Source of the DNA: Candidatus Uhrbacteria bacterium RIFCSPLOWO2_01_FULL_47_25
GTDB taxonomy: Bacteria; Patescibacteriota; Patescibacteriia; GWA2-46-9
Reading direction: 5' to 3'
Length of the DNA stretch: 41,043 nt
NCBI GenBank assembly: GCA_001791325.1
Contig: MGEK01000002.1
Location: forward strand, 1 to 41,043
This document shows, in pieces, positions 1 through 41,043 of this stretch; the first letter of the stretch is position 1; each line of letters begins with the position of its first letter. The notes beneath the pieces are model-generated. The model ran no database searches and was not told the DNA's origin. It saw nothing but the letters and a program-made list of their open reading frames with translations. Both the position numbers and the translations under genes were made by a program.

Positions 1-345
1 CTGATGTGTTCCTTAGCGCAATGTCCGCCTAACTAAGGCGGATAGGTCGCGGAATGCTACGGCAGTCGTCGACGGGTGACCGTTCGACGTGGTAAACCCT
101 ACCTGGTGCAAGAGTAAAATCCCCATACTGGCGTTAGCCAGTATGGGGAATTGGTAACTCGCTTGACCCCGCGAGCGATTGCGGGGCTAGATAGATGGTC
201 GTCGCCCCCACACTAATTTCAGCACACGCCTACGATAATCAACCCCTGGAAGGCGAAGCCGCCTTACGGCTTTGGCCATTCAGGACTGACGGATCATTGT
301 TAAAATTAGTGTGGGGGAACAGAATTCGGCTTATCGGCCTCTCTT
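1..345 (+). ncRNA. rnpB: RNase P RNA, 5'-truncated by window start
   Basis: Matches the conserved bacterial 3' half: GGTAAACCCTACCTGGTGCAAGAGTAAAAT, GCTTGACCCCGCGAGCGATTGCGGGGCTAGATAGATGGTCGTCGCC, ACAGAATTCGGCTTATCGGCC. 3' end approximate. Confidence 0.9.
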
Positions 346-414
346 TCACTCTTTGCGTATCAATAACCGAAAAACACTTTTGATCTTAAAATTCTAACGA
401 TCATTTTTTAAATC

Positions 415-1833
415 ATGAAACGTACTGAATTACTTTTTTCCGTACTCCTTGTCCCCGTTGATTTTTGTCTTTTGTTGCTGGCTGGTTGGTTGGCTTACCG
501 TCTTCGTTTTCAAGCCTTTGTTACTGATATTCGTCCTGTTCTTTATGATTTTTCGCCACTTGTTTATTTCCGATCAGTAGTACTCGTTGCCATTGGCTGG
601 CTCGTTATTTTTGCTCTGCTGGGCCTTTATACCAGGAGAGCCACCGATCCATGGTGGTCCGAGGTTGGTAAAATTATTTTAGCTTGTTCAGCCGGATTAG
701 TGGCAGTAATTATTACGGTTTTTTTGCGCCGTGAGTTACTGTCTTCTCGTTTTATTATTTTGGCCGCTTGGGTATTGAGTATTATTTTAGTCACTGGGGG
801 GCGTTTATTTGTCCGTTTGGCACAGCACGGGCTCTTTCGATTTGGTTTTGGAGCCCATCGTGTGGCCGTCATTGGCATAAATAGTATGGCCGATGAAGTG
901 GTGGCCAATATGAGGCGCCGGCCGGGGTTGGGTTATACAGTAGCTGCGCATTTGCCGTCTTTGGCTGGGTCTCTGAATAGTTTAGTTGATCATATAAGAG
1001 TAGATAAAATTGACGAGGTTTTATTAATTGATCCGAACATAGATGCGGAGACGAGACAGTTATTTCTTGATTTTGCCGAAGAGCATCATTTGATTTTTCG
1101 TTACGCGCCGGATATTTTACGCTCGCCGGTAGGCGAATTGACAGTTGATTTGGAACTTAGTGTGCCCGTTATTGAAGTGCCAGAGACGACACTGCGCGGG
1201 TGGGGCAGGGTATTAAAGCGATTGATTGATATCGTGGGCAGTGTTTTTGGGTTCGTTATTTTTGGCCCGTTTATGTTAATAATCGTCTTAGCGATTAAAT
1301 TAGACAGCCCTGGACCGGTTATATATAAAAATAAGCGCATTGGGCGCAATCGTTTATTTACTCTTTATAAATTCAGGACAATGAAGCTAGAGTACTGCGT
1401 CGGCGAGGAGTATGGAGGTGAAGCCGCCGAGAAATTTTATGAGCAATTGGTGGCGATTAAAAATGTTCGTCAGGGGCCGGTCCCGAAAATTATAGATGAT
1501 CCTAGGCTGACTCGAGCGGGTAAGTGGCTGCGTCGGTTTAGTCTGGATGAACTGCCGCAGTTATACAATGTTTTGAGGGGCGATATTAGTTTGGTTGGCC
1601 CGCGGCCGCATTACCAGAATGAAGTCGCTCGTTATGAAAAACATCATCGCAAAGTGCTGGCTATTAAGCCGGGTCTTACCGGCCTGGCTCAAGTAAATGG
1701 CCGCTCTGACCTTGATTTTGAAGATGAAGTGCGCCTGGACAGGTATTACATAGAGCATTGGTCATTGTGGTTTGATTTTAGGATTCTCTTGCGAACTTTC
1801 TTCACTATATTTGAAAAAAGGCAGACCTTGTAG
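415..1833 (+). CDS. Polyprenyl glycosylphosphotransferase (exopolysaccharide initiating sugar transferase)
   Basis: N-terminal TM segments; C-terminal bacterial sugar transferase motifs KRLIDIVGS, SPGPVIYKNKRIGRNRLFTLYKFRTMK, SLDELPQLYNVLRGDISLVGPRP, KPGLTGLAQVNGRSDL. Confidence 0.93.
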   Translation: MKRTELLFSVLLVPVDFCLLLLAGWLAYRLRFQAFVTDIRPVLYDFSPLVYFRSVVLVAIGWLVIFALLGLYTRRATDPWWSEVGKIILACSAGLVAVIITVFLRRELLSSRFIILAAWVLSIILVTGGRLFVRLAQHGLFRFGFGAHRVAVIGINSMADEVVANMRRRPGLGYTVAAHLPSLAGSLNSLVDHIRVDKIDEVLLIDPNIDAETRQLFLDFAEEHHLIFRYAPDILRSPVGELTVDLELSVPVIEVPETTLRGWGRVLKRLIDIVGSVFGFVIFGPFMLIIVLAIKLDSPGPVIYKNKRIGRNRLFTLYKFRTMKLEYCVGEEYGGEAAEKFYEQLVAIKNVRQGPVPKIIDDPRLTRAGKWLRRFSLDELPQLYNVLRGDISLVGPRPHYQNEVARYEKHHRKVLAIKPGLTGLAQVNGRSDLDFEDEVRLDRYYIEHWSLWFDFRILLRTFFTIFEKRQTL

Positions 1834-1839
1834 TTTATG

Positions 1840-1962
1840 CCCCGTTAGAAGTCTGACTTGATATATCATTATCAATTTCTTATATATGCCAGAAACTCCT
1901 ACGCTATTAAACACTATAATTACCACCGCCCCGCATAGCGGGGCCGAGGACTTCTAACGGGG
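1840..1962. repeat. MITE-like inverted-repeat element, copy A
   Basis: Termini CCCCGTTAGAAGTC (1840-1853) and GACTTCTAACGGGG (1949-1962); flanked both sides by TATG; contains GCCCCGCATAGCGGGGC at 1928-1944. Confidence 0.75.
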
Positions 1963-1963
1963 T

Positions 1964-3100
1964 ATGCGATTGGCGCTTGTTCATGATTATTTAACGCAGA
2001 CTGGCGGAGCAGAAAAGGTTTTGTCGGCCTTTTATCAGGAGTTTCCGGAAGCGCCTATATACACACTTGTTTATAATCCTAAGAGATTCATTTCTTTGGG
2101 CGACCGTGATGTTCATACTTCCTTCATTCAGCGTTTGCCTGGCGGTATTAAGCATTATCAGTGGTTCCTGCCCTTGATGCCCTGGGCGACCGAACGCCTT
2201 GATCTTAGGGGATATGATATCGTGTTATCTTCTGCTTCCGCTTTTGCCAAGGGTGTCGTGACGGGCGATCACACTTTGCATATTTGCTATTGCCATACGC
2301 CGACACGGTATCTGTGGTCAGACGCGCACTCTTACGTTGAGGAATTACCGTATCCTAATGTCATTAAAAAAATGATACCAGCCATTCTTGTGCGTTTGCG
2401 TATGTGGGATTTTATCGCTGCCCAGCGCCCCGATATTTTGATTGCAAATTCTGAAAATGTGCGGAGACGAATTGGAAAATATTATCGTCGGGATAGCAAA
2501 GTTTTACATCCGCCGGTGAATATTGATTCATTTTCGCCAGTCAACGATATTGGGCGATATTACCTGACGGGAGGTCGCTTGGTTTCATATAAACATTTTG
2601 AAATTGTCATTGAAGCGTTTAATCGCTTGCGTATGCCTCTTAAAATATTTGGTGAAGGGCCAGCCCAGACGCGTCTTATGAGTTTAGCGAAACCCAATGT
2701 TGAATTTCTAGGATATTGCTCTCGGGAGAAATTGGCTGATGCTTATGCTCGCTGTGTGGCTTTTATTCAGCCTCAAGAGGAAGATTTTGGCATTACGGCG
2801 ATTGAGGCTATGGCTTCTGGGCGGCCAGTCATTGCCTTGGGCGCGGGTGGAGCGTTGGAGGCTGTACAGCCCGGCAAGACCGGCGTGTTTTTTGAAGAGC
2901 AGAGCTGGGAAGCTCTGGCGGACACAGTGGTGCGATTCGCGCCGAAAGATTTTGAGGCCGCGGCTATTCGTTCTCACGCCGAGTTATTTAGTGAAACTGC
3001 GTTTAGACAAAAAATCAGAAAAATAATTGATGAATCATGGATAGATCACTGCGCTTCAAGATCGGCGACTGGAATTGCTAATACAAATCCGGCCATATAG
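1964..3100 (+). CDS. Glycosyltransferase family 4
   Basis: MRLALVHDYLTQTGGAEKVLSAF N-terminus and C-terminal EEDFGITAIEAMASGRPVIALGAGGALE. Confidence 0.9.
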   Translation: MRLALVHDYLTQTGGAEKVLSAFYQEFPEAPIYTLVYNPKRFISLGDRDVHTSFIQRLPGGIKHYQWFLPLMPWATERLDLRGYDIVLSSASAFAKGVVTGDHTLHICYCHTPTRYLWSDAHSYVEELPYPNVIKKMIPAILVRLRMWDFIAAQRPDILIANSENVRRRIGKYYRRDSKVLHPPVNIDSFSPVNDIGRYYLTGGRLVSYKHFEIVIEAFNRLRMPLKIFGEGPAQTRLMSLAKPNVEFLGYCSREKLADAYARCVAFIQPQEEDFGITAIEAMASGRPVIALGAGGALEAVQPGKTGVFFEEQSWEALADTVVRFAPKDFEAAAIRSHAELFSETAFRQKIRKIIDESWIDHCASRSATGIANTNPAI

Positions 3101-4337
3101 CAATATGACGAAATTGAGTATGGAGGCCAATCTGCTCACTGGCGGTGAAGCTCCACGACTTTACCCCCTGCCGGCAGGTAGGGAACCCCGCACCGCGTTG
3201 TACAAGCTGGTTGTGGGGGTGGATTTGCGTTGTTTGCTTGATTCGCGTGGATCGGGAGTGGCTACTTATGCTAAATTAATGCTTCAGTCTTTACGGAATG
3301 AGAACGACAAGAATTTTAGATTGATTGCTTTTACCAGTGGCTTCTCGCCAGCACCTGATTTGTCTTCTTTATTGCCAGTTGACGGCCGTCATCGTCATTT
3401 TTGTTTTCCTAATAGAATATTAAATTTAGCGATGTCTATCGCCAAATGGCCATCAGTTAAAAGATGTTTTGGCGAAGCGACAATCGTTTGGCAGCCCAAT
3501 CCATTATTTATCCCGTCCATAAAAGTACCTTTGTTTGTGACCGTGCACGACATTTCCTTTATTCGTTTTCCGCAATTTTTTTTGCCCCACACCAGAGCTT
3601 GGTACCTCCGATGGGTGCGTCATTGGCTTAAGATGGCGCCTCCCAATGCTCATTTAATAGTAGACTCAGAATATGTCAAAAACGATATTTTATCTTTATT
3701 TCCGCAATGGCAAAACCGCCTTGCCGTATTTATGCCGCCAATACCTACGGGACAGATACAAACATCAATTGATTTAAAAAACAGCTATGGATTAGACCGA
3801 CCGTTTATTCTTGGACTGGGCACTATTGAGCCGCGGAAAAATATTGCATCGCTCGTCGTTGCCTATAAATATTTTGCTCGGCGCTATCCGGAATTTGATT
3901 TGGTGCTGATCGGTCATTATCGTCACCAGGATAGGCGCGCGCTGTTAAGATTAGCTGGCAATTTTCATTCGCGTCTTAAATTTCTTGGTTATGTGCCATA
4001 TCCGCATCGTGAGGAAATTCTATCTAAAGCGTTTTGTTTGGTTTATCCTTCTTATTATGAGGGTTTTGGCTATCCGCCGCTGGAGGCTATGTCTCGCGGC
4101 GTGCCGGTGGTCGCCAGCGCGGTCAGCTCTCTGCCTGAAATTCTTGGCTCCGCCGCCATGTTTATTGATCCATATCGCGGCGCCGAAGAAATTGCCGTCG
4201 CTCTTGATATTTTGGCTCACGACCGGGAGGTTTATAAAAAATTGCAAGTCGCAGGTTTGTCGAGGGTTAATGAACTGCGTGAACGTTTTACTTTACAGCC
4301 GCTGCTGTCTTTATGGCGAAATTTCGTCTCGGCATAG
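3075..4337 (+). CDS. Glycosyltransferase family 4; actual start uncertain
   Basis: LGTIEPRKNIASLV, SYYEGFGYPPLEAMSRGVPVVAS; overlaps upstream gene; atypical N-terminus before VVGVDLRCLLD. Confidence 0.85.
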   Translation: MLIQIRPYSNMTKLSMEANLLTGGEAPRLYPLPAGREPRTALYKLVVGVDLRCLLDSRGSGVATYAKLMLQSLRNENDKNFRLIAFTSGFSPAPDLSSLLPVDGRHRHFCFPNRILNLAMSIAKWPSVKRCFGEATIVWQPNPLFIPSIKVPLFVTVHDISFIRFPQFFLPHTRAWYLRWVRHWLKMAPPNAHLIVDSEYVKNDILSLFPQWQNRLAVFMPPIPTGQIQTSIDLKNSYGLDRPFILGLGTIEPRKNIASLVVAYKYFARRYPEFDLVLIGHYRHQDRRALLRLAGNFHSRLKFLGYVPYPHREEILSKAFCLVYPSYYEGFGYPPLEAMSRGVPVVASAVSSLPEILGSAAMFIDPYRGAEEIAVALDILAHDREVYKKLQVAGLSRVNELRERFTLQPLLSLWRNFVSA

Positions 4338-5518
4338 ATTTGCGTCTATACGGCGCCGAACACTCTGGCCTCGGCCGCTATTCAGCAGAGATACTAGATG
4401 CGCTTTTGCGGTATGGGCATGATTTAGATATAGTTGGTTTTGTTGATTCTTACTCTGCCAATAAAGAAAAATTGGCAGCTCTTGGTGTCGCCATTATTGA
4501 TGCGCCGTATCGTCCTTATAGTTGGCAGGAACAGATATTATTACCGTCCGTTATTGCCAAAGCCAAAGTTGATCTTGTGCATTTTCCTCATTTCAATGTG
4601 CCGTTGACTTATGGCGGACCCTATGTGGTGACAATTCACGATTTGATAATGCACCATTTTCCGTGGCGAACAACAAGTCAGCGCGTCGCTCCCGTTTTTT
4701 TCATGAAACATCTGGCTTATCGCGCGACAGTGCGCCGGGCAATTAACCGTGCTCGCGCTGTCATAGCTGTCTCGCGCTATACAGCGGAAGACATATTAAC
4801 TTATTATCCTCAAGTGGCCGGACGATTAAAAATCATTCTTGAACCCGCGCCAATACTCGGCAGTCAATCCGATATGAAATTAGGAGTTTCTCGCGATTTG
4901 AAGCGAAGCGTGCCCGAAGTGGTCTCTGGCGAGTGCCGCGATGACAAGGATATATTACTGAAGTATAATATAGGCAGGCCATATATCTTGATTGTTGGTA
5001 ATTTATATCCACATAAAAACACCAGGACCGTAATGAGGGTTTGGCAGCGTCTTTATCCTTTAGCCAAAAGGCAGTTGGTTATAGTGGGGCGCCTGGATGT
5101 TTTCGCCAGGCGTCTATATAATGAAGCGCTGACTTTGGGTTTAGTTTATGACTCCGGTGAAAGCCCAGTAAGATTTCTTGGCTTTGTCGGTGATCATGAT
5201 TTACGGCAATTATATAGGATGGCCGAGTACTATCTGAACCCCTCTCTTTTGGAAGGAGTTGGTTTAACGGGCTTGGAAGCATTGGCCATGGGCACCCTCG
5301 TGCTTTCCAGCCCAAATGGGCCATTGCCTGAAATTTATCAAAATGGCGCTACTTATATTCCGGTGGATAATGAAGAAGTAATGTATCGCGCCCTGTATAA
5401 AATTTTTAACAGACAGGTTAATACTACGCGGCCAGAATTTAAGGAGAGTTATAATTTAAAAGATGTAGCCACGTCCTTAGAGAATTGTTATTACGAGGTT
5501 CTTCGTTCTAAAGAATAA
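4313..5518 (+). CDS. Glycosyltransferase family 4
   Basis: FRLGIDLRLYGAEHSGLGRYSAE; VGNLYPHKNTRTVM; LLEGVGLTGLEALAMGT. Confidence 0.9.
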   Translation: MAKFRLGIDLRLYGAEHSGLGRYSAEILDALLRYGHDLDIVGFVDSYSANKEKLAALGVAIIDAPYRPYSWQEQILLPSVIAKAKVDLVHFPHFNVPLTYGGPYVVTIHDLIMHHFPWRTTSQRVAPVFFMKHLAYRATVRRAINRARAVIAVSRYTAEDILTYYPQVAGRLKIILEPAPILGSQSDMKLGVSRDLKRSVPEVVSGECRDDKDILLKYNIGRPYILIVGNLYPHKNTRTVMRVWQRLYPLAKRQLVIVGRLDVFARRLYNEALTLGLVYDSGESPVRFLGFVGDHDLRQLYRMAEYYLNPSLLEGVGLTGLEALAMGTLVLSSPNGPLPEIYQNGATYIPVDNEEVMYRALYKIFNRQVNTTRPEFKESYNLKDVATSLENCYYEVLRSKE

Positions 5519-5532
5519 TAGATAAATGTTTC

Positions 5533-8232
5533 ATGAAAAAAGTTACTAGAAAAAAATTGCCAGCGCCGAAATCTCCCCATCGCTCTCGGCCATTCAAAAC
5601 AAAGAAAGATGTCATTAAATCAAAACGACGGTGGCCAGTCAGACCAGTGCGGCCACAGACTAAATTACCGGCCAGTTTATCCAGCATCATGCAGGATATC
5701 ACACGCGTTAGGGTGGGAAGGAATGATCAAACGGCCCCCAAAGGGAATAGTGCCGAAGATATAGGTTTACAAACCCCGCCCCGCCACAGCGGGGCAGGCA
5801 TAACGCGGGATTTATCCGAAATATCAAGGGTCGGTCCGTCAATTGTTTCAGCGACGCCTTTATTTTTGATGAGAAGCATCCCGGTTAAACTGGGTGAGCA
5901 TCAATTATCTCCGCATGTTATTAAATTGCAGTCGCGCCGCACTCCGCCACCGCCGACTCTTTTAGAGCCATTAGTTGTTGGACGCGAATCGCGTTGGTTC
6001 TATTGGATGAATGAAATTTCGGTATTAAGCATTTTGGGATTTCTGTTTTTATTTGGCATAGTGGTAGCTAAGCATATTTTTCGAATTCCCGTTTTGGAAA
6101 TTAGCCAGACCTTAAAGACGGGTCGGTTTCCTCTCCCGAAGCAGGAAGAACAATCTTCATTTAAATTGGCGCCTTTCAAGGCTTCTCTTCAGACTGCCTC
6201 CGTACTTTTTGAAAGGCCTAATCAAGAATTTAATCGCATACCATGGTCTCAAGTGGCGGCCATAGCGATTGTCGGTTTTATCATATTGGCGCCCTTACGA
6301 TTTACTGCTGAAGCTGTGCGTATGCAAGCCGTTCGCGCTGAAGCCGTTGATGCGGCGGCGGCTGGCCTGACTTCGTTCGTGGCTGGCGGGCAGGCGGTGA
6401 TTGATTATGATTTTCTCAAAGCGGGAAACGAGTTTGAAGTCGCCGTAAATCGTTTTCAGGACGCTTCTTTGGCACTCAACAATGTACCGACCGTTTTGAA
6501 AATGTTAGCCACCGCCTTACCGCAAGGACAAGAGCCCATAAGCGGTGAGTATTTGCTTGAAGCCGGCGCCGCCCTTGCTAGGGTGGGGCAAAAGGTTTCT
6601 CACGCTCTGATATTCTTGAATCAAAGCAATGGAGCAACGACTGATTTTTCCGCGGCTAAGTTTCTGGTTGATTTATCTGCGGCGGCAAGCGAGATTCAGC
6701 CCGATCTTGATGAGGCCATTGAAGCAATCTCTAAAGTGCGTTTTGAGGATGTTCCGATTGAGCATCGTCCCGCTCTAGAAAAGGTTCATGCCCTTTTGCC
6801 AGTCATAAAATCAGGCGTTAATCAGCTTTTGAGATTGAATGAAATAATGCCGGATCTTTTGGGATTACAGGGGAGGCGCCGTTATTTGGTTATGTTTCAA
6901 AATAATCATGAGCTTCGGGCGAGCGGTGGTTTTATGGGTAGTTTTGCCGTAGTGGACGTGCAAGATGGAAAAATTCAGTCGCTCAATGTGCCGAGTGGCG
7001 GTACTTATGATTTGCAGGGCAGTCTTGTGCCAAGACTTCTTGCCCCGGAACCTTTATGGTTAATAAATCCACGTTGGGAATTTCAGGATGCGAATTGGTG
7101 GTCTGATTGGCCGACTTCAGCCAAAAAGATTGCTTGGTTTTACCGACAAGCGGGCGGGGAGAGCGTGGACGGCGTTATCGCTATTGATATTGATCTTATG
7201 GAATCATTGTTAAAAATTACCGGTCCAATTCCGATGCCAGCCTACAATTTAACCCTGACGGCTGACAATTTCGCGACCGAAACGCAAGCTGAAGTAGAGA
7301 TTCGTTACGATAAACAGGTTAATCGCCCTAAACAGTTTATTGCCGATCTTGCTCCTTTATTGATTGGACGCCTGGAAGCTGATCTAAGGCAGAACGGTTT
7401 GAGAGTGGCTGAAGCATTGAGTCGCGCCTTAACCGAGAAACATTTATTGATTTATCGCGATGAGCCAGACATTGAAAGCCGTCTGAAGGATCTGAATTGG
7501 GCTGGAGCTGTACCCAGTATGCCGCCCTTGACCGACATTATCGGCATTGTTCATACCAATATAGCGGGCGGTAAAAGTGATGCTGTTATTAGTGACAAAG
7601 TTGAGCATAGTGTAGTCAAACAAACCAACGGCACTCTCATTGATACTCTGACTATTACGAGGACACATACTGGAAGCAAAGGAGAGCAATTCAGTGGAGT
7701 CCGCAATGTTGATTATCTGCGAGTCTATGTGCCTGCCGGCAGCCGTTTGATAGAAGCTCAAGGATTTACGGCGCCGCCCGAGTCTCTTTACGACACACCT
7801 CCCCCTGATTTAATGGTAGATGAAGATTTGGGTAATTCACTAAGAAATCTTAGGCGCGATGACGTTTCAGGTGTTTCTATCTATGAGGAATTTGGACGCA
7901 CTGTTTTTGCCAATTGGCTGATGGTTGATCCTGGAGAAAGCACCACAGTTACACTTCGTTATGAGTTGCCGTGGCGTCTGAATGGTCAAATAGATAATTC
8001 TTGGGAGCCTTGGTCGTCGTATTTTGGCTGGAGCGAAAAAACAAATACCTACCGTTTGCGTTGGGATAAACAACCCGGCACCGGTCCGACAATTTTTACT
8101 CATTCATTCAGCAGCGCCACACCTATTCATTTTCGATTTTCATCGGTAAAAGTGTCTGATACTGAACATGGCTGGGAATGGAAAGAAACGCTAAATTCTG
8201 ACACGAGTTTGTCGGTGACTTATGTAGATTAA
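5533..8232 (+). CDS. DUF4012 domain-containing membrane protein
   Basis: YLVMFQNNHELRASGGFMGSFAVVDVQDGKI is the DUF4012 signature; N-terminal basic tail and TM segments. Confidence 0.85.
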   Translation: MKKVTRKKLPAPKSPHRSRPFKTKKDVIKSKRRWPVRPVRPQTKLPASLSSIMQDITRVRVGRNDQTAPKGNSAEDIGLQTPPRHSGAGITRDLSEISRVGPSIVSATPLFLMRSIPVKLGEHQLSPHVIKLQSRRTPPPPTLLEPLVVGRESRWFYWMNEISVLSILGFLFLFGIVVAKHIFRIPVLEISQTLKTGRFPLPKQEEQSSFKLAPFKASLQTASVLFERPNQEFNRIPWSQVAAIAIVGFIILAPLRFTAEAVRMQAVRAEAVDAAAAGLTSFVAGGQAVIDYDFLKAGNEFEVAVNRFQDASLALNNVPTVLKMLATALPQGQEPISGEYLLEAGAALARVGQKVSHALIFLNQSNGATTDFSAAKFLVDLSAAASEIQPDLDEAIEAISKVRFEDVPIEHRPALEKVHALLPVIKSGVNQLLRLNEIMPDLLGLQGRRRYLVMFQNNHELRASGGFMGSFAVVDVQDGKIQSLNVPSGGTYDLQGSLVPRLLAPEPLWLINPRWEFQDANWWSDWPTSAKKIAWFYRQAGGESVDGVIAIDIDLMESLLKITGPIPMPAYNLTLTADNFATETQAEVEIRYDKQVNRPKQFIADLAPLLIGRLEADLRQNGLRVAEALSRALTEKHLLIYRDEPDIESRLKDLNWAGAVPSMPPLTDIIGIVHTNIAGGKSDAVISDKVEHSVVKQTNGTLIDTLTITRTHTGSKGEQFSGVRNVDYLRVYVPAGSRLIEAQGFTAPPESLYDTPPPDLMVDEDLGNSLRNLRRDDVSGVSIYEEFGRTVFANWLMVDPGESTTVTLRYELPWRLNGQIDNSWEPWSSYFGWSEKTNTYRLRWDKQPGTGPTIFTHSFSSATPIHFRFSSVKVSDTEHGWEWKETLNSDTSLSVTYVD

Positions 8233-8243
8233 GTGAAGTATCA

Positions 8244-10070
8244 ATGCCTCGTCCACTGCCCAAAAATGATTATCAGGATTTAGAACGCATTTATCGCGAG
8301 GAATCAACTAGTGGCAGCGTTTTGGGTAATTTACAACGCCCTCCATCCTCCTCCTGGAGGAGATTAATGATGATTATTTTTTTTATATTGGCTCTGGGCA
8401 GTCTGGCTGCTTGGTCTGGTTTTTATGTTTTTAACTCATTCAGCAAGAATAAACCAAGCGAGTTGCGTTTTGAGATTTTCGTTCCCGACGCTATGGTGGT
8501 TGGAGAATCGGTGGAATATCGCGTGCGTTTAACAAATACGGCCGCCGCGGCTATGTCGGATGTTAATTTAAGATTAAATTATCCGGAGGGTTTTATTTGG
8601 AAAAGCGCTACTTTGACCCCGGAATCCGCTGCCCATAATATTTGGAATTTAGGGACTATTGCCGCCGGTGAAGGCAAAGAGATTGCTGTTCAAGGTATTA
8701 TTTTAGGAGAGAGCGGCGGAGTTAAGACTATTTTTGGCGAGGCTACTTATCACTTACCAAATTTTCGCTCTGAGCTTGAAAGCACAACATCAGCCGGATC
8801 AAAACTTGAAGACTCGCTTTTTAAGTTGGAATGGTCTGGTCCCGGCGTCAGTGCGCCGGGGGAATCTGTTAAGTATGATTTAAAATATGAGCATTTGGGA
8901 ACCGGTATACTGCCAGCCAGCGTGCTCACGGTCGTTTTTTCTCCAAATTTTAAAGTAACCGAATCATCGCCCCCCCAGATGATCGGTTCAGGCTATCAAT
9001 GGAGTTTGCCGGAACTTTTTTCCAAGGCCACTGGTCTTATCAGTATTACCGGTGTTTGGTCAAACGAAGCGGTTGGCGAAGAGACCTTAGTGGCGCGCCT
9101 GGAAACGAAGAGTGATACTGGCGCTTGGCTGAAGATCTCATCCGGTTCAACGATCATCAAGGTTAGCAACGGCGCGATTATTTTGTCTCTTAAAATAAAT
9201 GACAGTACAGTACCCGCGGCTGTTAATTTAGGAGATAGTCTTGCTTATACTCTTGAGTATGAGAATATTAGCGAGAGCACCATAGAAGAAGCAACGATAC
9301 GCGTTCGTTATGATTCCGAACTGATAGACTGGGAGAAAGTGATTATTGAAGATAACGGCAAAATTATTGATGGTCATAATATTATTTGGCAAAGCGAAAG
9401 CACTCCCGCTTTAGTAAAAGTATTGCCTAAGTCGCGCGGCGCATTGCGCTGGACATTACCTCTGGTAAAATCCTTACCCAGTGGCGCGCCCGTGCTTGAT
9501 ATTGTGGGCACGCCGGTATTTTCATACCAGAAGCTGGATGGTCAAATTGCGGAGAGGAGTTTTGAAGGAACATCTCTGTCGGTTCCGGTTAACGGCGAGA
9601 TTTCATTGGAGGTGGAAGTGCGATATTTTGACGACGCCAGCCGTCCTGTCGGAAGCGGTCCTTTGCCGCCGCGGGCTCACGTTACTACAACTTATCGCAT
9701 GATCTGGCGAATAAAAGGGAGTCAACATGGATTAAAGGATGTTAGTGTTCGCGCGGAGTTGCCGGCCGGAGTGAGTGTAGAGCGTAATAGTGGTACAACA
9801 GAAACAGGTGCGTGGAATATCTCTAATGATGGTCTGCCAGAATGGCAAATAGATAATCTGGCGCCATCACTGGAGCCGACCGCCTCATTTATTATCGCGC
9901 TTAAACCAGAGGATGATGATGTCGGTAAAGTTTTGGCTCTTAGCACAAGAACCACTCTAAGCGCTGTTGATAGCGTTACGGGAGGCAATGTTCAGGCAGT
10001 TGGTAACGTGGTGACAACTAATTTGGAGACGGATTCAATAGCGCGTGGGCAAGGAGTAGTGGAAAAATAA
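8244..10070 (+). CDS. Single-TM surface protein with repeated DUF11/CARDB-like beta domains
   Basis: N-terminal TM (RRLMMIIFFILALGSLAAWSGFYVF) then repeats such as VVGESVEYRVRLTNTAAAAMSDVNLRLNYPEGF and NLGDSLAYTLEYENISESTIEEATIRVRYD. Confidence 0.7.
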   Translation: MPRPLPKNDYQDLERIYREESTSGSVLGNLQRPPSSSWRRLMMIIFFILALGSLAAWSGFYVFNSFSKNKPSELRFEIFVPDAMVVGESVEYRVRLTNTAAAAMSDVNLRLNYPEGFIWKSATLTPESAAHNIWNLGTIAAGEGKEIAVQGIILGESGGVKTIFGEATYHLPNFRSELESTTSAGSKLEDSLFKLEWSGPGVSAPGESVKYDLKYEHLGTGILPASVLTVVFSPNFKVTESSPPQMIGSGYQWSLPELFSKATGLISITGVWSNEAVGEETLVARLETKSDTGAWLKISSGSTIIKVSNGAIILSLKINDSTVPAAVNLGDSLAYTLEYENISESTIEEATIRVRYDSELIDWEKVIIEDNGKIIDGHNIIWQSESTPALVKVLPKSRGALRWTLPLVKSLPSGAPVLDIVGTPVFSYQKLDGQIAERSFEGTSLSVPVNGEISLEVEVRYFDDASRPVGSGPLPPRAHVTTTYRMIWRIKGSQHGLKDVSVRAELPAGVSVERNSGTTETGAWNISNDGLPEWQIDNLAPSLEPTASFIIALKPEDDDVGKVLALSTRTTLSAVDSVTGGNVQAVGNVVTTNLETDSIARGQGVVEK

Positions 10071-10071
10071 A

Positions 10072-10431
10072 ATGCCTCTGGCCTTCATTATTCTTAGGGA
10101 AATTTTTTGGGAGATTATTTATGTGCCGGTGTGGTGGTACACGTTTGGCGCAGTTCGCGCCGTTAGTCGTTTTTTAACGCGTTTAAATGACGGTAATGAT
10201 TATCTGGGTTGGAGTGTATGGCTATTCAATATTTTTACTCCCATGTACGCGCAAACGGATCTTACGGGCCGGCTAATCAGCATAGGCGTCAGAATCGTGC
10301 AAGTGATGGCGCGCTCGGTTTTGTTTTTGGGCTGGATATTAGTCGTTGTCATTATGCTTATGGCTTATTTTCTTTTGCCATTGATAACCTTATTTGAGAT
10401 TTTTCATCAATGGCGTTTAATGATTATGTAA
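10072..10431 (+). CDS. Small integral membrane protein, unknown function
   Basis: 119 aa hydrophobic ORF, 1-nt gaps to neighbours on both sides. Confidence 0.7.
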   Translation: MPLAFIILREIFWEIIYVPVWWYTFGAVRAVSRFLTRLNDGNDYLGWSVWLFNIFTPMYAQTDLTGRLISIGVRIVQVMARSVLFLGWILVVVIMLMAYFLLPLITLFEIFHQWRLMIM

Positions 10432-10432
10432 A

Positions 10433-13129
10433 ATGACGCAGGAAGCATTTGTCTGTCAGCAATGTCATGGTCTGGGTATCGCAGAAAAGCGGCCCTGTCG
10501 TGAATGCCGTGGCGTAGGGCATGGTGTTTTGATTGACGGTTTTTTAGTTTATTGGCATAAAAATTTAACCACGGAAGAATTTTTTCGTGATTGGGTCAGA
10601 GGAACAATAAAATCGGCCATACGTTTAACGGCTTTTCTGGTGAGTTTGACCGGCATACTTTATCTTATCTTCAAGATATTCATTGGCGCATCGATTTATC
10701 CCGCGACATTTCGTTTTTTTCCCTTGGCTTTGGGGCCGGAACAGTTTTTTTTCTGGATTTCAGTATTGACGATTCTGTTTGTTTACGCCAGCCTAGAGAT
10801 GGATCTTGCCGGCATGCGTCTCATCCCACGACGGAGTCATAAAGAGGATGATAATTCTCGGCGTCTCAAATTTTTCATATTTAGCGATAATCGCCATATT
10901 AATATAGCCGATACGCTGTCGCCTGATGCTGGGGCCGCTCTTTATGAGGCATTTCGCTTAGCCAAGCAGATGAAGCAGCCATTGCGCGGCATACACCTGC
11001 TTTTCGCGCTTTTGCGGTATGACCATGTTCGAACCGTGTTGGCTCGTTTAGGAGTGAATTTGAACGAACTGGGCGGAAAGATCACCCGTGCTTGTTTACT
11101 TGAATCAGTCGCCGACGAGGACATTGAGGCAATATTTCTTCAAGCTTATCAGCGTGCTTATGTGAGCCAGCAAACAGATATTGATGTCGTCACTTTGTTC
11201 ACGGCCGTGGGAACGGTAAATCCTTTGGCCCGCGAGGTGCTTTATGATGTTCGCGTTGATGAGGGAAAAATTAATAATGTGTTGGCTTGGCACTTAAGTG
11301 TCAAACGGCAGTATGAGCAGTGGCGTTATCGGCGGGCTCGAGCCAAACGTCGGCCGCGTAACCGTTTGGATAAAGCAATGACCGCAATTGCTACGCCGGT
11401 ACTTGATTATTTTTCCATTGATGTTACAGAGCTTGCTCAGTGGGGACGGTTTCTGCCAACCGCTAGCCGCAGTGCCGTAGTGGATCAAGTGGTGCGTATA
11501 TTTCAGTCTGGACATGATGCAATTCTGGTGGGCTACCCGGGAGTAGGGAAAAGTGGCGTGATAGAGGAACTGGCCGAACGGATGGTTTCCGATGACGTAC
11601 CGGCCATTTTAAAGGATAAGAGGTTGGTGAGCGTGTCTATTGCCAAACTAGTAAGCGGGGCAACACCGGCCGAAGCTGAGGCACGCCTGTTACAACTTTT
11701 AGACGAAGTTGCTTATTCGCGAAATATTGTTTTGGTAATTGAAGAAATACAAGGAGCCATTGGCATTACTAGTGGCCAGCCCGGTAGTGTGGATATGGCC
11801 GCGGTTCTCGCTAGAACAATTAGTCAGCGCTCTACTTTATGTTTGGCAACCACTACGCCGGATGCTTATAAACGTGCCATTGAACGCACGGTTTTATCTG
11901 GAATTTTTGAAAAAGTAAATTTAGACGAGCCGTCTATTGACGAAACTATTCAAATAGTTGAAGCCAGAGTCGGGACGGTGGAGGCGAAACACAAAATTTA
12001 TTTCTCTTATGACGCCATTGCCAGATTAGTTGAACTGGCGGCCAAATATATTCATGATCGTTATCTACCGCAGAAAGCCTTATCCCTACTTGATGAATTA
12101 GCGCTTTTTGTAAAGGAACGACGCGGCGAAAAAGTTGTTATGACATTAATGGATGTGGAAACATTTCTTAATCAAAAATTGGGCATACCAGTCAGTCAAG
12201 TGAGTGAAAATGAGACTCAGCTTTTACTACATTTTGAAGAGCGATTGCATGAAAGAATTATAAATCAAGATACTGCCGTGACAGCTGTATCTGAAGCTTT
12301 ACGTCGCGCTCGGGCTGAACTTAGAGACAAGAAAAAGACAATAGTTAATCTGCTGTTTCTCGGGCCGACCGGGGTGGGCAAAACCGAACTAGCTAAAGCT
12401 GTGGCCGCAGTTTATTTTGGTGATCAAAATCGAATGGTCCGACTAGATATGACGGAGTACCGTGAGCTCTCAAGCTTGTCTCGCCTCATTGGCAGCGCTG
12501 AAGGCGTAGGCAGTCGCGGCATATTGACTGAAGCGGTACGCAATAATCCTTTTACTATTGTTTTGTTGGACGAAATTGAGAAGGCCCACTCTGATATTAT
12601 TAATGTTTTCTTGCAAGTGATGGATGACGCCAGACTAACTGATAGTCGCGGACAAACTACTGATTTCACTAATGTCATCTTGATCGCCACATCCAATGCC
12701 GGTAGTGATTTTATTCAAGAGGCCCTGAAGGCGGATATGCCGATGCCGGAAATTGAGCGCCAGATTCTAGAGTCTGAACTGAAGCGTTATTTCAAACCGG
12801 AATTCCTCAATCGTTTTGACAACATTGTCGTTTTTAGGCCACTGAATCGCGATCATGTAATTAGTATAACGCGTTTAATGCTAAAAAAAGTGGAGCAGCG
12901 TTTGCTAGAGCATGGCGTAACTATATCAGTTACCGATAGGGCGGTGGATGAATTAGCAGATATGGGCTTTAATCCACTTTATGGCGCCCGACCACTTCGT
13001 CGGGTTATTCAGGAAAAAGTTGATTCGCCCATTGCCCGTTTGATTTTAGAGGGACGTTTGAAACGACGCGATCACGTATCCATAGAACTCGGCGGTCAGC
13101 TTAGCATCAAAAAGGCCGAGCAGTACTGA
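10433..13129 (+). CDS. Membrane-anchored Clp-type double AAA+ ATPase with N-terminal zinc-binding motif
   Basis: CQQCHGLGIAEKRPCRECRGVG; two TM segments; Clp-N-like repeats; D1 Walker A GYPGVGKS and B LVIEEI; D2 Walker A GPTGVGKT and B VLLDEIEKAH; C-terminal PLYGARPLRRVIQ. Confidence 0.9.
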   Translation: MTQEAFVCQQCHGLGIAEKRPCRECRGVGHGVLIDGFLVYWHKNLTTEEFFRDWVRGTIKSAIRLTAFLVSLTGILYLIFKIFIGASIYPATFRFFPLALGPEQFFFWISVLTILFVYASLEMDLAGMRLIPRRSHKEDDNSRRLKFFIFSDNRHINIADTLSPDAGAALYEAFRLAKQMKQPLRGIHLLFALLRYDHVRTVLARLGVNLNELGGKITRACLLESVADEDIEAIFLQAYQRAYVSQQTDIDVVTLFTAVGTVNPLAREVLYDVRVDEGKINNVLAWHLSVKRQYEQWRYRRARAKRRPRNRLDKAMTAIATPVLDYFSIDVTELAQWGRFLPTASRSAVVDQVVRIFQSGHDAILVGYPGVGKSGVIEELAERMVSDDVPAILKDKRLVSVSIAKLVSGATPAEAEARLLQLLDEVAYSRNIVLVIEEIQGAIGITSGQPGSVDMAAVLARTISQRSTLCLATTTPDAYKRAIERTVLSGIFEKVNLDEPSIDETIQIVEARVGTVEAKHKIYFSYDAIARLVELAAKYIHDRYLPQKALSLLDELALFVKERRGEKVVMTLMDVETFLNQKLGIPVSQVSENETQLLLHFEERLHERIINQDTAVTAVSEALRRARAELRDKKKTIVNLLFLGPTGVGKTELAKAVAAVYFGDQNRMVRLDMTEYRELSSLSRLIGSAEGVGSRGILTEAVRNNPFTIVLLDEIEKAHSDIINVFLQVMDDARLTDSRGQTTDFTNVILIATSNAGSDFIQEALKADMPMPEIERQILESELKRYFKPEFLNRFDNIVVFRPLNRDHVISITRLMLKKVEQRLLEHGVTISVTDRAVDELADMGFNPLYGARPLRRVIQEKVDSPIARLILEGRLKRRDHVSIELGGQLSIKKAEQY

Positions 13130-13205
13130 ATTACGAATCAAGAATTGAGAACCAAATGTTGGCCGTCTTTTAACATCCTAATCCATTATTTTTGATTCAT
13201 AATTC
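13128..13205. repeat. Intergenic inverted repeat
   Basis: GAATTACGAATCAA (13128-13141) vs TTGATTCATAATTC (13192-13205), 13/14 plus one G-U. Confidence 0.6.
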
Positions 13206-13213
13206 AATCAATA

Positions 13214-14320
13214 ATGTTTATTTTCTTATCTTTCCTAGCCGCCGTCGTAGGGGCTCTTTTATTGACGCCTCTCGTCAAAACATACGCGCTTAGTCATAAC
13301 ATTGTTGACAATCCGTTAATTGAATCAGATAGGAGAATGCATACTCAACCGACAGCCTTACTTGGCGGTTTGGCGGTTTGGTTATCAATCACTCTGCTGT
13401 TAGTCTTGCTGATTTTAATTAATCCTTCTTTTATTGTCGGTTCTTATCTGAAGTTTAAATATATTATCGGTATTATTATCGCCAGTATGGTACTTATGGT
13501 TGGCGGTTATTTAGACGATCGTTATCACCTGCGTCCCAGCATATCAATTTGGTTTCCCATCATCGCCGCCCTAGTTATTATAGCCAGTGGGGCCGGGATT
13601 AATTTTGTCACACGGCCATGGGGCGGCGTGTGGCGTCTGGACGGTTGGAAAATTGAATTGCTGCGAATCCACGGGTTACCTTATTATTTCAATGTATGGG
13701 CTGACTTGCTGGCCTTTTGTTGGCTTATGGGAATGATGTATACAACGAAACTTCTTGATGGCTTGGATGGATTAACAAGCGGTGTGGCCTCTATTGGCGC
13801 CCTAACTTTAACCGCCCTAAGTCTGACCGCCGTTGTGCATCAGCCGGATACAGCCCGCGTGTCCGCCATTGTAGCCGGAGCGTTTCTTGGTTTTTTATAT
13901 TATAACTGGTTTCCCGCACGCATTTTTTTGGGTGAAGGGGGCAGTTTATTGGCGGGATTTATGCTGGGAGTATTGGCTATAGTGGCCGGAGGTAAAATAG
14001 CCACGACTTTTCTGGTTATCGGTCTTCCCGCGTTTGATGTGGCTTGGGTTGTCCTGCGTCGTTTGTTTTGGGATAAGGTCTCTTTAGCAAGGGCGGATCG
14101 CCAGCATTTGCATTTTCGTCTTTTGGACATTGGTTTGACTCCAAAGCAAACGGTGTGGTTTTTTTGGTCAGTTAGTGCGGTTTTGGGCATGTTGGCTCTG
14201 GTCTTGCAGACACGCGGAAAATTTTTAGCCATACTATTCTTGGTAGTTGTTTCCATAGTGTTCGCCGCGATCATGGTGCGTCTATCGGGTTATTCACGCG
14301 TAACAAAATTAAATGCGTAG
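13214..14320 (+). CDS. WecA/TagO/MraY-family undecaprenyl-phosphate glycosyl-1-phosphate transferase
   Basis: RRMHTQPTALLGGLAVW; GGYLDDRYHL; KLLDGLDGLTSGVASIG; RIFLGEGGSLLAGF; RADRQHLHFRLLDIG. Confidence 0.92.
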   Translation: MFIFLSFLAAVVGALLLTPLVKTYALSHNIVDNPLIESDRRMHTQPTALLGGLAVWLSITLLLVLLILINPSFIVGSYLKFKYIIGIIIASMVLMVGGYLDDRYHLRPSISIWFPIIAALVIIASGAGINFVTRPWGGVWRLDGWKIELLRIHGLPYYFNVWADLLAFCWLMGMMYTTKLLDGLDGLTSGVASIGALTLTALSLTAVVHQPDTARVSAIVAGAFLGFLYYNWFPARIFLGEGGSLLAGFMLGVLAIVAGGKIATTFLVIGLPAFDVAWVVLRRLFWDKVSLARADRQHLHFRLLDIGLTPKQTVWFFWSVSAVLGMLALVLQTRGKFLAILFLVVVSIVFAAIMVRLSGYSRVTKLNA

Positions 14321-15818
14321 ATTATCCTCTAGAAGCAAATATAGAATTTTAGAGATGATACCGGGGGTCCTGGTTTGGACGACCTTTATTTTGGCCGTAA
14401 CGCTTTCATTCTTAAAGCCGTTATGGGTTGTTTATTTTATTATTATTTTTGATCTTTATTGGCTATTGCGCGTCTGTTATTTTGTGTTTTACATGATATT
14501 GGCCTGGCGTTCGTACAGCCGCGAAGTTAAGCGTGATTGGTTTGACGATTTACAACGCGAATATCCGCGTTGGCGTGAAATGTACCATTTGATTTTTTTG
14601 CCAACTTATCGCGAGGATTTGAGCATTATTGAATCTACTATCCAACGTCTGTCTGAAGTTAAATATGATCCCCGGCGGTTCATAATAATTTTGGCCGGCG
14701 AAGAGAGAGATCGTCAGAATTTTCTAAAGAACGCGGCGGCCATAACGGAACGGTATCGCCATTATTTCCACGACATTATTATTACGTTGCATCCGGCTGA
14801 TTTACCTGACGAAATTCCGGGCAAAGGTTCAAATCTTAATTGGTCGGGGCACCGTGTTAGGGAATATGTAGATAAAGCAGGTTTGCCATACCAAAACTTT
14901 ATCGTTTCTTCTTTTGATATTGACACTTTAGTACATCCGCAATATTTTGCCTGTTTAACATATAAATATTTGAGCCATCCCAATCCTACTCATACAAGTT
15001 ATCAACCAGCCGTTCTATATAATAATAACATTTGGCAGGCGCCCGCCATTACCCGAATTGCCGCGTTTGGAACGACTTTTTGGCTGATGACCGAACTTGC
15101 CCGTCCGGAACGACTTTTTACTTTTTCGTCTCATAGCATGAGTTGGCAAGCGCTGGTGGATGTTAATTTTTGGGAGAAGCAGATTGTTACTGAAGATTCG
15201 CGCATATTCTTGCAATGTTTGCTTCGCTATGATGGTGATTATACAGTAACGCCCATGTACGTACCGGTATCTATGGATATGGTTACTTCAACCAGCTATA
15301 TTGGCAGCTTAGTGAGTTTGTACAAACAGCAACGGCGCTGGGCATGGGGTATAGAGCATTTACCATATATGCTCTGGAATTTTTCTAAAAATTCAAAGAT
15401 TAAATTCCGGAAAAAACTTTATTATATTTGGAATCTCAGTGAAGGAATGTATTCATGGGCGACAACCCCGATTATGATTTTTGTTCTTGGTCGTTTGCCG
15501 CTTTATGTTGCCCCTACACACCTTCGGGAGCAGGCGCTATTTCAAAATGCTCCCTTTGTCTTGGAAACGCTCTTGCAGTTATCCATGATCGGCATTTTTA
15601 TTTCAGTGCTAATGAGTTTAAAACTTTTACCGCCGCGCCCCGATTCGATTAAGCCTCACGCGTACCTAACCATGGTTTTACAATGGCTTTTGTTGCCGAT
15701 AACCATTGGCGTTTTTGGATCTTTGCCCGCCACCGAGGCCCAGACGCGTCTTATGCTTGGGTGGTATTTAGGTTTTAATGTGACGGAAAAAGCCAGAAGC
15801 GAACCGGTTGCCTTATGA
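14313..15818 (+). CDS. Membrane glycosyltransferase family 2
   Basis: FLPTYREDLSIIESTIQRL; GKGSNLNW; FDIDTLVHPQYF; VTEDSRIFLQCLLRYDG; QQRRWAWG. Confidence 0.85.
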   Translation: MRRLSSRSKYRILEMIPGVLVWTTFILAVTLSFLKPLWVVYFIIIFDLYWLLRVCYFVFYMILAWRSYSREVKRDWFDDLQREYPRWREMYHLIFLPTYREDLSIIESTIQRLSEVKYDPRRFIIILAGEERDRQNFLKNAAAITERYRHYFHDIIITLHPADLPDEIPGKGSNLNWSGHRVREYVDKAGLPYQNFIVSSFDIDTLVHPQYFACLTYKYLSHPNPTHTSYQPAVLYNNNIWQAPAITRIAAFGTTFWLMTELARPERLFTFSSHSMSWQALVDVNFWEKQIVTEDSRIFLQCLLRYDGDYTVTPMYVPVSMDMVTSTSYIGSLVSLYKQQRRWAWGIEHLPYMLWNFSKNSKIKFRKKLYYIWNLSEGMYSWATTPIMIFVLGRLPLYVAPTHLREQALFQNAPFVLETLLQLSMIGIFISVLMSLKLLPPRPDSIKPHAYLTMVLQWLLLPITIGVFGSLPATEAQTRLMLGWYLGFNVTEKARSEPVAL

Positions 15819-16843
15819 AGATTGCCGTGCAGCTAGTGACCTGGAATGGCCAACTTTTTTTAGCCGATTGTCTTTCGTCATTAAGTAATCAGACCTTTCA
15901 GGATTGGCAAATTTTTATTATTGATAATAATTCTACCGATCGTACGCCTAACATTATTCATCGTTGGCTTGATCATCATATAGCGCAGTATTCATTTAAA
16001 ACACTCCCGTTAAATGTGGGCTTCGCGCCGGGTCATAATTTGCTTCTTCAGTCTCACGACGCTCCGTATGTCTTTATTCTTAATCAGGATGTATTATTAG
16101 AGCCGAATTATTTGTATGAGCTGATTTGTTGCCTTGAAGCGCGTCGCCAGAGCGGCAGCGCCACGGGCTGTTTATTCCGTTGGGAATCGCGCCATGGCCA
16201 ATTGATCAAAACCGATATTCTGGACAGCACCGGCTTAGAAATTTATCGCACGCATCGCGTAGTAGAAAGGGGGAGAGGGGAGGACTCACTTTTATCTGAC
16301 GATGTTGAGGAAGTGTTTGGGGTTCCGGCAACGGCCGCTCTGTACCGGCGTGTTGCTCTTGATGAAACGGTGCTTCACACCGTTAATGGCAGGGAATGGT
16401 TTGATAACGATTTTGGTTCATATAAGGAGGACGTTGACCTGGCGTATCGTCTGCAGCTTTTGGGCTGGCAAAGTATTTATGTGCCATCGGCGCGCGGCTA
16501 TCATTATCGAGGATTGCGAGGCGCCGCTGACACGACAACCGGTTTTTTTACATTTGACACTTGGTGGCAGCGACGAAATAAAAGCGCCTCGGCCAATCAA
16601 CTGTCATATAGCAATCATTTATCCTTTTTGTTTAAAAGCTTTGCTTTCGCCATATTTTCTTTAACTTGGTGGGCAACTGTTTTGTATGAATCCGCCAAAG
16701 CCGTGGATTTAATTTTTGTTGAGCCAAGAACTTTTTGGTATGCTTGGTCTAAATTATTTCGTATTCGCAGGACTCTTCGGATGAAACGTCGCATGATTTT
16801 CATGAAACCTTATCATCCAAAAAACATCAAACGTTTCTTTTAG
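15815..16843 (+). CDS. Glycosyltransferase family 2
   Basis: QLVTWNGQLFLADCLSSLSNQTFQDWQIFIIDNNSTD; ILNQDVLLEPNYL; KEDVDLAYRLQLLGW. Confidence 0.9.
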   Translation: MKIAVQLVTWNGQLFLADCLSSLSNQTFQDWQIFIIDNNSTDRTPNIIHRWLDHHIAQYSFKTLPLNVGFAPGHNLLLQSHDAPYVFILNQDVLLEPNYLYELICCLEARRQSGSATGCLFRWESRHGQLIKTDILDSTGLEIYRTHRVVERGRGEDSLLSDDVEEVFGVPATAALYRRVALDETVLHTVNGREWFDNDFGSYKEDVDLAYRLQLLGWQSIYVPSARGYHYRGLRGAADTTTGFFTFDTWWQRRNKSASANQLSYSNHLSFLFKSFAFAIFSLTWWATVLYESAKAVDLIFVEPRTFWYAWSKLFRIRRTLRMKRRMIFMKPYHPKNIKRFF

Positions 16844-16875
16844 CTTAAAGCTTACGGCTTATAGCTTAAAATTCT

Positions 16876-17661
16876 ATGACCCTTTCCATTATTATCGTAA
16901 ATTATCGGACACAAAGACTGTTGCGGCAATGTTTAAGAGGAATTTATCATTATCCTCCCAGCGTAGAATTTGAAATAATCGTAGTTGATAATGGCTCGGC
17001 CGATGGTTCGGTCTCAATGGTTAAGGATGAATTTCCAGGGGTTCATCTGCTTGCTTTGTCAAAGAATGAAGGTTATGCCAAGGGCAGCAATATCGCCATC
17101 AAGGAAGCACGCGGCGAATTTTTATTATTTATGAATGCTGATATAGCGGTGTTGGCAAACAGTTTTGACAATTTGCTTGCTTTTATGCGCAAACGTCCAG
17201 AGGTCGGCATGGCTGGGCCGCAATTATTAAATCCTGATAGAACAATTCAGCACTCGGCCTTTCGCTGGTATAGTCTACTCACGCCTTTTTGCCGCCGCAC
17301 TTGGCTAAAATTCACTGGCATAGGTAAAAATGAATTGACTAGGTTTTTAATTTTAGAGTGGGATCATAAAACGGAACGCAGAGTTAATTGGTTGATGTCC
17401 AGCTGTATTGTTGTTAGACGTCAGGCGATAGAGGACGTAGGTAATTTTGACGAGCGTTTTTTTGTTTATCTTTCCGATACGGATCTCTGCCGTCGATTCT
17501 GGCTTAAGAACTGGCCTGTCGTTTATACTCCAGAATCAATTTTTATTCATTTGCACCATCGTCAATCGGCCGAAGAGATGCAACTTACCGTTGTTCATTT
17601 GCGAGATTGGATTCGTTATTTGTGGAAATGGCGAGGCCAACCGTCGCCGCGAATTGAATAA
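16876..17661 (+). CDS. Glycosyltransferase family 2
   Basis: LSIIIVNYRTQRLLRQCL; IIVVDNGSADGSVSMV; NEGYAKGSNIAIKEARGEFLLFMNADI. Confidence 0.92.
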   Translation: MTLSIIIVNYRTQRLLRQCLRGIYHYPPSVEFEIIVVDNGSADGSVSMVKDEFPGVHLLALSKNEGYAKGSNIAIKEARGEFLLFMNADIAVLANSFDNLLAFMRKRPEVGMAGPQLLNPDRTIQHSAFRWYSLLTPFCRRTWLKFTGIGKNELTRFLILEWDHKTERRVNWLMSSCIVVRRQAIEDVGNFDERFFVYLSDTDLCRRFWLKNWPVVYTPESIFIHLHHRQSAEEMQLTVVHLRDWIRYLWKWRGQPSPRIE

Positions 17662-17668
17662 TATCAGG

Positions 17669-17790
17669 TTGATATATTCCAGGGCGGTGTTTGGGCAAAG
17701 ATGTTTTTATTGGCCTCTCTAGAAGCCCTGATATATCTTCTTGCCAAAAAACAGTTTTTCCGCTAACGTTGCATAGCTGGAATATGTCAA
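17669..17790. repeat. Inverted-repeat-bounded intergenic element upstream of mreB
   Basis: TTGATATATTCCAG (17669-17682) vs CTGGAATATGTCAA (17777-17790), 14-bp arms with one G-U; inner GCCCTGATATATC (17725-17737) can also pair with the left arm. Confidence 0.55.
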
Positions 17791-17820
17791 TAAAATTTTT
17801 AGGTTAGACTTAATACTGAT

Positions 17821-18831
17821 ATGTTTGTCAAAAAAATAGCCATTGATTTGGGTACTACCAATACTTTAGTGCACGTTCCTCGGCGTGGTATTGTAGTTAA
17901 TGAGCCATCGGTAGTTGCCACTTCGGTAGTGGATAAACGTATTCTCGCTGTTGGCAATGAGGCCAAAGAGATGCTGGGGCGAACTCCCGACACAATTATA
18001 GCGTTGAGGCCGCTTAAAGAAGGGGTAATAGCCGATTACCGGACAACTGAAGCCATGCTTCGTTATTTTATAAACAGAGCGCTAGGCGGGATACGATTTT
18101 TCCGTCCGGAAGTTATGGTGGCCGTGCCGGCGGGCATTACCGCCACGGAACGCCGTGCTGTTATTGATGCCTGCTTGGCCGCTGGCGCAAAAGCCGCCTT
18201 TATCATTAAAGAGCCGATAGCCGCTGCTATTGGCGCTAATATTCCTATTGGCTCGGCTTCTGGCCACATGATTGTTGATATTGGCGGTGGTACCTCGGAA
18301 ATGGCGGTAATTTCCTTGGGTGGAATTGTCGCTAGTACGTCCGTGAGAATTGGTGGCACAAAGTTTGATTCAGCGATTTCTGAATATATACGCAAGCATT
18401 ACAACTTAGCCATTGGCGAGCGCACTGCCGAAGAAATTAAAATTGAGATTGGCTCGGCCTTGTTTTTGGAAGAAAAATTGACGATGTCGGTTCGTGGCCG
18501 GGATACAGTTACGGGTCTGCCTAAAACGATAACCATATCATCCGATGATGTCACCAAATCTATTCAAACAGAACTAGAGGGCATTATTGAAGCTACTAAA
18601 TCCGTACTTCAAAAAACACCGCCTGAATTGTCAGCAGATGTTATTGAAAAGGGGATGGTGCTCTCCGGAGGAAGTTCATTGCTTCGCAATATTGATCAGC
18701 TTTTAAGCAGGGCGACTGGTGTACCGGCCTATGTGGCGGATGAAGCTCTGCTTTGCGTAGCTCGTGGCACCGGTATTGCCCTGGAGAACCTTGAGGCTTA
18801 TAAACGCAGTATTCTTGCCACACGTCAATAG
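17821..18831 (+). CDS. mreB: Rod shape-determining protein MreB
   Basis: KIAIDLGTTNTLVHVPRRGIVVNEPSVVA; MIVDIGGGTSEMAVISLGGIV; MVLSGGSSLLRNIDQLL. Confidence 0.96.
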   Translation: MFVKKIAIDLGTTNTLVHVPRRGIVVNEPSVVATSVVDKRILAVGNEAKEMLGRTPDTIIALRPLKEGVIADYRTTEAMLRYFINRALGGIRFFRPEVMVAVPAGITATERRAVIDACLAAGAKAAFIIKEPIAAAIGANIPIGSASGHMIVDIGGGTSEMAVISLGGIVASTSVRIGGTKFDSAISEYIRKHYNLAIGERTAEEIKIEIGSALFLEEKLTMSVRGRDTVTGLPKTITISSDDVTKSIQTELEGIIEATKSVLQKTPPELSADVIEKGMVLSGGSSLLRNIDQLLSRATGVPAYVADEALLCVARGTGIALENLEAYKRSILATRQ

Positions 18832-18858
18832 ATTCATCACGTACGATGCATGATACTC

Positions 18859-18895
18859 TCCGCCCGAGGCGGATTGTCGCAGGGAAAACCCTGCG
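18859..18895. repeat. Compound palindromic repeat (two adjacent hairpins)
   Basis: TCCGCC-CGA-GGCGGA (18859-18873) and CGCAGGG-AAAA-CCCTGCG (18878-18895). Confidence 0.6.
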
Positions 18896-19040
18896 CAGTG
18901 GGTTTCCCCTGCGAATTGATGGAGTATATAGCGGCCCTTAGTGCCGATTTTTTATTTTAATAAGTACCCCCATTCACCTCCGCCAATATAGACGCGATTT
19001 TCTTCACTGGTCTAAAGGGCTTGCAGAGGGGGTAAAAAAA

Positions 19041-19069
19041 TTGACTAATTTTTATTTTTATGCTATATT
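19041..19069 (+). promoter_or_regulatory. Sigma70-type promoter with extended -10
   Basis: TTGACT (19041-19046), 17-nt spacer, TGC-TATATT (-10 at 19064-19069). Confidence 0.75.
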
Positions 19070-19100
19070 AATTCCAGCATTTATACAAATTAGTTATGAT

Positions 19101-20309
19101 ATGTCAGACAATACAATTCTTGACAAAATATTGACTCAAAAGCACGCGGATGAAATTCGCGCCTTTAATCCAATTACTGTTGTTGATGATTTAATGAAAG
19201 GCCTAAGCGAGCGGGAGAAAACAGTCATTGTGGACAGATTTGGCTTATCTAATGATGGCAACAGAGCAACATTGGAGGAAATTGGAACCAAGCTTAATGT
19301 TACCAGAGAGAGGGTTAGACAGATCATAAAGGGAGTAATCACGAAATTGCGTGATTTGCAAATTGGACATGAAGAAATCCAACGCTTTACGCGTATTGCC
19401 GAACAATTATTGCAATCATTCGGCGGAGTGCTTGAAAAGGATTTTTTTACTTCAGAGTTGCTTGCTCTCTCTGAGATCGCAAAGACTGAATTAGCTCGCC
19501 GCCGCGCAACTCTATATCTTGAGTTTGTATTAAATGACATTGTGATTGAAGCCATTGAGCATCGTCCGGCAAATAAAATTCGACGAGCTGTATATGCCAT
19601 ACCAGGGATTGATGATAAACTTCTAACAACCGTTGTTACTGAGCTGGTTAATATTATTAATGAGGCTGGAGAATCGCTTTCCGAGGAGGAATTAATAGAA
19701 CGTTTTAAGAATCGAGAAGTATACAATAGAACACGCTCTATTTTGATTGATGAACCAGTACGACTAGCGCGTGAATTTTTTCGTACAGGAGTGGCGGCCT
19801 CTATTCCTTCATCAATGAAGGAAGAGGCGGAAGTGCTGTGCGCCTATATTGCAGCGGCCGCCACTCTTGAGCAAAATATATTTGACGAATGGGGTAAGCG
19901 CGATTGGGCAATGATCCACCCCAAGCGAATGAATGACAAAATTTATCTTATCTTGAGGCATGAAGAAAAACCTATGCATTTTGTGTCTATTACCGAAAAA
20001 ATTAATGCTGCTCTATTTGATCACAAAATCGCTAAGTCGCCTTCTGTTCACAATGAACTTATTTTGGACAAACGCTTCGTGTTGGTAGGGCGCGGTATTT
20101 ACGCGCTTAAAGAGTGGGGTTTTGAGCGAGGTACCGTAGCGGAAGTGATTACCAAGATACTTCGTGAATCCGGAGAATTGACGCGTGAGCAAATGGTTGA
20201 GGCAGTGCTACAGCGTCGCTTTGTCAAAAAACAAACAATTCATCTCGCCTTAATGAATCGCAAGCTATTTGCCAAGCACACCGACGGGCGATATGTCTTG
20301 GTATCTTAG
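19101..20309 (+). CDS. Sigma70 region-4-like HTH protein with C-terminal HARE-HTH-like domain
   Basis: MSDNTILDKILTQKHADEI start; LSEREKTVIVDRFGLSNDGNRATLEEIGTKLNVTRERVRQI is sigma region 4; C-term resembles HARE-HTH/RpoE-delta wings. The track start (19041 TTG) is the -35 box. Confidence 0.8.
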   Translation: MSDNTILDKILTQKHADEIRAFNPITVVDDLMKGLSEREKTVIVDRFGLSNDGNRATLEEIGTKLNVTRERVRQIIKGVITKLRDLQIGHEEIQRFTRIAEQLLQSFGGVLEKDFFTSELLALSEIAKTELARRRATLYLEFVLNDIVIEAIEHRPANKIRRAVYAIPGIDDKLLTTVVTELVNIINEAGESLSEEELIERFKNREVYNRTRSILIDEPVRLAREFFRTGVAASIPSSMKEEAEVLCAYIAAAATLEQNIFDEWGKRDWAMIHPKRMNDKIYLILRHEEKPMHFVSITEKINAALFDHKIAKSPSVHNELILDKRFVLVGRGIYALKEWGFERGTVAEVITKILRESGELTREQMVEAVLQRRFVKKQTIHLALMNRKLFAKHTDGRYVLVS

Positions 20310-20320
20310 CAGAATTAGCT

Positions 20321-21730
20321 ATGCCATTTATTGACGGTTTATCCAACGCCTTTGACGCGGCCCTGGCAGACCCAAACTCTATTGTTGGAGCTTGGAATTT
20401 TTTCAGTTATATTTTTGTAAATGGGGGATGGGTATTTTTTCTTTTTTTGTTTCTGCAAGGAATGTATTTTTATTGGATATACCATATTCAAATTCGGTAC
20501 GACAAGACGCGAGAATGGGTGCTTTTAGCAATTGATGTCCCCAAGAACAATGTGCAAACCCCTAAAGCGGTAGAAAATATTTTTTCCCATCTAGCGGGCG
20601 CCCATGGTACAAAAACGCTTTGGGAAAAATATTACGTAGGGGCGACGCAAGATTGGTTTTCGCTTGAGATAATTAGTATCGGAGGATATGTTCAGTTCAC
20701 GATTCGCACCATAGTTCGTTTTCGTGACTTAGTTGAGTCCGCTATTTACGCTCAATATCCCGACGCCGTTATTACCGAAGTAGAGGATTATACTATTGGC
20801 TTTCCGACTTTTTTCCCGAATGAGCGCTACGATATGTATGGTACGGAATTTGTATTAGTGGAGAAGGAGGCCTTTCCTATTCGTACCTATCTTGAGTTTG
20901 AGCACACCTTGTCACAGGAGTTTAAGGATCCGCTCTCGGCACTTCTGGAAACTATGGGTAAACTTGGAAATGGCGAACAGCTTTGGTTGCAAATTATTAT
21001 TGTGCCCATTAACGATGATTGGAAAAAGCAGGCTATTAATTTAATTAAGAAAATGATCGGAGAAAAACAGAAGAAGAGAGCGGGTTTGATGGGTTCGTTA
21101 TTGGGCGAAATCGGGAATATTGGCCAAACAGCCAGCGGGCAGATCACCGGGACCGGCGCGGCCGCCGGTAAACCAGTGTCCAAATCGGATGATTTGCCGA
21201 GCAGAATGCTTTATCTTTCTCCATACGACAAAGAGAGGGTTGAGGCCATTGCTAGAAAAGTTAAAAAAATTGGATTTGACACAAAAATACGCAGCGTTTA
21301 TATCGCTCCGAAAGAAAATTTTTATGTTCAGCATGGCCGTGAGGCGCTGGTCGGGTCTATTAAGCAGTTTAATACGGCTGATCTAAATTCCTTGAAGCCG
21401 GATACTAAGCATATCGGCGTTCATGCCTCTTACCTCTTGGCCGAGTGGAGAAAAAACAGAAAGAAAACTAAATTAATGCGTTGGTACAAACATCGATCGC
21501 CGGATAGAGGTCACGGTCTTTATGTTTTGAACATTGAAGAACTGGCGACTGTATGGCATTTTCCAGTAACAGCGGAAACGATTCCTATTCGTCATATGGT
21601 ACAAAAAACGGAATTTAAGAGAATCGCTCCTCCGTCGTTTGTGCCATTTGCTGAACGCGAGAGCGTGGCGCCGGATAGTGGGTACACTGTCGGTAAATCA
21701 GCACCACCCAGTAATTTGCCATTTGGATAA
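20321..21730 (+). CDS. Membrane protein, DUF8128-like, partner of the downstream DUF87 ATPase
   Basis: N-terminal TM (NGGWVFFLFLFLQGMYFYWIYH); remainder soluble; adjacent to secretion-type ATPase. Confidence 0.6.
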   Translation: MPFIDGLSNAFDAALADPNSIVGAWNFFSYIFVNGGWVFFLFLFLQGMYFYWIYHIQIRYDKTREWVLLAIDVPKNNVQTPKAVENIFSHLAGAHGTKTLWEKYYVGATQDWFSLEIISIGGYVQFTIRTIVRFRDLVESAIYAQYPDAVITEVEDYTIGFPTFFPNERYDMYGTEFVLVEKEAFPIRTYLEFEHTLSQEFKDPLSALLETMGKLGNGEQLWLQIIIVPINDDWKKQAINLIKKMIGEKQKKRAGLMGSLLGEIGNIGQTASGQITGTGAAAGKPVSKSDDLPSRMLYLSPYDKERVEAIARKVKKIGFDTKIRSVYIAPKENFYVQHGREALVGSIKQFNTADLNSLKPDTKHIGVHASYLLAEWRKNRKKTKLMRWYKHRSPDRGHGLYVLNIEELATVWHFPVTAETIPIRHMVQKTEFKRIAPPSFVPFAERESVAPDSGYTVGKSAPPSNLPFG

Positions 21731-21731
21731 T

Positions 21732-23489
21732 ATGGATCAGCCCGGAGAAATTTCTATATTTGCGGAGACCAATTACCGCGATAGTTGCCGATTGTTTGGT
21801 ATTAAACGAGATGACCGTCGTCGGCATATGTATATTATTGGTAAAACAGGCATGGGTAAGTCGGAAATGCTCAAGCAAATGATTTATGCTGATATTCAGG
21901 CCGGACATGGTATTTGCGTGGTTGATCCGCATGGTGAGCTGGCGGAGAGTATTTTAGATTTTGTGCCACCGCATCGCATTAACGACGTAGTTTACTTTGA
22001 CCCGGCGGACATGGAATATCCGATTGCATTTAATATTATGGAGTCGGTCGATCCGCACGTGCGGCACTTGGTGGCTTCCGGGCTAATTGGCGTATTTAAG
22101 AAAATTTGGGCTGATTCATGGGGGCCGCGCTTGGAATATGTGCTCCGAAACGCCATTTTGGCCTTGCTTGATTATCCCGGCTCAACACTGTTGGGAATAA
22201 TGCGGGTATTAGTTGATAAAACATACCGCAAGAAAGTGATTGATAAAATTAAGGATCCAGTGGTCAGAAGTTTTTGGGTAGATGAATATTCCAATTACCC
22301 GGATCGATTTCAGGCAGAAGCCATTGCTCCTATTCAAAACAAAGTCGGTCAATTTCTTTCCAATTCTCTGATTCGCAACGTTGTGGGGCAAGTGAAATCG
22401 TCAATTGATATTCGTGATGTGATGGATAATCAGAAGATATTGATTCTCAATCTTTCAAAGGGGCGAATTGGAGAAGATACTTCCGCCCTTCTCGGAGCGA
22501 TGATGATTACAAAAATTCAGCTTGCCGCTATGTCGCGTATTGACACGCCGGAGCATGAACGCAAAGATTTTTATCTTTATGTTGATGAATTTCAAAATTT
22601 TGCCACCGAGTCATTTGCCAATATCTTGTCCGAGGCCAGAAAATATCGCTTAAATTTAATTATTGCCCATCAGTATATTGAACAACTTGATGAAAAAGTA
22701 CAAGCTGCGGTTTTTGGCAACGTTGGCACAATTGTCTGTTTTCGTGTTGGAGCAACTGATGCCGAAATGCTTGAAAAAGAATTCGCGCCCTACATTACGG
22801 AAGAGGATTTAGTAAACCTTGCCAAATGGCAGGTATATTTGAAATTAATGATTGACGGCGTTGCCTCATCGCCGTTTTCGGCTAATACTTTGCCGCCAGT
22901 AACCCTCAACTTCAGTAATCGCGATAAACTTATTCGCGTGACAAGGGAGCGTTATGCCCAGCCGCGCTCCGTGATTGAGGATAAAATTTCTCGCTGGGCC
23001 GGTTCTCTAGAAGCCGCAGCGCAAGAGGAGCACCGATTGATGAGCAGCTTGCCGCCACGTTTTGAGCGCCGTCACGGTGCGGCTGGGCCGGTTGTAGAAT
23101 CAAAAAAATCGCCACAAAAACGTAATTTATCCAAAAACGTTAATACTAAAACTATCGTTTCAGAGGTTAAAAAAGAAGAGGAAGCACCATCAAATGAAAA
23201 AAATCACAGTGCTGGTCCATATAAGTATTCAGCTGTATGCTCCAATTGCGGCGCGGATACAGCGTTGTCCTTCAAACCTGATATTACAAGACCAGTGTAT
23301 TGCAAGGATTGTTTAAAAAAGGTGCGATCAGGGCAAATCACTGACTTCAAAAAACAATCAGCTGAAAAATTAGAGAATGCTGTGGCCTCATTATCTAAGC
23401 AAGTCACATCTCCCGAATCAACTAAACAAACTATGAACGATACCACACGACCAATGTCTATCAAACCCGGTGAAAAAGTATTTTTATGA
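21732..23489 (+). CDS. DUF87 / VirD4-TraG-type secretion ATPase with C-terminal zinc ribbon
   Basis: MDQPGEISIFAETNYR start; Walker A IIGKTGMGKSEM; VVDPHGELAESIL; YLYVDEFQNFATESFANILSEARKYRLNLIIAHQYIEQL; CSNCGADTAL...VYCKDC. Confidence 0.85.
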   Translation: MDQPGEISIFAETNYRDSCRLFGIKRDDRRRHMYIIGKTGMGKSEMLKQMIYADIQAGHGICVVDPHGELAESILDFVPPHRINDVVYFDPADMEYPIAFNIMESVDPHVRHLVASGLIGVFKKIWADSWGPRLEYVLRNAILALLDYPGSTLLGIMRVLVDKTYRKKVIDKIKDPVVRSFWVDEYSNYPDRFQAEAIAPIQNKVGQFLSNSLIRNVVGQVKSSIDIRDVMDNQKILILNLSKGRIGEDTSALLGAMMITKIQLAAMSRIDTPEHERKDFYLYVDEFQNFATESFANILSEARKYRLNLIIAHQYIEQLDEKVQAAVFGNVGTIVCFRVGATDAEMLEKEFAPYITEEDLVNLAKWQVYLKLMIDGVASSPFSANTLPPVTLNFSNRDKLIRVTRERYAQPRSVIEDKISRWAGSLEAAAQEEHRLMSSLPPRFERRHGAAGPVVESKKSPQKRNLSKNVNTKTIVSEVKKEEEAPSNEKNHSAGPYKYSAVCSNCGADTALSFKPDITRPVYCKDCLKKVRSGQITDFKKQSAEKLENAVASLSKQVTSPESTKQTMNDTTRPMSIKPGEKVFL

Positions 23490-23569
23490 AGCCCGCACCA
23501 CAGAAAGCCCTCCACTCAGGGCGAATGAAGCAGTTGTGCGAGGTGAAGTCTTAAACTTTGGCTTATAAT

Positions 23570-23863
23570 ATGTTTGGTCAGTTATTGCCGCGCGGCCGCG
23601 ATCCATTTGAATTTAATTTTCGGTATCAGAATCAATCTCAAAGGATAGTTGGTTTACGTACGCCTTGGCACGAAATAGCGCCGCCCGCTATAGTTTGGGG
23701 AGGAACAATCGGGTTTGGTTGGGGGGCAATAAGGTATTTAACAACTGGCCAGCCCGCTTGGGACGAGGCATTTATCATGGCTATTCCAGGCATTATTATC
23801 TGTTTTGGTATCTTTTATCTAAAAAGAGCCTGGCGCGACCGTCAGAGCAAACCAATCGTCTAA
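23570..23863 (+). CDS. Small membrane protein, unknown function
   Basis: MFGQLLPRGRDPFEFNFRYQ; TM segments; ATG start at 23570 preferred over TTG 23558. Confidence 0.55.
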   Translation: MFGQLLPRGRDPFEFNFRYQNQSQRIVGLRTPWHEIAPPAIVWGGTIGFGWGAIRYLTTGQPAWDEAFIMAIPGIIICFGIFYLKRAWRDRQSKPIV

Positions 23864-23869
23864 TAAGTC

Positions 23870-24118
23870 ATGAGAATACGCATTGACAGAAATAAATGCA
23901 TTGGCGCGGCGGCTTGTGTTGCCTTGCCGTCAAAAGTGTTTAAGTTGGATACAAAAAATAAGGCCGTCATCCGGCATAAAGATGGGGCCGAATCGTCAGA
24001 ATGAGCGGAATACTACGGAATTGACGCCGCGGCAGAAGATTTAATCGCCGCCGCCGAGTTATGCCCAACATTGGCTATTATCATTGAAGACGATAACGGT
24101 AATCAAATTTATCCATAA
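23870..24118 (+). pseudogene. Short ferredoxin interrupted by in-frame TGA (codon 45)
   Basis: Translation MRIRIDRNKCIGAAACVALPSKVFKLDTKNKAVIRHKDGAESSE*AEYYGIDAAAEDLIAAAELCPTLAIIIEDDNGNQIYP; TGA at 24002-24004. Confidence 0.7.
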
Positions 24119-24134
24119 TTTGTATTTCAGACGA

Positions 24135-24896
24135 TTATTTTTGGCCTCTAAAGTTTTGAAATATCTTCTGTACTCTATTCAAGCAGTAGCTTGGTCTTTC
24201 TATAATATCTTTTTCTTTCAACCTTATGACGCACCAGCCTAGTTGCTCAAGAAACGCATCTTTCATTTTGTCTTTTCTAATTTGCAATTTGCCTGAATGT
24301 GATTTGTAATTATCACACTCAATGGCTATGGTACCTCGATTGCAAAATACAACCAAATCAATGCGATACCGTCTGCGCCCTCGCGAGATTGTGTATTCTC
24401 GCCGACTCTTAATGCCCAATCGGTCAAGCCCTTTCTTAATGATTTGTTCAATTGGTGGAACATTGTAGAGCTCCAAAATATTACGTGAAGAAGACAGTTT
24501 GGAGAAACTCGTGAAGCCGAAAGAAACCCTTCGAGGAATGATGTTTTTTATTGGCCGAGCAAGTTTTTCAATCTTAGAAAATTTAAACTTCATATAATCA
24601 TCGTGCGTCCGAGGATGAACTCGTTCGGCCGGCAGTAAATCAATCCTCTTCACCTTTTCTATCTTCGTGATACGTCCGTAATACTCAATACGCTTTCCTC
24701 TTTTACCAAATAAGACTGGCTGATAGAAAGCCAAGTAGTCAAAATGGCGTTTGGGTAGGAAGGCAATCGGAATTCTATACCAGTGTTTCTGGAGAAGAAT
24801 TTTTCGGTCATTCTTACTTCTAAGCACGCCAACCAATACAACACCTCCCGCAGTTTGTGTTTCTCTTCGGCCATTGAGCATTGGCCTCGAATTCAT
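24135..24896 (-). CDS. PD-(D/E)XK (DUF559/Vsr-like) endonuclease with uncharacterised N-terminal domain
   Basis: RREYTISRGRRRYRIDLVVFCNRGTIAIECDNYKSH...RKDKMKDAFLEQLGWCVIRL. Confidence 0.75.
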   Translation of the reverse strand: MNSRPMLNGRRETQTAGGVVLVGVLRSKNDRKILLQKHWYRIPIAFLPKRHFDYLAFYQPVLFGKRGKRIEYYGRITKIEKVKRIDLLPAERVHPRTHDDYMKFKFSKIEKLARPIKNIIPRRVSFGFTSFSKLSSSRNILELYNVPPIEQIIKKGLDRLGIKSRREYTISRGRRRYRIDLVVFCNRGTIAIECDNYKSHSGKLQIRKDKMKDAFLEQLGWCVIRLKEKDIIERPSYCLNRVQKIFQNFRGQK

Positions 24897-24917
24897 AATT
24901 GATTCAAATAATTTTTA

Positions 24918-24946
24918 AGAATATTCTAACATTCTCACATTCTCAA
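24918..24946 (-). promoter_or_regulatory. Predicted promoter of nuclease gene, overlapping palindrome site 1
   Basis: On minus strand TTGAGA-N17-TATTCT (-35 = 24941-24946, -10 = 24918-24923), ~15 nt leader to ATG 24896. Confidence 0.55.
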
Positions 24947-24960
24947 GAATGTTAGAATGT
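24929..24960. promoter_or_regulatory. 32-nt palindromic operator-like site 1
   Basis: ACATTCTCACATTCTCAAGAATGTTAGAATGT; overlaps HTH stop codon and nuclease promoter. Confidence 0.65.
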
Positions 24961-25218
24961 TTTTGTAAAGTCAACAAATCGCTTGCCATAAGGCGAAAGG
25001 GAGTGAGCAACTTCACGGCCTTGATATTTTTTATTCAACAGACCAGCCTGCATAAGGCGTCGCGTGTGTTCGGAAATGGTTTTGATATTACAATCAAGAA
25101 TCTCGGCAATTTTTGCCAAGGTTATGCCATCGTTTTTGCTGATTAAATGCAAAATATCCAGCCGTCTATGATTCGCCGCGCCCTTAAAATATCTTTCCAA
25201 TTGTTTTGCAGTCTTCAT
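24952..25218 (-). CDS. ArsR-like winged-helix transcriptional regulator
   Basis: FKGAANHRRLDILHLISKNDGITLAKIAEILDCNIKTISEHTRRLMQAGLLNKKYQGREVAHSLSPYGKRFVDF. Confidence 0.85.
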   Translation of the reverse strand: MKTAKQLERYFKGAANHRRLDILHLISKNDGITLAKIAEILDCNIKTISEHTRRLMQAGLLNKKYQGREVAHSLSPYGKRFVDFTKTF

Positions 25219-25227
25219 ATCATTATC

Positions 25228-25256
25228 ATAGTATCACAACATTCTCACATTCTCAA
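25228..25256 (-). promoter_or_regulatory. Predicted promoter of HTH gene, overlapping site 2
   Basis: On minus strand TTGAGA-N17-TACTAT (-35 = 25251-25256, -10 = 25228-25233); near-leaderless relative to ATG 25218. Confidence 0.55.
25239..25254. promoter_or_regulatory. Half-site of the 32-nt palindrome, site 2
   Basis: ACATTCTCACATTCTC, identical to the left half of site 1; right half degenerate. Confidence 0.55.
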
Positions 25257-25431
25257 AGACTCATAATCGTGAAAAATAGGCGGAAATTGTTATATATTCA
25301 CGGTTTTAGTCGTAACTCCCAGTAAAAGCCGACCCTGCCGAGCCATTCACGCTATTTATTATAGGTGTAAATTTCTTTCGCGTATTCGCACGAATTAGAG
25401 AATAAAAAACTATTCAATAATCAACTACATA

Positions 25432-25463
25432 ACATTCCAACATTCTCAAGAATGTGAGAATGT
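25432..25463. promoter_or_regulatory. 32-nt palindromic site 3
   Basis: ACATTCCAACATTCTCAAGAATGTGAGAATGT. Confidence 0.6.
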
Positions 25464-25572
25464 TATTTATTGCCCATTGATTTATGTAATACGCTGACAA
25501 ATAATTCTTTCAATTTTGCGCGTTGTTCAACCAATTGTTTTTTATAATCCTTAATTTTGATTCTAGCCCTAG
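25463..25572 (-). pseudogene. Possible HsdS C-terminal remnant
   Basis: Minus-strand frame reads RARIKIKDYKKQLVEQRAKLKELFVSVLHKSMGNK*, like the C-terminal coiled coil/LFxSxLHKxM tail of type I specificity subunits; no intact upstream ORF. Confidence 0.4.
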
Positions 25573-25807
25573 ATGTTGATAGGCACGACAAGGTCAGGCA
25601 TATCTAAATTTCTTATTTTGCGTTTTTTCTAATATTTTTATGGTGATTTTGACAGAATAGTGACAGAACCTATCAAAGAGAATACTATAAAGCCTATTAT
25701 GAGAGCCATTTTGAACCATAAAAGGAGTCCATTGCGGCGGGTTTTGCGAGATCCATTAGAGATGGGATCTAGTAAGGGGGCAGGGTGGGGCCAAAGTCTT
25801 CGTCGGT

Positions 25808-27022
25808 ATGTCTCCGCATCAGTGTAAGCACGGTGCGGGGCAGGCTGGCGGCAAGCTAAAGAGAAGAGGAAAAACTGTCTTCGTAGCGATGTCAGGTGGC
25901 GTGGATTCCAGCGTGGCGGCTTTGCTTTTGAAAAAGCAAGGTTATGATGTAGTTGGCGTTTTTATTAAGAGTTGGGACGGGTTGTCAACGAGTGATGGTG
26001 TAAAATTTCGCGAGCAGTGTAGATGGAGAGAAGACAGGCGCGACGCTATGCGCGTGGCGGCTAAACTGAAAATTCCGTTTGTAACGTATAATTTCACAAA
26101 ACCATACCGGGACAGGGTGATTGAATATTTTTTTAAAGAGCACGAAGCAGGTCGCACGCCGAATCCTGATATAATGTGCAATAAAGAAATTAAATTTAAA
26201 TTATTTTTAGAGAAGGCCTTGAGCGAGGGCGCTGATTTTGTGGCGACGGGGCACTATGTAAGAGTGCGAGCTAGAAGCCATAAGCCAAAAGCCGTAGGCA
26301 GCTTGGGCCGTGTAAATAGTGCGAGTATCTTTGACCTTTTGCAGGCTAAAGACGGCGCCAAAGATCAGTCGTATTTTTTGTGGACGCTAACCCAGAAGCA
26401 ACTTGCTTATTGCCTTTTTCCAATCGGCGAATACACGAAATCAAAGGTGCGAGAGATGGCGCGCCAAGCTGATCTGCCGACGGCTGACAAACCCGATAGC
26501 CAGGGGATTTGTTTTATTGGCGAAGTGCCGGTTGTTGAATTTTTAAAAACCCGCATAGCCGAGCGAACAGGCGCAGTGGTGACGGCTGACGGGCGAACAA
26601 TAGGGGAGCACGACGGCATAGCATTTTACACCATTGGCCAACGGCACGGCTTAAGATTGAGTTCGCGCTTACCATATTATGTGTTTGGTAAAGATATTGA
26701 GCATAATATCATCAAAGTGGCAGAAGGTAATGATGATCAAGCGCTTTACCAAGATAAAATTGAAGCAAGTGAGATGTCGTGGGTTAATCAAGCGCCGCAA
26801 ATAGGTGATAGATTACTAGCTAAAATCAGATATCGCCAAAAATCAGAGCCGCTTATGGTTGTGGGCAGTCGTGAAGCGTCCAAAAAACATTCTAATATTC
26901 TTAAGAATGTTGGAATGTTGTGGCGGTTTAAATTTGACCGACCACAAAGAGCGGTCACCCCCGGCCAGTCACTGGTGTTTTACGACGGCAAGAGAATGGT
27001 CGGTGGGGGAGTGATATTATAA
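25808..27022 (+). CDS. mnmA: tRNA-specific 2-thiouridylase MnmA
   Basis: VFVAMSGGVDSSVAALLLKKQGYDVVGVFIK; GRTPNPDIMCNKEIKF; ATGHYVRV; KDQSYFLW; DSQGICFIGEV; IGQRHGL. Start uncertain. Confidence 0.95.
   Translation: MSPHQCKHGAGQAGGKLKRRGKTVFVAMSGGVDSSVAALLLKKQGYDVVGVFIKSWDGLSTSDGVKFREQCRWREDRRDAMRVAAKLKIPFVTYNFTKPYRDRVIEYFFKEHEAGRTPNPDIMCNKEIKFKLFLEKALSEGADFVATGHYVRVRARSHKPKAVGSLGRVNSASIFDLLQAKDGAKDQSYFLWTLTQKQLAYCLFPIGEYTKSKVREMARQADLPTADKPDSQGICFIGEVPVVEFLKTRIAERTGAVVTADGRTIGEHDGIAFYTIGQRHGLRLSSRLPYYVFGKDIEHNIIKVAEGNDDQALYQDKIEASEMSWVNQAPQIGDRLLAKIRYRQKSEPLMVVGSREASKKHSNILKNVGMLWRFKFDRPQRAVTPGQSLVFYDGKRMVGGGVIL
26887..26918. repeat. 32-nt palindromic site 4, inside mnmA
   Basis: ACATTCTAATATTCTTAAGAATGTTGGAATGT. 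Confidence 0.6.
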
Positions 27023-27031
27023 TTCATAAGT

Positions 27032-27638
27032 ATGTTTGGCTTTAGTAATCAGGAGATAAAATTTCTTCGCCGCTTGAACTCGCCGATCAAAATTCAGAAT
27101 TATTTAGAGAGTATAAAGATTAACTTTGAGGATACGTGCATGTCACCTCGCATGGTTATGCGCAAGCGCAAGGCCCATTGCCTGGAAGGAGCCATACTCG
27201 CGGCGGCGACCTTGTGGGTTAATGGCGAGAAACCCTCTACTTTTAGATCTTAAAACGGTTAAAAAAGATGATTATCATGTGGTGGCGGTTTTTAAACGGC
27301 ATTCGCTGTGGGGAGCTATTAGCAAGACAAATCACGCGGTATTGCGTTACCGCGAACCGCTGTATCGCAATATTCACGAGCTCGTCATGTCATATTTTCA
27401 TGAATATTTCATGAATGACGGCAAAAAAACATTAAAGGAATATTCAAGGCCGATAAATCTTGCTCGTTTTATAAAACGCAACTGGACGATTACTGAAGAT
27501 GATGTCTGGTATATTTCAGACTATCTTGACCAAGTACCGCATTACAAAATTTTAAATTGCAGTAATGCTGCCACATTGAGGCGGGCTGATCCAATTGAAA
27601 TTAGAGCCGGTAAATTAGTGCGAGAACGGCGACCGTGA
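27032..27638 (+). pseudogene. Transglutaminase-like protein split by a +1 frameshift
   Basis: Frame 1 ...KRKAHCLEGAILAAATLWVNGEKP continues in +1 frame as LLLDLKTVKKDDYHVVAVFKRHSLWGAISKTNHAVLRYREP; junction near GAG AAA CCC T CTA CTT (about 27227-27238). Confidence 0.75.
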
Positions 27639-27699
27639 ACCCCGTTTCTAAGAGCTAGCCTTGCCTTAGCGCTCTTTTATCGTTAAAATATTTAACATT

Positions 27700-29547
27700 A
27701 TGCAATCAAGTGAAATTAGGTCTAAATTTTTGCAGTTTTTTCAGTCCAAGGGTCATAGTATTATTGCTTCCGCGTCATTAGTGCCAGAAAACGATCCCAC
27801 TGTGCTTTTTACCACTGCCGGCATGCATCCACTGGTGCCATATCTTTTAGGCCAAAAACATCCGGCTGGAACGCGTTTGGTAAATGTTCAAAAGTGCGTT
27901 CGCGTTCAGGACATAGAAGAAGTGGGTGACAATAGACATGATACTTTTTTTGAAATGCTGGGCAACTGGTCGCTGGGTGATTATTTTAAAAAGGAGGCGA
28001 TTGCATGGAGCTTTGAATTTTTTTCAGGCCCTAAATGGCTCGGTTTTGACCCCTTGAGAATATATGTCTCTGTTTTTGAAGGTGACGCGGACGCACCGCG
28101 AGACGATGAGTCAATTAAAATCTGGCAAGAGCAATTCAAAAAGGTGAACCTTGACGCCAAGGTCGCTAAAAATATAGGCGATCAAACACTCGGGGTTAGA
28201 ATACACGCTTATGATAAAAGTAAAAATTGGTGGGGGCCGGCTGGCCAAACGGGCCCTTGCGGACCGGATACGGAAATGTTTTATGATATGAAACCGAACG
28301 GTACTGCTCCGGGCGGGCACATGCACGAAGGAGATGTAGATATTTATGGAGCAGTATGTCATCCAAATTGTGATTGTGGTCGCTTTATTGAGTTTTGGAA
28401 CGATGTTTTTATGGAGTATAACAAAACAGCCGACGGCACATATGAGTCATTGCAACAAAAGAATGTAGATACCGGTATGGGGCTTGAACGCACTGCTATG
28501 ATATTACAGGGCGTGAGTGATATATTTGCCACTGATTTATTCCAGCCAATAATCTCGGCCATTAAAACAGAAGCGGTCAATTATGATGTGCGGGCGGCGC
28601 GGATTGTCGCCGACCATATTCGCACCGCTGTTTTTATATTAGGCGACGGGGTGAGGCCATCAAATGTTGAACGAGGGTATGTCTTGCGACGCTTGATACG
28701 TCGAGCTGTGCGTTATGGACAAAAAATTGGACTGCCCCATGATTTTGACAGTAGATTGGCAAATGTGGTGGTGGAAAAATACCGCCAAGAATACTCTGAA
28801 TTACTTCAAAATCAATCAAGCATTACTAAGGCTATACACGATGAAGAGGCTAAGTTTATTAAAACACTTGAGCGAGGGCTGAAAGAGTTTGAACGACTGG
28901 CCGCCAGTGATCACGTCACGGAACGTCTTTCTGGTTACGATGCATTTATTCTTTTTTCAACTTACGGGTTTCCGTTAGAAATGACTGTTGAAATGGCCAA
29001 AGAAAAACGCATAGAAGTTGATGAAAAAGGATTTTGGGAGGAATTTCAAAAACATCAGGATATTTCACGTGTCGGAACAGAGAAGAAATTTAAAGGAGGG
29101 TTGGCCGATCATTCACGGGAAACGACGCGCCTGCACACGGCCACGCATCTATTGCACGCCGCCTTAAGAAAAGTTTTAGGCGACCACGTTTTTCAAAAAG
29201 GGTCTAATATCACGGCGGAACGTTTGCGTTTTGATTTTTCTCATCCTGAAAAACTAACACCGGAAGAGATTAAAGCGGTGGAAGATATGGTCAACGACGT
29301 AATTAGTCGTGACTTGCCCGTATCCTGGCAGGAAATGTCCTTTGCTGAGGCTAAGGCCAAAGGAGCCTTGGGACTTTTTGAAAGTAAATATGGTGAAAGG
29401 GTCAAAGTTTATTCTGTCGGAGATTTTAGCAAAGAGGTGTGCGGCGGTCCCCACGTCAATCACACCGTGGAGGTTGGTAAATTTAAAATTACAAAAGAGG
29501 AGGCTGTTTCCATGGGTATAAGACGTATTAAAGCGGTGGTTTTATAG
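27700..29547 (+). CDS. alaS: Alanyl-tRNA synthetase, C-terminally short form
   Basis: FFQSKGHSIIASASLVPENDPTVLFTTAGMHPLVPYLLG; HTATHLLHAALRKVLGDHVFQKGS; EVCGGPHVNHTVEVGKFKI; ends without DHHA1/C-Ala region. Confidence 0.95.
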   Translation: MQSSEIRSKFLQFFQSKGHSIIASASLVPENDPTVLFTTAGMHPLVPYLLGQKHPAGTRLVNVQKCVRVQDIEEVGDNRHDTFFEMLGNWSLGDYFKKEAIAWSFEFFSGPKWLGFDPLRIYVSVFEGDADAPRDDESIKIWQEQFKKVNLDAKVAKNIGDQTLGVRIHAYDKSKNWWGPAGQTGPCGPDTEMFYDMKPNGTAPGGHMHEGDVDIYGAVCHPNCDCGRFIEFWNDVFMEYNKTADGTYESLQQKNVDTGMGLERTAMILQGVSDIFATDLFQPIISAIKTEAVNYDVRAARIVADHIRTAVFILGDGVRPSNVERGYVLRRLIRRAVRYGQKIGLPHDFDSRLANVVVEKYRQEYSELLQNQSSITKAIHDEEAKFIKTLERGLKEFERLAASDHVTERLSGYDAFILFSTYGFPLEMTVEMAKEKRIEVDEKGFWEEFQKHQDISRVGTEKKFKGGLADHSRETTRLHTATHLLHAALRKVLGDHVFQKGSNITAERLRFDFSHPEKLTPEEIKAVEDMVNDVISRDLPVSWQEMSFAEAKAKGALGLFESKYGERVKVYSVGDFSKEVCGGPHVNHTVEVGKFKITKEEAVSMGIRRIKAVVL

Positions 29548-29548
29548 C

Positions 29549-30226
29549 ATGCTACCGGCTGTCAGGTTTTATCGTGGCGAAAAGTTTGTTGTTACTTTTC
29601 TTGTCGTTGGACTATCACTTATAGTATTGCTGGCCGTAATTATATTTGTGCCTTCTGCGGTGATTATTATAAAAACTAATAGCGAACCAGTAACGATGAA
29701 TATTGAAATTTTATTTGATTCTTCGCTAACAAAGATTCCGCCTACCATTGTCGCTGTACCGGCTAAAATAGTAGCGCGAAAAGAATTTAATACACAATCA
29801 GGCAGCGAGAGTAAAGAGCGGTTTGCCTATGATGGACGTTTAGAAGTTAAGATTCGGGATGAAGATTATGTCATTCTATATAAGCTAGATGATCTTATGG
29901 CTGTGGTTAAAAGAGAACTCACAAAGTTATTAAGAAGCGACCGGGAATTGCTGGCGGACGATCAGCCCAAAATTATCATTAAGGAAACTAAGGCCGGTGA
30001 TGACTTGCGCAGTTTGCAAGCTGTTATTCGGGCTGAAGCTGTGGCTGTGCCGCTATATCCATACACAAAATGGCAACAGCAAGCGAAATATAGCCCTAAA
30101 CGCTTATTGACGTTAATTAAGTCAACAGACGGCGTTAGAGAGACCGTTTTGCTAATCCGTCCATCTTTTTGGCCACTTCTTCCGGTATTACAGGACCATA
30201 TAAGGTTTGACCTTGACATACAATAA
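29549..30226 (+). CDS. Single-TM membrane-anchored protein, unknown function
   Basis: N-terminal TM FVVTFLVVGLSLIVLLAVIIFVPSAVIII; soluble remainder. Confidence 0.65.
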   Translation: MLPAVRFYRGEKFVVTFLVVGLSLIVLLAVIIFVPSAVIIIKTNSEPVTMNIEILFDSSLTKIPPTIVAVPAKIVARKEFNTQSGSESKERFAYDGRLEVKIRDEDYVILYKLDDLMAVVKRELTKLLRSDRELLADDQPKIIIKETKAGDDLRSLQAVIRAEAVAVPLYPYTKWQQQAKYSPKRLLTLIKSTDGVRETVLLIRPSFWPLLPVLQDHIRFDLDIQ

Positions 30227-30241
30227 CGATTAGTTTATTAT
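30213..30241 (+). promoter_or_regulatory. Sigma70-type promoter of infA/ribosomal protein block
   Basis: TTGACA (30213-30218) - N17 - TATTAT (30236-30241). Confidence 0.7.
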
Positions 30242-30297
30242 ACGAAGTATGTTAGAGCTAGTCATAGGCACCACGGGAAAATACCGTAGGCCCGATT

Positions 30298-30612
30298 TTG
30301 CTGTTCCTAGCCAATTTTTATTTTAGGATCAGCCATCAGATTATCTATATAGCTACTATTCCAGTAGGTCCCGCTAACGGGACAAACGACAAGGCTAACA
30401 GCTCTAAAGATTTTATTGAGGTTGAGGGTGAAATTACCGAAATGTTGCCCTCGACCAGTTTTCGAGTACGATTGCAGAATGGTCATGAAATTTTAGGGCA
30501 TTTATCCGGGCGTATGCGCATGCATCGTATTCGACTTCTTCCGGGAGACAAAGTCAAGGTGCAAATGACCCCTTATGATCTGACCAAAGGAAGGATTATT
30601 TATCGTTATTAG
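30298..30612 (+). CDS. infA: Translation initiation factor IF-1; start codon unclear
   Basis: [68 protein letters not shown]. Confidence 0.9.
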
Positions 30613-30638
30613 TTTACCTCTTTTTTACTAAGTCCTTA

Positions 30639-30752
30639 ATGAAAGTTAGAGCATCTGTCAAAAAAATGTGTAAACAGTGTCGTATCGTTCGCCGCCGCAA
30701 GCGGTTATTTGTTATTTGTTCAACCCCTAAGCATAAGCAGCGCCAGGGTTAG
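30639..30752 (+). CDS. rpmJ: 50S ribosomal protein L36
   Basis: [37 protein letters not shown]; below the ORF-track length cutoff. Confidence 0.95.
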
Positions 30753-30764
30753 CGGCAGTATTGT

Positions 30765-31157
30765 ATGGCTAGAATCGCCGGAGTAACATTGCCAAACGAC
30801 AAGCGTATAGAAATCGCTTTAACTTATATTTATGGTATTGGATTACCCAGCTCTCGTGCTATTTTGAAGGCCACCGATATTGATGGTAATATACGCGTTA
30901 AAGATTTAAAAGACAATCAACTAAACGCTGTTCGTGAACAAATTGAAAAGCGCGCTATAAAAGTAGAAGGTGATTTAAGTCGCGATATTCTTATGCACAT
31001 ACGTCGTTTGAAAGATATTGGTTGTTATCGGGGAATTCGCCACATAAAACACTTACCATTGCGCGGTCAACGAACTAAAACAAATACCCGCACTGTTCGC
31101 GGCAACGTACGACGGACAATGGGCAGTGGACGCAAAGATGCTCATCAAAAGACTTAA
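30765..31157 (+). CDS. rpsM: 30S ribosomal protein S13
   Basis: [52 protein letters not shown]. Confidence 0.97.
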
Positions 31158-31170
31158 TTCATGAAACGTT

Positions 31171-31659
31171 ATGAGTATGGAAATTTCAGAAAATATAATT
31201 AATGACTCATTGGCAGGCGCGACCGACAAGACTGCCGAGTTAGCGCCACAGGAAAGCAAGGTAGTTGAGGGTCGCTCGATTAGTCGCGCGCGCCGACGCA
31301 AGATTATTCGGCAGGTACGATCCGGCCGCGCTTATATTCAAGCAACCTATAACAATACTATAGTGACGCTAACTGATCTTCAGGGCAATGTTTTGGCCTG
31401 GTCGAGCGCCGGGCGCACGGGGTTTCGCGGTCCAAAAAAATCAACCCCCTACGCGGCTGGTGTCATTGTTAAAGAGGTGGTTGAAAAAGTTAAGCCTTAT
31501 GGATTAAGTGAAGTCAGTGTTTTTGTACGGGGCGTTGGTTCCGGCCGCGAATCAGCCATACGCGCCTTCCATGCTAATGGATTGCAAGTTTTGGCCATTC
31601 GTGATGTAACCCCCATTCCGCACAATGGCTGCCGTCCGCCACGACCCAGGAGAGTGTAA
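31171..31659 (+). CDS. rpsK: 30S ribosomal protein S11
   Basis: AYIQATYNNTIVTLTDLQGNVLAWSSAGRTGFRGPKKSTPYAA; VTPIPHNGCRPPRPRRV; extended N-terminus. Confidence 0.97.
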   Translation: MSMEISENIINDSLAGATDKTAELAPQESKVVEGRSISRARRRKIIRQVRSGRAYIQATYNNTIVTLTDLQGNVLAWSSAGRTGFRGPKKSTPYAAGVIVKEVVEKVKPYGLSEVSVFVRGVGSGRESAIRAFHANGLQVLAIRDVTPIPHNGCRPPRPRRV

Positions 31660-31758
31660 TCATTGTAGAATTTAGAATATTGAATTATGAATTATCTAAT
31701 GGCCAAAGTCAGAACACAGAACTTAGAACTTAGAATGAATAATTTCTAACGGGGTATG

Positions 31759-31893
31759 CCCCGTTAGAAGGCCGTCTTATATCTTTAATCTCATGTATTC
31801 AACCGCCAACGTCTCTATGATTACTTGTTCAAACTTTTGTCTTGTCAAACAAAATGTCACAGACATTTTGTTTGGGGAGGCCTTCTAACGGGG
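31759..31893. repeat. MITE-like inverted-repeat element, copy B
   Basis: Termini CCCCGTTAGAAGGCC (31759-31773) and GGCCTTCTAACGGGG (31879-31893); TATG on both flanks; inner 13-bp hairpin CAAACAAAATGTC-ACA-GACATTTTGTTTG at 31846-31874. Confidence 0.8.
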
Positions 31894-31894
31894 T

Positions 31895-32506
31895 ATGGGA
31901 AGATTACTTGGTCCAAAGCATCATATTTGTCGTCGTTTAGGTGAACGAGTTTGCACTTCCGCAAAGTGTCCGATGATGCGCCGCTCTTATCCACCGGGTG
32001 TGCATGGACCAAAGGGCTATGGTCGCATAACGGAGTATGGCACTCAACTTAGAGAGAAACAAAAAGTTAAATATACTTACGGAATAATGGAAAAACAGTT
32101 CCGCAGATATTATAATAAGGCTCTGTCGCAAACCGGTAATACCGCAGAGCTTTTCCTGCAACATTTAGAGCGACGTTTAGATAATATAGTCTATCGTTTA
32201 GGGCTTGCTAGATCACGCCAGGAAGCTCGACAGATTACTACTCATGGCTGGATTTTGGTCAACAATAAACGTGTCAATATTCCTTCCTACGAAGTTAAGA
32301 TGGGTGATGTTATTGCTTTGAAAGAAGGGGCCGGGAAGAGCGCTCGTTGGCAGGCTATTGAACAATATAATAGCACTCGCACACCGATTGGCTGGTTGGC
32401 ATTTGACAATAAAAGCTTAAGCGGCAAGGTGATGTCTTTGCCAACTAAGGATGATTTTCCTCAGAATATGAATATGACCCTTGTAGTAGAATATTATTCT
32501 CGCTAA
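31895..32506 (+). CDS. rpsD: 30S ribosomal protein S4
   Basis: MGRLLGPKHHICRRLGERVC; RRLDNIVYRLGLARSRQEARQITTHGWILVNNKRVNIPSYEVKMGD. Confidence 0.97.
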   Translation: MGRLLGPKHHICRRLGERVCTSAKCPMMRRSYPPGVHGPKGYGRITEYGTQLREKQKVKYTYGIMEKQFRRYYNKALSQTGNTAELFLQHLERRLDNIVYRLGLARSRQEARQITTHGWILVNNKRVNIPSYEVKMGDVIALKEGAGKSARWQAIEQYNSTRTPIGWLAFDNKSLSGKVMSLPTKDDFPQNMNMTLVVEYYSR

Positions 32507-32522
32507 TTGTTAATTTTTTAAT

Positions 32523-33332
32523 ATGGATAAAATCTTTCTTCCCACCAAGATAGAATATGTACCGGGTCAGGATGGATGTTCCGGTACTTTGAGCGTTGAG
32601 CCTCTTTACCCAGGCTATGGAACTACCATTGGCAATGCCTTACGACGTGTTTTGCTCTCTTCGTTGCCGGGAGCGGCGGTGACGGCCGCGAAAATTCAGA
32701 ACGCCACTCATGAGTTCACCACCATTCCCAAAGTGCAGGAAGATGTGTTGCAGATCATACTTAATTTAAAGCAATTGCGCGTCAGAGTTTTTAGCGAAGA
32801 ACCAGTTAAACTGCACTTGTCTGCTAAGGGTGAAAAACGCGTAACCGCCGGTGACTTTGAGCCCGATAGTAGCGTTCAAATAGTGAACCCTGATTTGCTG
32901 ATAGCCACATTGACAGCCCGTAACGCTGAATTAGAGATGGATATTTGGGTCAGTCAAGGACGAGGCTATGTTCCAACCGAAGCCAGAGAAAAGGAAAAAA
33001 TGGAAATTGGCACCATTGCTATTGATGCTTTTTATTCTCCAATCAGACAAGTAACATTCAGGGTGGAACCGGCTCGTGTCGGACAAATGACCAACTTTGA
33101 TAAATTAGTAATGGATATTGTTACGGACGGATCTGTCACTTCGGGAGAAGCGGTATTATCATCGTGTAAGCTTCTGATTGATCATTTTTCTTTATTAGCC
33201 GAAAAACTTGATGAATTGGTCACGGCTCAAGAATCGGCGTTGCCTGATGTAAGTGAGTTAAAAGAGAAAAAAGAAAAAGATGCGACACCAAAAAAGAAAA
33301 GGGGGCGCAAGCCCAAGGTTAAAGAAGAATAA
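32523..33332 (+). CDS. rpoA: RNA polymerase alpha subunit, short form
   Basis: FSVEPLYPGYGTTIGNALRRVLLSSLPGAAVT-type core; basic tail KKKRGRKPKVKEE in place of a clear C-terminal domain. Confidence 0.95.
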   Translation: MDKIFLPTKIEYVPGQDGCSGTLSVEPLYPGYGTTIGNALRRVLLSSLPGAAVTAAKIQNATHEFTTIPKVQEDVLQIILNLKQLRVRVFSEEPVKLHLSAKGEKRVTAGDFEPDSSVQIVNPDLLIATLTARNAELEMDIWVSQGRGYVPTEAREKEKMEIGTIAIDAFYSPIRQVTFRVEPARVGQMTNFDKLVMDIVTDGSVTSGEAVLSSCKLLIDHFSLLAEKLDELVTAQESALPDVSELKEKKEKDATPKKKRGRKPKVKEE

Positions 33333-33369
33333 AGACAATAAATTTAATTCCTAATATCTAATCTCTAAA

Positions 33370-33472
33370 CCCCGTTAGAAATATGATCAATGTTGGCAAG
33401 AAGGAAAATAAGGTTATTTCACGTCAAGTACATATGAGATATGATGTATTAGGGTTTAAATTTCTAACGGGG
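33370..33472. repeat. MITE-like inverted-repeat element, copy C
   Basis: Termini CCCCGTTAGAAAT (33370-33382) and ATTTCTAACGGGG (33460-33472); TAAA on both flanks. Confidence 0.75.
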
Positions 33473-33504
33473 TAAACAATAATCAAGATTATGAATAAAC
33501 AAAC

Positions 33505-33604
33505 ATACTTACGAAATTACGAAACTATACGAAAGGTACGAAAATTATTTGTCCCCAAAGCAAACGATATTTCGTATATTCGTACTATTTCGTACTTTCG
33601 TATG
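33505..33604. repeat. TACGAAA/TTTCGTA clustered inverted repeat array
   Basis: Four TACGAAA motifs in the left arm; TTTCGTA/TTCGTA motifs repeated four times in the right arm. Confidence 0.65.
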
Positions 33605-33648
33605 GATTTAGGAATTCGTGCTTAGGATTTAGAATTTAAACAAGTATT

Positions 33649-33999
33649 ATGCGCCATCGCCATAAAGGTAAAACTTTGGATCGCCAGGCTCAAGCACGCA
33701 ATTTGATGCTTAGAAACCTAGCAGCCAGTTTAATTTTGTATGAGAAAATAAAAACGACAGAGGCCCGTGCAAAGGCCGTAAAAAGCATCGTTGATCACGT
33801 TATAATGATTGGCCGCGCGGGGGATTTGAATGCCCGCAGGCAACTTTTGAAAATTCTACCAGTAAAGAATGCCGTGGCTAAGGTGATAGAAGACTTGGGG
33901 CCGAGATATAAAAAGAGAACTGGGGGTTGTAGCCGTATCATCAAATTATTGCCTCGCCAAGGGGACGCGGCTAAAATGGTACACATAGAACTCGTTTAA
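33649..33999 (+). CDS. rplQ: 50S ribosomal protein L17
   Basis: MRHRHKGKTLDRQAQARNLMLRNLAASLILYEKIKTTEARAK. Confidence 0.97.
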   Translation: MRHRHKGKTLDRQAQARNLMLRNLAASLILYEKIKTTEARAKAVKSIVDHVIMIGRAGDLNARRQLLKILPVKNAVAKVIEDLGPRYKKRTGGCSRIIKLLPRQGDAAKMVHIELV

Positions 34000-34025
34000 T
34001 TGTGTTCAGCTTCAGTTAATTAATT

Positions 34026-34409
34026 ATGCCGCGTAAAAATACTTCTAAGTTACATACTATTGATGCTCGCGGTCGTGAGGTTGGACGTCTGGCTTCGGAA
34101 ATTGCGCGACTTCTTCAAGGCAAAAATAAAGTTTCCTGGGTGCCCAATCGCGACAGCGGCGATTCGGTTATTATAAAAAATATCCAAGAAGCAGTTTTCA
34201 CTGGAAAAAAAATTAAACAGAAATTTTATTTTCATTATAGTGGTTATCCCGGCGGCATAAGAAAGGACCCATTAGAAAAATTGTGGAATAAAAATCCGGC
34301 TGATGTTTTTGTGAAGGTTGTCAAACAAATGCTGCCTAATAATACTTTGCGTAAAAAATGGTTAAGTAGGATCAAATTTGCAAACCACAAAACGGTTAGT
34401 CGCGGCTAA
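34026..34409 (+). CDS. rplM: 50S ribosomal protein L13
   Basis: HTIDARGREVGRLASEIARLLQGK; YHYSGYPGG-like FHYSGYPGGIRKDPLEKLW. Confidence 0.95.
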   Translation: MPRKNTSKLHTIDARGREVGRLASEIARLLQGKNKVSWVPNRDSGDSVIIKNIQEAVFTGKKIKQKFYFHYSGYPGGIRKDPLEKLWNKNPADVFVKVVKQMLPNNTLRKKWLSRIKFANHKTVSRG

Positions 34410-34422
34410 TATTTAGATATTT

Positions 34423-34974
34423 ATGGTTATCACACATACTATTAAACGAACAAATAAAAAAAGTGAGAAGCCGACGGGCAAAGTTGGGCGCCCGGCTAGC
34501 CGGTCAGTCCACGATGTTAAGACGAGATCGGTCGGCAAAAAAACAATAGACAAGGGATTAGAGGCTAGGGAAGTTGAGCAAAAACGTGATTATATCCAAA
34601 CCGTTGGCAGGCGAAAATCCGCGGTTGCGCGATTGCGTTTTGTAAAAAATGGCAGCGGGAAATTTACAATTAATGGGAAAGAATATAAAGACTACTTTAC
34701 TTTTTCTTTATGGCAGGAAATAGTCACCGAACCTTTGCCTTTGGTGGGTTTGAACAACAATACAGATATTTCAGTTAAAGTAAGCGGTGGTGGTTTGCCC
34801 GCCCAAGCCGTGGCAGTACGCTTGGCCCTGGCCAGAGCCTTAGTTATCCATAACGCCGATTGGCGTCCAACCCTACGCAAGATGGGGTATCTCACGCGTG
34901 ATCCACGCGAGAAAGAGCGCAAAAAGCCAGGCTTAAAGCGGGCCCGTCGAGCACCACAATGGCAAAAACGATAA
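34423..34974 (+). CDS. rpsI: 30S ribosomal protein S9, with N-terminal basic extension
   Basis: YIQTVGRRKSAVARLRFVKNGSGKFTINGKEYKDYF; LTRDPREKERKKPGLKRARRAPQWQKR. Confidence 0.96.
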   Translation: MVITHTIKRTNKKSEKPTGKVGRPASRSVHDVKTRSVGKKTIDKGLEAREVEQKRDYIQTVGRRKSAVARLRFVKNGSGKFTINGKEYKDYFTFSLWQEIVTEPLPLVGLNNNTDISVKVSGGGLPAQAVAVRLALARALVIHNADWRPTLRKMGYLTRDPREKERKKPGLKRARRAPQWQKR

Positions 34975-35065
34975 TTTTTCGCGGCACACTACTAAAGCCA
35001 AGAAGTTTTTAGACGGTCAGACAATGTAGTGATAACAAAATAATATAATCTTGAAGAATTTAATA

Positions 35066-35092
35066 GAAACGCTCCTCCTTCTGGGGCGTTTC
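35066..35092 (+). terminator. Candidate terminator hairpin after ribosomal block
   Basis: GAAACGCTCC-TCCTTCT-GGGGCGTTTC stem (one G-U); no strong downstream T-run. Confidence 0.4.
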
Positions 35093-35256
35093 CGTTTACC
35101 CAGCACTTGAGAAAGCCATCCGCCAGAGGCGCCACGCCAGCCCTGACTACCGTCAGGCAGGAATGAACAGGGGTGAATATGCGATGTCAATCGCGTGTGA
35201 AACTGTGGTGTGGTGTTCACTTAAGGTTCTATTTTATGTTAAAATAACTGCGCTTT

Positions 35257-36747
35257 ATGAGCGTACTGCCGCCGGAAAACATCGCTAAGAACACAACCTA
35301 TCTTACGGTGGCGCTGGTTGTGCAAAAAATTTTATCATTTTTCTTTTTTCTTTTTATTGCTCGTACCCTTGGCAATGAAGGGACGGGTGAATATGTGGCG
35401 GCTTTTTCTTTAGCTTCGATTTTTGGCGTCTTTATTGATTTAGGTTTAGGACAGGTGTTGATACGTGAACTGGCACGACGACGAGAAAAAAGCGCTGATT
35501 ACTTAAGCAATATTTTGACAATAAAATTATTTTTATCAATGGTTGTTTTTGCCGCTCTTTTAAGTGTGATTTACGTTTTGCAATGGTTTGGCCAGGGGCA
35601 TCCACCCTTGTCATTAGTCATATTGGCAGGAGCAGTCATGATAATTGATTCGTTTGCTCTGACGGCGACAAGTATATTTAGGGGGTGGCAAAATCTTTGG
35701 TTTGAATCAGTGGTTATTGTTTTGAATAAAATTTTTATTCTTAGTCTCGGCGTTATCCTTCTTTATTTTTGGCCATCTTCATTTATAGTGGCCCTGTCCA
35801 TTTTAATTGGCAGCATCATGTCAATTTTGATTTTGTTTTATTTTATAAAATGGCGCCTCCATTTATCGTGGCGACTGCGCCTAACCAGAGACATCGTCAT
35901 AGAACTCAAGAGATTGGCCTTACCCTTCGCCTTGGCTAACATTTTCGCGGCCGTATACGCTTACAGCGATTCTGTTCTATTAAGTATCCTACAGGGCAAT
36001 CAAGCGGTTGGTCTTTACAGCGTCGCCGCTAAAACCATGAATGCCTTTCAGTTCATACCATCAGCTTTTATGGCGGCTGTTTTTCCCGCCATGAGCAGTT
36101 ATTATCGCAATACCCCTCAAAAATTAGGTCAACTGCTTGAACAGTCTCTGCGTTATCTTCTTATCATTAGCGCGCCATTGGCCGTTGGCCTTTTTATTCT
36201 GGCGGATGAATTTGTAATGAGCCTCGGCACTGATTACCAATCGGCTGCTCTCGCTGTTCGAATTTTAATGCCCAGCCTGATTTTTGTTTTTTTATCTTTT
36301 CCCTTAGGGTCTCTCCTTAATGCCTCTAATCACCAGCATTGGCAAACGGCACTTATAGGTTTTAGTATGGCCGTGAATGTTGGATTAAATCTAGTATTAA
36401 TTCCGCGATTCAGCTATTTTGGAGCCAGTTGGTCTTGGTTTGCCACCAATGTCGTAGCGCTGATGATTGGATTTTGGTTAGCTCGTCGGGTGATTGATTA
36501 TCAATTTTGGCCTTTTTGCGTTTCACTAGGTAAAGTAATTTTATCCGTTGGCCTGATGGCTTGGTTTACCATTATGACGCGACCGCTGCTGCCGCTTGTG
36601 CCAGTAGTGTTATTCAGCGGCTTGATCTATCTCATAATCCTTTTGATATTGCGGGAGTTAACGTTTGTTGATATTAAATATTTTGTAAATTTATTTAGAA
36701 AGCCAACCGTCGCCGATGCCGTATTGCCGCCCCTGACCGAAGTTTAA
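35257..36747 (+). CDS. Polysaccharide flippase (Wzx/MATE-like)
   Basis: Multi-TM ORF; RTLGNEGTGEYVAAFSLASIFGVFIDLGLGQVLIRELAR. Confidence 0.9.
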   Translation: MSVLPPENIAKNTTYLTVALVVQKILSFFFFLFIARTLGNEGTGEYVAAFSLASIFGVFIDLGLGQVLIRELARRREKSADYLSNILTIKLFLSMVVFAALLSVIYVLQWFGQGHPPLSLVILAGAVMIIDSFALTATSIFRGWQNLWFESVVIVLNKIFILSLGVILLYFWPSSFIVALSILIGSIMSILILFYFIKWRLHLSWRLRLTRDIVIELKRLALPFALANIFAAVYAYSDSVLLSILQGNQAVGLYSVAAKTMNAFQFIPSAFMAAVFPAMSSYYRNTPQKLGQLLEQSLRYLLIISAPLAVGLFILADEFVMSLGTDYQSAALAVRILMPSLIFVFLSFPLGSLLNASNHQHWQTALIGFSMAVNVGLNLVLIPRFSYFGASWSWFATNVVALMIGFWLARRVIDYQFWPFCVSLGKVILSVGLMAWFTIMTRPLLPLVPVVLFSGLIYLIILLILRELTFVDIKYFVNLFRKPTVADAVLPPLTEV

Positions 36748-36748
36748 T

Positions 36749-37891
36749 TTGCATATGGATAAGATACTTTTTGTCACCCTTGAGTTCCCGCCGGATATTG
36801 GCGGCGTGGGTAGAATGTATCGTGAAATTTGCCGCGCTCTACCAGCCGAATCAGTGGTTGTACTAACTCCACCAAATACAAAATCAGTACAATATAAAGA
36901 ATCACCCTTAGATAACTATTCAGTAATCCGCTCGTCGCTTTTGGTAAGATGGTGGTGGCCACGTTGGGTGATTGCCATTTTTCGTATAAATTATTGTCTC
37001 AAACACTATAATATTAGTAGGACTATCGTGGGGCAGGTTTTGCCGCTTGGCACCGCTGTGTGGATATTAAGTTTTATAAAAAAAACGCGCTACGCTGTTT
37101 TTGTGCACGGTATGGATGTTTCTTTGCCGATACGTCATTCCCGCAAAAGATGGCTGTTAAAAAATATTTTAGGGCGAGCCGAAAAAGTACTAGCGGCTAA
37201 CAACTTTGTCGCTCAAATGGTGCGCAACTTAGGCTTACCAGCTGAGCAGGTAGTGGTAATTTATCCATCTCCGGTTATAAAAAAATTGTCAAATAATACC
37301 TTGACGGAAAATTTAAGACAGCGGTATAATTTACAAAATAAGCCAATTTTATTGACCATCGGCCGCTTAGTGGAACGTAAGGGTCATGAAATCATACTAA
37401 TGGCACTGGAATCAGTTTGGCGTGAGGCGCCTCAGTTACGGTATTTTATTATTGGCACTGGTCCATTCAAAAATAAGTTGGAGGATCTCAGGGCATTGTT
37501 AAGCCATCCTCATCAAGTAATATTTTTGGGAGAGATCAATGACGAGGAGACAGCCGCGTGGTTGTCTTTAGCTACAATTTTTATCATGACTCCGCGGGCG
37601 CTTGCTAACGGTGATGCGGAAGGTTTTGGTCTGGTGTATTTGGAAGCGGCATTTTTTGGTAAACCAGTTATCGCCAGCCGTACTGGCGGCGTTTCAGAAG
37701 CAGTGATTGATGGTCAAACCGGAATTATTGTTGAGGAAAATAATGTTGAGGCAACGGCCATGGCTATATTAAAATTACTGAAAAATCCAAGTTTAGCCGA
37801 AGAACTCGGCCGGGATGGTCAAGAACGAGTAGAAAAGCAATTTAGCGCGGAATCGGCGGCCCAAAGGATTAAGGACGTATTTGGCTATTAA
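36749..37891 (+). CDS. Glycosyltransferase family 4
   Basis: LFVTLEFPPDIGGVGRMYREI; TIGRLVERKGHEIILMAL; EGFGLVYLEAAFFGKPVIASRTGGVSEAV. Confidence 0.93.
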   Translation: MHMDKILFVTLEFPPDIGGVGRMYREICRALPAESVVVLTPPNTKSVQYKESPLDNYSVIRSSLLVRWWWPRWVIAIFRINYCLKHYNISRTIVGQVLPLGTAVWILSFIKKTRYAVFVHGMDVSLPIRHSRKRWLLKNILGRAEKVLAANNFVAQMVRNLGLPAEQVVVIYPSPVIKKLSNNTLTENLRQRYNLQNKPILLTIGRLVERKGHEIILMALESVWREAPQLRYFIIGTGPFKNKLEDLRALLSHPHQVIFLGEINDEETAAWLSLATIFIMTPRALANGDAEGFGLVYLEAAFFGKPVIASRTGGVSEAVIDGQTGIIVEENNVEATAMAILKLLKNPSLAEELGRDGQERVEKQFSAESAAQRIKDVFGY

Positions 37892-38618
37892 TAATATGAT
37901 CAGTGTCATTATCCCATGCTATAACCACGGAACGGCCTTGCCAGCATGCCTAGACAGCTTGCGTGAGCAAAGCATTGATGATTTTGAGGTTATTATAGTG
38001 GACGACGGATCGTCGGATGATACGCCAAGTATTGTAAAAAAATATATTGATACGTATATAAATGATTTACAGATTAAGTATCTCAAAATTGATCACCGCG
38101 GCGCGCCGACCGCTAGGAATTACGGCGCCCAAGAGGCAAGGGGCGAATATTTATTGTTTGCCGACGCTGATTTAATTTTTCACAAAGATGCTCTGCGAAA
38201 ATTGTTAAGCGCGCTTCAGCGCAATCCTAATGCCTCATACGCGTATTCTAGTTTTAGGTTTGGCTGGAAAAAATTTAACAGTCAGCCGTTTAACGCCGCG
38301 GCCTTGAGAAAAGATAATTATATCCACACCTCTGCTTTGATACGCCGCGAGCATTTTTTGGGATTTGATAAAAACCTAAAACGATTTCAGGATTGGGATT
38401 TATGGCTGACCATGCTTAAAAATGGATTTACGGGCATCTTTGTGCCAGAGGTTTTATTTCGGGCCCGCATTACCCGCGTTGGTATTAGCGCTTGGCGCCC
38501 TCGTCTTTGGTACGTTTTTTGGTCTTTCCCATATCAATGGGTTGGCTTAGCTCCACGGCTGTTTATTCAATATATATTGGCGAAAAAAATGGTTCAGCAA
38601 AAACATAGTTTGACTTAA
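37881..38618 (+). CDS. Glycosyltransferase family 2
   Basis: ISVIIPCYNHGTALPACLDSLREQSIDDFEVIIVDDGSSDDT; GEYLLFADADL. Confidence 0.93.
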   Translation: MAINNMISVIIPCYNHGTALPACLDSLREQSIDDFEVIIVDDGSSDDTPSIVKKYIDTYINDLQIKYLKIDHRGAPTARNYGAQEARGEYLLFADADLIFHKDALRKLLSALQRNPNASYAYSSFRFGWKKFNSQPFNAAALRKDNYIHTSALIRREHFLGFDKNLKRFQDWDLWLTMLKNGFTGIFVPEVLFRARITRVGISAWRPRLWYVFWSFPYQWVGLAPRLFIQYILAKKMVQQKHSLT

Positions 38619-38619
38619 T

Positions 38620-39540
38620 ATGAACAACGATCAAGCTAAAGATATCTCCATAATAATTGTCAGCTGGAATGTTGGTGGTCTGCTTCAACGAGCATTAAAA
38701 AGCATTGAAGAATCTTTGAAGCGGTCAGAAAATATGGGTTATTCTGTTTCGATTGAAACTATTGTTGTAGATAATGCCTCTAGCGATGGCTCGGCGGGTT
38801 TAGTTCGCTTGTTGTTTCCCCACGTAAAATTAATCGCCAACGACACCAACAAAGGTTTTGGGGCGGCTAATAACCAAGGTCTTAAAATGGCTACTGGCCG
38901 GTATATTATTTTTTTGAACCCTGATGCCGTGCTTATCGACGCAGCATTATGGCAGATGTACGCGTTTATGGAAGAACAGCCATTTGTCGGTTTGATTGGC
39001 CCAAAACTTATTAACCCTGACGGCACCCTGCAGCGTTCTTGTCGACGATTCCCGACTTTTTGGTCAGCCGCTATGATTCTTTTAAAGCTTCATAATTTTT
39101 TTCCTGCCAGTTTGCCCATTCGTAGATATTATATGTGGGCGTTTGAGCATAAAACCATTCGCCGGGTAGATCAAATAATGGGAGCCTGCATGATGGCGCG
39201 CCGTGATGTTTTGGATGAAGTGGGTGATTTTGATCAAAAATTCTACATTTTTTTTGAAGAGGCAGACCTATGCAAGCGAATCAATAATGCCGGATATATT
39301 ATTTTCTTTTACCCCAACGCCATTGTTGAACATCGTCGCTCAAGTAGTTTTGTGCAAAAGCGGCCATTGTGGCGTCAGTGGCATTTTGCTAAAAGTTATC
39401 AGCACTATTTTTGGAAACACCATAATTTTGTAGCCGCTGTACTTATAACCGGCCTCTCTTTTGCCTCCTTGGGACCAGCTGTTTTGATTGAGCTAATTAA
39501 CAGCGCGGGAATACGACTGAATAAAAATCCTAATCTTTAA
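38620..39540 (+). CDS. Glycosyltransferase family 2
   Basis: ISIIIVSWNVGGLLQRALKSI; VDNASSDGSAGLV; NKGFGAANNQGLKMATGRYIIFLNPDA. Confidence 0.93.
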   Translation: MNNDQAKDISIIIVSWNVGGLLQRALKSIEESLKRSENMGYSVSIETIVVDNASSDGSAGLVRLLFPHVKLIANDTNKGFGAANNQGLKMATGRYIIFLNPDAVLIDAALWQMYAFMEEQPFVGLIGPKLINPDGTLQRSCRRFPTFWSAAMILLKLHNFFPASLPIRRYYMWAFEHKTIRRVDQIMGACMMARRDVLDEVGDFDQKFYIFFEEADLCKRINNAGYIIFFYPNAIVEHRRSSSFVQKRPLWRQWHFAKSYQHYFWKHHNFVAAVLITGLSFASLGPAVLIELINSAGIRLNKNPNL

Positions 39541-39543
39541 AAA

Positions 39544-40992
39544 ATGCCTAGATCAGAGATAAAATATTGGATCTACGGCCTTCTTCTTGCTGATCTTTTA
39601 TCATTTCTAACGTATTATGAGCCTGTTTTAAGTCCATTAGTCTTCATACTAGCGGTGACTATTTTTTTGTTGGTATGCTATAGACACTTGGAACTCGCTA
39701 TTCTTATTGTTCTTGCAGAGTTATTTGTGGGCTCTAAAGGCTATCTTTTTTCATTAAATCTTGGCAGTTTTAGTATTTCTATTAGACTAGCTTTTTTTAT
39801 TATACTTTTGTCTTTTAGTTTGTGGTATTTGATGAAGCAGGGAAGGGAAGCACTGTGGTTATTCGTTAAGTGGTCTTGGCCGGTACTGATATTTGGGTTA
39901 ATCGTTATCTTAGCTTTTCTGCATGGACTTATGCGCGGTTATGGATTTGCTCAGGTCTTTTTTGATGCTAATGCTTATTTCTTCATAGGCTTATTGTTAC
40001 CCCTGTTTATTGCCACCTCACGCCAAGGGTTTATGGAGAGAGTGGTTTCTCTGCTTATTTACAGCGCCGCGTATTTATCCGTTAAGACTCTTTTGTTATT
40101 ATATTTTTTCACTCACCGTTTTGAGTTTTTTCTTTTTGATCTTTATCAATGGGTTAGAGATACGAACGTAGGGGAGATTACTTGGACAACTACTGGCGCT
40201 TGGCGCGTTTTTATTCAGAGTCAAATTAATATAGTCGTAGCTTGGTGGGTAGTAATGACAAGAGTGATTAAAGATAATGCGCGGCAACTGCCTAGCCAAA
40301 CGGCCCTACTTGGTCTTTTTGGCGCCGCTCTACTCATTAGTTTTTCGCGCAGTTTTTGGCTTGGTTTAGTGATCAGTGTTCTGATTGCAGGATTGTGGAA
40401 ATTATACCGAAAAAAATGGCGAGAAAGTATCTACCTTGCACTAATTGGAATTGCCAGTACTATTTTAGGATTTGCTATAGTGATAGCTGTTCTTAAGATA
40501 CCTTTTCCGGAAACAAGTTCCACTGGAACAATTGATTTATCAAAACGGTTTGAAATTATGGTAGAAGAAGCGGCCTCCAGTCGCTGGAACTTATTACCAC
40601 CACTATGGAGAGCGATTCAAGGAAATTCTCTTGTGGGTATGGGATTTGGGACGCCGGTTACATATGTAAGTAATGATCCGCGCGTAAGAAGTGCAAACCC
40701 TTCCGGCCTTTATACCACTACGGCCTTTGAATGGGGATATCTTGATATTTGGCTTAAAATTGGTCTCGTTGGTTTACTTATTTATTCATTAGTGGTGATA
40801 AAAATTTTTATTGAAGCTAACCGCAACAAAGAACACCTTTCTCCGGCATTGCCAGGCCTGATTCTTGGTTTAGTGGCCGTTTTGGGGGTAAATATCGGCA
40901 GCCCTTATTTAAATCATCCGCTTGGTTTAGGATTGGTGATATTACTTTATGCCTATGTCGTTAAACAGCAATCGGCAAAAATAAGCAGTTGA
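39544..40992 (+). CDS. O-antigen ligase family membrane protein
   Basis: Multi-TM ORF with LLISFSRSFWLGLVISVLIAGLWKLY and late loop TTTAFEWGYLDIWLKIGLVGLLIY. Confidence 0.8.
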   Translation: MPRSEIKYWIYGLLLADLLSFLTYYEPVLSPLVFILAVTIFLLVCYRHLELAILIVLAELFVGSKGYLFSLNLGSFSISIRLAFFIILLSFSLWYLMKQGREALWLFVKWSWPVLIFGLIVILAFLHGLMRGYGFAQVFFDANAYFFIGLLLPLFIATSRQGFMERVVSLLIYSAAYLSVKTLLLLYFFTHRFEFFLFDLYQWVRDTNVGEITWTTTGAWRVFIQSQINIVVAWWVVMTRVIKDNARQLPSQTALLGLFGAALLISFSRSFWLGLVISVLIAGLWKLYRKKWRESIYLALIGIASTILGFAIVIAVLKIPFPETSSTGTIDLSKRFEIMVEEAASSRWNLLPPLWRAIQGNSLVGMGFGTPVTYVSNDPRVRSANPSGLYTTTAFEWGYLDIWLKIGLVGLLIYSLVVIKIFIEANRNKEHLSPALPGLILGLVAVLGVNIGSPYLNHPLGLGLVILLYAYVVKQQSAKISS

Positions 40993-41043
40993 CATATAAT
41001 ACCTGTGTTTTAGGCAGGCACATTTGGCGGGTTGATTAGTTGA

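Follow-up and report, generated by a model that had tools for sequence, protein, structure and literature searches.

To our knowledge, Rickettsia supplies most of the known cases of small palindromic repeats within reading frames, and we know of no companion regulator gene bracketed by the Rickettsia palindromic elements (RPEs). The spread of GTAG-type REPs is thought to be due to a tyrosine transposase. RPEs, which measure about 150 bp, lie in-frame in unrelated housekeeping genes (PMC10969869). In the REP/REPIN systems with RAYT (REPtrons), palindromes of 20–40 bp flank the companion gene, and solo copies follow genes, stand between tandem or convergent ones and are sometimes found within them (PMC3733652, PMC3116915). 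PARCEL is described as an intragenic palindromic coding repeat of repeat proteins with a patchy distribution (PMC2996958). In the openly licensed literature we found no earlier description of a palindrome-HTH family and no relevant paper on ArsR-associated palindromes in bacteria of the candidate phyla radiation.

We analysed a stretch of 41,043 nucleotides from Candidatus Uhrbacteria bacterium RIFCSPLOWO2_01_FULL_47_25 (the window). We conclude, with a probability of about 0.68, that it carries members of a REP/RPE-like family of 34-bp palindromes that are scattered through genomes and appear to be mobile, and that this family is tied to a one-gene unit consisting of palindrome, winged-helix gene and palindrome. 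The first-pass annotation had reported a nuclease open reading frame (24135–24896, minus strand) and an HTH open reading frame (24952–25218, minus strand), two 32-nt palindromes, a half copy and two TTGAGA-N17 promoters, all of which are present. Reading of the window confirmed the palindromes at 24929–24960 and 25432–25463 and the half copy at 25239–25254, and the repeats greatly exceed chance expectation: the 16-nt palindrome core has six matches against 0.49 expected, and the direct-repeat half has eight against 0.38. The region shows no enrichment of promoter-like sites as a class (8 seen, 6.0 expected), and no Rfam family matched the window. Absent from that annotation were a copy within mnmA, the dispersed copies in the genome and the overlap of 24928–24961 with a stop codon.

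The HTH gene is bracketed by palindromes on both sides. The downstream copy (24928–24961) overlaps the HTH stop codon (AAA ACA TTC TAA), encodes the final codons of the window's HTH protein and supplies TTGAGA-N17-TATTCT (24946–24918, minus strand) to the nuclease. Upstream, a degenerate half palindrome (25239–25254) forms the spacer of the HTH promoter, TTGAGA-N17-TACTAT (25256–25228, minus strand); a full dyad occupies this position in most HTH homologues, and the window has a half only. A further palindrome (25431–25464), without a full-length gene of its own, comes right after a tail resembling the C terminus of HsdS (QRAKLKELF..LHKS; 25464–25560, minus strand), which looks like a remnant. 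A second HsdS-like tail with a palindrome was seen at 43.5 kb of contig C6 in the same genome (L109:7521-7608), with 73% identity over 124 nt. Finally, the copy at 26886–26919 (plus strand) lies in-frame within mnmA and encodes KHSNILKNVGML.

The bracketed gene encodes an 88-aa ArsR/MarR-like protein with Pfam matches to HTH_24/MarR/HTH_5. Its winged-helix fold is confidently predicted by AlphaFold (pLDDT 90; order H-H-H-H-E-E-H). The annotation had taken it for an autoregulated ArsR-like repressor. That claim stands in part: the winged helix is of the ArsR/MarR-like type, and in homologues the upstream palindrome lies over the -35 box and spacer, making autoregulation plausible. The protein scores 44.4 bits against the ArsR/SmtB family model NF033788, below the cut-off of 55. 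Judged from the homologue alignment, it lacks a metal-binding cysteine motif, and its single Cys is not conserved. Sixteen of the 381 class genomes, representing 15 genera, carry the family, as do one more genome contig and one viral contig; the HTH loci number about 25, mainly from the 15 HTH-positive genera. IMG/VR yielded one contig with HTH gene, palindromes and tspO and 0 matches with a second palindrome pattern; a search of phage records returned no HTH match.

Gene and palindrome co-occur across the class. Nearly every HTH homologue has one palindrome just ahead of its ATG and a second one at its stop codon or extending over it, and the last HTH codons are often encoded by the palindrome (FQHS-stop, RTLE-stop). 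The upstream copy is absent in G254, about 140 nt off in G048 and a half in the window; the downstream copy is absent in the C3 and C58 paralogues and a half only in the RTLE types. Palindromes were detected in 14 of 16 HTH-positive genomes versus 16 of 365 HTH-negative ones (Fisher 1.3e-15), and, among selected genomes, in 13/13 versus 0/14. The 16 palindrome-positive genomes without an HTH match are so classed at a strict HTH cut-off, and two of them (G375 and G194) have more distantly related HTH genes, again with palindromes on their flanks. The sites divide into 40 HTH-flanking and 57 solo copies, the latter persisting once flanks are set aside. Dense local arrays surround the HTH gene in L093 (735, 2222, 3247, 3576 and 4989; five in 4.3 kb) and L106 (4072-4924). 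At L167:2789-3771 two palindromes bracket an antirepressor open reading frame (BRO-like, by eye) instead of an HTH gene.

In the window's own genome (G000; 1.2 Mb, 40 contigs), a degenerate palindrome pattern found eight sites and the reversed control pattern none; a structure-aware model, derived from 30 copies and with HTH flanks from the genomes searched as part of its training set, gave 32 strand-matches, or about 16 sites. The family is thus REP-like in length and copy number (34 bp, multicopy, mostly extragenic). Sequence variants occur (ATTCT, ATCCTTACATACT and ATTCGC), and the palindromes are genome-specific: solo copies are identical to their own genome's HTH palindromes at 29.6 of 34 positions and to those of other genomes at 26.1, a difference reached in 0 of 5000 relabellings. 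Within G000, moreover, the variant follows the HTH paralogue, ATTCGC adjoining the one at C6:29751. A scatter of several to about 16 sites in a genome, with some of them intragenic, could also befit chromosome-organising sites of the parS/matS type, bound by the HTH protein as a small nucleoid protein. Such a role appears very improbable, given the patchy occurrence of the HTH gene (16/381 genomes), the several paralogues each with a palindrome variant of its own, the different genes hit in different genomes and the clustering of sites round the HTH gene.

We next consider whether the palindromes are operators. Among the 57 solo sites, whose gene contexts come from a simple ORF caller, 44 are extragenic, 10 intragenic and 3 unassigned; 31 lie between tandem genes, 9 between convergent genes (1.6 expected) and 10 within genes (41 expected). 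Of 19 HTH upstream sites, 9 are followed by a strong, correctly spaced -10 box, against a background of 3%, and solos are at background. A conventional ArsR-like repressor that controls both itself and a regulon, in which every palindrome is an operator and the dispersed copies control adjoining genes, would explain why upstream copies span the -35 box and spacer and are followed by TATAAT-like -10 boxes, and why the variant tracks the HTH paralogue within G000. The dyad is also retained through changes on both sides, although the sites were picked as palindromes and the count is not independent evidence. However, the -10 boxes of solo sites occur at the background rate, nine solos lie between convergent genes and ten within coding sequence, so that regulation accounts for the upstream copy but not for the remaining ones, and we consider a regulon unlikely. 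Likewise, the proposal that the palindrome is an operator common to the HTH and nuclease genes does not hold, since the majority of copies are not promoters and housekeeping genes contain some of them. Of all the copies, just the one ahead of the HTH gene has the appearance of an operator-promoter; the solos look like inserted repeats, not operators.

Palindromes are inserted in-frame in housekeeping genes, namely mnmA, tsaD, uvrC, murC, femAB, tspO and the gene for an RlmKL-type methyltransferase. In the first six, the copy is read in a single phase, giving (K/Q)H-x-x-I-L-(E/K)-N-V-R-M or nearly so; the methyltransferase copy is read in another. The mnmA gene of the window (tRNA 2-thiouridylase; 25808–27022, plus strand) matches a solved MnmA with an E value of 3.5e-92, and solved MnmA proteins have a 14-residue gap opposite the palindrome-encoded stretch. 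The same insertion, with a different palindrome variant, is present in the same-genus genome G001, and at least some copies are thus old. The inserted residues are absent from TsaD of relatives without the palindrome, as are 18 aa from FemAB of a same-family genome (G002) and 7 aa from TspO (three with the palindrome, two without), these empty sites being taken from same-family or more distant relatives and falling partly in variable loops. For UvrC, MurC and the methyltransferase a clean empty site was not obtained, and tsaD and femAB were not found in G001 (88% complete). That the extra residues are absent in relatives also counts against the regulon.

A rearrangement breakpoint coincides with a palindrome. 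On contig C6 of G000, the HTH unit is joined directly to the C-terminal half of tspO; the junction falls precisely on a palindrome, and the tspO frame runs out of it. In six genomes or contigs (L070, L096, L097, L109, L182 and L167), tspO is part of a palindrome locus or lies no more than a few kb from one, and three times the palindrome occupies an identical codon, a pattern that may reflect a tspO-HTH link. No direct repeats of at least 4 nt that could mark a target-site duplication, a hallmark of DNA transposons and MITEs, occur at the palindrome ends (3-nt repeats, 4 versus 1.4 expected), and the sequence flanking the palindromes outwards is rich in A and poor in G. No polymorphic insertion between strains was seen. 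A RAYT was considered as mobiliser and rejected, as a genome search for Y1_Tnp (PF01797) found none in G000.

The nuclease (24135–24896) lies outside the palindrome-bracketed unit. It combines an ASCH-like N-terminal fold with a Vsr/DUF559-type PD-(D/E)XK C-terminal domain (Pfam PF18741, 9.4e-13, and PF04480), and Foldseek matched ASCH 5y6c and the homing endonuclease I-Bth0305I 3r3p. D180, E193-C-D195-N and H200 are invariant across five homologues and are candidate catalytic residues. The first-pass annotation had joined this gene to the HTH gene in a defence or addiction cassette with a common operator, a reading now largely refuted and, in our estimation, highly improbable. The genes are adjacent in the window with matching promoters, both families adjoin in one distant genome (L034), and the nuclease motif is intact. 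However, the nuclease adjoins only these 2 of about 25 HTH loci, with opposite gene orders, and about 23 other loci have other neighbours, which vary from locus to locus. Three of five nuclease genomes (G089, G111 and G133) have neither the HTH gene nor palindromes, and PADLOC gave weak matches to the nuclease and HTH folds, with no system match beyond the common nuclease fold. The check proposed in that annotation, of relatives' HTH loci for nuclease and palindrome, gave a divided answer: the palindrome was at nearly every homologue, and the nuclease was mostly absent. A plasmid search gave one partial nuclease match. Overall, the nuclease is an independent gene and a chance neighbour of the HTH gene.

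Other neighbours at individual loci deserve mention. A PDDEXK_1-type gene (MSxYYxxxR...LSRSKIDLFxxCPRCFYLDRR) adjoins a palindrome in three genomes (L097:7928-8692, L104:5668-6420 and L167:3810-4565), and in two different genomes the HTH locus is preceded by a gene for a PIF1-like helicase (L034:3227-4960 and L110:3725-5452). In the window itself, a ferredoxin-like open reading frame (23870–24119, plus strand) has an in-frame TGA (GAESSE-stop-AEYYGID...CPTLAI); TGA terminates 4 of 31 window genes, and the frame represents a pseudogene, an assembly error or recoding.

Returning to the dispersed palindrome family tied to a winged-helix gene, we propose that an HTH dimer would bind the palindrome, each arm of which has an 8-bp repeated half-site, CATnC, the two half-sites of an arm being 8 bp apart; because the half-site is repeated on each arm, two dimers probably bind per palindrome. 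At the upstream copy, the centre of the palindrome supplies TTGAGA as -35 box and the arm serves as spacer, such that HTH binding would repress the protein's own gene. Solo palindromes may have spread by copying or recombination, with the HTH protein as a binding and control factor. A more tentative proposal, which we think improbable, is that the palindrome-HTH-palindrome unit is a minimal selfish element, in which a single winged-helix protein, about 90 residues long and lacking any recognisable catalytic domain, promotes multiplication of the 34-bp site it binds around the chromosome, also into reading frames. If the HTH protein drives or licenses the spread, the unit would rank among very small mobile elements; if not, a regulator's operator would have turned into a scattered repeat that supplies essential proteins with new peptide loops. 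The locus offers a comparable repeat family in small-genome bacteria, tied to a gene for a DNA-binding protein only, and its description corrects a likely misreading of the locus as a defence cassette.

How, then, does the family compare with known systems? It resembles ArsR/SmtB autorepressors in its winged-helix fold and in a dyad operator-like site over its own promoter, but differs in its sub-cut-off score and in palindromes that also follow the stop codon and are dispersed. With PARCEL, as described, it shares palindromic sequence within coding genes and a patchy distribution. Like RPEs, its members lie in-frame within unrelated housekeeping genes; unlike RPEs, they measure 34 rather than about 150 bp, occur in a different bacterial group and are tied to a winged-helix gene. 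Palindrome size, flanking of the companion gene and solo placement all match REP/RAYT systems, but no GTAG/CGTC tag was recognised in the 34-nt alignment, and a winged-helix protein stands in the place of the Y1 tyrosine transposase as companion. By analogy, the family appears to work most like REP and RPE repeats, and it is set apart as a member of neither because it differs from them in tag, size and transposase.
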